From the NCBI GenBank assembly GCA_018970085.1, contig JAGWXD010000001.1, positions 186,001-250,000 on the forward strand: a DNA stretch of 64,000 nucleotides. Reading direction: 5' to 3'. Under the pieces are notes generated by a model, which was not told where the DNA came from, searched no databases, and worked only from the letters and a program-made list of their open reading frames with translations. Shown here in pieces: positions 1 through 64,000 of this stretch. The translations under genes were made by a program, and so were the position numbers. The first letter of the stretch is position 1, and every line of letters starts with the position of its first letter. This DNA comes from Cyanobacteria bacterium REEB459 (GTDB taxonomy: Bacteria; Cyanobacteriota; Cyanobacteriia; Phormidesmidales; Phormidesmidaceae).

Positions 1-2
1 GG

Positions 3-65
3 GCTAGCCTGGAACTGCTAGAGGGCAAAGTACTACCGGGCATTGCCGCCCTAGACGAAGCCTAA
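3..65 (+). CDS. 3' end of an unidentified protein (partial)
   Basis: Open frame entering from the left edge and ending in TAA. Only 20 residues are visible, a Leu/Ala/Glu-rich tail ending LDEA. A strong intrinsic terminator follows 60 bases later on the same strand, which supports this being a genuine gene end. Too little is left to name a family; the frame choice rests on the terminator and the absence of other stops, so it could be coincidental. Confidence 0.4.
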   Translation, partial: ASLELLEGKVLPGIAALDEA

Positions 66-124
66 GCAGACCTCAGACGGCACGGTGATGGCTGAGGATT
101 AGCCCTCCAGCCTCAACCGATAGG

Positions 125-154
125 GAACCCCTCACGGTTGAGGGGTTCTTTTTT
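125..154 (+). terminator. Rho-independent terminator
   Basis: A perfect 10-bp stem (GAACCCCTCA with TGAGGGGTTC) around a CGGT loop is followed at once by six T. Textbook intrinsic terminator for the gene leaving the left edge of the window. Confidence 0.9.
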
Positions 155-249
155 GGCCCCAGGGCCAGACTAATCGCTAACGCCTGTGCTGGTCTGGCCT
201 GGGGCCATGGGTTAAAGCCCTAAGCCTGGAGTTATCGGTAATTGAGCTC

Positions 250-292
250 GACCGTCTATCGCCAGCTCAAGCTGTAGCAGCGATAGACGGTC
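250..292. repeat. 13-bp perfect inverted repeat / hairpin upstream of the LOG gene
   Basis: GACCGTCTATCGC (250-262) is repeated exactly inverted at 280-292. Between the arms CAGC and GCTG (263-266, 271-274) form a smaller inner stem with a TCAA loop, leaving a 5-base bulge. No T-run follows on either strand, so it does not look like a terminator. It lies 48 bases before the LOG-family start codon, so it may be a 5'-UTR structure, an operator, or a small dispersed palindrome. Confidence 0.75.
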
Positions 293-339
293 CGATTCTG
301 ACTAGAATGTAGAATGCTGCTCCTGAAAAATTTACCGCT

Positions 340-1455
340 ATGGTTGCCTTACCTTCCGACCTGCCCGCCTCCATCCAGTCTGACCTAACAGCTGTACTGG
401 AAAATCTCTCAACCATGGAGCACGGAAAGTTAATCAGGCAGGTCCTGGAAACCATTTTGCGAATGATGGGGCGGGAGGCCGATCGCCTGGATTGGAAAAT
501 TCTTAACCATGCCCTACTAGATATGGAGCAGGGATTTCAGATTTTCTATCCCTACCGCCATATTCGCAAAATCACCATTTTTGGATCAGCTCGGATGGGA
601 TCGGACCATCCTGACTATCAACTTGCTCGAGATTTTGCCCAGCGCATTACCAGGGCCGGCTTTATGGTAATGACCGGGGCTGGGGGCGGGATTATGGAGG
701 CTGGTAACCTGGGGGCCGGTCACGACCAATCCTTTGGATTAAATATTCAACTCCCCTTTGAACAGGGGGCGAATCCGGTCATGACGGGGAACGCCAAGCT
801 TATTAACTTTAAATACTTTTTTACCCGCAAGCTATTTTTTCTGCGAGAAAGTGATGCCCTGGCGCTGTTTCCAGGAGGCTTTGGCACCCAAGATGAAGCC
901 TTTGAGTCCCTTACCCTGATTCAAACCGGTAAGGCTGACCCCATGCCCATTGTGCTAGTGGACCATCCGGGAGGCACCTACTGGCAGGGATGGGATACCT
1001 ACATTCGCACCCATTTGCTGGACCGGGGCCTGATTAGTGCCGATGATCCCAGTTTGTACACCATGACCGATAACGTAGAAGACGCCTGTGCCGCCATTAG
1101 CAATTTTTACCGCATTTACCATTCCTGTCGCTATGTGGGCGATCGCCTGGTGATTCGACTTAAACAGCAGTTATCTGATCAGGCAGTGGCTAAGCTCAAC
1201 CAGGACTTTGGAGACATTCTAGAGCAAGGGGAAATCACCAAGACTGCCAGCCTACCGGAGGAACGCAACGACCCGACAATCCAGTTACCCAGGCTGGTGA
1301 TGAACTTTAATCATCGGGACTTTGGCCGATTACACCAGTTTATTCGTCAGTTAAATCAACTAGGAGAACATGGACCGGCCTGCCAGCATCCTGAACAGCG
1401 ATCTCCACACCCACCAGAAATGGAGCTAAGCGGATTCGAACCGCTGACCCCTTGA
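340..1455 (+). CDS. LOG-family nucleotide phosphoribohydrolase-like protein
   Basis: Rossmann-fold protein of the LOG / 'lysine decarboxylase-like' family (371 aa). Members release free bases from nucleoside 5'-monophosphates; in plants and some bacteria this makes cytokinin. Visible signatures are the glycine-rich stretch MTGAGGGIMEA (residues 111-121) and the family motif GGFGTQDE (179-186), whose Arg/Glu-type active site fits the PGGxGTxxE consensus. The N-terminal 70 residues precede the conserved core, as in long bacterial LOG proteins. The last 11 codons (361-371) are the antisense of the downstream tRNA-Ala gene, so the C-terminus MELSGFEPLTP is translated tRNA complement and is unlikely to be ancestral protein sequence. 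Substrate is not deducible from sequence. Confidence 0.9.
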   Translation: MVALPSDLPASIQSDLTAVLENLSTMEHGKLIRQVLETILRMMGREADRLDWKILNHALLDMEQGFQIFYPYRHIRKITIFGSARMGSDHPDYQLARDFAQRITRAGFMVMTGAGGGIMEAGNLGAGHDQSFGLNIQLPFEQGANPVMTGNAKLINFKYFFTRKLFFLRESDALALFPGGFGTQDEAFESLTLIQTGKADPMPIVLVDHPGGTYWQGWDTYIRTHLLDRGLISADDPSLYTMTDNVEDACAAISNFYRIYHSCRYVGDRLVIRLKQQLSDQAVAKLNQDFGDILEQGEITKTASLPEERNDPTIQLPRLVMNFNHRDFGRLHQFIRQLNQLGEHGPACQHPEQRSPHPPEMELSGFEPLTP

Positions 1456-1493
1456 ATGCCATTCAAGTGCTCTACCAACTGAGCTATAGCCCC
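1421..1493 (-). tRNA. tRNA-Ala(GGC)
   Basis: Reverse-complement reading gives a complete 73-nt cloverleaf: acceptor GGGGCTA pairing with TAGCTCC, D-arm AGCTCAGTTGGTAGAGC, anticodon stem CTTGA/TCAAG around loop ATGGCAT with anticodon GGC, T-arm AGCGG-TTCGAAT-CCGCT, discriminator A. CCA is not encoded. It is convergent with, and overlaps by 35 bases, the end of the LOG-family gene. Confidence 0.97.
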
Positions 1494-1696
1494 TAGACTG
1501 TTCTTCATCCTCTCCTAAGGAAGGCGATCTCGTCAAGCCTAACTTTTTGATCACCGCTGGTCCCCTGGGGGACTATCCGCGCTAAAGTCAAACATGGCAA
1601 ATACGGTCGCTAGCGGCCCGGCCTGGTCCTGGCTGGGCTTAGACTGAACGGCTGTCCGGGTTCTGGCCAAAACTGTAGAGTCTCAGGTCCCTGATT

Positions 1697-2779
1697 ATGG
1701 TGTTTCCTAATTCCTCCAATCCCGCTTCCTTTGCCCCTGAAACCATCGAGGCTACGCTGCTGGCTTTGCGACGCAAGCAGGGCAGCTGGGTAGATTGGGC
1801 CCAGGGCTGCCAGCTATTACAAAAAGCCGGTTTTAATCCCCAGCAGATTTTTGAGGAAACTGGCTTTGAACCGATTCAACAAAACCAGATTATGGTGGCC
1901 GAGCAGGTCTACCAATCTCTGGTGAAGGCCGGGGTTTCCCCACCGACCCAGGCCCACTTTAACCAGCGGGGCAGTGATCAGCTTTACGAACTCCGGGTGC
2001 TTTCCCAGGCTGATCGGGCCAGTACGGCGGAATTTATTTTGCAGCACGGCCTGGATGCGGACCAGGTACAGGAACTGGTCAAGCCGATCAAGGAATATGC
2101 CTACCGCAAACCAAACCTACCTGGCTTTGGCGATTCTCCTGGCGACGCGATCGCCTTTCACTATTGGAACCTGGCTCGCCAGAAAGCCGAACTGCAAGAC
2201 CGCTCCCGACTGATTGCCCAAGGCTTGCGGTTCGCCGATAGTGCCAGCGCTCGCCAGGAAATCGAGAAACTACTGACGGACTTTACCGTAGTCAAGGCCC
2301 AACCCGCCCCCCGCCTACCCCTGTATCGTTTAGAGACCGAAACCGAATTGCCCCGGGTAATTCCGGTGGCTGGCCAGATGCCCCTCAGCCTTGGTGATCT
2401 AAAGGCCGTACCCGTTGCCGTCCCAGCCGAACCCTTTGGCCTGGTGAGTTTTAGCGGCGTTGGGGCCTGGCTAGCGGTACCGGGTTGGCAGGTCATCTTT
2501 AGAGCCGAAGATCCCGTTGGTTTGCTCACCCAGGCCCATCAACTGCCTAATTATCCGACCGATGGCCCTGACGAAACCGTGCTGGTGATTGTCGATCGCG
2601 CAGAGCGCCAGTGGAACCCGGAGAGTTACTTTTTGGTGGCAAACGGTGAACACCTGTCCCTCAGCTGGAGTGCTACTCCTCCATCGGCAGCTATTCTGGC
2701 TGAGGTGGTCCTGATTTTGCGACCTAAACAGATTTTAGATGAAGACTACAACCGGGAGTTGTGGCAGCTTGACGAGTAA
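1697..2779 (+). CDS. raf1: RuBisCO accumulation factor 1 (Raf1)
   Basis: Assembly chaperone for form I RuBisCO. It acts after chaperonin folding, binding and bridging RbcL dimers until RbcS displaces it. The 360-residue length and the N-terminal block around ETGFEPIQQNQ (residues 54-64) match the cyanobacterial/plant Raf1 family as I know it: an alpha-helical domain, a linker and a C-terminal beta domain carrying the dimer interface. Start ATG at 1697 gives a normal N-terminus. It is monocistronic or heads a short group with the two small genes downstream; RuBisCO genes are not in this window, as is usual for raf1. Confidence 0.92.
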   Translation: MVFPNSSNPASFAPETIEATLLALRRKQGSWVDWAQGCQLLQKAGFNPQQIFEETGFEPIQQNQIMVAEQVYQSLVKAGVSPPTQAHFNQRGSDQLYELRVLSQADRASTAEFILQHGLDADQVQELVKPIKEYAYRKPNLPGFGDSPGDAIAFHYWNLARQKAELQDRSRLIAQGLRFADSASARQEIEKLLTDFTVVKAQPAPRLPLYRLETETELPRVIPVAGQMPLSLGDLKAVPVAVPAEPFGLVSFSGVGAWLAVPGWQVIFRAEDPVGLLTQAHQLPNYPTDGPDETVLVIVDRAERQWNPESYFLVANGEHLSLSWSATPPSAAILAEVVLILRPKQILDEDYNRELWQLDE

Positions 2780-2823
2780 CGCCAAAGCCACCTGTAATTA
2801 ACTAGGGTAGAGCAGGAATTACC

Positions 2824-3036
2824 ATGGGTTTAGAACGCCGGTTATCGCGATCGATATTTTTAAGTACTGAAATCGTCCAGCTTCGACAGTTGTGTCTGAC
2901 TCCCGGTGGGCTGTTTGAACCAGGGCAATATCGGGCTGAAGAGCTCCCAGACATTGCCTTTGAAATGGGTCTGGTGGAAAAATTACCCCCACCCCAGGGG
3001 AGAATTGTAGAGCCCACCTCAGACAGTCATCCCTAA
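2824..3036 (+). CDS. small conserved-looking hypothetical protein
   Basis: Seventy residues, soluble, no signal or membrane segment. It has a basic N-terminus (LERRLSRS) and a Pro/Gly-rich middle (PGGLFEPGQY) followed by an acidic helix (EELPDIAFEMG). A purine-rich GAGCAGGA precedes the ATG at good distance, it sits 44 bases after raf1 on the same strand, and a DUF2283 gene follows on that strand. I do not recognise the family and assign no function. Confidence 0.55.
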   Translation: MGLERRLSRSIFLSTEIVQLRQLCLTPGGLFEPGQYRAEELPDIAFEMGLVEKLPPPQGRIVEPTSDSHP

Positions 3037-3092
3037 GGAACTATGATATTGAGATGAACCGCCTGCACGTTCCTGCTCCCCTGGCCTTTCCT

Positions 3093-3314
3093 ATGCAGAT
3101 TACCTACGATCCCGACCGAGACATCCTGCAAATCGCCTTGAATAGTCGTGAAATAGGGGAAACCGCCCGGCTCTCTCCTGATTTAATTCTTGACTATGAC
3201 GACGATGGCCTGATTGTGGGTCTAGAAATTCGCCGAGCCTCAGAGCGGGTAGAAATTCCCCTATCGATTACCTATACCGTAGGACCCGCCAACCTGGATA
3301 AGCCGCCGATCTAA
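3093..3314 (+). CDS. DUF2283 domain protein
   Basis: Small (73 aa) protein of the DUF2283 family: the pattern MQITYDPDRDIL, then a central LDYDDDGLIVGLEI and a terminal amphipathic strand is characteristic. Function is unknown; members are often near toxin-antitoxin or small regulatory loci. An in-frame ATG exists at 3054, but family members begin at the M-x-I-T-Y-D segment, so 3093 is preferred. No strong ribosome binding site is visible at either start. Confidence 0.75.
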   Translation: MQITYDPDRDILQIALNSREIGETARLSPDLILDYDDDGLIVGLEIRRASERVEIPLSITYTVGPANLDKPPI

Positions 3315-3403
3315 TCAGTGCCAGCACGGGTATACCCATCATCATCTGGCAATAGGTATGCTAGCTATCGGGGGAGAGCCCCTGGCCAATAGAGCGATTC
3401 TGC

Positions 3404-4843
<1,440 letters not shown>

Positions 4844-6403
4844 ATGGCGCGGCTGGCACTGTTGAGCGTATCCGATAAAACCGGGCTGGTGGAATTGGCC
4901 CGGGCTCTGGTTAACCAGTTTGAGTTTGAAATCCTAAGTAGCGGTGGAACGGCTCGAACCCTGACCGAGGCTGGCATAGCGGTAACCCGGGTGTCCGACT
5001 ACACCGGTTCTCCCGAAATTTTAGGGGGCCGGGTAAAAACCCTCCACCCCCGCATTCACGGCGGTATTCTGGCGCGACCTGATTTGCCTGAGGATCAGGC
5101 CGATCTGGCGGCTAACCACCTGCGTCCCTTCGATCTGGTGGTGGTTAATCTTTATCCCTTTGAACAGACCATCGCCCGGCCTGGAGTTAGCCTACCGGAA
5201 GCGGTAGAGCAGATTGATATTGGCGGTCCAACCCTGGTGCGGGCGGCGGCCAAGAACCACGCCTATCTCACCATTCTCTGTCAACCGGCCCAGTATGCTC
5301 CCTACCTAGAGGCCCTGGCTGCCCACCCGGAGCAGGTACCCCTGGCCTTTCGTCAGGCTTGTGCCCGGGTGGCCTTTGCCCACACCGCTGCCTATGACCA
5401 GGCGATCGCCACCTACCTGAGCCGTACCCTGACGGCGGCGGATCCTGACGCCAGCACGATGCCTCCCCAGTGGGGCATGGTGGGCCAGCGCCACGCCAGT
5501 CTGCGCTACGGCGAAAATCCCCACCAACCGGCAGCCTGGTATAGCACCGCGGCCACCCCTACAGGGTGGGCCGGAGCCCTGCAGGTGCAGGGGAAGGAAC
5601 TGAGCTACAACAACCTGGTTGATCTGGAGGCGGCCCGCCGGATCATTGCCGATTTCCCCACCGATCAGCCAGCGGCGGCAGTCCTTAAACACACCAACCC
5701 CTGTGGGGTAGCCCTGGGCCAGACCCTGGCCAGCGCCTACCAGCGCGCCTATGGGGCTGATCCAGTTTCCGCCTTTGGTGGAATTGTGGCCCTGAACCGC
5801 CCCATTGACTCCGAGACAGCCCAGCAACTGACCGGCACGTTTTTAGAATGCATTGTTGCCCCCGGCTGTGATCTTCAGGCCCAGGAGATTCTGGCCCAAA
5901 AATCCAACCTGCGGCTGTTGTTACTGGAGGACCTCTATAGCGGTCCGAAGCAGGAGGTGAAGGCGATCTCCGGTGGTTTTTTACTGCAAACCCCCGATCG
6001 CTCACCGGATCAACCCACTACCTGGGAACGGGTGACCACTGCCCAGCCCGACCCCGCCGACCTGGCGGAACTGGTGTTTGCCTGGCGGGTGGTCAAGCAT
6101 GTCAAATCCAATGCCATCGTCATTGCCCATCAACATCAAACCCTAGGGATTGGAGCGGGCCAGATGAATCGGGTGGGATCGGTGCAGATTGCCCTGGCCC
6201 AAGCTGGAGACAAGGCCCGGGGGGCGGTACTGGCCAGTGATGGCTTCTTCCCCTTTGAAGATTCGGTCCGTACCGCTGCTGCCGCAGGGATTCGGGCGAT
6301 TGTGCAACCGGGGGGGAGTCGTCGCGATCGGGAGTCTATCCAGGCGGCTAACGAGCTGGGCTTGATTATGGTATTCACCGGAGTCCGCCACTTTCTCCAT
6401 TAG
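4844..6403 (+). CDS. purH: bifunctional AICAR transformylase / IMP cyclohydrolase
   Basis: Catalyses the last two steps of de novo purine synthesis, formyl transfer from 10-formyl-THF to AICAR and ring closure to IMP. The N-terminal MGS-like cyclohydrolase domain shows the phosphate-binding SSGGTARTL (residues 32-40) and KTLHPRIHGGIL; the C-terminal transformylase domain carries the catalytic Lys-His pair in AVLKHTNPCG. 519 residues is normal full length. ATG at 4844 follows a GAGAG-containing purine stretch. A weak terminator-like hairpin follows at 6450. Confidence 0.97.
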   Translation: MARLALLSVSDKTGLVELARALVNQFEFEILSSGGTARTLTEAGIAVTRVSDYTGSPEILGGRVKTLHPRIHGGILARPDLPEDQADLAANHLRPFDLVVVNLYPFEQTIARPGVSLPEAVEQIDIGGPTLVRAAAKNHAYLTILCQPAQYAPYLEALAAHPEQVPLAFRQACARVAFAHTAAYDQAIATYLSRTLTAADPDASTMPPQWGMVGQRHASLRYGENPHQPAAWYSTAATPTGWAGALQVQGKELSYNNLVDLEAARRIIADFPTDQPAAAVLKHTNPCGVALGQTLASAYQRAYGADPVSAFGGIVALNRPIDSETAQQLTGTFLECIVAPGCDLQAQEILAQKSNLRLLLLEDLYSGPKQEVKAISGGFLLQTPDRSPDQPTTWERVTTAQPDPADLAELVFAWRVVKHVKSNAIVIAHQHQTLGIGAGQMNRVGSVQIALAQAGDKARGAVLASDGFFPFEDSVRTAAAAGIRAIVQPGGSRRDRESIQAANELGLIMVFTGVRHFLH

Positions 6404-6449
6404 AGGGGCTGCGCACCAAAGTCTCTAGGCTGAATCACTACCTCTTTAA

Positions 6450-6481
6450 CCACCAAAGTCGTGGTGGGGGTCCTGTTTTTT
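6450..6481 (+). terminator. possible terminator after purH
   Basis: CCACCA (6450-6455) pairs with TGGTGG (6462-6467), and six T begin nine bases later. The spacing between stem and T-run is long, so termination may be inefficient. Confidence 0.45.
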
Positions 6482-6567
6482 ATCTCCAGGGTAGTCTGCC
6501 ATCCCCCGCCAGCCGGGTTCTTACTATATGCTTTGACTGTACCTCTCCTGAATGATTCACCATAGCA

Positions 6568-6927
6568 ATGGGCCGACTTACCACCCACGTTCTTGATACA
6601 GCCCTGGGTAAACCCGCCGCCTGTCTGCGGCTGACAGTCTGGGCCATTAATGATGCAGCGGATATTAAAACCGCTCTGAAAACCGTAGAGACCACCAGCG
6701 ATGGTCGTACCTCTGAACCGTTGCTAGAGGGAGCGGAGTTTAAAAAGGGCACCTACGAAATCACCTTTGATGTGGCCGCCTACTTTGCTAAAACCAGTTT
6801 AGCGATCGCCCATCCCCCCTTTTTAGACCAGATTCCAGTTCGGTTTACGGTGGCCGATCCCCAGGCCAACTACCATGTTCCCCTGCTGGTTTCTCCCTGG
6901 GCCTATAGCACCTATCGAGGCAGTTAA
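6568..6927 (+). CDS. uraH: 5-hydroxyisourate hydrolase (transthyretin-like)
   Basis: Hydrolyses 5-hydroxyisourate to OHCU in urate degradation. The 119-residue length, N-terminal LTTHVLDTALG, internal GRTSEPL, the NYHVPLLVSP strand and the C-terminal signature YRGS are all hallmarks of the HIU hydrolase branch of the transthyretin fold; the catalytic His, Arg, His and terminal YRGS are present. The next gene, rsmI, starts 3 bases after its stop, suggesting co-transcription. No uricase or OHCU decarboxylase is next to it, so the rest of the pathway must be elsewhere or absent. Confidence 0.92.
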   Translation: MGRLTTHVLDTALGKPAACLRLTVWAINDAADIKTALKTVETTSDGRTSEPLLEGAEFKKGTYEITFDVAAYFAKTSLAIAHPPFLDQIPVRFTVADPQANYHVPLLVSPWAYSTYRGS

Positions 6928-6930
6928 GCG

Positions 6931-7779
6931 ATGAGCGATCCCCACCCCGGCAGCCTGTATGTGGTCGGTACTCCCCTGGGTAACCTGGAGGATATCAGCC
7001 TGCGGGCGGTGCGTATTCTACAAACCGTTGATTTAATTGCAGCCGAAGACACTCGCCATACTGGTAAACTGCTTCAGCATTTTCAAATCACCACCCCTCA
7101 GATCAGTTACCACCACCACAACCGCCAAGAGCGCCTGGGGCAACTGCTACACCATCTCCAGCACCAGCATCAGGCGGTAGCACTGGTCAGCGATGCGGGC
7201 ATGCCGGGGATTTCCGACCCAGGGCAGGAGCTAATCGCCGCCTGCATTCAGGCTGGGGTGATGGTAGTGCCAATCCCCGGTCCCACCGCCGCGATTACGG
7301 CCCTGTGTGGCTCAGGATTGACCAGCGATCGCTTTGTCTTTGAGGGCTTTTTACCCGTCAAGGGACCAGCCCGCCGCGATCGCCTCCGGACCCTACAGCC
7401 AGAAGAGCGCACCTTAATTCTCTACGAAGCTCCCCACCGGCTGATTAAAACCCTAGAGGATCTGGCGGAGTGCCTGGGTCCAGAGCGATCCGTCAGCCTG
7501 GGGCGAGAACTAACCAAACGCTTTGAGGAATTCTGGCGGGGCACCCTGGCGACCGCCCTGGCCCACTATCAACAGCAGCCCCCTAAGGGAGAATTCACCC
7601 TGGTCGTGGCCGGGGCCCCCGCCACGACTCCATTTCTAGCAGAGACTGCCCTGCAAGCAGAAATTATCCGCCTATTAAAGCAGGGCCTGTCCCGCAGCGA
7701 AGTGAGCCGACAACTAGCCAAACTCACCAGCCACTCCCGACAGACAATTTACCAGCTCTCTCTAACTGTTGAATCCTGA
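6931..7779 (+). CDS. rsmI: 16S rRNA (cytidine1402-2'-O)-methyltransferase
   Basis: Tetrapyrrole-methylase-fold SAM enzyme that 2'-O-methylates C1402 in the P site of 16S rRNA. The N-terminal VGTPLGNLEDIS (12-23), the AAEDTRHT block and VSDAGMPGISDPGQEL are diagnostic of RsmI. 282 residues is typical. It follows uraH with a 3-base gap and no separate promoter room, so it is probably translated from the same transcript. Confidence 0.96.
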   Translation: MSDPHPGSLYVVGTPLGNLEDISLRAVRILQTVDLIAAEDTRHTGKLLQHFQITTPQISYHHHNRQERLGQLLHHLQHQHQAVALVSDAGMPGISDPGQELIAACIQAGVMVVPIPGPTAAITALCGSGLTSDRFVFEGFLPVKGPARRDRLRTLQPEERTLILYEAPHRLIKTLEDLAECLGPERSVSLGRELTKRFEEFWRGTLATALAHYQQQPPKGEFTLVVAGAPATTPFLAETALQAEIIRLLKQGLSRSEVSRQLAKLTSHSRQTIYQLSLTVES

Positions 7780-7883
7780 GCCTCAGATCAGCGCTGGTAT
7801 TGACTCCTGAAACTAGAGCCCGACCGGCAAAGCCTCCTCACTGAAGCCCTGGGTGGCCTATCTGGGTGATCTCTCTGGGTGAC

Positions 7884-8213
7884 CTAAATATAGACGGAAA
7901 TATCTTCACCGCATTCCTCTGCCAAATAGCAAAGGGCGCGGAACCGTAACTCAACCAGCTCGTTGTAAAAAGGATTTAACTTGCAAAGGGGAGGAATGTG
8001 ACCAATGCAGTATCCCAACACCGTCAAATCTCGCTCGAAGGGGCATTGACCGGGAATCAAGGCAGCGACTTTGTGGGCACGGTCGGGAGTATTAACATTG
8101 AAATTGCTAACCAACCGCCGTACAGGCTTTAGAGGTTGAAAAGTCAAAATAGAGCTAATCGCTGAAATCGTTATTGTTTCTATAGTAGCAAGGAAGCTCG
8201 GCAACAACGGCAT
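7884..8213 (-). CDS. Mo-dependent nitrogenase C-terminal domain protein
   Basis: Cyanobacterial small protein whose C-terminal 60 residues (CPFERDLTVLG through HIPPLCKLNPFYNELVELRFRAL to EECGEDIS) match the 'Mo-dependent nitrogenase, C-terminal' family (Mo-nitro_C). Despite its name the family occurs widely in cyanobacteria without nitrogenase, and its role is unknown. Four conserved Cys are visible. No nif gene is in the window, so it gives no evidence for nitrogen fixation. The N-terminal 40 residues are poorly conserved-looking and the start is uncertain. Confidence 0.85.
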   Translation of the reverse strand: MPLLPSFLATIETITISAISSILTFQPLKPVRRLVSNFNVNTPDRAHKVAALIPGQCPFERDLTVLGYCIGHIPPLCKLNPFYNELVELRFRALCYLAEECGEDISVYI

Positions 8214-8278
8214 GGATACTAAAGAGATTAAAAAGATCGATTAAGTCAAGACCTAGCTATGGTACGGCAAAATCAATC

Positions 8279-9043
8279 ATGCAACGTTTGATCATTCGTC
8301 TGGATCATATCAGTAACAGTCACCTGCAACTGACTCCAGAGCAACAGCACTACCTCTATCGAGTCTTACGGCTAAGCCAGGGCGATCAGTTCCTGGCCCT
8401 TGATGGCCAGGGGCAGCAGTGGCTAGGGGTGCTGACAGAGCAACCCGGTGGGGCAAGGCTGACGCCCCAGAGACCCAGCCCCGACGCCCAGCCCCTAATT
8501 ACCCTGGCCATCGCCCTGCCCAAGGGGAATGGGTTTGATGGGGTGGTGCGTCAGGCTACGGAGCTGGGGGTGACTCGTTTGCAGCCCATCCTCAGTCAGC
8601 GTACGCTAAGTGATCCCAGCCCCCAGCGGTTAGACCGCTGGCAACGGATTGCCGCTGAAGCCACCGAACAATCAGAACGACTCCACCTTCCCCAGATTCT
8701 GACCCCCCTGCCCTGGGCAGCCTACCTGGAGCAAATCGGGGCGGCCACTCGATGGATCTGCCTTACCCGCACCCCTGCCCCCCATCTACTCACTCTGGCT
8801 GACCACAGTGCCCTAATGGGGGAAGTCACCATCGCGATCGGACCTGAGGGAGGTTGGACGGAGACGGAAGTGACCACCGCCCTGGCCGCCGGGTTTCAGC
8901 CCGCCTCCCTGGGACCGCAAATTCTACGCGCCGTAACCGCTCCCCTGGCCGCCCTGGCCCTGGTACAGGGGGTATATGCAATGCGTCACCAGGATGCCAA
9001 CCTCTGCCCTGGGGCGCTAGGGGCCAATTTCAAGCAGCCATGA
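8279..9043 (+). CDS. rsmE: 16S rRNA (uracil1498-N3)-methyltransferase
   Basis: SPOUT-fold SAM methyltransferase for m3U1498 in the decoding region of 16S rRNA. The knot motifs are clear: IGPEGGWTETE (residues 187-197) and LGPQILRAVTAPLA (211-224). The N-terminal PUA-like part contains HYLYRVLRL. 254 residues is normal. It stands alone, divergent from the nitrogenase-like gene, with about 65 bases between the two starts. Confidence 0.96.
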   Translation: MQRLIIRLDHISNSHLQLTPEQQHYLYRVLRLSQGDQFLALDGQGQQWLGVLTEQPGGARLTPQRPSPDAQPLITLAIALPKGNGFDGVVRQATELGVTRLQPILSQRTLSDPSPQRLDRWQRIAAEATEQSERLHLPQILTPLPWAAYLEQIGAATRWICLTRTPAPHLLTLADHSALMGEVTIAIGPEGGWTETEVTTALAAGFQPASLGPQILRAVTAPLAALALVQGVYAMRHQDANLCPGALGANFKQP

Positions 9044-9140
9044 CCAGACTCAAGGCTCTGCCAAGCTGATGACGGCCACATCAAGCCACCTTTCTGGGAT
9101 TGGCCTGCACCTTTTAAAGAGGCCTTAAGGGGTCTGGCCA

Positions 9141-9180
9141 AAGCTATACTATTGTCATTAAGCTAAGCTTATTGCCATTC
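9141..9180 (+). promoter_or_regulatory. candidate promoter/Fur-box region of furA
   Basis: A TATACT hexamer at 9145-9150 is followed by an AT-rich stretch with TAAGC-TAA-GCTTA dyad symmetry (9160-9172). Cyanobacterial FurA represses its own gene through such AT-rich dyads, so this is a plausible autoregulatory site. The match is by eye and loose. Confidence 0.35.
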
Positions 9181-9199
9181 GCTGGAGACAGGTTAAGCT

Positions 9200-9655
9200 A
9201 TGGTTGCCTACACTGCTTCTGCCCTTAAAGCTGAGCTGAACGAACGGGGCTGGCGTCTGACTCCCCAGCGGGAAACCATCCTCAGAACCTTCCAGAACTT
9301 ACCGGAAGGCAACCACCTCAGTGCCGAGGATCTCTGTGATCTGCTAGACAAAGCAGGCGATCCGATCAGCCTCTCCACCATTTACCGTACCCTCAAGCTG
9401 ATGGCCCGCATGGGAATTTTGCGAGAGCTAGAACTGTCTGAAAGCCAAAAGCGTTACGAGATTAACCAACCTGCTCCCCACCATCATCACCATCTGATCT
9501 GCGTCCGTTGTACCAAAACTATTGAATTTAAAAATGACGCAGTCCTCAAGGCTGGGGCCAAAACCGCCATTCGGTCAGGGTACCACCTACTCGATTGCCA
9601 GCTTCTGATTCAAGGTATTTGCCCCAATTGTCAGCGGTCTTTGATCCCGGTTTAG
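9200..9655 (+). CDS. fur: ferric uptake regulator (FurA type)
   Basis: Metal-dependent repressor of iron acquisition genes. The winged helix with recognition segment ISLSTIYRTLKLM (56-68) is followed by the metal-binding HHHHH run (94-98) and two CxxC pairs, C101/C104 and C141/C144, plus C133. The N-terminus SALKAELNERGWRLTPQRE and these cysteine positions agree with Anabaena FurA as I recall it, rather than with the Zur or PerR paralogues. 151 residues. Convergent with the phosphoketolase-like gene, whose stop lies 9 bases away. Confidence 0.9.
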   Translation: MVAYTASALKAELNERGWRLTPQRETILRTFQNLPEGNHLSAEDLCDLLDKAGDPISLSTIYRTLKLMARMGILRELELSESQKRYEINQPAPHHHHHLICVRCTKTIEFKNDAVLKAGAKTAIRSGYHLLDCQLLIQGICPNCQRSLIPV

Positions 9656-9664
9656 GGGATTTGG

Positions 9665-11869
9665 CTAGGCCCCCAGTAGTTGCTCAGCCCGGTCTACAAA
9701 GTTAGCTGCAGTCAGGCCATTCAGAGCCATAATCTGGCCAGCGGTAGCGGTGGTTTCTCCTCGCTTCCAACTAAATACGTCCCGGGGCAGGCGGCTGCGG
9801 AGCAAAATCGGTTCTAACATGGCGCTGGCCCCACCGGTAATACCCAGCAGGGCGTCGCCTCCAAATAGCCGCTCAAAGCCCGCCTCATCCAAGAAGTCAC
9901 TATCCGCTTCACTGCAGAGATCCCAGGCCACATCGCTGGGGCGATAGAGGCGACGGGGATTGACCACAGAGACAATCCGGCTGCCCACCCCCCGACTAGC
10001 GAGTTGGGCGGCGGCCTCTAGAACCGGGATCAGGGTCATGTCACCGATCACCGCAAAGGTCACCATCTTTTCACCGGGGTGACTGGCCAGTTCTACTGCC
10101 CCCTCCGCCAGGGCCTGACGGGTTTGGGCAAAGGTGGTGTAAATCGGTAAGGCAGACTTGCTAGCGGTAATCACCACCCCTTTGTTGCGGCTCCCGAGGG
10201 CCCAGTCGTAGCAAACCTGAATGGCGTTAGCATCGGGAGGAAATAGGGGAAACACATTGCCATTGCGCATCATGGCGGCAAAGTAGTTTTCCACCTCCGG
10301 ACGCTGGTGGGTCCAGCCATTGCGACCCTGTTCCAGAGCCCCAGCGGTAAATAGGGTGACGGTAGCGGGGGTGGGGCGCCGCAGTTCCGCCATGGCCTGG
10401 GTGACGGTTTGCCAGATGGGTAGGCCATTAATGGCAAAGGACTCATAGGAACACCAGAGACTACGGCCCCCAAATAGGGCCTGGGCCGCTGCCAGGCCAG
10501 CACAGGCGTCTTCGCTGAGGGGTTCGTAAACCTGGCCCTGGGGCTCCTGAAAATAGATGGGGTCGGCGGTGGGATGGATAATTTTCAGGGCCTGGTTGAT
10601 GTTGTTAATGCCCGAGGCGGCGTTACCGTCGGCGTTGGTGATGACAAACTGGGGATCCTGTTGACCCACATAGCCCACCAGTACCCCCATGGCGGTGGTG
10701 GCTACCTGCTTTTCTCCCAGGGCAAATTCCTGCAGGGGTAGATCACCCAGATCGGTCAGAGGTAAAACTGACTCTGTAACGGCGGTCTGGGCCGCAGGAC
10801 CAGCCATGGACCGTTCGTAGTTAGTGCGCACCAGCTGCCAGGCGGGGGCGGCCAGGGCGCGATCGCTCAGGGCCTTGGCAATGTAGTCCCGATCCAGGGT
10901 ATCGCCAGGATAGAGGTTGTGGGATTGGGCACCGCGTTTGTGCACTCCCGCTCCCTTGAGTTGCTTCACAATTAGCACCGTCAGCCGTCCCCCCAAGGCC
11001 AATTGGGCCGCTTGGTCGGTGGCCTCCAAGACCGCCTGGGTAAAGGCCAAACGTTGGCCAAAGGAAAAGCTGGTACTATCCGCGTAGGCCCCAGTCTGGT
11101 TGGTATCATCGTAATCCCGGGCATCCACCAGGATTACCTCCTCAAAGCCGTTGCCGCGCCAGTAGTCCACCATGCCAGCATTGGTTTGGGTGGAAACCAT
11201 ACTGTGGTGTTCCTGGGAGTAGCCATTCCACACCAGAATGGGAAGGAAGTTGGTGACCCTGGGGTAGGCGGTATGGAAGTGGGCCATGCTACTCATGATG
11301 TAGGGTTCTCCCAGGCCGCCATCGCCAATGGTGACCGGAAACAGCACCCCCGGATGGAGTCTGGCGCCGGCCATGGCGAAGTGCTGACCCTGGCCCAGGG
11401 GACCAGCCGGGCTCAGCAACCCAGGGATTTGTCCCGATAAATGGCCCAGCAGGCCGTGGGTTTCCCGGAAGCGATCGCAGAGCTGCTCCACCGTTTCAAT
11501 GCCCATCGCCTCCAGCGAACGGTCTAGAAAGGCATGGCTGTAGAAACCAGGGGCATGGTGTCCTACTTCCGTCACCAGGTTTTTATGCCCCAGCATCACC
11601 AGAGCTGCCATGGTCTCAGCAATACTGGCAAAGCCACCGGGGTGCCCCGACTCTTTGCTGGCGGTCATTTGCAAGGTCAGGTAGCGGAGGGCGTCAGCGG
11701 CCAGTAGGGTTTGGTACACAGCCGCCGGGTCCTGAGAAGAAGAGATGGCGGTGTGACCAGCGGCGATGGCTGGGGTCTGGCCGTAGGTCTCAAACTGCGG
11801 TAGCAACTCGCCGAAATACTGGATTCCCTGGCAAAATGCTGGTTTTGCTGTTGTACTGGCCGCCGTCAT
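9665..11869 (-). CDS. divergent phosphoketolase-like ThDP enzyme
   Basis: Thiamine-diphosphate enzyme of the phosphoketolase/transketolase group, 734 residues. The ThDP motif GDGGLGEPY...WNGYS is present, as are ESGHPGG, the HLSGQIPG loop and the phosphoketolase-like GQVYEPLSED and CSYESFAING. It resembles the second phosphoketolase-like protein of cyanobacteria (the Synechocystis sll0529 type) more than classical Xfp enzymes of about 800 residues. The usual GPDE(T/S)xSN segment reads TNADGNAASG, so one active-site Glu of true phosphoketolases appears to be lost, while the Glu in LSED is kept. Cleavage of Xu5P/F6P to acetyl-phosphate is therefore possible but not assured. Confidence 0.8.
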   Translation of the reverse strand: MTAASTTAKPAFCQGIQYFGELLPQFETYGQTPAIAAGHTAISSSQDPAAVYQTLLAADALRYLTLQMTASKESGHPGGFASIAETMAALVMLGHKNLVTEVGHHAPGFYSHAFLDRSLEAMGIETVEQLCDRFRETHGLLGHLSGQIPGLLSPAGPLGQGQHFAMAGARLHPGVLFPVTIGDGGLGEPYIMSSMAHFHTAYPRVTNFLPILVWNGYSQEHHSMVSTQTNAGMVDYWRGNGFEEVILVDARDYDDTNQTGAYADSTSFSFGQRLAFTQAVLEATDQAAQLALGGRLTVLIVKQLKGAGVHKRGAQSHNLYPGDTLDRDYIAKALSDRALAAPAWQLVRTNYERSMAGPAAQTAVTESVLPLTDLGDLPLQEFALGEKQVATTAMGVLVGYVGQQDPQFVITNADGNAASGINNINQALKIIHPTADPIYFQEPQGQVYEPLSEDACAGLAAAQALFGGRSLWCSYESFAINGLPIWQTVTQAMAELRRPTPATVTLFTAGALEQGRNGWTHQRPEVENYFAAMMRNGNVFPLFPPDANAIQVCYDWALGSRNKGVVITASKSALPIYTTFAQTRQALAEGAVELASHPGEKMVTFAVIGDMTLIPVLEAAAQLASRGVGSRIVSVVNPRRLYRPSDVAWDLCSEADSDFLDEAGFERLFGGDALLGITGGASAMLEPILLRSRLPRDVFSWKRGETTATAGQIMALNGLTAANFVDRAEQLLGA

Positions 11870-12035
11870 AACCCAACCTCCCTAACTGCAGGTATATACA
11901 TAGGTTGACCCTGGGTAAATCAATCCAATCAGTAGAAAACCAGGCATTAAGATTAACCACCCAGATCGCCTAATTTATCCTACCAAGAACCGACGCTCCC
12001 CATAGTTCCAGGCTAGACCAGGTAGCGACCCCCAG

Positions 12036-12057
12036 CCCTGGCCTGCCTAGGCCAGGG
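12036..12057. repeat. 9-bp stem-loop between divergent genes
   Basis: Perfect inverted repeat CCCTGGCCT (12036-12044) and AGGCCAGGG (12049-12057) around a 4-base loop. It is too GC-rich and symmetric to ignore but lacks the T-tract of a terminator; transcripts leaving either gene start away from it. Confidence 0.6.
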
Positions 12058-12132
12058 GTTAATTCTCCTTTTGCGACCCGGGGCCCCAGCTTCGGCAACA
12101 GCGTTGACCCGCCGATCAACTCTCCGATCTGC

Positions 12133-12161
12133 TTGGGAAAGCGCTAACCTTAAGGGATAAT
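12133..12161 (+). promoter_or_regulatory. candidate sigma70-type promoter of the RND adaptor gene
   Basis: TTGGGA (12133-12138), 17-base spacer, GATAAT (12156-12161): four and five matches to the consensus hexamers, ending 41 bases before the start codon. Confidence 0.45.
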
Positions 12162-12202
12162 AAAGATACATATTTCGCAATATATTTTCTGCGGCCAAAG
12201 AT

Positions 12203-13519
12203 ATGACCCTGCAAGACCTCCACTCGGCTCCCCACCTAGAGCTTTCTGATGCCCCGGCCACTGCTGACAAGACAGCCCTAACCGAGGCTCAGGAACCTCA
12301 ACCGAAGCCCTGGCGGGCGGCCTGCCTAGGGCTGGGGCTAGGGGTGTTACTGACCCTCCTGGGTAGCCACCTAATGGCCCCCAAACAGCGGGCTACATCC
12401 CCTGCGCCAACAGCCACCCCCATCTCTTCTGCCGCCAGTCAACCAGTGGCGGTGACCGCGGTGCAGTCCGAGACGGTGGCCGATACCCTGACGGTGAATG
12501 GCACGGTAACAGCGATGGATTTGCTCTCCATTGCGCCCCAGGTCAGTGGCTTGCAAATTCGCCAGGTGCTGGTGCGAGAAGGGCAAAACGTCGTCTCCGG
12601 ACAGGTGCTGGCCCGGCTTGACGATACTACCCTGCAGGCAGATAGCCGACAAGCCCAGGCCCAGCTATCGGTGGCCCAGGCTCAGGTGACCCAGCGTCAG
12701 GCTGCTCTGGCCCAGGCTCGGGCTAACCTGGCTGAGGCACAACAAAACTTGGAGCGCAGTCAGGCGCTGGCCAGTCGGGGTGCCATCAGTCAGCAGGAGT
12801 TGACCCGCCAACGAACCCAGCTGTTGACGGTGCAGCAGTCGGTCGGCCTGGCGATCGCCGATGTGGCCAGCGCCCAGGCAGGGGTTAGATCCCAGCGAGC
12901 AGCGCTAGATCGCCTACAAACTCAGATTAGTCAGACAGAGGTGCGAGCCCCAGTGGCAGGCAGGGTGGCTGAGCGCCGGGCCAGCGTTGGCGATATCTCT
13001 GCGGCAGGCACGGCGATCGTCACTCTGATTCAAAATAATCAATTAAAGTTGGCGGCAGAGGTGCCCCAGGCCCAGATCACCCAGGTGACACCAGGGGCGA
13101 TGGTAGCGATCCAGTCCACCACCGATTCCCGGTTGCAGCTGCAGGGAGTGGTGCAATCCATTGATCCACTAATCAAGGCCACTACCCGCACCGCCATCGT
13201 TAACATTAGTCTACCGGCTAGCCCCTTACTCAAATCTGGAATGTTTCTACGGGCAGACATCACCCTGGCTTCCCGCCGCGGGTTAACCATTCCAGCTACA
13301 GCCCTACAGCCCCGGCCAGACGGAAGTAGTCAGGTATTTGTGGTGAACACTAATAACCAGGTCAGTGCCCGTCAGGTTACCTTAGGCAGCCGCCTATCGG
13401 TCCGAGCCGGGCAGCCGGCCCAGGTAGAAGTGGTAAAGGGGTTGGCCTTAGGAGAACGGGTGGTAACCAGCGGGGTCGGCTTTCTGCAGGACGGCGATAG
13501 CGTTACCCAGGCCCCCTAG
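12203..13519 (+). CDS. RND/MacA-type efflux periplasmic adaptor (HlyD family)
   Basis: Membrane-fusion protein that joins an inner-membrane pump to an outer-membrane channel. The N-terminal membrane anchor lies at about residues 35-55 (LGLGLGVLLTLLGSHLM). A lipoyl half-motif with VREGQNV and LARLDDTTL, a long alpha-helical hairpin rich in Gln/Ala (about 145-240), a second lipoyl half with VRAPVAGRVAERRASVGD-like sequence, and beta-barrel/MP domains follow. 438 residues is usual. No pump or TolC gene is adjacent, so the substrate is unknown. Confidence 0.9.
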   Translation: MTLQDLHSAPHLELSDAPATADKTALTEAQEPQPKPWRAACLGLGLGVLLTLLGSHLMAPKQRATSPAPTATPISSAASQPVAVTAVQSETVADTLTVNGTVTAMDLLSIAPQVSGLQIRQVLVREGQNVVSGQVLARLDDTTLQADSRQAQAQLSVAQAQVTQRQAALAQARANLAEAQQNLERSQALASRGAISQQELTRQRTQLLTVQQSVGLAIADVASAQAGVRSQRAALDRLQTQISQTEVRAPVAGRVAERRASVGDISAAGTAIVTLIQNNQLKLAAEVPQAQITQVTPGAMVAIQSTTDSRLQLQGVVQSIDPLIKATTRTAIVNISLPASPLLKSGMFLRADITLASRRGLTIPATALQPRPDGSSQVFVVNTNNQVSARQVTLGSRLSVRAGQPAQVEVVKGLALGERVVTSGVGFLQDGDSVTQAP

Positions 13520-13560
13520 TCAGTCTCTGGGGCCTGGAGGTAAGGCTGATCAGCATAGGA

Positions 13561-14013
13561 TTAGTCCTCCTGCTCGAAAAACTCTGGACGACGATTATGG
13601 GGAATTGGCCAGTCGTCGTTCTCGCCCCCAATCAAACACTTTTCAATCACCACATACTCGCGACTAAACTGTTCCAGGGTATTAATTAAGACATCCAGGG
13701 CAAGGGCATCACTAGTACCCAGATCAAGCCAGCAACGAGCCCAGCACCCTTGGTACTCCACTTCCCCCATATTGTGCATCACCGACAGCATGCTGTCCCC
13801 CAGCCGGTCTTGATCGTAGGCCATATAGCTAATATCTAGACCCGTATCCTGAACCTGGAGATTTTCGGCGTTGAATCCCCCCAATTTCCCCAAAAAAAAC
13901 CAGGAGGAAAATACCTCGTCAATGTACTGCTGCTCCAGGTTGGAAGGCACTGTGGCAAAGCTTAACCAGATCCAGAGATTAAAAAAATCACACTCGCGAA
14001 ACTCTACCTGCAT
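13561..14013 (-). CDS. DUF3531 family protein
   Basis: Cyanobacterial/plastid-lineage protein of unknown function. The segments VEFRECDFFNLWIW, SSWFFLGKLGGFNAENL, DISYMAYD and CWLDLGTSDALALD agree with the DUF3531 pattern that I recall. 150 residues, acidic, no membrane segment. It lies downstream of the TPR gene on the same strand with a 54-base gap and converges on the efflux adaptor. Confidence 0.85.
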   Translation of the reverse strand: MQVEFRECDFFNLWIWLSFATVPSNLEQQYIDEVFSSWFFLGKLGGFNAENLQVQDTGLDISYMAYDQDRLGDSMLSVMHNMGEVEYQGCWARCWLDLGTSDALALDVLINTLEQFSREYVVIEKCLIGGENDDWPIPHNRRPEFFEQED

Positions 14014-14067
14014 AGGTAACTGCCTCCATCTTTCTACAGTACTCTACAGGCAGATCGGGACATTGTG

Positions 14068-15000
14068 CTAATTAGACCCAGCTCGCTGAGCACAGAGGTT
14101 GCCCTCTAACCCTTCTGTTAAGCATTTCTCGTAGCGAATTTGCCAGACAACCGGTTTAGGCAACTGCTGGGCATAGCTCAGGGTCTCCGCATAAACCGCT
14201 ACGCTCAGCTTCGTATCACCTTTAAGGGCAAGAATTTGGGCCTTTAGATAAAGCAGATCGGGGTTTTTAGGGGCTTCTAGCAGAGCCTTATTAACCTCTG
14301 TCAGGGCTTGATCATAGCGCTTTAAATCCCGTAGACCAATGGCAATCCCGCGATGAGATAGGTAGGCCGGATAACCATTTTGCAGTCGGGCGATCGCCTG
14401 ATCGGGATTTGCGAAGGGAAGATTAACCGCCAGCAGTAAATCCATAAAACCCTTGAGCAAACTCAGCTCCGGATCGGTTGGGTTGACCTTCTCCGCAGCC
14501 TGCAATTCGCTAAACACCTGCTGCAGCATTCGCAGGGCAGTCGGAGTCCCCCTGGCAAGTCCCTGGGTTTGAAGCACATGGGCACCTTCCATAAATACCC
14601 CTACCGCACTATAGAGATGGCCTCGCAGGGGGTCGGTGGCCTTGAGGGCCGCCGCTGTTTGCTGGGTTAACTGGGCCTGCTGGGCCAATCCTTCGAAATC
14701 GTTATTTAAGTAGCTCAACGCTGCCGCCATAGCATAGTTCATCGGTTCCTTGGGCTCGGCGGCGATAGCCTGATTCACCAATCTTTGCGCCCTCCCATAG
14801 TCACCAGCGTAGAATAGGGCCTTAAAAGCACTCTCACTGGCGGTGCCAATCCCATGAGGATTGGTGATGCGAAAGGGGTCAGCAGCCCAGGCTGGCATCG
14901 TGGCAGTCAGGCCCATGGTTACTGCCACCAGTGCCCCCAACCAAACCGAAGAACGAGACCTGCGGTAGGCAGGTTGCCGCCGTTGGGCATTGTTTATCAT
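14068..15000 (-). CDS. secreted TPR protein, Sll0314/Alr1548 type
   Basis: About 310 residues. A signal peptide (basic N-terminus, hydrophobic WLGALVAVTMGLTATMP, AWA cleavage site) is followed by ADPFRITNPHGIG and three or more TPR-like helical repeats (e.g. YAGDYGRAQRLVNQAIAAEP, LKRYDQALTEVNKALLEAP). This matches the cyanobacterial Sll0314/Alr1548 family of TPR proteins; function unknown, location probably periplasm or thylakoid lumen. An in-frame upstream start at 15186 exists, but the Met at 15000 places the signal peptide at the N-terminus and avoids overlap with ecfA. Confidence 0.85.
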   Translation of the reverse strand: MINNAQRRQPAYRRSRSSVWLGALVAVTMGLTATMPAWAADPFRITNPHGIGTASESAFKALFYAGDYGRAQRLVNQAIAAEPKEPMNYAMAAALSYLNNDFEGLAQQAQLTQQTAAALKATDPLRGHLYSAVGVFMEGAHVLQTQGLARGTPTALRMLQQVFSELQAAEKVNPTDPELSLLKGFMDLLLAVNLPFANPDQAIARLQNGYPAYLSHRGIAIGLRDLKRYDQALTEVNKALLEAPKNPDLLYLKAQILALKGDTKLSVAVYAETLSYAQQLPKPVVWQIRYEKCLTEGLEGNLCAQRAGSN

Positions 15001-15209
15001 GCTGCCTGCACTGGGGCTGATAGGGGGCCAGATCATGGTTACCAGATTCCAATCCTTCACGTCGATAGCACTATTGTGCCCGATCGCTCCGCCAGGTGAC
15101 AGGCTAAGCTGGTACAGATGATACACTGGCACCTTGCCCCTCGGGCTTGACCAGATTTCCGCCAGGGCTTTCCAGCCTAATGACACGATCTGAGGTTTTT
15201 CCCAGGCCC

Positions 15210-15863
15210 ATGCTTTACCTTCGTCAGTTGACCTACCATCCCCCCGCCAGTGCCCAACCGATCTTAGACCAGGTTTGCCTGGAACTAGCCCCTCGCCAGA
15301 TGGGGGTAATCTATGGCCCCAGTGGATCGGGTAAAAGTACTCTACTGGAGTTGGTAGCAGGATTTGCCAAACCGACGGCAGGCACTATTCAGTGGCGCGA
15401 GCAAACGCTTGATCCAGAGTCCTTGCGACAGCTGGCAGGACTGGTATTTCAGTTTCCCGAGCGCCACTTCTGCGGTCAAACGGTACTGGAGGAACTACGG
15501 TTAGGACATCCAGAGACCAGCCGGGAGGCCATCGATCGCACCCTGGCGGCCGTCGGCCTCAACCACCTTCCGCTCCAGACCTTCCCCCATACCCTCAGCG
15601 GTGGACAGCAGCGCCGCCTGGCCTTGGCGGTGCAGTTGATCCGTCAGCCCTATCTATTGTTGCTGGATGAACCCACCGCCGGCCTGGACTGGTCCATGCG
15701 CCAGCAAATTTTGCGCCTCTTGCAGGAACTCAAACAAAGCTGGACCCTACTGGTGGTGTCCCATGACGCCGAAGAACTGGCAGCGCTAGCCGACCAGAGC
15801 TGGCAACTACACCATGGCCACCTGAGCGGTGGCCCTAGGGCTAGCTGTGCGGATCAACCTTAG
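15210..15863 (+). CDS. ecfA: ECF-type ABC transporter ATPase
   Basis: ABC ATPase of 217 residues. Walker A GPSGSGKST, Q-loop VFQFPERHF, signature LSGGQQRR, Walker B LLLLDEPTAG and H-loop VVSHD are all present. The PERHFCGQTV segment after the Q-loop is typical of energy-coupling-factor ATPases (EcfA/CbiO). ATG at 15210 begins at the usual MLYLRQLTY strand; an earlier in-frame start at 15147 would overlap the divergent TPR promoter. rsmG follows 12 bases later. A matching T-component gene lies at 18912 and a BioY S-component at 28425, so this ATPase may power biotin uptake. Confidence 0.85.
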   Translation: MLYLRQLTYHPPASAQPILDQVCLELAPRQMGVIYGPSGSGKSTLLELVAGFAKPTAGTIQWREQTLDPESLRQLAGLVFQFPERHFCGQTVLEELRLGHPETSREAIDRTLAAVGLNHLPLQTFPHTLSGGQQRRLALAVQLIRQPYLLLLDEPTAGLDWSMRQQILRLLQELKQSWTLLVVSHDAEELAALADQSWQLHHGHLSGGPRASCADQP

Positions 15864-15875
15864 GACCCTACCACC

Positions 15876-16631
15876 ATGCCGCCCCTACCGGATTATCCTC
15901 AGCACTGGCAACAGAGCCTGCACTGGCAGCCCTCAACGGCCTTGCAGAGCCAGTTTCAACGCCTTTATGAAGAAATTTTAATAGCCAACCAGCGGCTGAA
16001 TCTAACCCGCATCGTCAGTCCGGATGACTTTTGGGAAAAACACCTGTGGGATGCCTTACAGGGAGTGGCCCCCTGGCTGCCAGAGGCTAACGGGCCAGAT
16101 CCTGGTCGCCGCCTGATTGATATTGGGTCCGGCGGGGGCTTCCCTGGTTTGCCCATCGCCCTGGTTTTTCCTCACTGGTCTGTCACTCTGCTGGATAGCA
16201 CCCATAAAAAAGTTGCGGCTCTAGAAACCCTATGCCAGGTCCTGGCCATCTCCAATGCCACCCCGGTAGCTCAGCGGGCCGAACAGTTGGGCCACCAGCC
16301 CAATCACCGGGAAACCTACGATCTGGCTCTGCTAAGGGCCGTAGGCGGGGCCAACAGTTGTGCCGAGTATGCCTTACCCCTACTGCAGGTGGGAGGTCAG
16401 GCTGTGCTTTACCGGGGGCAGTGGTCTGCGGCGGAAGCTGCCGCCCTGGCTGCCATCTTACCCCGGCTGGGGGGCGAGGTCCTGGAGGTACGGGCAACCA
16501 CTACCCCCCTAACCGCAGGTATACGGCACACGGTGGTGGTGACCAAGGTGCAAGCGACGCCGCCCCAATTTCCCCGTGCCCCAGGGGTACCCAGCCGCTC
16601 CCCTCTGGGCAAAGGAGTTGGCGCGGATTGA
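15876..16631 (+). CDS. rsmG: 16S rRNA (guanine527-N7)-methyltransferase
   Basis: Class I SAM methyltransferase that makes m7G527 in the 530 loop. SAM motif I is DIGSGGGFPGLPIAL, and the N-terminal NLTRIVSPDDFWEKHLWDAL block is diagnostic of RsmG/GidB. 251 residues, slightly long because of a Pro-rich tail (about residues 225-251) that lies after the conserved fold. Translated just after ecfA, with which it probably forms a transcript. Confidence 0.95.
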   Translation: MPPLPDYPQHWQQSLHWQPSTALQSQFQRLYEEILIANQRLNLTRIVSPDDFWEKHLWDALQGVAPWLPEANGPDPGRRLIDIGSGGGFPGLPIALVFPHWSVTLLDSTHKKVAALETLCQVLAISNATPVAQRAEQLGHQPNHRETYDLALLRAVGGANSCAEYALPLLQVGGQAVLYRGQWSAAEAAALAAILPRLGGEVLEVRATTTPLTAGIRHTVVVTKVQATPPQFPRAPGVPSRSPLGKGVGAD

Positions 16632-16793
16632 CAGGCGATCGCGGCGTTAACCCTCTACGCACCGGTGCCAATCGGCTAAACTTTAGGAGCTAGAAGTAGT
16701 CAGGGGGGAGCTGTGGCCTGTCTGGCAGGATTGCTACTAGATGTCTCTATATTTTTAAAGCCCGTGTAGCTATATTTACTCCATATTTATTCC

Positions 16794-17306
16794 ATGGCCC
16801 GCCCCCCCTCAGTCCATCGCCAGTCCATCGCCTATGGACGCCTCTTTAAGAACTTGATACGACTACTGGACGCAAGCTGTAGCCAGAGCTTTTACGAAGT
16901 CATCCCCAAGGGAGTGCAGGTGTGGCTGCCGTCAGAACAGCGGGGGCTCTATCCTGACCTTTGTATTATTGCTGGGGAGCCCCTGTTTCACGATGGTCAT
17001 GCCCATAAGATCACTAACCCTTGCCTGGTGGTAGAAATTCTACCGGAGCGAACTGCCATCTACGATCCCACCGCCAGGACCCTGAACGATCGCAGCCAAT
17101 TATTTCGCCATTGCCGTAAAATTCCTTACCTGCAGGAATACATTTTTGTACATCAGCAGGAAGTCCGCATCGAGCAGTTCCACCGGCAGGAGGAAAACCT
17201 CTGGACCCTGGCGGTCTACGAGGAGATAAATACGGTGGTTGAACTCAATCTTACCGATACTCGCCTGCCCTTAATGGAGGTATACAATAAGGTGGGGGCT
17301 GGTTAA
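16794..17306 (+). CDS. Uma2-family (DUF820) nuclease-like protein, probably degenerate
   Basis: PD-(D/E)XK-fold protein of the Uma2 family, highly expanded in cyanobacteria. The core YPDLCIIAG, LVVEILPE and IPYLQEYIFV are clear. Two things are odd. The protein begins at the helix HRQSIAYGRLFKNLIRLL, so the usual N-terminal 30-40 residues (EEYLALE...DGEI region) are missing. And the DRGxKF motif that supplies the catalytic Lys reads DRSQLF, with Leu in its place. The catalytic Asp and Glu remain. Probably an inactive or decaying copy; the family function is itself uncertain. Confidence 0.85.
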   Translation: MARPPSVHRQSIAYGRLFKNLIRLLDASCSQSFYEVIPKGVQVWLPSEQRGLYPDLCIIAGEPLFHDGHAHKITNPCLVVEILPERTAIYDPTARTLNDRSQLFRHCRKIPYLQEYIFVHQQEVRIEQFHRQEENLWTLAVYEEINTVVELNLTDTRLPLMEVYNKVGAG

Positions 17307-17543
17307 CAGCCCTTGACAAACCTGAGGGGGCGATTTGGTAGCGGTGGTAAAAACCCTCAACCAGCCCGTGGCTCTGGGCTAAGGTGGGGGTATGGTCTGG
17401 CAACCTAGCTTGGCAGTCAGGGCAACCATAGGCAACGGCCCTCGCTACAATGGTACAGTTAATCGGCAGTGCGGCCATGACCTGTCTCAGTGCCTGGGAC
17501 CTCAGGTGGTAGTCCTGCTACCTTGCTCTTTTCTTCTCTTGCC

Positions 17544-18905
17544 ATGGCTTTGCCCATCGTTGCCGTTATTGGTCGCCCTAATGTGGGCAAGTCTACCCTG
17601 GTGAACCGGCTAGCGGGGGCCCAGGCGGCGATAGTTTACGATCAGCCGGGAATCACCCGCGATCGCACCTACCAACCGGCCTTCTGGCGTGATCGGGACT
17701 ACCAGGTAGTCGATACGGGGGGCCTGGTATTCCATGACGACAGTGAGTTTTTACCCCACATTCGAGAACAGGCCCAACTGGCCCTGGCGGAAGCCAGTGC
17801 CGCTGTATTTGTGGTTGATGGTCAGATCGGCCCCACCCAAGGAGACCAGGAAATCGCCAGCTGGCTGCGGCAGCAATCGGTACCGGTCCTGTTGGCGGTA
17901 AATAAGTGTGAGTCCCTAGAGCAGGGACTGATCCAGGCGGCTCAATTTTGGCAGTTGGGGCTCGGAGAGCCTTACCCGGTGTCGGGCATCCATGGCAATG
18001 GTACAGGGGAATTGCTAGACAGTCTGATTACCCATCTACCTGCCACCGTGGAGGAGCCTACCTTAGAGGAGATTAAGGTGGCGATTGTGGGTCGCCCCAA
18101 CGTCGGTAAATCGAGTCTTTTAAATGCCTTTGTAGGAGAGGCCCGGGCGATCGTTAGTCCGGTGTCGGGCACCACCCGTGATGCTCTAGATACCCAGGTC
18201 CACCACGATGATCAGGTCTACCGCCTGATTGACACCGCCGGCATTCGCAAAAAGAAAAGTGTGGAGTACGGTCCTGAATTTTTCAGTGTGAATCGGGCCT
18301 TTAAGGCGATTCGCAGAGCCGATGTGGTGTTGCTGGTGATTGATGCCCTAGAAGGTGTCACCGAGCAGGATCAAAAGCTGGCCGGTCGCATTGAAGAGGA
18401 TGGCCGGGCCTGCGTCATCGTCGTTAATAAGTGGGATGCGGTGGAAAAGGATAGCTATACCATCTACGACTTTGATCACCAGATCGCCGCTCGCCTGAAC
18501 TTCCTTGACTGGGCTAAACGCATTTATGTCAGCGCCAAAACTGGCCAGCGGGTAGTCAAGATCCTGGAGTTGGTAAACCAGGCGGTAGAGCAGCATCGAC
18601 GCCGGGTCAGCACCGCAGTGGTCAATGAAGTGTTACAAGACGCCAGCCAATGGCATACTCCCCCCACAACTCGCCAGGGTCGTCAGGGCCGGATTTACTA
18701 TGGCACTCAGGTGACGGTGCGGCCGCCCTCCTTTACCCTATTTGTCAACGATCCCCACCTGATTAAGGATAACTACCGGCGTTACGTGGAACGTCAATTT
18801 CGAGATAACCTGGGCTTTGAGGGCACGCCTATTCGGTTGTTCTGGCGCGGTAAGACAATGAGGGACCTGGAACGCAGCAGCGCCAATCGGGCCACTAGAG
18901 TCTAA
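17544..18905 (+). CDS. der: ribosome biogenesis GTPase Der (EngA)
   Basis: Double-GTPase factor for 50S subunit assembly. Two G domains: G1 motifs GRPNVGKST and [10 protein letters not shown]3 DTGG and DTAG, G4 NKCE and NKWD; a C-terminal KH-like domain ends with [13 protein letters not shown]. 453 residues from ATG at 17544 ([11 protein letters not shown]), the normal Der start; an upstream in-frame GTG/ATG at 17490 would add an unrelated 18-residue extension. ecfT begins 6 bases after its stop. Confidence 0.97.
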
Positions 18906-18911
18906 GCCGCC

Positions 18912-19796
18912 ATGGACCTTCTCCGTTCCCTACCCCTTGGCCTTTACCTGGAGCAGCCCACCACCTGGTTGCACCGCCTGGACCCCAGGGTAAAAATAGC
19001 CTGGTTAATGGGGTTTTTACTCACCCCAATTCTAGCTAACCCCAGCTGGCGCTTTGGATTAGTGGGGGCCTTACTGCTGGTCACCCTGGCGACCGGTATT
19101 CCGTTGCGGGTGTGGCGACAGCAGTTGGGCTGGTTACTGCTGCTGAGCAGTCTGGTCATGGTTCTTACCTGGCTCCTGCCCGATGGGCTGGAGGTTAGCC
19201 AACCGGTCCGCCTGCCCCCTGCCGAGGCCCTGACTCCCCTCTCCCAGCCTACCGGTTACCGCTATCAGCTTTTCCATTGGGGATGGCTGACCATCACCCA
19301 GCGATCGCTAGAATTAGGCATTCGCATTGGCACGCTACTCTTTACCCTGATCTACGGCACTAATCTATACCTGCTGACAACGGCTCCAGAAGAAATTACC
19401 CTGGCTTTAGAGTCCTTAATCAGTCCCCTGGGTCGCCTACGTCTGCCGGTGACGGAAATTACCCTCACCGTCACCCTTTCCCTGCGGTTTATTCCCCTGG
19501 TGCTAGAAGAGGTACAAAACCTGGTGCGATCAGTGCAAACCCGGGCGATCAACTGGAAAAAACTAGGTTTTCGCAGTTCTATCCAGGTCTGGCTAGTGGT
19601 CATAGAACGGCTTTTAGAAAATCTGCTGCTGCGGGCCGAACAAATTGCAGCCGCGATGGCCGTACGGGGCTTTACCAGTCCGGACCAGCACCAGGTACGC
19701 TGGCATCAGCTAGTACTGCAGGGTAGGGACTGGCTAGCCCTGGGGGCACTGGTGCTATTTTGCTGGTTGCGTCTGGGCTGGGGAGGAGAGGGTTGA
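18912..19796 (+). CDS. ecfT: ECF transporter transmembrane T-component
   Basis: CbiQ/EcfT-family integral membrane protein (294 aa) that couples ECF ATPases to substrate-binding S-components. The N-terminus GLYLEQPTTWLHRLDPRVKI, several hydrophobic helices, and the coupling-helix region with QTRAINW and AMAVRGF (Ala-x-Arg-Gly type) are characteristic. It sits directly after der and overlaps the next gene's TTG start in a TTGA arrangement. The cognate ATPase candidate is ecfA at 15210 and the only S-component seen is BioY. Confidence 0.88.
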   Translation: MDLLRSLPLGLYLEQPTTWLHRLDPRVKIAWLMGFLLTPILANPSWRFGLVGALLLVTLATGIPLRVWRQQLGWLLLLSSLVMVLTWLLPDGLEVSQPVRLPPAEALTPLSQPTGYRYQLFHWGWLTITQRSLELGIRIGTLLFTLIYGTNLYLLTTAPEEITLALESLISPLGRLRLPVTEITLTVTLSLRFIPLVLEEVQNLVRSVQTRAINWKKLGFRSSIQVWLVVIERLLENLLLRAEQIAAAMAVRGFTSPDQHQVRWHQLVLQGRDWLALGALVLFCWLRLGWGGEG

Positions 19797-21247
19797 ACCT
19801 GACCCAGCCCTGGTGCTGGCGATCGCTACCCCTGGGTGAGCGTACCGGCAGCCAGGTTTTTCAAGCCCTGTACGGCCATCACCTGAACCAGCCCACCAGT
19901 CTAGCCAACCTGGTGATGCTGCTGGAAAGTCCCTATCCCCTGCCCGATCTAGCCCCATCCCGGCATAGCCGCTACTCCCTCTGCGGGGGGCCGCCCCGCT
20001 GGCACCAGAACCGTCCCCGACTGTGGACTCCTCCCCTGGGCGAAATTTTATCCACCCTGGCGGCTCGTCTGAGAGAAGGCCAGGGGCTGAACACCCCAGC
20101 GATCGATCCGGCCTTACCCTTTACCGGTGGGTGGTTGGGCTGGCTGGGCTATGACCTGGCCTGGGAAATTGAGCGACTACCGCGGCTTAAGACCGATTCC
20201 TTACCCTTTCCCATCGCCCTCTGGTACGAACCCGAGACCTTTGCCCTGCTAGACCACGCCAATCAACACCTGTGGCTAGCAGCCGCATCTAACCAAGCTC
20301 TGGATACCATGGAAGCCCAGGTTTTGACCCACCATGCTGAGCCGGCCCTAATTCCCTTACCAGGAGACCACTCCTCACCCCTCCATTTCGGCCTAACTGC
20401 CCCGGCCTACCAGAGGGCGGTTAGGCAGGTCCAAGCCTATATCCGGGCTGGAGATGTGTTTCAGGTCAACCTCTCCCTCCGCTTTAGCGCCCAAACACCT
20501 ACCCATAGCTGGAGCCTTTATCGCCAGTTACAGCAGATTAATCCCTCTCCCTTTGCCTGCTACTGGCATACTCCCTGGGGCGATGTGATCAGTTGCTCAC
20601 CAGAGCGGTTGGTGCAATTGCAGGGTAAGACCGTAGAAACCCGACCGATCGCCGGCACCCGCCCCCGGGGCCATAGTGTCTCCGAAGACCAGTATCATAG
20701 CGCCACCCTACTTAACCACCCCAAAGAACAGGCCGAACATATTATGCTGGTGGACCTAGAGCGCAATGATCTAGGGCGGGTCTGCCAATGGGGTACGGTT
20801 CAGGTAAATGAGTTACTCACCCTGGAATACTACAGTCACGTCATGCATCTGGTTAGTAACGTCACTGGTCAGCTAGCAGCAGATAAAACCGCTATTGATT
20901 TAATTCGGGCAGTTTTTCCAGGGGGCACCATCACCGGCTGCCCTAAGGTTCGTTGTCTGGAAATCATTGAAGAATTGGAACCCGTACGCCGCAGCCTGTT
21001 TTACGGAGCCTGTGGCTACATAGACTGGCGTGGCCATCTCGATCTCAATATTCTCATTCGAACTCTGCTATGGAGTCGGCCAACCCCTACCCCTGTGGCC
21101 AGAGTGTGGGGGCAGGTGGGGGCCGGAATTGTGGCCGATAGTGAACCAGAACGGGAATGGTTAGAGTCGTTGCAAAAGGCTCAGGCCCAGTTGCTAGCCC
21201 TGGGATTTAACCTCAACCAATGCCCCCAAACCGGGCCTGAGTTATAA
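19793..21247 (+). CDS. anthranilate synthase component I family enzyme (PabB/TrpE-like)
   Basis: Chorismate-utilising enzyme of 484 residues. Motifs: GDVFQVNLSLRF, CSPERLV, VETRPIAGTRPRG, ERNDLGRV and FPGGTITGCPKVRC. It is PabB-like in overall length and in FPGGTITG, but the position where E. coli-type PabB has a nucleophilic Lys (PIKGT) is Ala (PIAGT), as in TrpE and in some PabB enzymes. Product is thus 4-amino-4-deoxychorismate or anthranilate. Start: TTG at 19793 overlaps the ecfT stop and has a strong GGAGGAGAGG just upstream; the ATG at 19760 would lie inside ecfT with no ribosome binding site. Confidence 0.85.
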   Translation: MNLTQPWCWRSLPLGERTGSQVFQALYGHHLNQPTSLANLVMLLESPYPLPDLAPSRHSRYSLCGGPPRWHQNRPRLWTPPLGEILSTLAARLREGQGLNTPAIDPALPFTGGWLGWLGYDLAWEIERLPRLKTDSLPFPIALWYEPETFALLDHANQHLWLAAASNQALDTMEAQVLTHHAEPALIPLPGDHSSPLHFGLTAPAYQRAVRQVQAYIRAGDVFQVNLSLRFSAQTPTHSWSLYRQLQQINPSPFACYWHTPWGDVISCSPERLVQLQGKTVETRPIAGTRPRGHSVSEDQYHSATLLNHPKEQAEHIMLVDLERNDLGRVCQWGTVQVNELLTLEYYSHVMHLVSNVTGQLAADKTAIDLIRAVFPGGTITGCPKVRCLEIIEELEPVRRSLFYGACGYIDWRGHLDLNILIRTLLWSRPTPTPVARVWGQVGAGIVADSEPEREWLESLQKAQAQLLALGFNLNQCPQTGPEL

Positions 21248-21348
21248 AAAGAATCCGCAACCCCAAGAGCTTTGTGCGCCTCTATGGGACATTTAACTGA
21301 GATAATTAAGCCTTTACCCGCAGTTCCCTCATTGTCTCTGCTGCCTGA

Positions 21349-21621
21349 ATGCCTACAGAAAACTATCTTAACCATCCCAATTTCGGTCTGCTGTTCAGGG
21401 TATGTATAGTAGAAGAGGGCCAGGAACTATTTGCCACCCTCTATGCCCAACGGCTGTTTTTCCTGGTTAGCAACTCAACTTCTGAGGGCCTGGTATTTCA
21501 GCCTCTAGGCCGCAGTAACGCCCGCCAGATGTTAGAAAACCGTATGCGTTTACTGCGACGAGCGGGCCGCCAATCCGACTTTGATCAGCTCCAGCATACC
21601 TACAAAAAAACCTTTCACTGA
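21349..21621 (+). CDS. pipX: PII-interacting protein PipX
   Basis: Ninety-residue cyanobacterial coactivator of the nitrogen regulator NtcA. It is sequestered by PII (GlnB) when 2-oxoglutarate is low. The N-terminal Tudor-like barrel (YLNHPNFGLLFRVC, LFATLYAQRLFFLV) is followed by two C-terminal helices with SNARQMLENRMRLLRR. Its TGA overlaps the ATG of pipY, the conserved pipX-pipY arrangement, which indicates translational coupling. Confidence 0.97.
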   Translation: MPTENYLNHPNFGLLFRVCIVEEGQELFATLYAQRLFFLVSNSTSEGLVFQPLGRSNARQMLENRMRLLRRAGRQSDFDQLQHTYKKTFH

Positions 21622-22301
21622 TGGATGCCGACGCCGCAGAGCAGATTACCAGGCGCATTCACGACCTGCGCCTGACCTTACCTGCCCAGGTAACCCTGGT
21701 GGCGGTCACCAAGTTACTACCGGCCGAAAGTATCCGCATTGCCTATGGGGCCGGTTTACGCCATTTCGGCGAAAACCAGGTACAAGAAGCGATTAAGAAG
21801 CAAGCGCTGCTCAGAGATTTAGCCGGTATTACCTGGCATTTAATCGGACATCTGCAAACCAACAAGGTACGCAAGGCAGTGGAACACTTTCAATGGATCC
21901 ATTCTTTGGATAGTTTAAAGCTGGCAGAGAAGCTAGATCAGGCCGCCGCCGATCTGGGCCAGTCGCCCCAATGCTGTTTACAGGTTAAGGTGCTACCCGA
22001 CCCACCGAAGTATGGATTTGCCCTATCCCAACTAGAGGCCGAACTACCCCAGTTAGACCAGCTGAGCCATCTGCAAATTCGCGGATTAATGACCATTCCC
22101 CCCCAGGGATCAAGCCCTGAGACCATTCAGCAGGTTTTTCGGCAGACTCAGAACCTGGCTGGCACCATTAACCACGGCCAGTTCAATCGCATTCACATCG
22201 ATCAGCTGTCTATGGGAATGTCGGGAGATTACCCCCTAGCGATCGCCGCCGGCGCTACCATGATTCGCCTGGGCACCATTTTGTTTGGCCCCCGTCCCTA
22301 A
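21621..22301 (+). CDS. pipY: PLP-binding homeostasis protein PipY (YggS/PROSC family)
   Basis: Fold-type III pyridoxal-phosphate protein, 226 residues, without known enzymatic activity; involved in vitamin B6 and amino/keto-acid homeostasis. The PLP Lys is in LVAVTKLLP, HFGENQVQEA and WHLIGHLQTNKV follow, and the phosphate-binding SMGMSGDYPLAIAAGATMIRLG is at the C-terminus. Start ATG overlaps the pipX stop by one base (ATGA type). Confidence 0.96.
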   Translation: MDADAAEQITRRIHDLRLTLPAQVTLVAVTKLLPAESIRIAYGAGLRHFGENQVQEAIKKQALLRDLAGITWHLIGHLQTNKVRKAVEHFQWIHSLDSLKLAEKLDQAAADLGQSPQCCLQVKVLPDPPKYGFALSQLEAELPQLDQLSHLQIRGLMTIPPQGSSPETIQQVFRQTQNLAGTINHGQFNRIHIDQLSMGMSGDYPLAIAAGATMIRLGTILFGPRP

Positions 22302-22757
22302 AAAGTAAACCCGAGTTGACTAGAATCAATTTTTAACTAATTGTGAACAGATTATCCCGGTTCAAACTTTCGTGTATACTTTTTACTCAATATTCTGGCA
22401 TCAGAACCTAGAGGTCTGACCGCCTGCGTCAGTCATGGCAATCCATACCCTGATCTGCAGAAGTCTATTTATCAGTGAGAGGCTGGGAAAAAACCAGGGG
22501 TAATCTAGCTGATGGAGTGGGGAATTAGAACATGTAAAATTTTCGGATTTTCCCTTACACCATTCTCCTTCAACTACCTGTGGATATTCTTTCCAAACTA
22601 GCTTTTCAGCTCATCTAATTTTCCAAAAAAGTGTGAGCAAATTGGTAATAGGCGTTATCATGACCATCGGATAACCCAGAATGTTTTACCCCCTATTAGG
22701 GCTGGTTGAACATAGTTTGTCTTCTAAGCGAGCGATAGTCGTCGTGGAGTGTAAATT
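22302..22757. other. long AT-rich region upstream of sepF
   Basis: 456 bases without a plausible gene between pipY and sepF. It is more AT-rich than the surroundings. A TATACT hexamer at 22375-22380 is the best -10 candidate, giving a leader of roughly 370 bases; a nearby GTA-N7-TAC falls one base short of an NtcA site. No convincing terminator, riboswitch or small ORF was seen. Confidence 0.5.
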
Positions 22758-23357
22758 GTGAGCAATGTCTTCAGCAAACTGCGGGATTTCGTTGGTCTAA
22801 ACGATCCAGCAGATTATGAGTATGAGTACGAAGAAACCGATGGCGAGGAGTACCAGAACCTCTATCAGGAGGAAAACCCCCAACCAGTGGTTCAGCCCTT
22901 GTCCGAAGATTCTCGTGGTCGCCGTCGATTGCGTGAGCGCCCCCTTACCTCTGATACAGGATTCACCCCTATGGCCAGTAACGTAATTGGTATGCCCGGT
23001 GCCATCAACGGTGCCTCTGAGGTCGTGGTCATGGAGCCCCGATCCTTTGAAGAGATGTCTCAAGCGATTCAAGCTTTGCGGGAGCGCAAGTCTGTGGTTC
23101 TTAATTTAACCATTATGGACCCCGACCAAGCCCAGCGAGCGGTTGACTTTGTCGCTGGTGGCACCTACGCCATCGATGGTCACCAGGAGCGCATCGGCGA
23201 AAGTATCTTTCTATTTACCCCCAACTGCGTACAGGTCAGCACCCCTGCCGAGTACGAAGAAGAGGGATTTATGGGGCAGTCCCAGGGTATGCCTATGGCT
23301 GGCCATATGCCTCCTGCGCCCGCCTGGGGTGCCGAGGGCGTTGCTCGGATGGCCTAG
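22758..23357 (+). CDS. sepF: cell division protein SepF
   Basis: FtsZ-ring tethering protein (Cdv2/YlmF). The N-terminal amphipathic start [11 protein letters not shown] is the expected membrane-binding helix, followed by an acidic linker and the SepF core with [38 protein letters not shown] and [11 protein letters not shown]. 199 residues including a Met/Gly/Pro-rich tail. The start is GTG at 22758 with GGAG 8 bases upstream. proC follows on the same strand, a conserved cyanobacterial neighbourhood with pipXY. Confidence 0.96.
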
Positions 23358-23504
23358 GCCTGATGGCTGGGATCGGCTCAGGGTCAATGCCCTCCACGAC
23401 AGTCTAGGTGACTATGCTTGTAGTTGCATAAATTTTTCTATGCTCTGCCTCCATGGGCAGGCTATTTAAAGTAGCCTTTGGTAGGTCGCGTTGCAAAATC
23501 ATGC

Positions 23505-24323
23505 ATGGTAGAGAGGACATTCGGGGTTATTGGTGGCGGGATTATGGGGGAAGCTCTCCTGTCCCGCCTTCTTGATCAGGGCATATTTTCTGCTGAGGCC
23601 GTTGTGGTCAGCGAACCCCAGGGGGAACGGCGGCAATTTCTAGAACACACCTACGGGGTAGAAACCACCAGCAGTAATAAAACTGCGGTGGAACGGGCTG
23701 ACATTATTTTGCTAGCTATTAAGCCGCAGATGTTATCTGCAGTGTCCCAGGAATTGGGCCAGGAGTCGCTACTTTCCAGGCCTCTGGGGTTATCGATTTT
23801 AGCGGGAGTTTCCCTTTCCCGGCTGTATCAGTGCTTTCCTGGCTGGGCCATGGTACGGGCTATGCCCAACACCCCTGCCACCGTTGGCGCTGGGATTACG
23901 GCTTTGGCCGCAGGTTCTGGTGTTAGCCCGGAGCAATTGCACCAGGCCCGGCAAATCTTCGCCAGTGTGGGCACTGTAGTAGAGGTACCAGAGGCTCTAA
24001 TGGACGGGGTAACAGCTCTATCGGGTTCGGGACCGGGTTATATTGCCCTGGTGATTGAGGCTCTCACCGATGGCGGGGTGGCAGTTGGCTTGCCCAGGGC
24101 TACAGCGATGACCCTAGCGCTACAGACCGTTAGGGGGACTGCTGAGCTGCTGATTCAGCAACAAGACCTCCACCCGGCTATGCTGAAGGACCGGGTCACC
24201 AGTCCGGGAGGGACCACCATTGCCGGTATGGCTGAGCTAGAACGGGCTGGTGTGAGATCGGCCTTGATTGAGGCAGTGCGGGCTGCCAATCGCCGGTCTC
24301 TAGAACTGGGCCAGGGTGATTAG
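23505..24323 (+). CDS. proC: pyrroline-5-carboxylate reductase
   Basis: Last step of proline synthesis, NAD(P)H reduction of P5C. N-terminal FGVIGGGIMGEALL nucleotide-binding motif, AIKPQ, MPNTPATVGAG, and the family signature SGSGPGYIAL followed by VTSPGGTTIAGM. 272 residues from ATG 23505 (MVERTFGVIGG); a TTG at 23478 is in frame but adds residues that the family lacks. Convergent with plsY. Confidence 0.96.
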   Translation: MVERTFGVIGGGIMGEALLSRLLDQGIFSAEAVVVSEPQGERRQFLEHTYGVETTSSNKTAVERADIILLAIKPQMLSAVSQELGQESLLSRPLGLSILAGVSLSRLYQCFPGWAMVRAMPNTPATVGAGITALAAGSGVSPEQLHQARQIFASVGTVVEVPEALMDGVTALSGSGPGYIALVIEALTDGGVAVGLPRATAMTLALQTVRGTAELLIQQQDLHPAMLKDRVTSPGGTTIAGMAELERAGVRSALIEAVRAANRRSLELGQGD

Positions 24324-24372
24324 CTATAGCTCAGCCCATGACCCAAACTGGGCCGCGGTTCTGGTTGTCCCC

Positions 24373-25032
24373 TTAGCTAGCAGAGCGATCGCTGGCTTGC
24401 CCCAGACGAGGTTCGGTACCCGCTAGTAGCCGACCCATGTTGCTGCGGTGGCGGAGAATGATATAACCGCCCCCCAGGGCGGCTAGGAGCTGGTAGGGTA
24501 GGGGCTGGGCGGTAAGCACCATCAGCACCAAAGTCGCGATCGCCGCCAATATAGAGCTCAAGGAAACAAAGCGACTGCAGCCCAAACTCAGAGCAAACAC
24601 CCCCAGGGCCACCAAAGCCACAGGCCAGGCTAGGGCCAGTAATACTCCCAGGCCGGTGGCAACGGATTTACCGCCTTTAAACCCCAACCACAGGGACCGA
24701 CTATGGCCCACCATCGCCATCAGACCAGCCATCATCTGCAGCCAGGGCTGGCTTGATGGAGCCAGATCAGCAACCAGTGCAGCACTCAGGGACAGGGACA
24801 GGATCAGCTTTACCAACCATACCGCCAGCAGTCCCTTTAACAGATCAACACCAAATACCACCAAGGCTGGCCCCTTACCCACGGTGCGCAGGACATTGGT
24901 AGCGCCTGTACTGCCAGAGCCGTGGTGGCGAATATCTATACCCTTAAGGCCCTTGGCCAGCAGGTAACCAGTGGGCAAAGACCCCAGTAGATAGGCTGCC
25001 GTCAGCAGGGCTAAAATGACTAAAACAACCAC
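24373..25032 (-). CDS. plsY: acyl-phosphate:glycerol-3-phosphate acyltransferase PlsY
   Basis: Integral membrane enzyme that acylates glycerol-3-phosphate with acyl-phosphate, the first step of phospholipid synthesis. The conserved loops GSLPTGYLLAK, GSGSTGATNVLRTVGK and GHSRSLWLGFKGGKSVATGLG are present between hydrophobic helices. 219 residues. The start is GTG at 25032. The third loop motif reads HRSNMGRLLAGTE, as in the family. Confidence 0.95.
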   Translation of the reverse strand: MVVLVILALLTAAYLLGSLPTGYLLAKGLKGIDIRHHGSGSTGATNVLRTVGKGPALVVFGVDLLKGLLAVWLVKLILSLSLSAALVADLAPSSQPWLQMMAGLMAMVGHSRSLWLGFKGGKSVATGLGVLLALAWPVALVALGVFALSLGCSRFVSLSSILAAIATLVLMVLTAQPLPYQLLAALGGGYIILRHRSNMGRLLAGTEPRLGQASDRSAS

Positions 25033-25200
25033 AGTTTAGGTTTTCTCCCATACCCATTTCCTACTAGTTTAGGCTGAAACCCTGTCCCCTGATGCTACCA
25101 ATTAGGGAGATGACGGCCCGGCTAACAGGCGGATTAACAAAAGTTTGCGGTGATCCTGTCAGCGTGATCAAATGGCAACGGAACCCGATAAAGTGGCCCT

Positions 25201-25959
25201 ATGGATGATAACGATTTAGTCAGCCTTAATCCCGACCTTGAGTTTGCCGATCCCCTTGATCAGCTGGGTCCGCCACTAGAGCATGGGGCGTCTGAGTACG
25301 ACCCAGAGGTAATGCTGCCCCTGCTGGAGTCCGTCGAGCCCCAACAGCGTATGCTGGCAGCCCGGGCTTTTTGTGAGTTGGAGGAACCCCGGGCGATCTC
25401 GGCGCTGACTCGGTTGCTTTGTGATCTCTGCCCCCTGGTCCGGGTCAGTGCCGCCTATGCCCTGGGTCGTAATCCCAGCCCGATGGCGGTAGAACCCCTG
25501 ATTACCCAGTTGCATCAAGATTGGAACGGCTATGTTCGCAAGGGCCTGGTCTGGGCCCTAGGCAATACCCAGGACCAGCGGGCTCTAGAACCCCTACTCA
25601 ACACCCTCAGTACCGATATTCCAGCGGTGCGTCTTTGGGCTGCCAGTGCCCTGGCCCAAATGGCCCAGATCGGCTACGACCCGATCATTGCCACCCTCCC
25701 CCCTTTAATCGAGGTGATGCGTAAAGACCCGGTACCAGCGGTGCGTAGTAATTGCGCCTGGTCTGTGGGTCAACTTTGCCGTCAGCTGCCGTCTAACGTG
25801 GTTTACCATACTGCCGTTGATGCCTTGATTGAAACCTTTGCCGAAGATAATGACCTGGGGGTCCGGGAGGACGCTCGCTCCGCCATCTTAAAAATGGGAG
25901 ACCCCCGTGGTCTTCAGGTGATCGAAGATCTTGAACGGGATGGCTTCTTTAACTGGTAG
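25201..25959 (+). CDS. HEAT-repeat protein (PBS-lyase-like; possible IaiH)
   Basis: 252-residue all-helical protein with about five HEAT/PBS-lyase-like repeats, e.g. EPRAISALTRLLCDLCPLVR, NPSPMAVEPLITQLHQ and QRALEPLLNTLSTDIPAVR. The acidic N-terminus (about 40 residues) precedes the repeats. It resembles Synechocystis Slr1098, which I recall was described as IaiH, an IscA-binding HEAT protein; the bilin lyases CpcE/F and NblB share the same repeat type. No phycobilisome gene is adjacent. Partner not provable from sequence. Confidence 0.75.
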   Translation: MDDNDLVSLNPDLEFADPLDQLGPPLEHGASEYDPEVMLPLLESVEPQQRMLAARAFCELEEPRAISALTRLLCDLCPLVRVSAAYALGRNPSPMAVEPLITQLHQDWNGYVRKGLVWALGNTQDQRALEPLLNTLSTDIPAVRLWAASALAQMAQIGYDPIIATLPPLIEVMRKDPVPAVRSNCAWSVGQLCRQLPSNVVYHTAVDALIETFAEDNDLGVREDARSAILKMGDPRGLQVIEDLERDGFFNW

Positions 25960-25991
25960 GCTGTTGACTGGTCAGCGGGGCAGCTACCGCC

Positions 25992-26930
25992 CTAGGCATC
26001 CCGGTGCTGTTGCTGAAACCAGCGATAGGTCTCAGCAATACCGGTACGCAAATCTGTTTTAGCCTGCCAGCCCAGCTGATGCAACCGGGATACGTCCATC
26101 AACTTGCGGGGAGTGCCATCAGGTTTGGAGCCATCAAACACCAGGTCTCCCTGGAAACCCACCAGTTCTTTCAGCAGCAAGGCCAGATCCTGAATGGAGA
26201 CCTCCTCTCCCGTACCGATATTGATGAAATCTGCAGTATGGTCGTAGTGCCGCATCAAAAAAATTAATCCATCGGCCAGGTCATCGACGTACATAAATTC
26301 CCGCAAGGGGGTGCCTGTGCCCCACACCGTAACCGTTGACTCGCCGCGCTGCTTAGCCTCATGAAACTTACGCATAAGGGCAGGCAACACATGGGAGTTA
26401 GCCAGATCAAAGTTATCGTTGATGCCGTAGAGGTTGGTAGGCATGGCCGCAATAAAGTTAACACCGTACTGGCGGTGGTAGTTTTCACAGAGCTTTAATC
26501 CGGCAATCTTAGCGATCGCGTAGGGCTCATTAGTCGGCTCTAAAAAACCAGTCAGCAGGTCTTGCTCCCTAATCGGTTGGGGGCAAAGCTTGGGGTAAAT
26601 GCAGGAGGAACCTAGAAATAAAAGCTTGCTAACGTCATGCTGATAGGCACTGTGGATCACATTAGCCGCAATCATCAGGTTTTCATACAAAAATTCTGCC
26701 CGGTAGGTATTGTTAGCCTGAACCCCTCCGACCTTAGCCGCAGCCAAAAACACATAGTCAGGTTTTTCGGCAGCAAAAAAATCAGCTACGGCTACCTGGT
26801 TGAGTAGATCAACCTGATCACGGGTTCTTAACAGCAGGTTGCCGTACCCTTGAGATTGCAAGGCTCGCACCAGGGCACTACCCACCAGTCCACGATGACC
26901 AGCAACATATATCTTCGCTTGAGTATCCAT
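25992..26930 (-). CDS. fcl: GDP-L-fucose synthase
   Basis: NADPH-dependent epimerase/reductase that converts GDP-4-keto-6-deoxymannose to GDP-L-fucose for surface polysaccharides. Extended SDR with the N-terminal GHRGLVGSAL motif, FLAAAKVGGVQANN, GSSCIYPK, the catalytic YAIAK, MPTNLYG and WGTGTPLREFMYVDDLA. 312 residues, full length. The GDP-mannose 4,6-dehydratase that normally neighbours it (gmd) is not in the window. Confidence 0.95.
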   Translation of the reverse strand: MDTQAKIYVAGHRGLVGSALVRALQSQGYGNLLLRTRDQVDLLNQVAVADFFAAEKPDYVFLAAAKVGGVQANNTYRAEFLYENLMIAANVIHSAYQHDVSKLLFLGSSCIYPKLCPQPIREQDLLTGFLEPTNEPYAIAKIAGLKLCENYHRQYGVNFIAAMPTNLYGINDNFDLANSHVLPALMRKFHEAKQRGESTVTVWGTGTPLREFMYVDDLADGLIFLMRHYDHTADFINIGTGEEVSIQDLALLLKELVGFQGDLVFDGSKPDGTPRKLMDVSRLHQLGWQAKTDLRTGIAETYRWFQQQHRDA

Positions 26931-27005
26931 AAAACAATGTCGTGTCCAATAGGCTTTAGGTTTAGAATTCAGTCGATATTAGTTAATTCATAGTTAGAAT
27001 AACCC

Positions 27006-27587
27006 ATGCCTACCCTGATTGTCGCCACTGGCAACCCCGGCAAACTGAAAGAAATGCAAGCTTACCTGCAGCCCTTACCCTGGCAGCTACAGCTAAAACC
27101 CGATTCCCTAGAGATTGAAGAAACCGGCCACACGTTTTTAGAAAATGCCCGCCTTAAAGCCGAGGGAGTAGCCCGTGCCCTGGGGCACTGGGCGATCGCC
27201 GATGACTCTGGTCTCCAGGTAGATGCCCTGGGGGGAGCCCCGGGCATCTACTCTGCCCGCTATGCTGCCACCGATGCAGCCCGAATTGATCGCCTGTTAA
27301 AGGCCATGGGCGGCATTCAAGAGCGCTCTGCCCAGTTTGTCTGTGCCATTGCCTTGGCTGGTCCCGACGGCACAGTTGTCGCCGAAACCGAAGGCATTTG
27401 CCGCGGAGAGATTTTGAGCCAGCCCCGGGGTAACCATGGATTTGGCTACGATCCAGTCTTTTATGTTAGAGAAACTGGGCAGACCTTCGGAGAAATGTCT
27501 GCCCAGCAAAAGGAAATCTGTAGCCATCGCGGTATAGCCTTTCGTCAGCTCATGCCCAGGTTGGTTACTCTAGATCTACTGGGCTAA
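27006..27587 (+). CDS. rdgB: XTP/dITP diphosphatase (RdgB/HAM1)
   Basis: House-cleaning pyrophosphatase that removes non-canonical purine nucleotides (ITP, dITP, XTP). VATGNPGKLKEM (5-16), ETGHTFLENARLKA, the catalytic ADDSGLQVDALGGAPGIYSARY block, and GNHGFGYDPVF with SHRGIAF are all present. 193 residues. It stands alone, divergent from the fucose synthase gene. Confidence 0.96.
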   Translation: MPTLIVATGNPGKLKEMQAYLQPLPWQLQLKPDSLEIEETGHTFLENARLKAEGVARALGHWAIADDSGLQVDALGGAPGIYSARYAATDAARIDRLLKAMGGIQERSAQFVCAIALAGPDGTVVAETEGICRGEILSQPRGNHGFGYDPVFYVRETGQTFGEMSAQQKEICSHRGIAFRQLMPRLVTLDLLG

Positions 27588-27692
27588 CCATTACCGCCTA
27601 AAGCAGCCATAACCATCACTGACACCAGAGCCAGACCCCTACAATCTTGGCTAGGCTACCCTGGTGAGGACCGTCTAACCAGGGCTATAGCC

Positions 27693-27812
27693 TCAAGCTT
27701 CCCGATTGAGAAAGTCTTGAAGTTGACCCAGGGCCGCCCGACCAATGTTAAAAACTGCCCAGCTAGCGGCCACGGCGATTGGCAACAGCACCACAACAAC
27801 TCGCCAGTCCAT
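27693..27812 (-). CDS. psbY: photosystem II protein Y (PsbY)
   Basis: A 39-codon gene. The product begins [11 protein letters not shown], forms a single membrane helix ([17 protein letters not shown]) and ends in a short polar tail (QDFLNREA). Sequence and length fit cyanobacterial PsbY, a peripheral low-molecular-mass PSII subunit near cytochrome b559. A strong AAGGAG lies 8 bases before the ATG (27812). It is the last gene on its strand before rdgB, 125 bases downstream of lspA, and probably has its own promoter. Confidence 0.93.
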
Positions 27813-27937
27813 ACTCTATCTCCTTAGTAACAGTCGCTTACTTAAAGTGTTGTCATAATTTTCTCATAATGTACACCACTGTGGCCCTTAACGAAATAGG
27901 CCCGATCAATTCCTTGATGGGGCTGTATCTCCAACCC

Positions 27938-28420
27938 CTACTCCCGCGCCCCTCGGTTGGAAGGTGTAGCGAAGGCGGCCATTAAAAGACAGACAATGCC
28001 AATATTGATGCAAACATCTGCCACATTAAAAATCGGAAAGTGAATCAAACGAAAATCTAAGAAATCCACCACTTCTCCTGCCAGTAGCCGATCAAGGCCA
28101 TTGCCAAGGGCCCCGCCCAGAATTAAACCGTATCCTACCTGCTCCCATCGATTCACCAGCCTGGCCTTCAGACCCAGGGCAATTAACCCCAGGCTAACCG
28201 ACATAGACAGCCACTTCAACCATTCTCCATGGTGACTCAATAGACTAAAGGCGGCTCCCCGATTAGTGACGTAGGTGAGATGGAAGACTCCTGGCCAGAG
28301 GGCAATGGACGCAGGGGGGCGGGTAAGGGCAAGGCTGTGGGCGATGGAGAATTTGGTGAGTTGATCAAGACTTAGGCCGACAATCGCGGCTAGCCAGAAG
28401 AAATGGTTGCGAAGACCCAT
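27938..28420 (-). CDS. lspA: lipoprotein signal peptidase (signal peptidase II)
   Basis: Aspartyl protease in the inner membrane that cleaves prolipoprotein signal peptides after lipidation. Four hydrophobic segments; the catalytic aspartates are in GNGLDRLLAGEVVDF and FNVADVCINIG, with the expected NRGAAFSLL loop. About 160 residues from the ATG at 28420 (MGLRNHFFW); a GTG at 28441 in the same frame would overlap bioY by 17 bases and cannot be excluded. Probably cotranscribed with bioY. Confidence 0.95.
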   Translation of the reverse strand: MGLRNHFFWLAAIVGLSLDQLTKFSIAHSLALTRPPASIALWPGVFHLTYVTNRGAAFSLLSHHGEWLKWLSMSVSLGLIALGLKARLVNRWEQVGYGLILGGALGNGLDRLLAGEVVDFLDFRLIHFPIFNVADVCINIGIVCLLMAAFATPSNRGARE

Positions 28421-28424
28421 GGAT

Positions 28425-29042
28425 TTAGTAAAAAAGTGCACGCCTTAAGGCCAGAGATAGGACGGCTACGGCACAAACCAGCACCAGGTGGCCTGGCAAC
28501 AGCAGTATGGAGTAATTCCACACTAACTCCCCATAGGAGTTAGAAACCATCTTTAGCCAGCCTAGCAGGGAAGCGAGGGTGAGGTAAATAAACCCTGAGC
28601 TATGAATAATTGCCAGTCCACACAGACTACTGAGGGCCAGGTTCTCGAGCTTAGGCGGCCACAAAAAGGCCAGCTGGCCACACAACCAGCCGGCAGGAAT
28701 AAACCCCAGCAGGTAGCCAAAGCCGGGCTCTTGCACGTAGCTCAAGCCACCCCCCTGGGTGAAAATCGGCAGTTTGAAGGCCTGAAATAGGGCCAGGCCA
28801 AGCACCAGATAGGCAACCTGGGAGAGGGCGGCGGCGTTGCGCCCGCCGACGCAGGCGGTGAGCAGAACGGCCCCAACTTGAAAGCTCACTCCCAGGGAGA
28901 AAACAGTGGTACCAGATTGACTCCAGACCCAGGCAGGATTGACCGTAAAGGTTTCCATCCAGGTACCGAGAATGGTCAGCACCAGGCCGATGAGGGCCCA
29001 CAGTAGTTCAATCGGGGCCAGCAGGGGCGATCGCTTCTCCAT
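28425..29042 (-). CDS. bioY: biotin transporter BioY (ECF S-component)
   Basis: Membrane S-component that binds biotin in ECF transporters. Six hydrophobic segments; family motifs FSLGVSFQVGAVLLTA, the GGGLSYVQEPGFGYLLGF block and the C-terminal FLPGH-like LLPGHLVLV are visible. 205 residues. The ATG at 29042 has AGGAA nearby. It is followed by lspA on the same strand; the ECF module genes ecfA (15210) and ecfT (18912) are elsewhere in the window, which fits a shared 'group II' module. Confidence 0.92.
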   Translation of the reverse strand: MEKRSPLLAPIELLWALIGLVLTILGTWMETFTVNPAWVWSQSGTTVFSLGVSFQVGAVLLTACVGGRNAAALSQVAYLVLGLALFQAFKLPIFTQGGGLSYVQEPGFGYLLGFIPAGWLCGQLAFLWPPKLENLALSSLCGLAIIHSSGFIYLTLASLLGWLKMVSNSYGELVWNYSILLLPGHLVLVCAVAVLSLALRRALFY

Positions 29043-29217
29043 ACGTATTCCTATAGGTTTTCAACTACGTAATCGGTCATCAGGACCATCACCCCCCTTT
29101 GGCTGTTATCAACTGGCCCGGCTGGGCTGCGCCGGGCTGTACCTGAGCTGGATTTGTTTTCAGCCATTTAGGGTAACAGGTTTTACCTGGCGAGGCACAT
29201 CGCTACCCAGAAGTTTG

Positions 29218-30867
29218 CTAGCGATCGCCAGCCGGGACAGATAACCTAAACTGATAGAGGGATTGGCAGTCTAACTCGCCGGCACAGACTGGCTCTGGAA
29301 ACGAGAAGTGATTGAGCACATCGGGATGAATTTCCCCAAATTCTCCTACGATTTGTCCCTCCATCAGCACCATCGCTGAACGCCCACTAATGTAGTAAGG
29401 AGCCTGGCCAGGTACCAGGGTATAGGTGTAGCCCAGGGCCTTCAGTAGGGTTTGCATATAGGCCTTAGCCGTAGTGAATGAAGCCCGGGCATCGAGGCTA
29501 GCAAAACCCCAATGATAGCCTTCCAGCACCTGATCGCTAGCCTGTAACCGTATTACCTCCCCAATTTCGTAAATATTAATGGGCTTGGGAGCGTTGATAT
29601 TCCGGCTCAGAATCTCCAACAACCCCGCCAGCAGGGTAGGCCGGGTAGCGCTAAAGCTACGGCTTTTAGCATTACTGGTCTGTAGGTAGGGAAAGTGAAA
29701 GAGATCGAGGCGATCGGGGTCGGTAAGAATATAGCTTTTCACCTCCATTAAGCCCAGACGTTGGGCCAGATCTCCCACCCGCAGGCCAAACTGTTGCAGG
29801 GCTGCCGCCTTACCCAGGTGAAACTTGACCGCCAGGGGTTCGGCCTGTAGGCTGTCAATCCCCAGGGCCACCAGTAGGTCACCGGCAATATCAACCTGGC
29901 TAAAAATGTCAGTGCGATAGGTGGGAACGTAGATGACATCCTGGCCACTTACCTGCAAATCCATACGGGCCAGAATCGGGCCCAAACCAGTCTTAGGAAT
30001 GGCCGTGCCGATAATCTCATTGAGAAAGCGGGCAGAGAAGCTGACCGGACGACGCTCTAGAGAGGGGGTAACCAGGCTGTCGGCGGGAAAGTCAATGGCT
30101 ACGGTTTCTACCCGGGCGCCGGTGTCTAAAAAGTTGTGGGCCAAAATATTGATGGTTTCCATCACAGTTTGGGACCGAATACCCGTCACATCAATGAATA
30201 GATCTCTGGTATCGGGGGTGATTTCTCCAACCCCGGCAGCATTGATGATGGGCGGCATGGAGAGCACCTGGCCGTCCTGGTCCCGTAAAACTAGAGCTAC
30301 ATCTTCTACGGGCAGGGTATGGTGGTAAAGCTGACCCGCCGGATGCTGGGATAGAATTTGGCCAGCGGTCATGGCTTCCCTAGCCTGTAGCGGGGTAAAG
30401 ACAATTTCTTCCTGGGGCTGGGCGGCGTAGGTGAGATCGCCGACAATCTGCTTCAGGTCGTAAACCCCAATGGCAATTTTTTGTCGTTGCCGACCAAAGG
30501 TTTGGGTCACTTTTTCTTGAAACTGGATCAATACCTCCAGACCGCCATCGGCTAAATGGGCCTGGCGTACCACCAGGGCGGCAATGTAGGGGCGCAGGGG
30601 TTGGACTGACGGGGATACTCTAATCCGCCGACCGGAGGGGGCAAGGCGGGGGGGCAGGGACCGTGGTTTGCCATTATAAATATTAATGGCCCGGGTAAAA
30701 CCCTCCGCTGCCAGTAAGTCGGGACGTTCAGCCGTCACCTCCACCTCCAGGTCTGATCCCCTTAAGGTGGCCTCTAGCCCATAGTCAAAGGCCTGGGCCT
30801 CGAGATCGACTGGGGCTGTAGAGGTTAGGCGTTGTAGGTAAGCCAGGGGAAAGGTGACGGTGGGCAT
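29218..30867 (-). CDS. pheT: archaeal/eukaryotic-type phenylalanyl-tRNA synthetase beta subunit, orphan
   Basis: 549 residues, the length of archaeal PheT and much shorter than bacterial PheT (about 800). Order: N-terminal VEVTAERPDLLAAEGFTRAI; B3/B4 editing domain with RPYIAALVVR, LIQFQEKVTQTFGR, KIAIGVYDL, MPPIINAAGVGEI and DLFIDVTG; a B5-like domain; a C-terminal catalytic-like module with RPTLLAGLLEILSRN, GRSAMV and GEFGEIHPDVL. No tRNA-anticodon or tRNA-binding extension of the bacterial beta type. The editing-site Asp/Thr of archaeal enzymes (FIDVTG) are kept. No pheS is near; it follows smc by 31 bases on the same strand. Possible roles: second PheRS beta, trans-editing of Tyr-tRNA(Phe), or a different ligase-related function. 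Confidence 0.88.
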   Translation of the reverse strand: MPTVTFPLAYLQRLTSTAPVDLEAQAFDYGLEATLRGSDLEVEVTAERPDLLAAEGFTRAINIYNGKPRSLPPRLAPSGRRIRVSPSVQPLRPYIAALVVRQAHLADGGLEVLIQFQEKVTQTFGRQRQKIAIGVYDLKQIVGDLTYAAQPQEEIVFTPLQAREAMTAGQILSQHPAGQLYHHTLPVEDVALVLRDQDGQVLSMPPIINAAGVGEITPDTRDLFIDVTGIRSQTVMETINILAHNFLDTGARVETVAIDFPADSLVTPSLERRPVSFSARFLNEIIGTAIPKTGLGPILARMDLQVSGQDVIYVPTYRTDIFSQVDIAGDLLVALGIDSLQAEPLAVKFHLGKAAALQQFGLRVGDLAQRLGLMEVKSYILTDPDRLDLFHFPYLQTSNAKSRSFSATRPTLLAGLLEILSRNINAPKPINIYEIGEVIRLQASDQVLEGYHWGFASLDARASFTTAKAYMQTLLKALGYTYTLVPGQAPYYISGRSAMVLMEGQIVGEFGEIHPDVLNHFSFPEPVCAGELDCQSLYQFRLSVPAGDR

Positions 30868-30898
30868 GACAGAGGGTACTAAAGGGTGCTCATTCCCA

Positions 30899-33800
30899 CT
30901 ATAGGGTAGCGCTTTGGGCTTCCAGGTCGATCCCCAGTACCTGGGTATAGGCTCCCCGCGCCTGGGTCACCCCAATGGTGCGCTGGGAGGCTTCAATCAT
31001 CGGGCGTCGCAGACTCACCACAATAAACTGAGCCTGCTCAGCCTGCCGCTTAATCATGCGGGATAGCCGTTCCACATTGGCCCCATCCAAGAACATATCC
31101 ACTTCGTCAAAGGCATAGAAGGGGGAGGGACGGTACCGTTGTAGGGCAAAGATGAAGCTCAGGGCGGTAAGGGATTTTTCTCCCCCCGACATCGAGGCCA
31201 GTCGCCGGACGGGCTTACCCTTGGGGTGGGCGACTAGATTGAGACCGCCGTTAAAGGGATCTTCGGGGTCTTCTAGCTGCAGGTGACCGTCCCCATCGGA
31301 GAGTTCCGCAAAGATGGTTTGGAAGTTTTCGTTGACGGCGTCGTAGGCCTCCTGGAAGGCATTGCGCCGCAAGGTGGTAAAGGTTTCTACCCGTAGCAGG
31401 AGTTCGGTACGTTCTTCCTCCAGGGTGGCCAGTTTCTGACTGAGATCCCCCAAACGCTCTTCCGTACGCTGGTATTCCTCCAGGGCCAGCATGTTAACGG
31501 GCTCCATGGCCTCCAGGCGGCGTTGTAGCGATCGCAGTTCCTTGCGTAGCTCCTCCAGATCGAGGTCCACCGGTAGCTCGGGCAGCGGATCGGGGAGGTC
31601 GGCGGTCTGAGCCTCCATCTGGGCCTGGGCCTCTAGCAATTGCTGCTGACGCTCCTTCTGGGTATCTAAAAGTTTTTGCCGCTGCCACTCCTGCTGTTGG
31701 GTTTGGGTGCGTTGCTCCCGCAGACGTTGCTCCAGCCCATCGCGACTGGCCTTTTCCGCCGCCAGGGTTTGATCCAACTGGGCCATTGATTGCCGCAGTT
31801 GGTCAATTTCCTGGTTCAGGGCCACCTGTTGCTGTTTAGTTTGGCCCAACTGCTCAGCGTGGCTACTCTGTTGCTGTTGCAGGGTCAGGATAGCCTGTTT
31901 GGCTTGCTGAATCATCAGTTCAGCCTGTTGCTGTTGGGTTTGGTGGGTCTGGACCTGGCGTTCTGCCGCCTGTAGGCGGGCTTGGGCCTGAGCCAGGTCC
32001 TGCTCTGCCTGGGTGACAGCGGCCTGGGCGGTCTGCCATTCACTGTGGGTTTGGGACTGCTCCAGGGCGGCCAAAGTCGACCGCTGGACGGCAATTTCCT
32101 CTTCCTGCAGGGGTAGGGTGGCGGCTAGCGCTTGTAAGCGGGCCTGGGTCTGGTTGAGTTCTTGCTGCGCCTGATCTAACTGGGTGCTAATCTGACTGCG
32201 GCGTTCTGTCAATTGCTGGTGCTGAGATTGCTGCTGTTGTCCCTGGAGTTGTAGCTCCCGGTGCTGCTGACGCTGGCTAATCAGGTCCTGCCCCAGGGTT
32301 TGTAGGGTAGTGGTAATCTCCCCTAGAGTGCGATCGCAACGTTCCAGCATAGCCTCGATTTCCCCCAGACGCTGGCGCAGAGCCTGGGCTTCAACCGATT
32401 CTGCGGGCTCTACCGTGCCAAAGTGGAGGCTTCCCGATCTCTGGGAGAGGGTTCCACCGGTCATTGCGCCACTGGTTTCCAGAACTTCCCCCGCCAGGGT
32501 GACCATACGAAACTGGCCGAGGTGCTGGCGGGCGGTTTCCAAATTATCAAAAACGGCGGTGCTGCCAAAGGTATAGGCAAAAATATCGCGATGGCGGGGG
32601 TCGCAATCAATCAGGTTGACCGCATAGTCGAGGAAGCCATCGGGGCGCTGCCAGGCCGGCAAGGGAGTAAACTGGGGTGCCCGAATCTTATTTAGGGGTA
32701 GAAAGGTAATCCGACCAGCCCGCCGTTGCTTAAGGAATTCAATGCCCTGGGCCGCCACCCGATCGCTATCTACCACCAGGTAACCCAACCGGGCTCCCGC
32801 CGCCACCTCTAGAGCCACCTGATAGCGCGGATCAACCTTACCCAACTGGGCCACCAAGCCGTCAATGCCCCGTAAGCCGCTATCAATGAGTAGTTTGGTC
32901 GCCTGGGTCCCCTGGCTTTCCTCCACGGCTTGGGCCTGGGCCTCGAGGCGATCCAGCTGGCGCTGTTTATCCCGTTGCTCTTTCTGTAGGCGAATTTGGG
33001 TGTCGCGCTGAACCGCCAGTTCCGCCTCAGCCGCCGTGATTCTGGCGACGGTATCTTGAATTGCCGTTTCCATCGCAGCCAACTGAGCCGGGATAGCTGA
33101 GGCCTCTTCAGGGGCCGTTTCCCCACCCAGGGTCTGGAGTTGATCCTGCTGGGTTTGAATTTGCTGCTGTAACTGATGCAACCGCTCCTGCAGGCGAATT
33201 TGCTCCGATCTCTGGGGTTCGATGGCCCTCACCAGTGCCTCTAAATCATGGCGAAGTTGGGCCTGTTGTTGTACCCAGGCCTGGGAGGTAGCGGCAATGG
33301 CACTGGTGGCCTGGCGACGGTCCTCCAGATCCTGCTGTAGCCGATCGCGGGTGGTGGTGAGGCTCACCAGTTCCGTACTGGTTTGGATAGCCAGCTGGCG
33401 CTCCAATTTAGCCCGCTCCTGTTGGTGCTGCTGGAGGGCGATTTCCGTATCCCGCAACTGAGCCGCAATCTGATTGGCGACTTGACGGGTATCCTGTTCC
33501 TGGCGCTGCAACTGGCGGAGCTCAGCTTCCTGGGTAGCCACCTGAGATTGCAATGCCAGGTACTCCTCTTCTCCCATGGCCTTAATGCGGCTGTTGAGTT
33601 CCGCCAGTTCGGACTCCAGGGCGGTCAGGGCCGACTGCCCGGCTGCGATCGCCTGGGCCAATTCTACGGCTTCTGTTTCCCCCGCCGCCAAGGCCTGCCG
33701 CAGAGCCGCGATCTCCTGCTCCTGCTGACGCCACAGCAGCACCCCTTCCCATTGACTCTTGGTTTGAAAGACCGCCTTAAGGTGCTGATACTTCTCAGCC

Positions 33801-34552
33801 TTTTGCCGATCCTGGGCCAGTTTTTCCAGTTGGGTTTGCAGTTCCCGTTCCACAATGCGAAAGCGATCTTCGTGGTCCCTGACCGCCTCTAGCTTGCCCC
33901 TGGCCTGCTCAATTTTGCGATCGAAGGCCGCCACCCCAGCTAGCTCATCAATGATTTCTCGACGCTCCCGGGAATTCATCGAAATAATGCCGGTGACGTC
34001 CCCCTGGAGGACCACATTATAGCCCTCGGGATAAATATGAAAACGTTGCAACTGATCGTGCAGGTCGTTGAGGGTACAGGGTTCGCCGTTGATGGAGTAA
34101 TTAGAGGTATAGGTACCCTGACTGGTGACGCGGAGTCGCCGGGTCACACTCCATTCCCGCGGTAGGGGCAAAGGGACCACCTTGTTTTTCAGACTGGGGT
34201 TAACCGTTGCCTCCAGACCAGCATCATCTATCCTGGCATCCACCCCGCCATCCTGCTCCAGAGCAGGCAGCATCAGTTCAGGGGCGACATCACTGAGGTC
34301 AAAGGTAACGGTGACACTGGCCTCTGAGGTGGATTTACGCCCAATCTGATTTTGATTCACCAGATCGGGCAACCGCTCTGCCCGCATGCCCTTAGAACTG
34401 GCCAGCCCCAGACCAAACAATAGAGCATCTAAAATATTAGACTTACCCGACCCGTTAGGGCCAGATATGACAGTAAACCCAGGCAATAGAGGAACCTGGG
34501 TCGTACCACCAAAGGATTTAAAGTGAGACAACTCAACGCGCTTAATGTGCAC
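30899..34552 (-). CDS. smc: chromosome segregation ATPase SMC
   Basis: Condensin ATPase, 1217 residues. Head: Walker A GPNGSGKSNILDALLF (31-46). Two long Gln/Glu-rich coiled coils flank the hinge (about 545-690, GIDGLVAQLGKVDPRY ... MTGGTLSQR). C-terminal head: signature MSGGEKSLTALSF, Walker B YAFDEVDMFLDG and the D-loop that follows. Start GTG at 34552 gives the usual MHIKRVELSHFKSFGG. The C-terminal coil has unusually many Gln runs. The archaeal-type pheT lies directly downstream; scpA/scpB are not in the window. Confidence 0.97.
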   Translation of the reverse strand: MHIKRVELSHFKSFGGTTQVPLLPGFTVISGPNGSGKSNILDALLFGLGLASSKGMRAERLPDLVNQNQIGRKSTSEASVTVTFDLSDVAPELMLPALEQDGGVDARIDDAGLEATVNPSLKNKVVPLPLPREWSVTRRLRVTSQGTYTSNYSINGEPCTLNDLHDQLQRFHIYPEGYNVVLQGDVTGIISMNSRERREIIDELAGVAAFDRKIEQARGKLEAVRDHEDRFRIVERELQTQLEKLAQDRQKAEKYQHLKAVFQTKSQWEGVLLWRQQEQEIAALRQALAAGETEAVELAQAIAAGQSALTALESELAELNSRIKAMGEEEYLALQSQVATQEAELRQLQRQEQDTRQVANQIAAQLRDTEIALQQHQQERAKLERQLAIQTSTELVSLTTTRDRLQQDLEDRRQATSAIAATSQAWVQQQAQLRHDLEALVRAIEPQRSEQIRLQERLHQLQQQIQTQQDQLQTLGGETAPEEASAIPAQLAAMETAIQDTVARITAAEAELAVQRDTQIRLQKEQRDKQRQLDRLEAQAQAVEESQGTQATKLLIDSGLRGIDGLVAQLGKVDPRYQVALEVAAGARLGYLVVDSDRVAAQGIEFLKQRRAGRITFLPLNKIRAPQFTPLPAWQRPDGFLDYAVNLIDCDPRHRDIFAYTFGSTAVFDNLETARQHLGQFRMVTLAGEVLETSGAMTGGTLSQRSGSLHFGTVEPAESVEAQALRQRLGEIEAMLERCDRTLGEITTTLQTLGQDLISQRQQHRELQLQGQQQQSQHQQLTERRSQISTQLDQAQQELNQTQARLQALAATLPLQEEEIAVQRSTLAALEQSQTHSEWQTAQAAVTQAEQDLAQAQARLQAAERQVQTHQTQQQQAELMIQQAKQAILTLQQQQSSHAEQLGQTKQQQVALNQEIDQLRQSMAQLDQTLAAEKASRDGLEQRLREQRTQTQQQEWQRQKLLDTQKERQQQLLEAQAQMEAQTADLPDPLPELPVDLDLEELRKELRSLQRRLEAMEPVNMLALEEYQRTEERLGDLSQKLATLEEERTELLLRVETFTTLRRNAFQEAYDAVNENFQTIFAELSDGDGHLQLEDPEDPFNGGLNLVAHPKGKPVRRLASMSGGEKSLTALSFIFALQRYRPSPFYAFDEVDMFLDGANVERLSRMIKRQAEQAQFIVVSLRRPMIEASQRTIGVTQARGAYTQVLGIDLEAQSATL

Positions 34553-34732
34553 TGGCTGGCCATGCCTCGGACATAAAACAGGCGTACTATAAAGCTAACA
34601 TACTTTGATCGGAGTGGGGATCAAAATTAATACCATGACGCTTTTCAAGTTACTGCCGCCCTAGTTTAGTGCAAATGCCAAAAAATGGTTAGCCCTGACA
34701 GAAAAAAATCATCAACAACCGTTGGCACCGGG

Positions 34733-35743
34733 TTAGGGAAACATCAAGCTCAGAGTGCCCTCGTCGCCATCGAGGCAGGCCATAGTGCCCAGGGGTAGGG
34801 CGGCATTGTCACCATCATGGCCAAAGGGTAGGGCCGAAACAATGGGAATACCCAGGTCCGTGAGGCGATCTCGCAGAACTGCGGCCACAGAAAAACTGTC
34901 TGCCCCCGGAGGCGGGTCACAGCGGCTAAAACGCCCCAGGGCAACGCCAGCCACCCCCTGCAGGTACCCCCCCAGCCGCCAATGGGTGAGCAGGCGATCG
35001 ATGCGGTAAGGGGCTTCGGTGACATCTTCCAAAGCCAGAATCACCCCCTCCAGATGGGGCTGATGGGCCGTGCATAGAAGGTGGGTGGCTACGGTCAGGT
35101 TGGCCGCTAAGAGGGGAGCCGTCACCCTACCGCCGCCCCACCCCAGCCCTTGCAAAGGCGGCAAGGGCTGGCCCGTGACTAAAGCCAGCAGGCGCTGTTG
35201 AGCCCAGGGGGGCTCTAATCCCAGGGTGGTCAGAAGGGGGCCATGGACCCCGACCGTACGGCGTTGTCGCATCAGGCTCCATAGCAGGCTGGTAATATCG
35301 GAAAACCCAATGATCCAGGGAGTGTCAACGGCCTCTGGCCAGACCCAGTCCTCCAGTAATCGGCTGCCGCCGTAGCCCCCCCGGGCGCAGAGAATACCGC
35401 GACAATCGGCTGCCATCAGGGCGTCGGTGAGCTGGCGGCGGCGTTGATCATCGGTCCCCGCCAGGTAGCCCCAACGGCGGTCTAGGGAGGCCGGTACCAC
35501 CACCTCAAAGCCCCAGTTTCGCCAGCAAGCGATGCCCTGGTGCAGCCTTTCTGGCTCTCGCAAAGCACCGCTGGGGGCAATCACATAGAGGCGATCTCCG
35601 GGCTGTAGCCAGCGAGGATAGATCACCCTGCTGCCCGGGCTAGAAGCTGGTGCCCCTGCCCCCTGGTTATGTTGCTGATGCCCGGGTTTACCCATATCGT
35701 TGCGATGCTGACTGACTACACTTGATAGCATGATCCATGCCAT
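34733..35743 (-). CDS. LD-carboxypeptidase, S66 family
   Basis: Serine peptidase family S66 (LdcA / microcin-C7-resistance MccF fold), normally recycling murein tetrapeptides by removing the terminal D-Ala. Motifs: GDRLYVIAPSGAL, ARGGYGGSRLLE, nucleophile in GFSDITSLL, HGPLLTTL, catalytic Glu in ALEDVTEAPYRIDRLL, and the C-terminal catalytic His in PFGHDGDNAALPLG. About 336 residues. The first 30-40 residues are not conserved; ATG at 35743 or 35695 may be the start. A second S66 gene lies at 57289. Confidence 0.88.
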   Translation of the reverse strand: MAWIMLSSVVSQHRNDMGKPGHQQHNQGAGAPASSPGSRVIYPRWLQPGDRLYVIAPSGALREPERLHQGIACWRNWGFEVVVPASLDRRWGYLAGTDDQRRRQLTDALMAADCRGILCARGGYGGSRLLEDWVWPEAVDTPWIIGFSDITSLLWSLMRQRRTVGVHGPLLTTLGLEPPWAQQRLLALVTGQPLPPLQGLGWGGGRVTAPLLAANLTVATHLLCTAHQPHLEGVILALEDVTEAPYRIDRLLTHWRLGGYLQGVAGVALGRFSRCDPPPGADSFSVAAVLRDRLTDLGIPIVSALPFGHDGDNAALPLGTMACLDGDEGTLSLMFP

Positions 35744-35775
35744 GATCTTCAAGATTGTCTAGGCAGGTGGGCAGG

Positions 35776-36447
35776 ATGGCGATTATACGAGTACGACAGC
35801 ACGTTAATCCCCTGGGGGAGAAATATCAGCGCCCCGTCCAGCCTCCCCCCTGGGCAGCCATCTACGGCGAGCTGCACCAGCCTCTCCATGTAGATATTGG
35901 CTGCGGTAAAGGCATTTTTCTATTGCAGATGGCAGCCCTATATCCAAACTGGAATTTTCTTGGTTTAGAGATTCGCCAACCCCTGGTAGACCAGGCCCTG
36001 GGGCGCGGCCCAAGGGCTGGCCTGACTAATCTGCATTTTCTATTTTGTAATGCCAATCTAGCCTTTCGCTCCCTGATGGCCAGCTGGCCATCGCCCCAAC
36101 CGCTGCGTAGGGTTTCAATTCAATTTCCCGATCCCTGGTTTAAGCAACGACACCACAAACGGCGGGTCTTACAGCCAGCCCTGGTGGAGGACCTGGCGAC
36201 GTTTTTACCGGCCGGCGGTGAGGTGGTGATCCAGTCCGATGTGGAGGCGGTAGCCCGACACATGCGCGATCGCCTAGTCGAGTTCCCCGGCTTTACCCCA
36301 TCCTCTCCAGGCTGGCTGGCCGAGAGTCCCTTTCCAGCCCAAACCGACCGGGAGCGGGTCACCCTGGAGCAGGGATTAACGGTTTACCGAGCCCGCTTTA
36401 TCAGGTCTTGCCTCCCCGAGCAAGGGAGTTACGGCCAGCTAATTTAG
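35776..36447 (+). CDS. trmB: tRNA (guanine46-N7)-methyltransferase
   Basis: Makes m7G46 in the tRNA variable loop. VDIGCGKGIFLLQMA (SAM motif I), NFLGLEIR, the family signature QFPDPWFKQRHHKRR and a C-terminal TDRE block are present. 223 residues from ATG 35776 (MAIIRVRQHVNPL); the in-frame TTG at 35755 adds a short non-conserved leader. It is divergent from the S66 peptidase. Confidence 0.96.
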   Translation: MAIIRVRQHVNPLGEKYQRPVQPPPWAAIYGELHQPLHVDIGCGKGIFLLQMAALYPNWNFLGLEIRQPLVDQALGRGPRAGLTNLHFLFCNANLAFRSLMASWPSPQPLRRVSIQFPDPWFKQRHHKRRVLQPALVEDLATFLPAGGEVVIQSDVEAVARHMRDRLVEFPGFTPSSPGWLAESPFPAQTDRERVTLEQGLTVYRARFIRSCLPEQGSYGQLI

Positions 36448-36516
36448 GGGCCAATAGCCCACCCGGGCGATGTTAAGTTTGGCTATGATAGGATTTACAA
36501 AAATTATAGAACTGCC

Positions 36517-37314
36517 ATGGCCAACCTATTTTTTCGATCGCCGCTATCTCTATCCCTGATGGGCGCTCTAGTCAGTGGTCTGAGCTGGTTGGGGGTGTGC
36601 CCACGAGCCCTGGCGTTAACCACCGATCAAATTGTTGCTAAGCTGAATCAAATTCCCGTCTTTATGGTCCACGACGCCAAGGGAGAGCAGCTCAAGGCCG
36701 TTAGCGAGACTGACCAGAAAGTTCAAGCTCCCGTAGTGTTTCTAGACGGTCCTACGGCCGCTCAGGTGGTACAACGACTCCAGAGCCAGGGTCAGCAGGC
36801 CAAAATTGATGTCGTTGACCTGGGCAGCATATACAAACAGTCCGCTGCAGATGGCACGGCTGGGCCCCTACTTTACTTCCCCATCAATACCGAACTAACT
36901 ACTGCAGAAAAATTACAACCAGGCTTCAAGGGAGTGCCTCTGTTTATTCCCCGGCGAGGCCAGAGTGATTCCTACCTACCCTTCGTCCAAGATAACCAGG
37001 TTTCCCTGCCCATGTTTTTCTCCCGGGATGACCTGCAAACTTACTTGAATTGGGTATTCAAAGATAATCCCAATGGGGCCAAGGAAATCGTGGTAGAGGT
37101 GCGCTCCCTTGAATGGCTGCTGGGGGCGATGGCGGCAGCTAAAGACACCACCATGAATAATCAGTTACAGCAAATTCGCCTGTTTCCCTCCACCCAGGTG
37201 CTCGACTTTTTAAATACTATTCAGACCCAGCAACAATCTAAGCCCCAGGCTCCGGCTTCGGCGCCGGCCCAAAATCGAGCTCAGCCTGGACCTGCTCCCC
37301 AACCGCGGCCCTAG
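36517..37314 (+). CDS. Tic22-like periplasmic/thylakoid protein
   Basis: 265 residues. Signal peptide (SLSLMGALVSGLSWLGV, cleavage near ALA-L at about residue 35) and the Tic22 family core: PVFMVHDAKGEQL, PVVFLDGPTAAQVVQRLQ, GVPLFIPRR and QVSLPMFFSRDDLQTYL. Cyanobacterial Tic22 proteins act in outer-membrane biogenesis and are essential or conditionally so; plant Tic22 is an import component. A Pro/Gln/Ala-rich tail of about 35 residues follows the conserved fold. Confidence 0.9.
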   Translation: MANLFFRSPLSLSLMGALVSGLSWLGVCPRALALTTDQIVAKLNQIPVFMVHDAKGEQLKAVSETDQKVQAPVVFLDGPTAAQVVQRLQSQGQQAKIDVVDLGSIYKQSAADGTAGPLLYFPINTELTTAEKLQPGFKGVPLFIPRRGQSDSYLPFVQDNQVSLPMFFSRDDLQTYLNWVFKDNPNGAKEIVVEVRSLEWLLGAMAAAKDTTMNNQLQQIRLFPSTQVLDFLNTIQTQQQSKPQAPASAPAQNRAQPGPAPQPRP

Positions 37315-37441
37315 GAGCGCAGCACCAGCTCTAGTTCCGCACCCGGTTTGGTCCTGAGGCGGCCAGGATCCGGGGGGTTTGTTACACTTAAAGCCATGAC
37401 TGAAGCCATCCTGTTTGTCCAGTCCGTAAGGATTACCTGCC

Positions 37442-38926
37442 ATGTCGGTTGCTCCCTTCTCCCTTTCCCTACCCAAGACTGACGATCTATTGTCCAGAGA
37501 GTACACGGCTCAGCGCGATCGCTTTGGCTCCTCCTGGGAGTCTACCCTGGCAACCCTACTGGGTTTAGGGCGAGCTGCCGGAGCTGACTTTGTTGAGTTT
37601 TTCCTAGAACGCAACAACTATATTAGTTGTCAAGCTGAAGACGATGCGATTACCAGCATCTCTCCCCGCCTTGTCACCGGAGCCGGGGTACGGGTATTTT
37701 TGGGGCAAGCCGATTGTTATGTCAGCACCAATAATCTTTCCTTCAACGGGCTCAAGGCTGCCCTGGATAAAGCCCTATCGATTATGGGCCTGACCTTGCC
37801 GGGGCCCGGTGCCAATTTGTTTGAAATCAACCTGGAATTACTGCGGGACTACGCCAGTGCTCGGGGTAAAGATGCCTGGCTGGAGCGCTGTAGCTCCATG
37901 CAGGATATGGGAGAGGTGCTGCTATCGGCTAATCAGGCTCTGGCCCATCAGGCCAGTCATGTGCAATCTCGCCGAGCCGTTTACTTTCGCGACTGGCAAG
38001 AGGTCATGGTGGCCGCCAGTGACGGCACCTTTGCCCGGGATATTCGCTTGACTCAGTCGGTGGCCTGTAATCTGCTCTGTGCCGATGGCGAGCACCGTTC
38101 CTCCATTGGTGAGCGCCTGGGCGATACCAGTAATCCCGAATTTCTAACCACCTGGGATTACCAAACCACCGCCGAGCATGTAGCCGATTCAGCCGGCAAA
38201 ATGCTCTACGCCGAATATTTAGAATCCGGTAGTTATCCGGTGATTATGGCCAATCAGTTTGGTGGTGTAATTTTCCATGAAGCCTGCGGTCACCTGCTAG
38301 AAACCACTCAAATTGAGCGGGGCACCACCCCCTTTATGGACAAAAAGGGCGAAAAAATCGCCCATGTTAATCTAACCGCCTGGGATGAGGGGCTGTCCAC
38401 CGATGCCTTTGGCACCATTGACATGGACGATGAAGGCATGCCGGCCCAGCGGACCCTGCTAATCGAAAATGGCATGCTTCGCAATTTCCTATCTGACCGG
38501 GCCGGTTCTATGCGCACTGGCCATCCCCGTACCGGTAGCGGACGTCGCCAGAGCTATACCTACGCCGCCGCCTCCCGGATGCGCAACACCTACATTGCCC
38601 CCGGTGATTATAGTCTCGATCAACTGTTTGCCTCTGTGGATAAGGGCATTTATTGTAAGAAAATGGGCGGCGGCAGTGTGGGGGCTACGGGACAATTTAA
38701 TTTCGCGGTAGATGAAGCCTATCTAATTGAGCATGGCCAGGTTACCAAGCCTTTAAAGGGGGCCACCCTGATTGGCGAAGCCACCGAGATCATGGATCGC
38801 ATTTCTATGTGTTCTAATGATCTAGGCCTGGCCCCTGGCTTCTGCGGATCAATTAGCGGCAGCATTTACGTCACCGTTGGCCAACCCCATCTTAAGGTTG
38901 ATGCCATTACCGTTGGTGGTCGCTAA
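37442..38926 (+). CDS. tldD: TldD-type metalloprotease subunit
   Basis: Catalytic subunit of the TldD/TldE heterodimeric zinc protease, which degrades unfolded peptides and processes some modified peptides. The metal motif HEACGHLLE (HExxxH) is in [16 protein letters not shown], and the C-terminal [15 protein letters not shown] and [10 protein letters not shown] blocks follow. 494 residues. The partner gene begins 47 bases downstream on the same strand. Confidence 0.94.
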
Positions 38927-38973
38927 GTCAGCCCGTCTTCTAACCTTGGTTTCCCTTCATTTGGTTGTTTTCC

Positions 38974-40317
38974 ATGCCTACCCTTGAAGATATTGCCAGC
39001 TACGCAACCACCAGTGCCCAAAAGCTGGGAATTTACAAGTACGATGTTTACGGCGCTACGGTGGATGAAACCAGCGTCCAGGTTGACCAGGGTGATCCCA
39101 AGCAGGTAAAGGCCTCGAACCGCTCTAGCGTGATCGTTAGGGTTTGGAATGACCAGGGCAAGCTGGGGGTGACCTCCACCAGTGATGTCGATCCGGCGGG
39201 TATGGATCAGGCCCTGACCATGGCCCGGGATGCCAGCCACTTTGGTGTTGATGATCATATTCCCGATTTCAGTCCTGAGGCTCAAGCGCCCACCGCCAAG
39301 GTGGGGATCGAAACCTCAGCGGCCGCTCCGGTCAGTGATTTGATTACTAATTTGATCGATCTGGAGAAGCAATTACTGGCAGCCCATCCGGCCATTACCA
39401 GTGTGCCCTACAATGGATTGGCCCAGCGCCGCAGCGATCGCTTCTACCTCAATAGTGCCGGGGCCCTGCGTCAAGAAACCCGCACCTACGCTTCGGTTTA
39501 CCTTTACAGCAAAACCGCAGAGACTGGCCGTAAGCCCCGTTCCGCCGGTGCCATGCGGGTCCACCACGGCCTTGATCGCCTGGATCTGCAGGGCTGTGTC
39601 CGGGAGGCAGCAGAGAAAACCATCAGCCACCTCAACTACGAGAAAATTAGCTCCGGTAAGTATCGGGTTGTGTTTTCCGCCGAGGCCTTTTTGAGCCTGC
39701 TGGGGGCCTTCTCTAACCTCTACAACGCCCAGAGTATTCTTGACCGCCGTAGCCTGTCTAACGTAGACGACCTGGGCAAGCAGGTGGCCTCTCCCCTGCT
39801 GTCGGTCTACGATGATGCCCTCCACGCCGACAACATCGGTGTGGAAACCTTTGATGGCGAGGGTACCCCCACCCGGCGAGTGGGGCTGATTGAGCAGGGG
39901 GTATTGACCCACTTCCTCCACAGTGCCGGTACGGCCAGACGCTTGGGGGCGAGCCCCACCGGCCATGCCAGCATTGGGGCCAAGGTCAGCGTCAGTCCTA
40001 GTTTTTACCATGTGCTGCCGGGGCCGGAGCAACGCTCAGACTTGAGGCTGGAGACCGCCGATCAGGTGGTGTTGATTGACGATCTGCAAGCTCTCCACGC
40101 TGGGGTAAACGCCCTCCAGGGGTCCTTCTCCCTGCCCTTTGATGGCTGGCTCTACCGCCAGGGAGAGCGGGTCAGCATTGAGTCGGCGACGGTGGCTGGC
40201 GACTTTCGAGAGCTCTTGCAGCGAATTATCTACGTTGAACCGGAGGCAGACATTACCCCGGGCGGGGTTTGCCCCGGGATTTGGGTAGATGATCTATCGA
40301 TTACTGGGGAAAGTTAG
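38974..40317 (+). CDS. pmbA: TldE/PmbA-family partner protein
   Basis: TldD/PmbA family protein of 447 residues without the HExxxH zinc motif, so the non-catalytic partner of the preceding gene. VRVWNDQGKLGVTSTSD, YVYLYSKTAETG-type segment, and the C-terminal blocks RRVGLIEQGVLTHFLHSAGTARRLG and SLPFDGWLYRQGERVSIESATVAGDFREL are family-typical. ATG at 38974 is preferred over an in-frame TTG at 38965. Its stop overlaps the end of the convergent TPR gene by 17 bases. Confidence 0.92.
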   Translation: MPTLEDIASYATTSAQKLGIYKYDVYGATVDETSVQVDQGDPKQVKASNRSSVIVRVWNDQGKLGVTSTSDVDPAGMDQALTMARDASHFGVDDHIPDFSPEAQAPTAKVGIETSAAAPVSDLITNLIDLEKQLLAAHPAITSVPYNGLAQRRSDRFYLNSAGALRQETRTYASVYLYSKTAETGRKPRSAGAMRVHHGLDRLDLQGCVREAAEKTISHLNYEKISSGKYRVVFSAEAFLSLLGAFSNLYNAQSILDRRSLSNVDDLGKQVASPLLSVYDDALHADNIGVETFDGEGTPTRRVGLIEQGVLTHFLHSAGTARRLGASPTGHASIGAKVSVSPSFYHVLPGPEQRSDLRLETADQVVLIDDLQALHAGVNALQGSFSLPFDGWLYRQGERVSIESATVAGDFRELLQRIIYVEPEADITPGGVCPGIWVDDLSITGES

Positions 40318-42445
40318 TCCGCAAGGTATCTAGCTTTTGTTGTACAGCCGTCAGGGTAGGGCCTAAATCCTGGCTTTGCAGTAGGGTTACCGCCTGTTCG
40401 AGATCGGCAATGGCGTCCGCTCGATTACCCCGGGCTTCATAGACGGCGCTGCGGTAGCAATAGGGTAGGGGTGCCTGCGGCTCTACTACAATAGCCTGAT
40501 TATAGTCTGCCAGGGCGGCCTGGGCCATTCCCAGCTTTTGCTGGCATCGACCCCGGTAGAGGTAGGCTAATCCCAACTGAGGGTGATGCTGTAAAACCTG
40601 GCTAAAGGCGGTCATAGCAGTGCCATAGTTGCCCTGGTGCAGATGTAGCCAGCCGCGATTGCAATAGGGGGCAACCTGCTGGGGATCTTGCCGCAGCGCC
40701 TGCTGAAAGTCTTGATCGGCCAATTCCGTCAGGCCCAGTTCCAGGTGGGCCACCCCCCGGTTATTCCAGATCACCCCCTGGTAGGGAGCATGGTCGAGAA
40801 GTTGGGTGTAATCAGCAATGGCACGACGGCGATCGCCCAGGTCATGGTAGGTGGTAGCCCGGTTAAAGATGGCCTGGCCCTCCAGGGGGGCGAGGGCAGG
40901 ATTGGCAAACCCCTCAATTAGGGATTGAATCACTTGGGGCTGGGTAGTTCGCAGTTTAACCTCTAATTCTGGAATTGTCAGACTATGGGTTTTTAGGGTT
41001 TGCAAACTGAGAATGGCATAGGCTCGATCAGGGGAGAGGGGATGGCAAACCAGATAGCGCTCGACCGTACCGATGATTTTGAACTTAAACCGGTCTCGAT
41101 AGAGTTGTCGTAAAGATAGCAGTTGCTGGAGGGGGGCTTGTATGGTACTGGCCAGATCAACGGGTTGGCTCCAGCCCTGAGCGATCGCTGCCACCAAACG
41201 GGGCTGGTCTAGATTACCCTGATGGCACCAGCCCAGGGTGAGCTGACCTCCCCGTTGTAAAAACCGGCTAAACCCCTCGACTAAAGTCTCATCCAGAGTG
41301 GTCTGGGAACTCCAGGGCCAAACCAGCAAGATCCGGCCCTGGGTCTGCTCCAGAATTTGCCCCAGCAACTGCTCACCACCCCTCTGGTCAGACTGGCGAG
41401 GACCGCGATTCGGAAAATCAATGATCCAATCATGGTCAGGGGCACCGCCGACCCCTCTGGGGGTGCCTGACGGGTTCAGCTGATTTTCTAGGTATTGCAA
41501 CCGTTTGGTCAGGGGAATTAACCGTCGCCGACTCTCCTGCACAGACTCCTGAACAGCCTGGCTGACTTCAGCCATCTGCCCCCCGAGGCGATCCAGTTCC
41601 CGGCGGCTCTGGCTTAAACCATCCACTGAACCAATGGGAATTTGGGTCAGGGCCCGGTCTAAGTCGGCCTGTCGTTGGGCCAGGCTCCTAACATGGCTAA
41701 TCAGGTTGGAGAATTCATCCTGGGACACCCGATCGTCGCTGATCTCTTGATTGAGACTATCTTTTGGCCATGAAAACTGTTGCCTGAGATCGGTTTTTGC
41801 GGTTTCCCAACGCCTGGAGTGCTGGCGCATTTCTGCCCCTACGGATTGAAGCTCAATCTGGACTGCCAGCAGGTTGGTTTTTAAGTCAGATAACTCATCT
41901 TCCAGGGCTTTGAGTCGGGTCGGGTTGGCTAACAGGCTAACCTGGGTAGTTAACTGGTGGGTCGATTTGAGGATGGCAGCGTACTGCTCCTGGAGCTGCC
42001 TGACTTCCTGCTCCGTCGCCTTGAGAGCAGCGGTTCGGGGAAATTCCTGGGGATCGGCGATGTAGGTGCGTAGCCCATTAATGTCTTGGTACAGCCGGGT
42101 GAGGGAGCGGCTATTGCGATCTAACAGCGATCGCTGCATCTGGGTCAGAGTTTCAGGAGACGGCAAGGCCGTCACCCGCTTATTAAGATAGATCATCCCC
42201 TGTTCTAGCTGACGGTGGTGAGCCGTCAAGGTTTTTTCAACCCGGTTGAGCTGGTCCTGATGGCGGTGGCGGTAGGCCAGTTCTAAAAGGGCCAGGGCCG
42301 AAAGGGGGGCACAGGCGAAAAAAACATTCTGGCCCGCTACGGAAGCCAGGGTACCCAAACCAGAACTAACTACCAGAGCCCGTTCGGTCTGCTTTATCCA
42401 CGGAGAACTGGACACATACGCCTGCAAATTCGACGCTGTAGACAA
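40301..42445 (-). CDS. membrane-anchored coiled-coil protein with C-terminal TPRs
   Basis: 714 residues in clear segments: one or two hydrophobic helices near the N-terminus (about 24-58), long coiled coil (about 60-315), a compact mixed domain with GRILLVWPWSS and LQRGGQLTLGWCHQGNL (about 355-500, reminiscent of PLD-like folds but without an HKD motif), and four TPRs (about 535-690, e.g. NNRGVAHLELG, YCNRGWLHLHQGN, YLYRGRCQQKLG). No function recognised. The TTG at 42445 gives the longest product; GTG at 42415 is an alternative. No related neighbour. Confidence 0.8.
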   Translation of the reverse strand: MSTASNLQAYVSSSPWIKQTERALVVSSGLGTLASVAGQNVFFACAPLSALALLELAYRHRHQDQLNRVEKTLTAHHRQLEQGMIYLNKRVTALPSPETLTQMQRSLLDRNSRSLTRLYQDINGLRTYIADPQEFPRTAALKATEQEVRQLQEQYAAILKSTHQLTTQVSLLANPTRLKALEDELSDLKTNLLAVQIELQSVGAEMRQHSRRWETAKTDLRQQFSWPKDSLNQEISDDRVSQDEFSNLISHVRSLAQRQADLDRALTQIPIGSVDGLSQSRRELDRLGGQMAEVSQAVQESVQESRRRLIPLTKRLQYLENQLNPSGTPRGVGGAPDHDWIIDFPNRGPRQSDQRGGEQLLGQILEQTQGRILLVWPWSSQTTLDETLVEGFSRFLQRGGQLTLGWCHQGNLDQPRLVAAIAQGWSQPVDLASTIQAPLQQLLSLRQLYRDRFKFKIIGTVERYLVCHPLSPDRAYAILSLQTLKTHSLTIPELEVKLRTTQPQVIQSLIEGFANPALAPLEGQAIFNRATTYHDLGDRRRAIADYTQLLDHAPYQGVIWNNRGVAHLELGLTELADQDFQQALRQDPQQVAPYCNRGWLHLHQGNYGTAMTAFSQVLQHHPQLGLAYLYRGRCQQKLGMAQAALADYNQAIVVEPQAPLPYCYRSAVYEARGNRADAIADLEQAVTLLQSQDLGPTLTAVQQKLDTLRTNFPQ

Positions 42446-42688
42446 AACCCTGATCTTGGAATTCCAGCAAATTCTATAATTTGAATGCTAGAATCCCCAT
42501 TTACTCTATCTTCCCACGGTTCCAGTCGCTCAGGTTTGGAAAGTTTTCTAAAGAAACTCTACAGGATGGTGGAATAGCCTCTAAAAACTCTATGGTTTTC
42601 ACAGGTGATGTCTTTATCGATGCCAACCATTTTAGGTGGTTGTTTAGAAACAATTCTTGGTCTGTCTTGAGTAGATTTATAAAGTTCT

Positions 42689-44656
42689 ATGGCTACCCCC
42701 GCAATCGAATCAATTTTAAGTGAAACTCGCCTGTTCCCGGCTCCGGCCAGTTTCTCTGAACAATCCGCCATCAAGAATCTAGACGCATATCGAGCCCTAG
42801 CCGCTAAAGCGGCGGCTGACCCCGGTCAATTTTGGGCTGACCTGGCCAGCCAGGAACTGCACTGGTTTAAGCCCTGGCAGCAGGTATTAGATTGGCAGCC
42901 TCCCTTTGCCCGATGGTTTGTCGGCGGCCAGTTGAATATTTCCTACAACTGCCTGGATCGTCACCTGACCACCTGGCGGCGCAACAAGGCGGCCCTGATC
43001 TGGGAGGGAGAACCCGGGGACAGCCGTACCCTCACCTACGCCCAATTGCATCGGGAGGTGTGCCAGATTGCCAATGTACTGAAGCAGTTGGGGGTGAAAA
43101 AGGGCGATCGGGTAGGTATCTACATGCCCATGATCCCTGAGGCGGCCATTGCTATGCTGGCCTGTGCCCGCATTGGTGCCCCCCATACCGTCGTCTTTGG
43201 GGGCTTTAGTGCAGAAGCCCTGAAGGATCGCCTCAACGATGCCCAGGCTAAGCTGGTGATTACCGCCGACGGCGGCTTCCGTAAAGATAAGGTGGTGGCC
43301 CTGAAGGCGGCGGTGGATGTGGCTCTGGCGGAGAACAGTGTGCCCAGTGTTGAGCACGTGCTGGTGGTACAGCGCACTAAGGCGGCGGTGACCATGGTAC
43401 CCAACCGGGATCACTGGTGGCATGAGCTCCAAGCCGCTGCCTCGGCTGACTGCCCAGCGGAGCCCATGGATGCGGAGGATATGCTGTTTATTCTCTATAC
43501 CAGTGGCACCACCGGAAAACCTAAGGGGGTAGTTCATACCACCGGCGGCTATAACCTTTACACCCACATGACCTTTAAGTGGACCTTTGATATTAAGGAC
43601 ACCGATGTCTACTGGTGTACCGCCGATATTGGCTGGATTACGGGCCACAGCTATATTGTCTACGGCCCTCTCTCCAATGGGGCCACCAGCCTCATGTACG
43701 AGGGGGTGCCGCGGCCCTCTAACCCTGGTTGCTTTTGGGATGTGGTGGAGAAATACGGCGTCACGATTTTCTATACCGCACCAACCGCCATTCGCACCTT
43801 TATTAAGCTAGGGGATCACCTACCCAAGGCCCGTAACCTCTCTTCCCTGCGGTTGCTGGGCACGGTGGGGGAACCGATTAACCCCGAGGCCTGGATGTGG
43901 TACCACCGGGTAATTGGTGGGGAGCGCTGCCCCATCGTCGATACCTGGTGGCAGACGGAAACCGGCGGGTTTATGATTACTCCCCTGCCGGGGGCGATCG
44001 CTACCAAGCCAGGGTCCGCCACACTCCCCTTCCCTGGCATTCTGGCAGACGTGGTGGATTTGGAGGGTAATCCGGTGGCCGCCAACGAAGGGGGTTATCT
44101 GGTGATTAAACACCCCTGGCCTAGCATGATGCGCACGGTTTACGGCAATGATGAACGCTACCGCAGCACCTACTGGGAGCATATTCCCCCCCGGGACGGC
44201 CAGTACCTCTACTTTGCCGGTGATGGCGCCCGTAAAGACGAGGATGGCTATTTCTGGGTGATGGGCCGGGTGGATGACGTGATCAGTGTCTCTGGCCATC
44301 GCCTGGGCACCATGGAAATTGAATCGGCCCTGGTCTCCCACCCCGCGGTGGCAGAGGCAGCGGTGGTGGGCCGCCAGGATGACCTGAAGGGGGAAGATAT
44401 CTTTGCCTTTGTAACTCTAGAAAGTCAATACACTCCCAGCGAAGCCCTCAAAGACGACCTTAAAAACCATGTGGTCAAAGAAATTGGCATTATTGCCCGA
44501 CCCGGCGAAATTAAATTTGCCGATGCCCTGCCCAAGACTCGCTCCGGCAAAATTATTCGTCGCTTTCTGCGCAGTTTAGCTAGTGGTGAGGCGATCTCCG
44601 GCGACGCCTCCACCATGGAGGACCAAACCGTCCTCGATCAACTGCGCGAAGGCTAG
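42689..44656 (+). CDS. acsA: acetyl-CoA synthetase
   Basis: AMP-forming acetate-CoA ligase, 655 residues. P-loop [19 protein letters not shown], the A8 motif and the terminal acetylation-target Lys in [10 protein letters not shown] are all intact. The N-terminal extension (about 50 residues) is normal for AcsA. Region upstream (42446-42688) has a TATAAT at 42475-42480 without a good -35. Two GC-rich hairpins follow the gene at 44723. Confidence 0.96.
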
Positions 44657-44722
44657 GCGATGCTGGGACAGACCTAAGCTAACTATCTAGCCCGTTTGAC
44701 CATTGCCTAGGGGTTCTAGATC

Positions 44723-44780
44723 GCCCTGCCCCAGTAACTGAGGGGCAGGGCACTGGGTTGCGCCCTCTGTGCCAGAGGGC
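44723..44780. terminator. tandem hairpins after acsA, terminator-like
   Basis: First stem is a perfect 10 bp (GCCCTGCCCC/GGGGCAGGGC, 44723-44732 and 44742-44751). The second is a perfect 8 bp (GCCCTCTG/CAGAGGGC, 44762-44769 and 44773-44780) with a 3-base loop. Neither has a T-run of five or more, so classical Rho-independent termination is uncertain; they may protect the acsA 3' end. Confidence 0.5.
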
Positions 44781-45165
44781 ATCGGTCTTTAGTTCAGCTC
44801 AGTAAAAGTTACCTTGGAGTGTTCGAAATACCCCTTCAACCGAGTCATCTACCGACCCATCGACGGGTGTTTAAAACATCTTGATCAGGGTCAGCCCTAG
44901 ATAGGCGTTTCAAACATCCTTGCCGCTTTGCGTCAGCAAAGATTTTAGCCCCAACAGAATCATGGTTATTGATCTTCTTTCCCCGATCAAGGTCAGCCCC
45001 GGAAAGCCGGGTTCCGGGGTCTAAAGTGAGGAGTTGAATAACTGCCTTAGGGGCAAAGCACCGGCTCACAGTAGTGCCCTCAGTCTTGAAGATAAATTTG
45101 TATCTGACCCCGACAAGAGGGGTTAGAATTAAATTATTAAAAAAATGCTTACCCTACATTTTTCG

Positions 45166-45194
45166 GTGACAGATTTCGATCCCGTGATTATAAT
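45166..45194 (+). promoter_or_regulatory. sigma70-type promoter of the cyAbrB gene
   Basis: GTGACA (45166-45171), a 17-base spacer and a perfect TATAAT (45189-45194). Transcription would begin near 45201, leaving an untranslated leader of about 135 bases. In that leader a 4-codon open frame ATG-GAA-CTT-TCC-TGA (45320-45334) ends 2 bases before the start codon, possibly coincidental. Confidence 0.65.
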
Positions 45195-45336
45195 AAGCGG
45201 TACAAAACCACGGACAAAGATGTTATCGACTAGCAACCTCTCTAGAGTAGTTACAAAGCTACTGACTGAGACGGCCTAAATATAGATACTAAGACCGATA
45301 TAGCCTCATCCCTTCTCCTATGGAACTTTCCTGACG

Positions 45337-45723
45337 ATGGCAGAAAAACCAGCCCCCCTTACCGGTAAAGCACTGATTCAAAAGGTGAAAGAACTGTCTC
45401 ACCTGACCAAACGAGAAACCGCTAAAGAGTGCGGCTACTACACCTTAACTAAGGATAATCAACCCCGGATTAATTTATCGGGCTTCTACGATGCACTGCT
45501 GGAAGCCAAGGGTATTACCCTGGAACCAGAACTGGGCAAAGATGGCCGGGGGCGAGAACCTACCTATCGAGTTAGTGTGCACAAAAATGGTCAAATTGTG
45601 ATTGGTTCTACCTATACTCAAGAAATGGGGTTACAATCCGGTGACGAGTTTGAAATCAAACTGGGTTATAAGCATATTCATTTAAAGCAGTTAGATGGGG
45701 TTTCTATGGAGGAAGAAGATTAG
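45337..45723 (+). CDS. cyanobacterial AbrB-like transcriptional regulator (cyAbrB1/CalA type)
   Basis: 128 residues. The AbrB-like DNA-binding domain is in the C-terminal half (YRVSVHKNGQIVIGSTYTQEMGLQSGDEFEI, a swapped-hairpin pattern), with the cyanobacteria-specific N-terminal part KVKELSHLTKRETAKECGYYT. The sequence resembles the cyAbrB1 (CalA, Sll0359-type) subgroup more than cyAbrB2, mainly from the RETAKECGYYT and GRGREPT segments. It regulates carbon/nitrogen and redox gene sets. Terminator at 45963 follows. Confidence 0.88.
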   Translation: MAEKPAPLTGKALIQKVKELSHLTKRETAKECGYYTLTKDNQPRINLSGFYDALLEAKGITLEPELGKDGRGREPTYRVSVHKNGQIVIGSTYTQEMGLQSGDEFEIKLGYKHIHLKQLDGVSMEEED

Positions 45724-45962
45724 CCGTTAGCCAACGGGCAGGCTTTATAGCCAAGTTAGATACAAACGCTTTTCTATCTAACCAAAGGATTCCCCTATCC
45801 TTAGTAGGCAAGTTCTTTGTCTGTTACCTCTGACAGATATTTTTAGGGTCTTATCTGCACTTATCTACATAGTTATCTCAGCCAAGATCCCTTATCTACG
45901 GCTAGATTCCATAGGTGCCCTGGGTTCAGCAAGGCTGGTAGCTGAACAGAACCAAACCTGGT

Positions 45963-45988
45963 GCCACCCGCAATCGCTGGGTGGCTTT
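45963..45988 (+). terminator. terminator downstream of cyAbrB
   Basis: GCCACCC (45963-45969) pairs with GGGTGGC (45979-45985), followed by only three T. It lies in the gap between two convergent genes and may act on both strands. Confidence 0.5.
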
Positions 45989-46021
45989 ACTATAGCCAAT
46001 CAAAAGGGTTGTTTCAAATAC

Positions 46022-46879
46022 CTATTCCGATGGCATGACAACCACTGATTGAGAGAGAGCAACGCCAGCAGCCGCTATCATAATTAACCCAATAGCGACT
46101 ATCATTTGCACAGTCAGAGTTTCCCCTAAACCCAAAAAGCCTGTGGTGGCGGCGATCGCGGGTTCCAGGCTGAGCAATACCCCAAACCCATGCATAGAGA
46201 TGCGGCGCAGGGCGGCCATCTCTAAGGAACAGGGCAGGGCGGAGGAGAGCAAGGCGACCACTAGTCCCAACCCTAAAATGGAAGGAGACAGTAAGGCAGG
46301 GCCGGCGGCAACCCAGCCCCAAGGCAGCAGGGACAGCCCCCCCACGGTCATGGCCAAGGCCAATCCCTGACTGCCCTTAAAGACCTGACCGACCCGGGCT
46401 GAGAGCAACATATACAAACCCCAAGCGACCCCAGCCAACAGGGCCAACCCCAGCCCCCCACTGTCTAGCTCCGACCGGTGCAAAGGAGACAATAGCCCAA
46501 TTCCCAGGGCCGCCAGGGCCACCCATAATCCATCGATCCAGCGGCGGGAGTGCACCATGGCCACCACCAGGGGACCTGAGAATTCAACGGCCACCGCTAC
46601 CCCAATGGGAATGCGGGCGATCGCACCGTAGAAGCAGCTATTCATGACCGCCAGGGCCAGGCCAAACATCACCAGCAACTGGTATGTCTTGGCAGAATAC
46701 CCCGCCAACCGGGGTCGCTGCCATGCCATCAGCATCAGCGCCGCCAAACCAACCCGTAAACAGACCACCCCAAACGGGCCCACCTGAACAAATAGACTTT
46801 TGGCCAAGGCCGAACCCACCTGGGTAGAGACCATGGCAGCTACCATATAGATCAGAGCCAATCCATCCAGCTTGATCAT
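46022..46879 (-). CDS. EamA/DMT-family exporter (RhtA-like)
   Basis: About 285 residues and ten hydrophobic segments in two EamA repeats. The sequence (VGPFGVVCLRVGLAALMLMA, VAVEFSGPLVVAM, LSSALPCSLEMAALRR, LSLEPAIAATTGFLGLGE) matches the RhtA threonine/homoserine exporter branch of the drug/metabolite transporters. ATG at 46879 is preferred because it follows GGGAG; an in-frame TTG at 46894 adds five residues. Substrate unproven. Confidence 0.85.
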   Translation of the reverse strand: MIKLDGLALIYMVAAMVSTQVGSALAKSLFVQVGPFGVVCLRVGLAALMLMAWQRPRLAGYSAKTYQLLVMFGLALAVMNSCFYGAIARIPIGVAVAVEFSGPLVVAMVHSRRWIDGLWVALAALGIGLLSPLHRSELDSGGLGLALLAGVAWGLYMLLSARVGQVFKGSQGLALAMTVGGLSLLPWGWVAAGPALLSPSILGLGLVVALLSSALPCSLEMAALRRISMHGFGVLLSLEPAIAATTGFLGLGETLTVQMIVAIGLIMIAAAGVALSQSVVVMPSE

Positions 46880-46912
46880 TACCCCAACTCCCAAAACCCC
46901 ACAAAAGCATAA

Positions 46913-46934
46913 CTCCCGGCCCTGGGACCGGGAG
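46913..46934. repeat. stem-loop upstream of the EamA gene
   Basis: CTCCCGG (46913-46919) with CCGGGAG (46928-46934) around an 8-base loop, flanked by AGCA/TGCT that could extend it. On the minus strand it would lie in the 5' leader of the exporter gene. No T-run follows closely. Confidence 0.45.
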
Positions 46935-47070
46935 CTGCTATGGTTAGTATAAAAGGCTCGACTAGTAAGTGGAGTTCGGTATAGGAATCTACAGGGGAGG
47001 AAAATCGATAAGGTTGATTCACCTGCTTTAATATTCCCCCAGGATGACCCCCAATCATCAGCGAACTGTT

Positions 47071-47104
47071 AAAAAAAATAGAAAGTCAGGAAACCATGAC
47101 TTTC
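47071..47104 (-). terminator. Rho-independent terminator of the HTH gene
   Basis: On the minus strand GAAAGTCA (47104-47097) pairs with TGACTTTC (47088-47081), followed by TATTTTTTTT. Only 7 bases separate it from the stop codon of the HTH gene. Confidence 0.88.
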
Positions 47105-47111
47105 ATCCAGA

Positions 47112-47750
47112 TCAGCCCCCGGCCTCAAGGAGACTGACCCGGGCCCGATGAAGCAGGCGATCTCCCTGGCGATAGCCCGGATAGCGAATCCGAACCCGCT
47201 GCCCCGGCTGCAAAGTCCCCTCTAGGGGCTGGTGTAGGCGAGGATCGTAGGTGGCCTCCGCCCCCACCGTGCCAATGGCGCTCACCTGCCAACTGGCCAG
47301 CAATAGCTGCCAGGGTTGGCAGAGGGGAATTAACCGGCTAGCGGGCAGGGTTGGATTGTGCTGAGCAGCATAGACCGCCGCCGGCCATTGCAGTAGCCAG
47401 GGTTCCAGCAACGCCATGGCCTGGTCTTGAAACTGCTGCACCAGGGCCGAATCGCTGCCAGCGCCTCTGGCAGCAGCCTCCAGATCGGGGCCTGAGACAG
47501 GATTAGAGGTCTCTAAATCGGCCTCTGAATCGACAAAATAATCAATTAACTCCGCCGTCGTGGTACCCAGCACCCGGCTGAGACGCTGAACCCGGTCCAC
47601 CCGCAAGCCACCTAGCTGGCCCTGGCGTAATCGGTCGACCGTGACCCGAGGCACTGCCGCAGCCTGGCAAAGGGCCCGATAGCTGGTCAGGCCAGCCCTC
47701 TGCATCAGCCTTTGTAAACGGGGGCTCAAATCGCAGCGTTTACCGGTCAT
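47112..47750 (-). CDS. XRE-type HTH protein with a GrpE-like C-terminus
   Basis: 212 residues. The N-terminal helix-turn-helix (SPRLQRLMQRAGLTSYRALCQAAAVPRVTVDRLRQG, residues 9-44) is followed by a middle helical stretch and a C-terminal GQRVRIRYPGYRQGDRLLHRARVSLLE. That tail resembles the beta domain of GrpE nucleotide-exchange factors in cyanobacteria (x-V-R-x-P-G-Y-x-x-x-x-x-L-L-x-R-A-x-V). A DNA-binding/GrpE-like fusion is known in this phylum but its role is unclear. It is divergent from the SpoIID gene with 53 bases between start codons. Confidence 0.75.
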   Translation of the reverse strand: MTGKRCDLSPRLQRLMQRAGLTSYRALCQAAAVPRVTVDRLRQGQLGGLRVDRVQRLSRVLGTTTAELIDYFVDSEADLETSNPVSGPDLEAAARGAGSDSALVQQFQDQAMALLEPWLLQWPAAVYAAQHNPTLPASRLIPLCQPWQLLLASWQVSAIGTVGAEATYDPRLHQPLEGTLQPGQRVRIRYPGYRQGDRLLHRARVSLLEAGG

Positions 47751-47803
47751 GGGTACCCTTGTCTGAGGATAAAATGCTGTCCTAGAGTTGCAACAGCAGA
47801 TTA

Positions 47804-49486
47804 ATGCAAATTATAGCTTTGGCCAGAGACTGCTCCCCCCTTACCCTGGGGAGCCAGGGGAGGGAAGGAGCCCGGCGCTGCAAAGTAGCCCTGCTAGGGC
47901 TGAGCCTGACTGTAGGCTTGGGGCTACCAGGGGTCGCCCGGGCGGCCGCCAATCCAGCGATTGAGGTTGGCGTGGTCCAACGATTTGGAGAAAATCCCCA
48001 GAGCCGCCTGGTGCTGGAGGCCCTACCGGGCGATCGCCTCAGTCTCAGCTTTACCACCAAGGGCCAGCCCCAAACCCTGATAACGCCGCGGGTGGTGGTG
48101 GGAACCGCACCCGTGCCCCTACCCCAGGCCGATTTACAAGAACGGGTGGTTCTGAGTCAACATCGTAGTTTTGAAAGCGCCGAACACAGCGCCCAGGAGT
48201 GGCGGCAACGGGGTATTCAGGCTGAGATTGCCCAACCCCAAAGCTGGCAGGTATGGGCCAATCGCCAGGCTTACCCGACACCACTGCTGAGACGGCTATT
48301 GGTGAGTAATTTAAAAGCCCAGGGATTTGCAGGGGTTTACCTGGATAGTCAAGTGATCACCCAGGTATCTAGTAGTTTTTTTGAGGCGAATGGCAACCGC
48401 TACCATCGAGATCGCCTCAGTCTTGCCTCTCGTCAGGGGCAAATCCGCGTGCTTCAAGCCGGCGAGACCCGGGTTTATGGTGGTACTCTGCGCCTACAAC
48501 CCAACGCCTACGGCACCTTTACCCTGGTTAATCAGGTACCGATTGAAACCTACCTACGGGGAGTTGTACCCCACGAAATTGGTCCAGGGGCTCCAAGGGC
48601 CGCGATCTCGGCCCAAACTATCCTGGCCCGCACCTATGCCCTGAGAAATTTGCGCCGGTTTGCCATTGATCAATATCAACTCTGTGCCGATACCCAATGC
48701 CAGGTCTATCGGGGCCTGGGCGGCACAACTCAGGGGGCAGACCAGGCTATTCAGCTAACCCGTGGTCAGGTGCTGGTGTACCACAACGAACTGGCGGACG
48801 CCCTCTACTCCTCCACTACCGGGGGCGTGACCGCCGCCTTTAGTGACCTGTGGAATGGCCGCGATCGCCCCTACCTCAAGCCCGTGGTGGACTCAGTCAG
48901 GGGCATTTGGAATCTGGCTCGTCAACCCCTTAACCTGGAACCCAGTTTCAAGGCCTTTATTGCCCTCCGCCAGGGCTTTAATGAAGAGGGCTGGAAGCTA
49001 TTTCGCTGGCGCTACGACAGCACCCTGGCGGCGATCACTGCCGATCTGAGACAGTTCCTGCAAAGCCAGCAAGACCCCCGGGCAGACCTGCAGCAGGTAG
49101 CGAGGATGGCCGTGGCAAGACGGTCCCTGTCAGGACGGGTGCAGACCCTGGATATAGAGACGGACCGGGGCCAGGTACGACTGGAAAAAGATGAAATTGT
49201 CAGAGCCCTATCGGCTCCCCGCAGTCTGCTATTTTACCTGGAGCCCATGTATCAGGAACCTGCCAATAGCTCTGGGACCCCTACCGCCACCCTGATTGGC
49301 TACAGTTTTGTCGGGGGGGGCTGGGGTCACGGGGTGGGACTCAGCCAGACCGGTGCCTATCGCCTGGCTAACCTGGGCTGGAGTTATCCCCGCATTTTGC
49401 AGTTTTACTATCCTGGCACAGCCCTACAGCCGATTCGGTCCGATCTTACCTTCTGGCGAGATCCTCTGGGTTCGGCTTCTAAGTAG
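47804..49486 (+). CDS. SpoIID/LytB domain protein
   Basis: 560 residues, secreted: hydrophobic segment VALLGLSLTVGLGLPGVARA near residues 28-47. The SpoIID domain (peptidoglycan amidase/lytic transglycosylase-like) shows GTLRLQPN, YLRGVVPHEIG, AISAQTILARTYAL and the GWGHGVGLSQTGAYRLA block at the C-terminus. These are the family's catalytic-site regions. In non-sporulating cyanobacteria the role is cell-wall remodelling, not sporulation. Convergent with the GH57 gene. Confidence 0.9.
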   Translation: MQIIALARDCSPLTLGSQGREGARRCKVALLGLSLTVGLGLPGVARAAANPAIEVGVVQRFGENPQSRLVLEALPGDRLSLSFTTKGQPQTLITPRVVVGTAPVPLPQADLQERVVLSQHRSFESAEHSAQEWRQRGIQAEIAQPQSWQVWANRQAYPTPLLRRLLVSNLKAQGFAGVYLDSQVITQVSSSFFEANGNRYHRDRLSLASRQGQIRVLQAGETRVYGGTLRLQPNAYGTFTLVNQVPIETYLRGVVPHEIGPGAPRAAISAQTILARTYALRNLRRFAIDQYQLCADTQCQVYRGLGGTTQGADQAIQLTRGQVLVYHNELADALYSSTTGGVTAAFSDLWNGRDRPYLKPVVDSVRGIWNLARQPLNLEPSFKAFIALRQGFNEEGWKLFRWRYDSTLAAITADLRQFLQSQQDPRADLQQVARMAVARRSLSGRVQTLDIETDRGQVRLEKDEIVRALSAPRSLLFYLEPMYQEPANSSGTPTATLIGYSFVGGGWGHGVGLSQTGAYRLANLGWSYPRILQFYYPGTALQPIRSDLTFWRDPLGSASK

Positions 49487-49500
49487 GAACTAATGAGGAA

Positions 49501-51090
49501 TTAAAGGGGGCGATAGGTGCGGTAATTAATGTTAGGGAAGATATTGTCTACCGCCTCTACCTTCTCCAGCCAGCCAGAGTCGATCTTGCCGCGCAAAATA
49601 TCGTCCCAGAGCTTTTGGAAGCGCATCAGGTGCGATCGGGTCCGGCGCACCGCGTAGGGAACCATGGTGCCCGTCCGCATGATGAAGGCCCAATCGGAGG
49701 ACTGAGCCAGCAGCAACTCCCGGGCCGCCTGATTCAGGGCCCGCCATTCTAGCTCATCGGCAGGCTCTCGTCTGGCTAGATCAATCATGCGTTCTGCCGC
49801 CTTGTGCAGGTGGGGATAGATCCAGGAATTGGTCTCGTTTAACCAGTATTCATGGAAACCCTTATAGCCCCAACTGGACTGGGAGGGCCGACACACCTGC
49901 TGGGTGGGATGGGCCCGCAGGTAATCGGCCAAGTGGGTCATTTCGTAAGTGCTCTGGTCATGCCAGCTCTTGCGGAAGAGATAATCCAGGAACCAGGGGC
50001 CTTCGTACCACCAGTGACCAAACAGCTCAGCATCGTAGGGAGAAACAATAATCGGCGGCCGCTGCATCAGATTATGCAGGTGGTTGACCTGTTGCTCCCG
50101 ATTGTACATAAAGTTACCGGCATGTTCCGCCGCTTTTTCCTTGGCCCAGTAGGGATCGTAGAGATCTTTATCGGATAGGCCCAAGCCCTTGCCGGTAATC
50201 TTGTGGTACTTAATGCCCACATTTTTCCGCTGGCCATTGGGCATAACGTAGGGCTTGATGTACTCGTACTCCGCATCCCACCCCAGGTCACGGTAGAACT
50301 CACGATATTCGGGAGCGCCCGGGTAACCCACCTGGGAGGACCACACCTGCTGGGAAGACTCGTGGTCTCGACCAAAGGCCGCCACTCCGGTTTCGGTAAA
50401 GATCGGGGCGTAGGAGCCAAAGCGGGGGCGGGGGCGAGCATAGAGAATGCCGTGGCCATCGGTGAGGAAATAGCGCAGGCCAGCGTCCGCCACCATCCGT
50501 TCCAGACCCTCGTAGTAGGCGCACTCCGGCAACCAGATACCCGAGGGGAGGCACCCAAAGGTGTCCTGATAATGCTCCACAGCCACCTGAATCTGGGCCC
50601 ACACCGCTTCCGGGTACATCTTCATCAGGGGCAGGTAACCGTGGGTAGCGCCACAGGTAATAATTTCCAGGTTATTGGTCTGCTGGTATTGCTTAAAGGC
50701 TGTCACCAGATCGCCGCTGTAGCTCTCCCACACCTGGCGGACATGGTTAAATTCCTGGGCGTAGGTTTCTGCCAGGTAGCGCAGGTGACCATGGTGGGTA
50801 TGGCGCTCCACCTCCAGTTCGGTTAGCTCCTCCAGTTGGGCCAGGTGGGCATCGAAGCGCTCCTGCAGCAAGGGATCCCGCAGCATGGAAACCAGCGGCG
50901 GGGTCATGCTCATGGTCAACTTGAAATCAATGCCGTCCCGCTTCAGCCCCTCAAACATGGTAAGCAGGGGAATGTAGGTTTCGATGATAGCCTCGTAGAG
51001 CCACTCTTCCTCCAGCACATAGTCACTTTCGGGATGGCGGACGTAGGGCAAGTGGGCATGGAGAACCAGGGCGAGATATCCGATAGCCAT
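49501..51090 (-). CDS. GH57 1,4-alpha-glucan branching enzyme
   Basis: Glycoside hydrolase family 57, 529 residues from MAIGYLALVLHAHLPY. The nucleophile Glu is in WLPECAYYEG and the acid/base Asp in VSPYDAELFGHWW; the C-terminal DUF1957 helical domain is complete (SSWGYKGFHEYWLNE). These features match GH57 branching enzymes, which introduce alpha-1,6 branches in glycogen; alpha-amylase-like activities exist in the same family. An in-frame upstream start at 51123 adds only a non-conserved leader. Confidence 0.9.
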   Translation of the reverse strand: MAIGYLALVLHAHLPYVRHPESDYVLEEEWLYEAIIETYIPLLTMFEGLKRDGIDFKLTMSMTPPLVSMLRDPLLQERFDAHLAQLEELTELEVERHTHHGHLRYLAETYAQEFNHVRQVWESYSGDLVTAFKQYQQTNNLEIITCGATHGYLPLMKMYPEAVWAQIQVAVEHYQDTFGCLPSGIWLPECAYYEGLERMVADAGLRYFLTDGHGILYARPRPRFGSYAPIFTETGVAAFGRDHESSQQVWSSQVGYPGAPEYREFYRDLGWDAEYEYIKPYVMPNGQRKNVGIKYHKITGKGLGLSDKDLYDPYWAKEKAAEHAGNFMYNREQQVNHLHNLMQRPPIIVSPYDAELFGHWWYEGPWFLDYLFRKSWHDQSTYEMTHLADYLRAHPTQQVCRPSQSSWGYKGFHEYWLNETNSWIYPHLHKAAERMIDLARREPADELEWRALNQAARELLLAQSSDWAFIMRTGTMVPYAVRRTRSHLMRFQKLWDDILRGKIDSGWLEKVEAVDNIFPNINYRTYRPL

Positions 51091-51351
51091 AGGGGTGGTA
51101 GGAGGAAACGAAGAGCAACTCAATAGGAGTCATTGAAAAGATTTTACGGCAAAACCTAAACACTACCTAAACACTAAAAATTATGTAATTTGTATCCGTT
51201 ACCCATCCCTGGGTTTTCAGCGGAGCTGCTCTTAAGGCTGCCGCCTCCAGGGCAGAAAAGACTCCTAATTGGGGCTTCCCAGCTGGAGAGAAAATCACAG
51301 TACAATACAATGCATAAAATTCTTTTGATTAATCCATCTGCAGGAACGGCT

Positions 51352-51819
51352 ATGGCATTGCTGACAACCGGTAAATCTTTCATTCGAGATGTGGAAACCC
51401 AAGCCGCTGTTGCTGTTCGCATGCCCCTGGAAGGGGGCTTTGAAGGGCGCTATGAGCGGCGCTTAAAGGCCAGTGGTTACGAAATTTTAAAATTGACGGC
51501 GCGAGGACTGGGTGATCTCTCAGCCTACCTCACTGACGTCCACGGCATCCGGCCCCCCCACCTGGGTAAGAAAACCATTGGTAACCAGGCGGCCGTGGGA
51601 TATACCTACTTTATCCCCCCGCTGCTTACCTACCGCCTGGAGACCATGGCTCCCCAGGCCAAGGGCATGGTGCTATGGCTAATTGAGGGCCACATTTTAT
51701 CTCGGCAAGAAATTGCCTACCTGGTGAATTTACCCAGCCAAGAGCCCCGGGTAAAGCTAGTGGTAGAAATGGGAGGAGAGCGTTACTTTAGCTGGGAACC
51801 ACTGACCAATTTTCTGTAG
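51352..51819 (+). CDS. ndhN: NADH dehydrogenase-like complex subunit N
   Basis: Cyanobacteria/plant-specific NDH-1 subunit on the cytoplasmic side near the ferredoxin docking arm. 155 residues starting MALLTTGKSFIRDVE; family blocks EGRYERRLKASGYEIL, TARGLGDLSAYLT, GYTYFIPPLLTYRLE and EGHILSRQEIAYL. The ATG at 51352 follows CAGGAA; the frame is open much farther upstream but those residues are not NdhN. ldpA follows 23 bases later. Confidence 0.95.
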   Translation: MALLTTGKSFIRDVETQAAVAVRMPLEGGFEGRYERRLKASGYEILKLTARGLGDLSAYLTDVHGIRPPHLGKKTIGNQAAVGYTYFIPPLLTYRLETMAPQAKGMVLWLIEGHILSRQEIAYLVNLPSQEPRVKLVVEMGGERYFSWEPLTNFL

Positions 51820-51842
51820 TTTTTACCCATCTTGACGTCCCA

Positions 51843-52946
51843 TTGACTGCCCCGGCAAATTTGGTAAACCATCCAGCCCGTCCCCTGCGATCGCTGAAAG
51901 CCGGTCAATGGGTCAAGCTGATCTGCGGAGCCAGCTACCAGGATATGCCAGCGATTCGATCGCTGGTGATGATCTATACCCTGGCGGGGGTAGACTGCAT
52001 CGATCTGGCCGCCGACCCGGCGGTTGTGACTGCCGCTCGCCAGGGTTTGGCCGATGCTCAGGTGGACCTGAACAGCCCGGATCGCCCTTGGCTGATGATT
52101 AGCCTTAACGATGGAGAAGACCCCCACTTTCGTAAGGCCAGCTTTGATCCCACCGCTTGCCCTGAGACTTGTCCCCGGCCCTGTCTCACCATTTGCCCTA
52201 CCGCCGCCATTGACCTGACCGAGCCCGCCCGATCCGGTGTGCTACCCCAACTCTGCTACGGCTGTGGTCGTTGTATGACCATCTGCCCGGTGGGCCATAT
52301 TGTTGCCCAGTCCCACCAGGTTAGCCCCGAGGCCTTGCCCCCCGAGCTCTGGAGTCAGATCGATGCCATTGAAATTCATACTCAAACTGGCCAGGAACGC
52401 AACTTCCAGCAGCTCTGGCAGCGGCTCCAACCCTGGCTCGGCAATCTCAAGCTGATTTCCATTAGCTGTCCCGATCATCCCCAGGTGGTGGAGTACCTAC
52501 ACCATCTCTATGCCGCCATGGCTCCCCTTACCCTTCCCCTGATCTGGCAAACCGATGGTCGGCCCATGAGTGGCGATCTGGGTAAGGGCACCACCCATGC
52601 CACCCTGCGCCTGGCCGAAAAGATCCTGGCGGCCAACCTGCCGGGGTATGTGCAGCTAGCGGGGGGCACCAACCACCATACGGTTAGAAAAATGTTAGAT
52701 CTGGGCCTGGTGCGATCGCCCCACCCAGCGATGGCCATCGCCCCCCCTCCCAACTCCCCAGACGGTGTTCCCACCATTGCTGGGATTGCCTATGGCAGCT
52801 ATGCCCGGACCCTGATTATGCCGACGATGGAAGTAGACGATAGTAGCCATACCAGTCCAGATATCCTGGGCCAAAAACTACGGCAAGCTCGCTGGTTAGT
52901 TGGACAGCTAAAATATAGAAATGTTGAAGAGTTTGTAGATTTATAG
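51843..52946 (+). CDS. ldpA: LdpA, iron-sulfur circadian input protein
   Basis: Light-dependent-period protein that senses redox state for the clock in Synechococcus. 367 residues with 4Fe-4S motifs [14 protein letters not shown] and [12 protein letters not shown] in the centre, an N-terminal [19 protein letters not shown] part that matches LdpA, and the LdpA C-terminal domain. The start appears to be TTG at 51843; no clear ribosome binding site is seen, but upstream of it the frame would run into ndhN. ndhN-ldpA adjacency is conserved in many cyanobacteria. Confidence 0.92.
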
Positions 52947-52992
52947 TCGGCCCTTGTCCCCCTCTCCCCTGCCGCAACCCCTAAACTTCTCT

Positions 52993-54831
52993 ATGGTTAG
53001 CGATCACAGCCAACGGTTTCCAGATTTTGACGCTTCCCCCAGTTCCGCCTCCAGCCATGCCCCTGAGAGTCCATCTAACCTTGCGGAGGGCCCTGACCAG
53101 ACGGCGCATCCCACCGATGATCTGGACCAACTTCTCAGTATCTTGCCCCTACCCCTGGGTCGGAAATTAGCGACCCATCCCCAACGTCATAACCTGGTAG
53201 AGGTCATTCTCGACCTGGGTCGATTACCGGAAGCCCGCTTTTTTGTCGGGGCAGAGTACCTGGCGGAGGTGCCGGTTAGCCACGCCGACCTGGAGCACTG
53301 CATCCAGAGGGTAGGGACCTTTGGCGACGATAACCGGGCGGGTATTGAGAAAACCCTGCATCGCATCAGCGCTATGCGTAATCGTTCCGGCTTAATCATT
53401 GGCCTTACCTGTCGGGTAGGTCGAGCTGTGTTTGGCACTATCGGCATGATCCGGGACCTGGTGGAAACCGGTAAATCGATTTTAATGTTGGGTCGGCCGG
53501 GGGTAGGAAAAACCACCGCCCTGCGAGAAATTGCCCGGGTACTGGCAGATGACCTGGAAAAACGGGTGGTCATCATTGACACTTCCAATGAAATTGCTGG
53601 CGATGGAGACATTCCCCATCCGGCCATTGGTCGAGCCCGGCGGATGCAAGTCGCCCATCCCGAGGAGCAACACCGGGTGATGATTGAGGCCGTCGAAAAC
53701 CATATGCCCGAGGTCATCGTCATTGATGAGATCGGCACTGAATTGGAGGCCCTAGCCGCCCGTACCATCGCCGAGCGGGGGGTGCAACTGGTGGGTACTG
53801 CCCATGGTAACCGGCTAGAAAATCTGGTGAAAAATCCCACCCTCTCCGACCTGATCGGCGGTATTCAGTCGGTTACCCTGGGAGACGAAGAAGCTCGCCG
53901 TCGCGGTAGTCAGAAAAGCGTACTGGAGCGCAAGGCCCCTCCCACCTTTGACATTGCCATCGAAATGCTCGAGCGGCAGCGATGGGCTATTCACGACGAC
54001 GTCAGTCTGACCATTGACAATCTCTTGCGAGGGCGGCAGCCTGGACTGCAAATCCGTGCTCTGGACGATCAGCAAAAGGTGGTGATTACCCACGAATTGC
54101 CCAGTTCAGGGCGGGAGGTGAACCGGCCATCCCGGTTGGGTCTGGGTTGGCGATCAACGGGGCAGATGGTACCGTTACCGGTCTCCCAACCTCCCCTCAG
54201 GATCTATGGCGATTCCAACTCCGCCACCCTTCCCAGTACTGCCTCCAGTGCTGCCCTGGAGGAACCCGATAGCCGGTTTGGTGATCTGCTGGAGCAAACC
54301 CCCACCTCCCCCCGGGTCGGTCCCAATGGGGAAGATGTCCTGCGGCTCTATCCCTACGGCATTAGCCGTTACCACCTCGATCGCCTGATTCAGACCCTGC
54401 ACCTACCGGTAATCCTCACTAAGGATCTCGATAGCGCCGATGCAATCCTAGCTTTGCGGTCCCACGGTAAAGGTCAGTCTAAACTCCGGCACATAGCCGA
54501 GGGACGGCATCTGCCCGTCCACCTGGTCAAGTCCAATAGTATTCCCCAAATTACCCGAGCCCTACAGCGTTTGCTCGATTTAGAAGATGACCCCACCAGC
54601 CTGAATCTGGATATTTTTAGCCGTAGTGGCGCTGATGATGAGTTAGAAGCCCTGGAGGAAGCCCGTCTAGCGGTGGAGCAAATCGTCATTCCCAAGGGGC
54701 AACCGGTAGAACTTCTGCCCCGGTCCGCCCCTATTCGCAAGATGCAGCATGAGCTGGCAGAACACTACCGGCTGAAGTCCCTCAGCTGCGGAGAAGAGCC
54801 CCATCGGCGGCTGCGCATCTATCCAGCCTGA
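52993..54831 (+). CDS. R3H/AAA ATPase, Ycf45-like (SpoIIIAA-related)
   Basis: 612 residues. N-terminal region, then the AAA domain with Walker [32 protein letters not shown], Walker [14 protein letters not shown] and GTAHGN; this resembles SpoIIIAA and plastid Ycf45. The C-terminal part ends with an R3H-type nucleic-acid motif ([17 protein letters not shown]). ATG at 52993 is preferred to a TTG at 52954. Function unknown; RNA or DNA binding is inferred from R3H. It follows ldpA by 46 bases. Confidence 0.88.
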
Positions 54832-54970
54832 GGGCCAGCGCCTGAGGGGCTCCCGGGGATTACTGCCGAGAGCCTGGGACAGGTACGGTAAAGATATAAA
54901 ATAAATTTACTTGAATGACATCAAGCCCATTTGCCCTGTCCTTCATCTTTGACCTTTTGCCAAAAAAACT

Positions 54971-55372
54971 ATGAAAGCCTTCCTTGCTCGTCTTGTTGCC
55001 CTGGTGTTAGTGGCTGTGATTGGCCTGACCGGGTGTAGTGCTGGCACCAGTGGCCAACTGACTGGGGACTACCGCCAGGATACCTTAATGCTTGTAAACA
55101 GCCTCAGAACTGCCATCAGCCTGGCTGATGACGACCCCGCCAAGGCCGAAGCTCAGGCTGAGGCCAAGGTCATTATTAGTGATTTCGCCTCTCGATATCG
55201 GCGCGATGAATCAGTCGCCAGCTTGAGTTCCTTTACCACCATGCGCACAGCCCTTAATGCCCTGGCTGGTCACTATAGCTCCTATCCCAATCGCCCCCTG
55301 CCTGAAAAACTCAAAACCCGCATCGAACAAGAACTGAAGCAGGTGGAAGGGGCCTTAAATCGGGGCGCTTAA
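54971..55372 (+). CDS. psb27: photosystem II assembly lipoprotein Psb27
   Basis: Lumenal lipoprotein that binds CP43 during PSII assembly and repair. Signal peptide with lipobox LTGC (Cys22), then GDYRQDTLMLVNSLR, EAKVIISDFASRYRR and the family-typical SSFTTMRTALNALAGHYSSYPNRPLP. 133 residues. The lipid anchor depends on lspA, which is also in this window. Confidence 0.96.
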   Translation: MKAFLARLVALVLVAVIGLTGCSAGTSGQLTGDYRQDTLMLVNSLRTAISLADDDPAKAEAQAEAKVIISDFASRYRRDESVASLSSFTTMRTALNALAGHYSSYPNRPLPEKLKTRIEQELKQVEGALNRGA

Positions 55373-55405
55373 GGGGTCATGGGAGGGCTGGGGCGATGGC
55401 GATCG

Positions 55406-55627
55406 CTAAAACTCCAGGTTTTCTCGATAAAGGTCCTTCACCAGGTGATCTAGGGATTGCTCTGGGCAACACTCGGCCAGGGCATAGAAAGCCTCTAAGA
55501 GCTTAGCAGCACTATCCCCCAGCATGGGACTCAAGGTCCACACGTCTTGCACCCAGTCCTGGGGGTCGATGTCATCAAAAATCATCCGTTCTAGCAGGCG
55601 TTGGGCTTCGACTTTAGAAATGGCCAT
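55406..55627 (-). CDS. small hypothetical protein
   Basis: 73 residues, acidic, helical, no membrane segment: [15 protein letters not shown], then [14 protein letters not shown] and a C-terminal [19 protein letters not shown]. Codon usage and start look genuine and it does not overlap a gene on the other strand. I do not recognise a named family. It is oriented opposite to psb27 and rpsN. Confidence 0.6.
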
Positions 55628-55747
55628 AGGGAAAACTGGGGTAGGGAGTGGGGCAGTTTCTGGGTGCTGGCTTTACAACCATCTGCCAGGTGCTATGATA
55701 ATAAGCTGTGTTTGAATTTTAAGCAGGTTACCGGACTTGGGGATGGC

Positions 55748-56050
55748 ATGGCTAAAAAAAGCATGATTGCGCGGGAACAAAAGCGAGAAAAACTGGTCGC
55801 TCAGTACGCCAAAAAACGGGCGGCACTGATTGAAGAGTTTGAAAATACTCAAAATCAGCAAGAAAGAATTGATATTCATCGCAAAATTCAGCAACTTCCC
55901 CGCAACAGTTCCCCTACCCGTCTGCACAACCGCTGCTGGATGACCGGCCGACCCCGGGGCTATTATCGAGATTTCGGTCTTTGCCGTAATAAGCTGCGAG
56001 AAATGGCTCACCAGGGTCTATTGCCCGGGGTGGTCAAATCCAGTTGGTAG
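55748..56050 (+). CDS. rpsN: 30S ribosomal protein S14
   Basis: 100-residue S14 of the zinc-free (C-minus) type: [17 protein letters not shown] at the N-terminus and [26 protein letters not shown] at the C-terminus, without the CxxC...CxxC knuckle. Starts at ATG 55748; the open frame extends upstream but is not conserved. Stand-alone, as in other cyanobacteria. Confidence 0.97.
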
Positions 56051-56141
56051 GCGAGCTGGATAGTTACTACCGCTGCCTAGAAAACCCGTTAGCCAGTCCT
56101 GATCGGATTTGCATAGATGAATTTGCATAGATCACAAGCAT

Positions 56142-56489
56142 CTATAGGTCGAGGGTAATAGATCGACCGCAACAGCGATCAATGCCCAGGCGATCGCAGA
56201 GCAAGTCTCCCACCGCATTGGCCACGGTGAACTCGCCATAAAAACTATCGGAAAAATCAAAACTCTGTAACTCTGTTAAAATCGCCATCACCAGAGAACC
56301 CAGATCGTCTTCCCCTTCTAGCCGGTGGCGCACAAACACCTGGCTAACGCGCCTAGCAATGGCAACGTTAGCGGGTTCCGGCAGGTATTCAGCATTGAGC
56401 CAGGCCAGTAAGCGAGATTGCAGCCAATCCCCCTCCAGTTGAGGATTTTCCAGGGGAGGCAGGGTAATCGGAGTCAGGGGTTGGGCCAT
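56142..56489 (-). CDS. conserved-looking hypothetical protein
   Basis: 115 residues from ATG 56489: MAQPLTPITLPPLE, then an all-helical body (WLQSRLLAWLNAEYLPEPANVAIARRVSQVFVRHR and SLVMAILTELQSFDFSDSFYGEFTVANAVGDLLCDRLG) and a short Cys-containing tail. No signal or membrane segment. The domain layout is unlike the methyltransferase upstream. Family not recognised. The longer open frame running to 56762 overlaps the methyltransferase and is not preferred. Confidence 0.65.
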   Translation of the reverse strand: MAQPLTPITLPPLENPQLEGDWLQSRLLAWLNAEYLPEPANVAIARRVSQVFVRHRLEGEDDLGSLVMAILTELQSFDFSDSFYGEFTVANAVGDLLCDRLGIDRCCGRSITLDL

Positions 56490-56607
56490 GGTTGGTGTCT
56501 CCAGGGCGGGGTAGGGCCGTAACCTGGCCAGATCCAGCCAGACTTCTACTATAGCAGTCCCCCGACTGGCAACCTGCTCAGCCACCCCCAACCCTGGGCT
56601 AAGCAGG

Positions 56608-57243
56608 TTAATCTCCTGAGCCCGAAGTATCCTGGCGGCGCTGCAACCTGAGAAAGTGTTCTTCCCCAGCCCGGGCCGGGACTGAAACCGTGACCGGTTG
56701 CAGTTCAAGTACCTTAAAGTAGGGGCGGAAGATAGCCTGCAAATCCCCTGGAGTAATCCCAAAGGGGGGACATCCCTGGCGATTATGGGTAAAAAATACC
56801 CCCACCAATTCCCCTCCCGGGGTCAACAGGTCGGCCACCAGTTGGGCATAGGCGGAGCGTAGGCTGGGATCGAGGGCGCAAAAGCAGGTGTGTTCTACCA
56901 CATAGTCAAACTGTCCGGCCAGGTCTGGCACCAGGGTAAAAATATCCTGCTGCCGGAGGCTGAGGGGGAGTTGGGCGGCTTCGGCCTGTTGGGCCAGGGC
57001 CGCGATCGCCGAGGGGGCAAAATCCACCGCCGTTACCTGAAAGCCTTGACCAGCCAGTAGCAGAGCATCGTAACCCCGGCCCGCCCCCAAGACAATAGCC
57101 GCTGCCGGCAAGGGGGCAGGCTGACGGCTTACCCACCGCTGCAGAGCTGGGGCTGGCTGGCCTAAATCCCAGGCCGTGCGGCCCTGCTGATAGCGCTGTT
57201 CCCAGGCGGCGGCGCTGAGATCGGCTGGTTGGGGTGCGCTCAT
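56608..57243 (-). CDS. TPMT-like SAM-dependent methyltransferase
   Basis: 211 residues. WEQRYQQGRTAWDLGQPAPAL at the N-terminus and VLGAGRGYDALLLAGQGFQVTAVDFAPSA (SAM motif I) match the thiopurine S-methyltransferase (TPMT) family; FDYVVEHTCFCALDP carries the family's active-site segment. Bacterial members methylate thiols, selenium/tellurium species or halides; which one applies here is unknown. ATG 57243 (MSAPQ) fits the family; an earlier in-frame start at 57303 would overlap the divergent S66 gene. Confidence 0.85.
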   Translation of the reverse strand: MSAPQPADLSAAAWEQRYQQGRTAWDLGQPAPALQRWVSRQPAPLPAAAIVLGAGRGYDALLLAGQGFQVTAVDFAPSAIAALAQQAEAAQLPLSLRQQDIFTLVPDLAGQFDYVVEHTCFCALDPSLRSAYAQLVADLLTPGGELVGVFFTHNRQGCPPFGITPGDLQAIFRPYFKVLELQPVTVSVPARAGEEHFLRLQRRQDTSGSGD

Positions 57244-57288
57244 CGCTAACTCCGGTGTATGCTCTCCACAGAGTTTAGGATAGCGCCT

Positions 57289-58341
57289 ATGCAGCGACGT
57301 CATATAGTTAGGGGGTTAGGGGGGCTGGGGGCGGCCATGGCAACCCAGGCCAAGGCGGTATCCCAGCCGCCCCCAGTCCGCAAACCGCCTCGCCTGCAGC
57401 GCGGAGATCACGTAGGGATTATCAGCCCGGCGGGAGCCACCTACGACGCCGATCGCCTGGAACTGGTGATAGACGCCATCAAGGGGTTAGGGTTTGTGCC
57501 CCGGGTGGCTCCCCATGCTCTAGACCGCTATGGCTACCTGGCCGGTCGTGATCGCGATCGCGCCGCTGACATCAACGGGTTCTTTGGCGACCCCCAGATC
57601 AGCGCCCTCATCCCCATCCGGGGAGACTGGGGCAGTGCCCGAGTCCTACCCTATCTGGACTACGCCGCCATTAGCAGGCATCCCAAGGTCCTGATCGGCT
57701 TTAGCGACATTACCGCGCTGTTGCTGGCTATCCAGGCCCAAACCGGCCTGGTTACCTTCCACGGTCCCCATGGCCTGACTGCCTGGCGACAGGACCAGGT
57801 GGAGGGGTTCCGCCGCCTGCTGATGGAAGCAGAGGCCCTGAGCTTTAGTAACCCCCTAGTTGGGGCCGATCAGGACCGACTGATGCGAGACCAGGGGCGC
57901 ATCTATACCCTCACCCCTGGTCAGGCCAGGGGTGCTTTAATCGGCGGTAACCTTTCGGTTTTGTGTGGACTGGTGGGGTCTCCCTACATGCCCACCACTA
58001 GGGGGCGCATTCTATTTCTCGAAGATGTGGGGGAACCCCCCTATCGCATCGATCGCATGATCACCCATCTAAAACTGGCGGGGGTGCTCGATCACCTAGC
58101 TGGCCTGATCTTTGGCCAGTGTGGAGACTGTAACCCGGGGGAGGGCTACGGCTCCCTGACCCTGCGGGAGATTTTGCAGGATCACATCCAACCCCTGGGT
58201 ATACCTGCCTGGATGGGAGCCTGGATTGGCCATGTGGAACCGATGTGGACCCTACCCCTGGGAACCCAGGTGACCATAGATGCGGCTGCCGGTCATATAA
58301 CCATGGTGGAAGCAGCGGTGGAGGAAGGGAATAAAGTTTAG
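57289..58341 (+). CDS. LD-carboxypeptidase, S66 family, Tat-like signal
   Basis: Second S66 peptidase of the window, 350 residues from ATG 57289. Unlike the copy at 34733 it starts with a twin-arginine-type leader (MQRRHIVRGLGGLGAAMATQ), so it is probably exported. Motifs: GDHVGIISPAGATYD, RGDWGSARVLPYLDY, nucleophile GFSDITALL, HGPHGLT, catalytic Glu in FLEDVGEPPYRIDRM, and the terminal His in WIGHVEPMWTLPLGTQ. ATG at 57259 is a weaker alternative start. Confidence 0.86.
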   Translation: MQRRHIVRGLGGLGAAMATQAKAVSQPPPVRKPPRLQRGDHVGIISPAGATYDADRLELVIDAIKGLGFVPRVAPHALDRYGYLAGRDRDRAADINGFFGDPQISALIPIRGDWGSARVLPYLDYAAISRHPKVLIGFSDITALLLAIQAQTGLVTFHGPHGLTAWRQDQVEGFRRLLMEAEALSFSNPLVGADQDRLMRDQGRIYTLTPGQARGALIGGNLSVLCGLVGSPYMPTTRGRILFLEDVGEPPYRIDRMITHLKLAGVLDHLAGLIFGQCGDCNPGEGYGSLTLREILQDHIQPLGIPAWMGAWIGHVEPMWTLPLGTQVTIDAAAGHITMVEAAVEEGNKV

Positions 58342-58507
58342 TAAATAGTGGCCGCCATGAAAAAGTTATGACAAAATTAGGCTCAAGCAGGTTGATCCTG
58401 AAGGCTTGCTAAAACCGCGTTTACAGACCCGATACCGGCCGATCCTGGTCACTGGCTTGGCCTTCTCCCTTCCCCAGCCTGGTGTCTGGCTGACAAGATA
58501 ACCGCTC

Positions 58508-59230
58508 ATGGTGCAACCTCTCCGCCGGTCTTCCCCGACCCCTTCTGCTTCCTTATTTGCTGCTGCCAGGCAACCAGGGCTGGCGGCCAGCGTTCTGGGG
58601 TCAACCCGATCGCCCTATCGGCCCTTTGTGCTAGTGGGGCTTTTCTGGATGGTTCTATTGACTGTAGCCGCCCTGGCCTATCGCCAATTGATGGCTTCAC
58701 CGCCCTCCCCGACTGGTCCTGCCCTCTCCGCCGCGACGGCTAGTCCAACTCCGCCTGCCAGTCCAGCCACAGACCGCACACTGCCGCCGCTGGCCAGTCC
58801 CACCGGTCCACCGCTAGAGCGCGCTGCCCCTAAACCTCCTGGCGTCAGTCGAGCCACCCCCCCGCTTAGCCCTGGCTGGCTATTGTGTTTTCTGGGCCTA
58901 TGCGCCCTGGGTTGCTTCGGCATTAGTCAACAGCTCCAGAGGCCTCGCCGGCGACGACTCTACGCCCGGGGTAGAGGATCCAGGCCCCGCTCAGTTGCCC
59001 CAAAACGTCTGAGTCCCTATTCTCCCCAGCGAGACAGCATGATGGTGCCCCAGGCAACAGTTCCAGCCCCCTTCAATCAGCAAGCCCCAGCTTCGCCCCC
59101 CCAAGCTAGCCCTAACCCTGCCACGACCATTGTGCCCGACGGGGCCGATCTCCCCCTGGACTGGCCAGAGGCTAGTATTGCCCATAATTTAGACCTGCGA
59201 CAGCGCCGTTCTCTGTCTTCCTGGCTCTAA
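58508..59230 (+). CDS. Pro/Ser-rich membrane protein, hypothetical
   Basis: 240 residues with two hydrophobic segments (about residues 40-60 and 120-138), separated by a low-complexity Pro/Ser/Thr linker, and an Arg-rich stretch RPRRRRLYARGRGSRPR after the second. The C-terminal 90 residues are again Pro/Ala-rich. I recognise no domain. ATG at 58508 and the downstream gene's close spacing support its being real. Confidence 0.55.
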   Translation: MVQPLRRSSPTPSASLFAAARQPGLAASVLGSTRSPYRPFVLVGLFWMVLLTVAALAYRQLMASPPSPTGPALSAATASPTPPASPATDRTLPPLASPTGPPLERAAPKPPGVSRATPPLSPGWLLCFLGLCALGCFGISQQLQRPRRRRLYARGRGSRPRSVAPKRLSPYSPQRDSMMVPQATVPAPFNQQAPASPPQASPNPATTIVPDGADLPLDWPEASIAHNLDLRQRRSLSSWL

Positions 59231-59282
59231 GGTGTTCGGCCCTTCCCTACCCTGGCCTGTTGATTTAATCAGGAAACCTATT

Positions 59283-60203
59283 TTGAGCCACCTACCGGTC
59301 GTCTTCCATCCTGATTATGTCGCGCCTCTGCCCCCTGGCCATCGCTTTCCCATGCCCAAATTTAAGTTGCTCTGCGATCGCCTCCTGCAGGATGGGGTCA
59401 TCACCCCAGCCCAGATCTATCAACCCGGCGAACCACCTCCCCAGTGGCTTGAGCTGGTACACCAGCCAGATTATGTCCGGGCCTACCGGGAGGGTCACCT
59501 GGATGCCAAGGCGCAGCGGCGCATCGGTCTGCCCTGGAGCCCAGCCCTGGTACAACGGACCTCTACGGCGGTAGGGGGAACTATCTTAACCGCCAAACTG
59601 GCTCTGGAATACGGACTGGCCTGCAATACTGCTGGCGGTACTCACCACGCCTTCCCCAATTACGGAGCAGGCTTTTGTATTTTTAACGACCTGGCGATCG
59701 CGGCTCGGGTTCTGCAACACCATGGCCGGGTTAAGCGCCTGCTGATTCTTGACCTGGATGTCCACCAGGGGGACGGCACCGCCTGGATCTTTCGGCAAGA
59801 TGACAGTGTATTTACCTTTTCTATGCACTGCGCTGACAACTTCCCAGCCCGCAAGCAGATCAGTGATTTAGATGTCGCCCTACCTTGTGGCCTGGAGGAT
59901 GGGGCCTATCTCCGTTGCCTGGCCCAATACCTCCCCGACCTGCTCAGCCAGGTCAAACCCGATCTGGTGCTCTATGACGCCGGTGTTGATCCCCACCGGG
60001 ACGATCGCCTGGGTAAGCTATCCCTCACCAATACGGGGCTCTACAACCGCGACTTGCTGGTGTTAGACAGCTGTATTGTAGCGGCTTATCCAGTAGCCTG
60101 CGTGATCGGCGGCGGCTACAGCGAAACCATGGAGGATCTGGTGTTTCGTCATTCTCTTTTACACCGAGCGGCCAGCGCAGTCTTTCAGCATCGCAGGTTA
60201 TAA
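59283..60203 (+). CDS. histone deacetylase-family amidohydrolase
   Basis: Arginase/deacetylase-fold zinc enzyme (HDAC-like/AcuC group), 306 residues. LPVVFHPDYVAPLPPGHRFPM, the paired-His GGTHHAFPNYGAGFCIFNDLA, metal residues in LDLDVHQGDGTAWIF, and DAGVDPHRDDRLGKLSLT plus VIGGGYSE fit the family. Substrate is probably a small acetylated amine or protein lysine. The start is TTG at 59283 with AGGA 8 bases upstream; the GTG at 59232, right after the preceding stop, lacks a ribosome binding site. Confidence 0.88.
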   Translation: MSHLPVVFHPDYVAPLPPGHRFPMPKFKLLCDRLLQDGVITPAQIYQPGEPPPQWLELVHQPDYVRAYREGHLDAKAQRRIGLPWSPALVQRTSTAVGGTILTAKLALEYGLACNTAGGTHHAFPNYGAGFCIFNDLAIAARVLQHHGRVKRLLILDLDVHQGDGTAWIFRQDDSVFTFSMHCADNFPARKQISDLDVALPCGLEDGAYLRCLAQYLPDLLSQVKPDLVLYDAGVDPHRDDRLGKLSLTNTGLYNRDLLVLDSCIVAAYPVACVIGGGYSETMEDLVFRHSLLHRAASAVFQHRRL

Positions 60204-60259
60204 ACCCTGCCCCGCTGGGCAATGATACGAGACCGCCTAGATTTGCTATAGTCGGCAGT

Positions 60260-61090
60260 ATGAGCTGGATAGTTACTACCTTTTATAAGTTTGTCCCCCT
60301 AGTTGATCCCAGCCGGCTCCAGATTGCCTTGCAGGCCTACTGCATGCAGCTAGACCTGCGGGGTACCATTTTATTGGCTCCAGAAGGAATTAATGCCACC
60401 CTGGCGGGGGATCAGCACGCGATTGATCACCTCCTCGACTGGCTAGCCAACCAACCCCAGATTGGCCCCCTCACCTATCAATCTGGAGTAGCCCCTACCG
60501 CCCCCTTTGGGCGCTTAAAGGTGAAAGTAAAGAAAGAAATTGTCACCCTGGGAAAACCCGAGATCAATCCAGCTGACCAGGTGGGTATTTACGTCGAACC
60601 GGCAGACTGGAACGCCCTCATCAGTGATCCGGAGGTGGTGGTAATCGATACCCGCAATGCCTTTGAGGTAGAGGTGGGCAGCTTTAAAGGTGCAATCAAT
60701 CCCCAAACCCAATATTTTCGAGACTTCCCCACCTACATAGCTAACCATCTGGCACCAGAACGGCACTCCCGGGTAGCCATGTTTTGTACCGGCGGTATCC
60801 GCTGCGAAAAGGCCACAGCTTATTTGCTAAAGCAGGGGTTTCGCAAAGTCTATCAACTGCGGGGAGGCATTCTCAACTATCTTCGCCAGATTCCACCGAG
60901 CCAGAGCCTCTGGCAAGGGGAATGCTTTGTCTTTGATCAACGGGTAAGCCTCAACCATCACCTGGCGGCTGGCTCCTACCAGCTGTGTCAGGCCTGCGGC
61001 CATCCCATCAGCTCAACCCCCGGAGATAGATCGCCTGAGCCTGGCCACTCGGGGGGGTGCCCTGGCGCACCAACCAGCGATCAGCCCTAG
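60260..61090 (+). CDS. trhO: tRNA uridine-34 hydroxylase TrhO (rhodanese domain)
   Basis: Oxygen-dependent 5-hydroxylation of U34 in tRNA. 276 residues: N-terminal ferredoxin-like domain (TFYKFVPLVDP, GTILLAPEGINATLAG), a rhodanese domain with active Cys in FCTGGIRCEKATAYLL, and the C-terminal RYQLCQACGHP-type Cys pair. The tail beyond about residue 255 is Gly/Pro-rich and probably unstructured. Confidence 0.93.
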   Translation: MSWIVTTFYKFVPLVDPSRLQIALQAYCMQLDLRGTILLAPEGINATLAGDQHAIDHLLDWLANQPQIGPLTYQSGVAPTAPFGRLKVKVKKEIVTLGKPEINPADQVGIYVEPADWNALISDPEVVVIDTRNAFEVEVGSFKGAINPQTQYFRDFPTYIANHLAPERHSRVAMFCTGGIRCEKATAYLLKQGFRKVYQLRGGILNYLRQIPPSQSLWQGECFVFDQRVSLNHHLAAGSYQLCQACGHPISSTPGDRSPEPGHSGGCPGAPTSDQP

Positions 61091-61172
61091 ATTCAGTCAC
61101 CAACCGTTCACCCTGAGCAATTTCACCAGACTAGCGCTGGTATAGTCCATTTCAAATCCGATGAGGGGAGCG

Positions 61173-61202
61173 TTGTCAAACTATTGTTATATTTTGTAAA
61201 AT
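61173..61202 (+). promoter_or_regulatory. candidate promoter upstream of nblA
   Basis: TTGTCA (61173-61178), 18-base spacer, TAAAAT (61197-61202), each five of six matches. A TGT-N9-ACA at 61195-61209 resembles a relaxed NtcA site, which would fit nitrogen-starvation control of nblA, but it lacks the full GTA-N8-TAC core. Confidence 0.4.
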
Positions 61203-61361
61203 ATTGACAGCCTTTCCTTTGATGGTGATCTTGGCCCTGATAGTCGTCAGTTTCAAGCTGGCCTAAAAGGTCCCCGTACCTAGCTCGAAAGCCAAAAACC
61301 AATACCTCTGGGGTGTGCTGTTCTGGCGATCGAGATGTTGTTTCCTCTCAGGAGTTAATTC

Positions 61362-61556
61362 ATGAACGAACCCATGCAACTCTCTCTCGAGCAGCAGTTT
61401 AATCTGAGGTCCTTTGAGACCCAGGTTAATAAAATGAGTCGCGAACAGGCTCAGCAGTTTCTCGTCAAGATGTACGAACAAATGATGATGCGAGAATCTA
61501 TGTACAAGAGTTTTTTAAAGCACGAGTGGGGAATCGGCCCTAATCCATTGATTTAA
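61362..61556 (+). CDS. nblA: phycobilisome degradation protein NblA
   Basis: 64-residue proteolysis adaptor that recruits ClpC to phycobilisomes during nitrogen or sulfur starvation. PMQLSLEQQFNLRSF and the helix REQAQQFLVKMYEQMMMRESMYKSFLKHEWG are the family core. AGGAG at 61350-61354 is correctly spaced before ATG. Shows that the organism builds phycobilisomes. Confidence 0.95.
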   Translation: MNEPMQLSLEQQFNLRSFETQVNKMSREQAQQFLVKMYEQMMMRESMYKSFLKHEWGIGPNPLI

Positions 61557-61782
61557 GCCTGGTTTCGCCCCACCAATGAAGGCGGCGACCTCCTTCTTGA
61601 GCACGATTCTGGGAATCCGGCTGGGGATGTTGGGGCGTCTCTTCTCAATTTTTATACCGTCGGATTTCATATTTTTTGGGATACAGCTTCAAGTACGTTC
61701 CGATGTAATTGGAAAATTGTAGAGGGAAATATATAGAGTCGCTACCCAGTCATTCAGTAGCAATACGGAGATTAACAGAGAA

Positions 61783-62335
61783 ATGTAGGGCCAGCGACAC
61801 AAGTGCTGACTTCAACGCCAAGGTGGCTCTAAAGGCGGTTAAGGGACTAAAGACTGTGAGCGATCTATCAAGTGAGTATGGCGTCGATACCAATCAGATA
61901 AACCAATGGAAGAAGTAGGTGCTTAGCAAGCTTCCTGGCCTTTTCTCGTTATGGGGAGCCCAAGGCTGTAAAGGCCAGGAAGAGCTGACAGCCCAACTTG
62001 ATTAACAAGTTTAATACCCCGTCGCTGACAAGTTTGTCTCGTGCGACCGAACATGAAATAGTCAACTGAAGTAGAAGTGAACTGGTTGGGAAAAAATATA
62101 GCCTTTTTAAAATCCGGATCTGACAAGTTAGCCCAGGTTCCGAATCTTAAAAACCGCTAGCAGATAAACGTCGACTGCTGGAGCCAGAGTATCCTCAGCA
62201 TCCGTCAGCAATGTGAGTTATTGGCGCCGGCGCGGTCTGGCTGGTGCTAGGAACCGGTGACAGTTGCCCCTTACGAGTAACACCTGATAAAACGAATAGA
62301 CGAAAATAGGCGACGACGCCCTTTTACGAGTCTAA
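61783..62335 (+). pseudogene. decayed IS3-family transposase (OrfA and start of OrfB)
   Basis: Remnants in three frames. From ATG 61783 the frame reads M-stop-GQRHK, and a 1-base loss then continues as SADFNAKVALKAVKGLKTVSDL...QINQWKK with a stop at 61918 and VLSKLPGLFS beyond. OrfA coiled-coil end EVEVNWLGKN is in another frame (to about 62100). OrfB N-terminus is spread over 62169-62330: DKRRLLEPEYP, SIRQQCELLAPARSGWC (stop) EPVTVAPYE (stop) HLIKRIDE. The DDE catalytic core is missing. No intact terminal repeats were seen. Confidence 0.8.
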
Positions 62336-62434
62336 TCTGTCCCATCTGTCAGACAAGGTTTAATCTATTACACGTAAAATTAGTAATATTCTGCTGTCCT
62401 GAATATGGGTCTAGGGAGAGCACACTCCTGCTTC
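62336..62434. other. short region between IS remnant and parA
   Basis: About 100 bases; AT-rich TTACACGTAAAATTAGTAATATT could hold the parA promoter. No direct repeats that would mark the IS insertion ends were detected by eye. Confidence 0.35.
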
Positions 62435-63043
62435 ATGATTATTACGGTAGCTAGTTTTAAAGGAGGTGTGGGTAAAACAACTACCGCTATCCATCTGGCG
62501 GCCTTTTTGCAGGGCTACGGCCCAACCCTCTTAATCGACGCTGATCCTAACCGTTCTGCCTTGACCTGGGCAGGACGGGGAGAACTACCTTTTCAGGTGG
62601 TAGATGAGTGGCAGCTAGGCGATCAGGCTCAAATCTATAATCATGTTGTTATTGACACTCCAGCCCGACCAGATCTCGAGGACTTAGCTCTGCTGGTGGC
62701 AGCATGCGATTTATTAATCCTACCAACCACTCCAGATATCCTGGCCCTTGACGCTTTAGTGCTAATGACAGACTCCTTGCACTACATAGGGACAAGAAAC
62801 TATAGCATTTTATTGACAGTGATTCCGCCCCACCCCAGTCGCTCTGGAGCAGAGGTCAGGTCTGTACTCACCGATGCCCATCTGCCATTATTTAAAGCTG
62901 GAATTAGACGCTACGGCGCGTATCAGAAGGCGGCCCAACAGGGCCAGGTAGTATACGCTATTAAAGATTCTAAAGCGGAGTCAGCGTGGCAGGATTATCG
63001 GGCTCTAGGTCGGGAACTATTACATCAGTGGCAAAACTACTGA
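62435..63043 (+). CDS. ParA-family ATPase, orphan
   Basis: Deviant-Walker ATPase of 202 residues: SFKGGVGKTTTAIHLA with signature Lys (K9) intact, LLIDADPNRSALTW (switch I region), VVIDTPARPD (Walker B-like) and TTPDILALDA. Short form without an N-terminal HTH, typical of small ParA/ParF partners. ATG at 62435 (MIITVAS) is preferred to one at 62405. No ParB or McdB-like gene is adjacent. May position a plasmid-like, carboxysome or other cargo; not decidable. Confidence 0.88.
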   Translation: MIITVASFKGGVGKTTTAIHLAAFLQGYGPTLLIDADPNRSALTWAGRGELPFQVVDEWQLGDQAQIYNHVVIDTPARPDLEDLALLVAACDLLILPTTPDILALDALVLMTDSLHYIGTRNYSILLTVIPPHPSRSGAEVRSVLTDAHLPLFKAGIRRYGAYQKAAQQGQVVYAIKDSKAESAWQDYRALGRELLHQWQNY

Positions 63044-63064
63044 CTAGAGGTGTCCAGTTCTCCT

Positions 63065-63670
63065 ATGAAATTGCAACGTAGTACCCTGATTCTGGTTGGC
63101 ATTGCCCTGGCACTGGGGGTGGGGGTTAGCCTAGCCGAAGCCCCCTGGACTGAGTCCCGTCAACCTGATCAACCCCCGAGGGGCCAGAAGCAAAACGTGA
63201 TGTTGAATTTTCTTGAGACCGACGTGGTAGGTGTTAGGGTGGAGCGTCCCGGAGAAACCCTGACCTTAGAACGAAATAGCACTCAGGGCTGGAAACTCAC
63301 TAGTCCCCTGCAGAAACCAGCCGAACCAGGGGCGGTGGCCTTCCTATTGAGCCGATTGAACACCGATAGCCCGATGCAAACCCTGACTATGGATGCTGAT
63401 AGGGCCCAGGAATTTGGCTTTAACCAACCCACAGGCACGGTAACAGTAAGCCTGGTCAACGGTAACCAACATCGGCTAATTCTGGGAGGATCTGACTTTA
63501 GTGGCACTGCCTACTATGCTGTGGTAGACCCTGCTAAGTGGCCCCCCAGCCATGGAGATAAAGCCTACAGGGTTTTAGTAGTTAGCGCTGATGTTGCTAA
63601 CGGTATCAGTCGCCCCCTGGCAGAATGGCAGATGGCAGATCAAACCTCTAGGGCCACACCAGGTGAGTAA
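63065..63670 (+). CDS. DUF4340 domain protein, membrane-anchored
   Basis: 201 residues. One N-terminal membrane segment/signal (STLILVGIALALGVGVSLA), then repeats of the DUF4340 type: FLETDVVGVRVERPGETLTLER, GWKLTSPLQKPAEPGAVAFLLSRLN, FGFNQPTGTVTVSL and LGGSDFSGTAYYAVVD. Function unknown; such proteins accompany ABC/gliding-type or polysaccharide loci in other bacteria. It follows parA by 21 bases. Confidence 0.82.
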   Translation: MKLQRSTLILVGIALALGVGVSLAEAPWTESRQPDQPPRGQKQNVMLNFLETDVVGVRVERPGETLTLERNSTQGWKLTSPLQKPAEPGAVAFLLSRLNTDSPMQTLTMDADRAQEFGFNQPTGTVTVSLVNGNQHRLILGGSDFSGTAYYAVVDPAKWPPSHGDKAYRVLVVSADVANGISRPLAEWQMADQTSRATPGE

Positions 63671-63723
63671 ACAGTACTTGATAAGAAGATGCACGTTGCG
63701 ACAAACGATTCTTTTTTGATTGC

Positions 63724-64000
63724 TTAGATAAGCAAGTCTTTAGCCATGTATCTACTAGTTTCCTGGGTGGGCAGGGAATTGATTTTCATCAGAGCTGACT
63801 CTAGCAGCTGGGTGGCATCATCCCAGGTGTAACCAGTGGCGGTTTCATAGGCAGCCTTTGACATTACCTGCCACTGGGAATCAGTTAGTTGAATCACCTG
63901 CATTAAGTAATAGGCCAGACCTTCAACATCCTCTACAGGAGCCATAAAACCATTGACTCCTGGCTTGATAATTTCAGGAGCAATACCCGTTGATACCGAA
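63724..64000 (-). CDS. glycosyltransferase (GT4-like), C-terminal part
   Basis: Runs off the right edge; only the last 91 residues are seen. STGIAPEIIKPGVNGFMAPVED followed by VEGLAYYLMQVIQ is the donor-binding C-terminus of GT-B glycosyltransferases of family 1/4, with the E-x7-E-like region (EIIKPGVNG). Substrate unknown. It is convergent with the DUF4340 gene. Confidence 0.85.
   Translation of the reverse strand, partial: SVSTGIAPEIIKPGVNGFMAPVEDVEGLAYYLMQVIQLTDSQWQVMSKAAYETATGYTWDDATQLLESALMKINSLPTQETSRYMAKDLLI

Follow-up and report, generated by a model that had tools for sequence, protein, structure and literature searches.

An archaeal-type pheT gene downstream of smc

The window, a 64-kb stretch of cyanobacterial DNA, carries at positions 29,218-30,867 on its minus strand a gene (P0001) for the beta subunit of a phenylalanyl-tRNA synthetase (PheRS) of the archaeal/eukaryotic type. 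The gene had been described as a 549-codon reading frame in an earlier note that gave no strand, and it is indeed one uninterrupted frame with no internal stop, the plus-strand reading of the same interval being broken by 25 stops. Its 549-aa product passes the NCBIfam model TIGR00471 (pheT_arch) over its full length (331 bits against a cut-off of 282.65 bits, 1.2e-98; residues 1-536 aligned with profile positions 1-549 of 551) and fails the bacterial model TIGR00472 (124.4 bits against a cut-off of 402.65), so that NCBI's own model would already label the gene pheT. Every motif that the earlier note had quoted for an archaeal PheT order is present. The best phmmer matches are human, yeast-like, Plasmodium and Pyrococcus PheT, and matches in the PDB include the human (3l4g_B) and Pyrococcus horikoshii (2cxi) proteins. 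Pfam finds the B1, B3/4, B5 and CLM domains only; both the N-terminal tRNA_bind and the C-terminal FDX-ACB domains, which bacterial PheT has, are absent. An AlphaFold model built from 19 relatives matches the P. horikoshii fragment 2cxi with a TM score of 0.88 and an rmsd of 2.6 (Foldseek); because residues 336-450 are poorly modelled, only the reliable N-terminal half is relied on here.

As had been noted, pheT lies downstream of smc (30,899-34,552, minus strand): the ORF list and the junction sequence place it 31 bp past the smc stop on the same strand, and the two genes are probably co-transcribed. A simple sigma-70 scan found no promoter-like site around pheT, a result of little weight by itself. 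On the other side follow bioY, a biotin transporter component (28,425-29,042, minus strand; PF02632), 175 bp downstream of pheT, and lspA, encoding signal peptidase II (27,938-28,441, minus strand; PF01252); both are neighbours of pheT without a demonstrated functional link.

A partner subunit and two PheRS in one genome

The earlier note regarded the gene as lacking an alpha partner. Within the 64 kb this holds, since no pheS is found there, but the genome as a whole (3.24 Mb, 99.8% complete) encodes two PheS proteins, a bacterial one of 333 aa on contig C49 and a longer archaeal-type one of 497 aa on contig C51 (82,323-83,813). The latter passes NF003210 (399 bits against a cut-off of 350) and matches human cytosolic PheS with an E-value of 1e-83. 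The same whole-genome search found a complete bacterial PheT on contig C31, 813 aa long and carrying tRNA_bind, B3/4, B5, CLM and FDX-ACB; aligned with E. coli PheT (3pco), it keeps GQPLHAFD, GGE and TEAS, which we take to be the editing-site motifs of the bacterial subunit. Bacterial PheS and PheT are also full length in all 10 genomes examined. It had been argued that an archaeal-type PheS elsewhere in a genome devoid of bacterial PheT would make the window gene simply the organism's PheRS; the archaeal-type PheS is indeed elsewhere, but the bacterial PheT is present. Because the bacterial pair is complete and an archaeal-type PheS is encoded as well, the window gene encodes the beta subunit of an additional PheRS, one of the two roles that had been proposed for it, and the source genome has two complete PheRS. 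The two enzymes share their predicted reaction and, as far as found, their tRNA-Phe, and differ in architecture, the bacterial enzyme having an 813-aa beta subunit with tRNA_bind and FDX-ACB and a 333-aa alpha subunit. A single tRNA-Phe (GAA) was found with an exact anticodon-stem pattern, which a divergent second copy would escape.

Around the archaeal-type pheS of the source genome, a D27-like gene (beta-carotene isomerase C-terminal domain; L003:138-839) ends 10 bp before pheS on the same strand. Convergent with pheS lies a gene (L003:2333-3688, minus strand) that, judged by eye, looks like the C-terminal part of an intein-split dnaE and starts MLRGTPMAKIISRQCLG...ASNCFNKSHS.

Conservation of the catalytic and editing sites

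The B3/B4 editing-pocket stretch of pheT occupies positions 30,184-30,288 of the window (minus strand). Residues L202, S211, D234 and T236 of P. horikoshii PheT, which we take to be its editing residues and whose letters agree with 2cxi, correspond in the alignment to L194, S203, D226 and T228 of the window protein, so the earlier suggestion that the editing residues are preserved is borne out. Among 34 cyanobacterial sequences aligned with 2cxi, the human protein and 8s8b, the leucine and the threonine are invariant, and the serine and the aspartate are each kept in 33 of 34. The archaeal-type PheS is conserved to the same degree at its catalytic motifs: motif 2, motif 3 and the NPYTEPS block show no variation among the cyanobacterial proteins and are near-identical to human PheS, the invariant blocks of the Phe pocket and of motifs 2 and 3 being NPYTEPS, AWGLGLER and FHQIEG.

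The one sequence that departs at the serine and the aspartate is a divergent PheT of genome G424 (L122:6692-8434, minus strand), in which the editing-pocket serine is replaced by cysteine and the aspartate by glutamate, the latter as in human; this protein also has a short in-frame insertion of NGQA repeats near its N-terminus.

Distribution and gene order

The archaeal-type enzyme belongs to a group of filamentous cyanobacteria. Archaeal-type PheT is present in 32 of 59 relatives, namely all 28 members of the window's genus together with G415, G416, G418 and G424; in the PheT-negative genomes all matches are weak and C-terminal, to bacterial PheT. Of the 32 positive genomes, 31 also have archaeal-type PheS; the one without it, G388, is a draft of 86% completeness. 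At wider scales the gene occurs in 33 of 65 genomes of the order and in 37 of 390 genomes of a class sample, comprising the window's genus, some relatives and 5 genomes in 3 other families; thus it is not found in all cyanobacteria, an occurrence that, by the earlier note, would have removed the novelty of the gene. Archaeal-type PheS was found in 10 of 10 genomes tested outside the window's genus that have archaeal-type PheT, and in 0 of 12 tested that lack it. In a phylum-wide sample of 386 genomes, which holds few near relatives, the window genome alone scores above the TIGR00471 cut-off. Among the named records that carry archaeal-type pheT are Nodosilinea nodulosa PCC 7104, Leptolyngbya sp. 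PCC 6406 and Tildeniella torsiva, and near-complete assemblies with it include G395 (2 contigs), G402 (6) and G399 (7). Contamination was rejected as an explanation, because pheT shares a 261-kb contig with the adjacent smc and is found across the whole genus. No archaeal-type PheT was seen among phage, plasmid and viral-contig relatives; a match to a Fusobacterium plasmid record proved to be an ordinary bacterial PheT of 798 aa.

In five genomes (G416, G467, G549, G572 and G587) the archaeal-type pheS lies directly upstream of pheT, and in the window's genus, G418, G424 and G439 the two genes occupy separate loci whose neighbours vary from genome to genome. The smc-pheT adjacency was not seen in the other genomes inspected in the neighbour survey. 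Because the neighbours differ among genomes, the place of pheT behind smc is one of several positions, and a late one; with unrooted trees, we infer rather than observe that adjacency was ancestral and the split derived. In G416, a gene for a Trm1-type tRNA (guanine-26) dimethyltransferase (L124:4026-5132) immediately precedes the archaeal-type pheS-pheT pair. Trm1 was rejected as a functional partner, being widespread in genomes both with and without the archaeal-type PheRS.

Selection on the archaeal-type pair

Full-length open frames of the archaeal-type pair are found in about 30 genomes, and in close genome pairs dN/dS is near 0.07 for both genes (0.026/0.36 and 0.026/0.35 for G389 and G405). 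The pair evolves faster than its bacterial counterparts, with a median dN of 0.234 against 0.151 for PheT and of 0.141 against 0.069 for PheS, a difference of 1.5-2 times that is as expected of a less central enzyme. Across 31 genomes, the trees of the archaeal-type PheS and PheT correlate with r 0.967, a value reached by 0 of 2000 permutations; this fits co-evolution of the subunits, but may just reflect shared species history.

A probable accessory archaeal-type PheRS

The retention of a complete native bacterial PheRS makes the archaeal-type PheRS an accessory enzyme. Read together as sequence evidence, the presence of both subunits with their active and editing sites, their co-occurrence, the operon of the relatives, purifying selection and coexistence with the bacterial PheRS argue, with a probability of roughly 0.88, for an accessory, horizontally acquired archaeal-type PheRS that would work as an alpha2beta2 enzyme beside the native one and whose operon was later split. 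An archaeal-type pheS-pheT operon would most likely have entered cyanobacteria by transfer and, within the window's genus, have been broken into two loci, with pheT landing behind smc in the source genome. The archaeal-type alpha and beta subunits would assemble as alpha2beta2, the alpha subunit activating Phe and charging tRNA-Phe (GAA), and the B3/B4 domain of the beta subunit hydrolysing mischarged Tyr-tRNA-Phe.

Other readings of the gene have to be set against this one. That PheT acts alone, as a free-standing factor hydrolysing Tyr-tRNA-Phe made by the bacterial PheRS, was suggested in the earlier note, and it draws on the intact editing residues, on the absence of pheS from the window and on the existence of free-standing editors of the same fold, the canavanyl-tRNA deacylase CtdA being among the structure matches. 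However, pheT is accompanied by an archaeal-type pheS in all but a single incomplete draft and has it as a direct neighbour in five genomes, the catalytic motifs of PheS are conserved equally with the editing site, and bacterial PheT has a B3/B4 editing domain of its own, all of which makes trans-editing very improbable and corrects the picture of an orphan PheT. Still harder to credit, to the point of near-certain rejection, is the idea that a transferred PheRS survives here only as an inactive or decaying relic: the faster evolution relative to the bacterial copies would suit it, but the frames are full length in about 30 genomes, the catalytic and editing residues are conserved, and a dN/dS near 0.07 already weighs against it.

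Somewhat less remote than either, though improbable in its own right, is co-option of the pair, for charging a Phe analogue or for a tRNA-dependent biosynthetic or regulatory role, in place of ordinary Phe-tRNA synthesis. Coexistence with a complete bacterial PheRS, a patchy distribution and the 1.5-2 times faster evolution would all fit such a change of function, but the NPYTEPS, AWGLGLER and FHQIEG blocks are invariant in cyanobacteria and near-identical to human PheS, and the neighbour survey saw no recurring biosynthetic neighbour of the pair.

For the accessory PheRS preferred here, the most likely role, at the level of a guess, is that of a back-up or condition-specific enzyme, used under stress or when a Phe analogue or inhibitor hits the bacterial enzyme. 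A dedicated condition-specific PheRS, for example one that withstands a natural inhibitor or a Phe analogue poisonous to the bacterial PheRS, or one having a separate editing range for oxidised Phe (m-Tyr), is a tentative proposal that we consider plausible yet rather doubtful; were it true, these cyanobacteria would naturally run two PheRS on a single tRNA-Phe. Where duplicated synthetases have been characterised, the copies are distinguished by their expression, antibiotic susceptibility, substrate specificity or thermal stability (PMC4787780), and tyrosine isomers are handled differently by bacterial and yeast PheRS (PMC4066437).

The tRNA bears on how such an enzyme might work. The tRNA-Phe of the source genome carries G34, A35, A36 and A73, elements shared by all domains, together with U20, the E. 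coli-type element, where G20 is the determinant in Aeropyrum and yeast. With U20 instead of G20, the charging efficiency of the archaeal-type PheRS is uncertain, and the enzyme may have adapted to such a tRNA or may work less well on it.

Relation to known PheRS and origin of the pair

Archaeal-type PheRS in bacteria and duplicated synthetases are both already known. In spirochaetes (Spirochaeta, Borrelia, Treponema) the archaeal-type PheRS is a replacement, described as a shared derived character (Andam and Gogarten 2011, PMC3191353); archaeal-form subunits measure 513-528 aa (alpha) and 514-573 aa (beta) (PMC3191353), and those of the cyanobacteria are of similar length. Whereas the bacterial form was replaced in spirochaetes, both complete enzymes coexist in the cyanobacteria described here. 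The P. horikoshii (2cxi) and human (3l4g) enzymes share with the cyanobacterial one the domain order, editing residues, catalytic motifs and fold, at a PheT identity of about 29-33%, but here the host is a cyanobacterium whose tRNA-Phe is of bacterial type (U20). The ThrRS pair T1/T2 of Anabaena (PMC4787780) likewise represents a second synthetase retained by a cyanobacterium beside the housekeeping one; its expression is zinc-dependent and its second copy is editing-impaired, whereas the editing residues of the archaeal-type PheRS are intact. No report of a cyanobacterial archaeal-type PheRS beside the native enzyme was found in the open-access papers searched, which is weak evidence of absence. 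A bacterium that keeps two complete, deeply divergent PheRS, as opposed to the replacement in spirochaetes, offers a natural system for asking what purpose a second PheRS serves and how an enzyme of archaeal type handles a tRNA-Phe of bacterial type, questions of interest for translation biology and gene transfer.

In a PheT tree that compared the cyanobacterial proteins with PDB sequences, cyanobacterial PheT stands on a long branch next to Pyrococcus and the eukaryotes in a three-way split. The composition of the window gene is native (GC3 0.59 against 0.62, sd 0.05, for the window genes, thus within one sd), which suggests that the acquisition is probably old. A minor observation concerns G402 and G387, compared at loci L086, L084, L111 and L113 against L174, L178, L183 and L187: dS between them is 0.68 and 0.88 for the archaeal-type PheS and PheT and only 0.31 and 0.36 for their bacterial counterparts, a hint that strains may have recombined or exchanged the archaeal-type pair.
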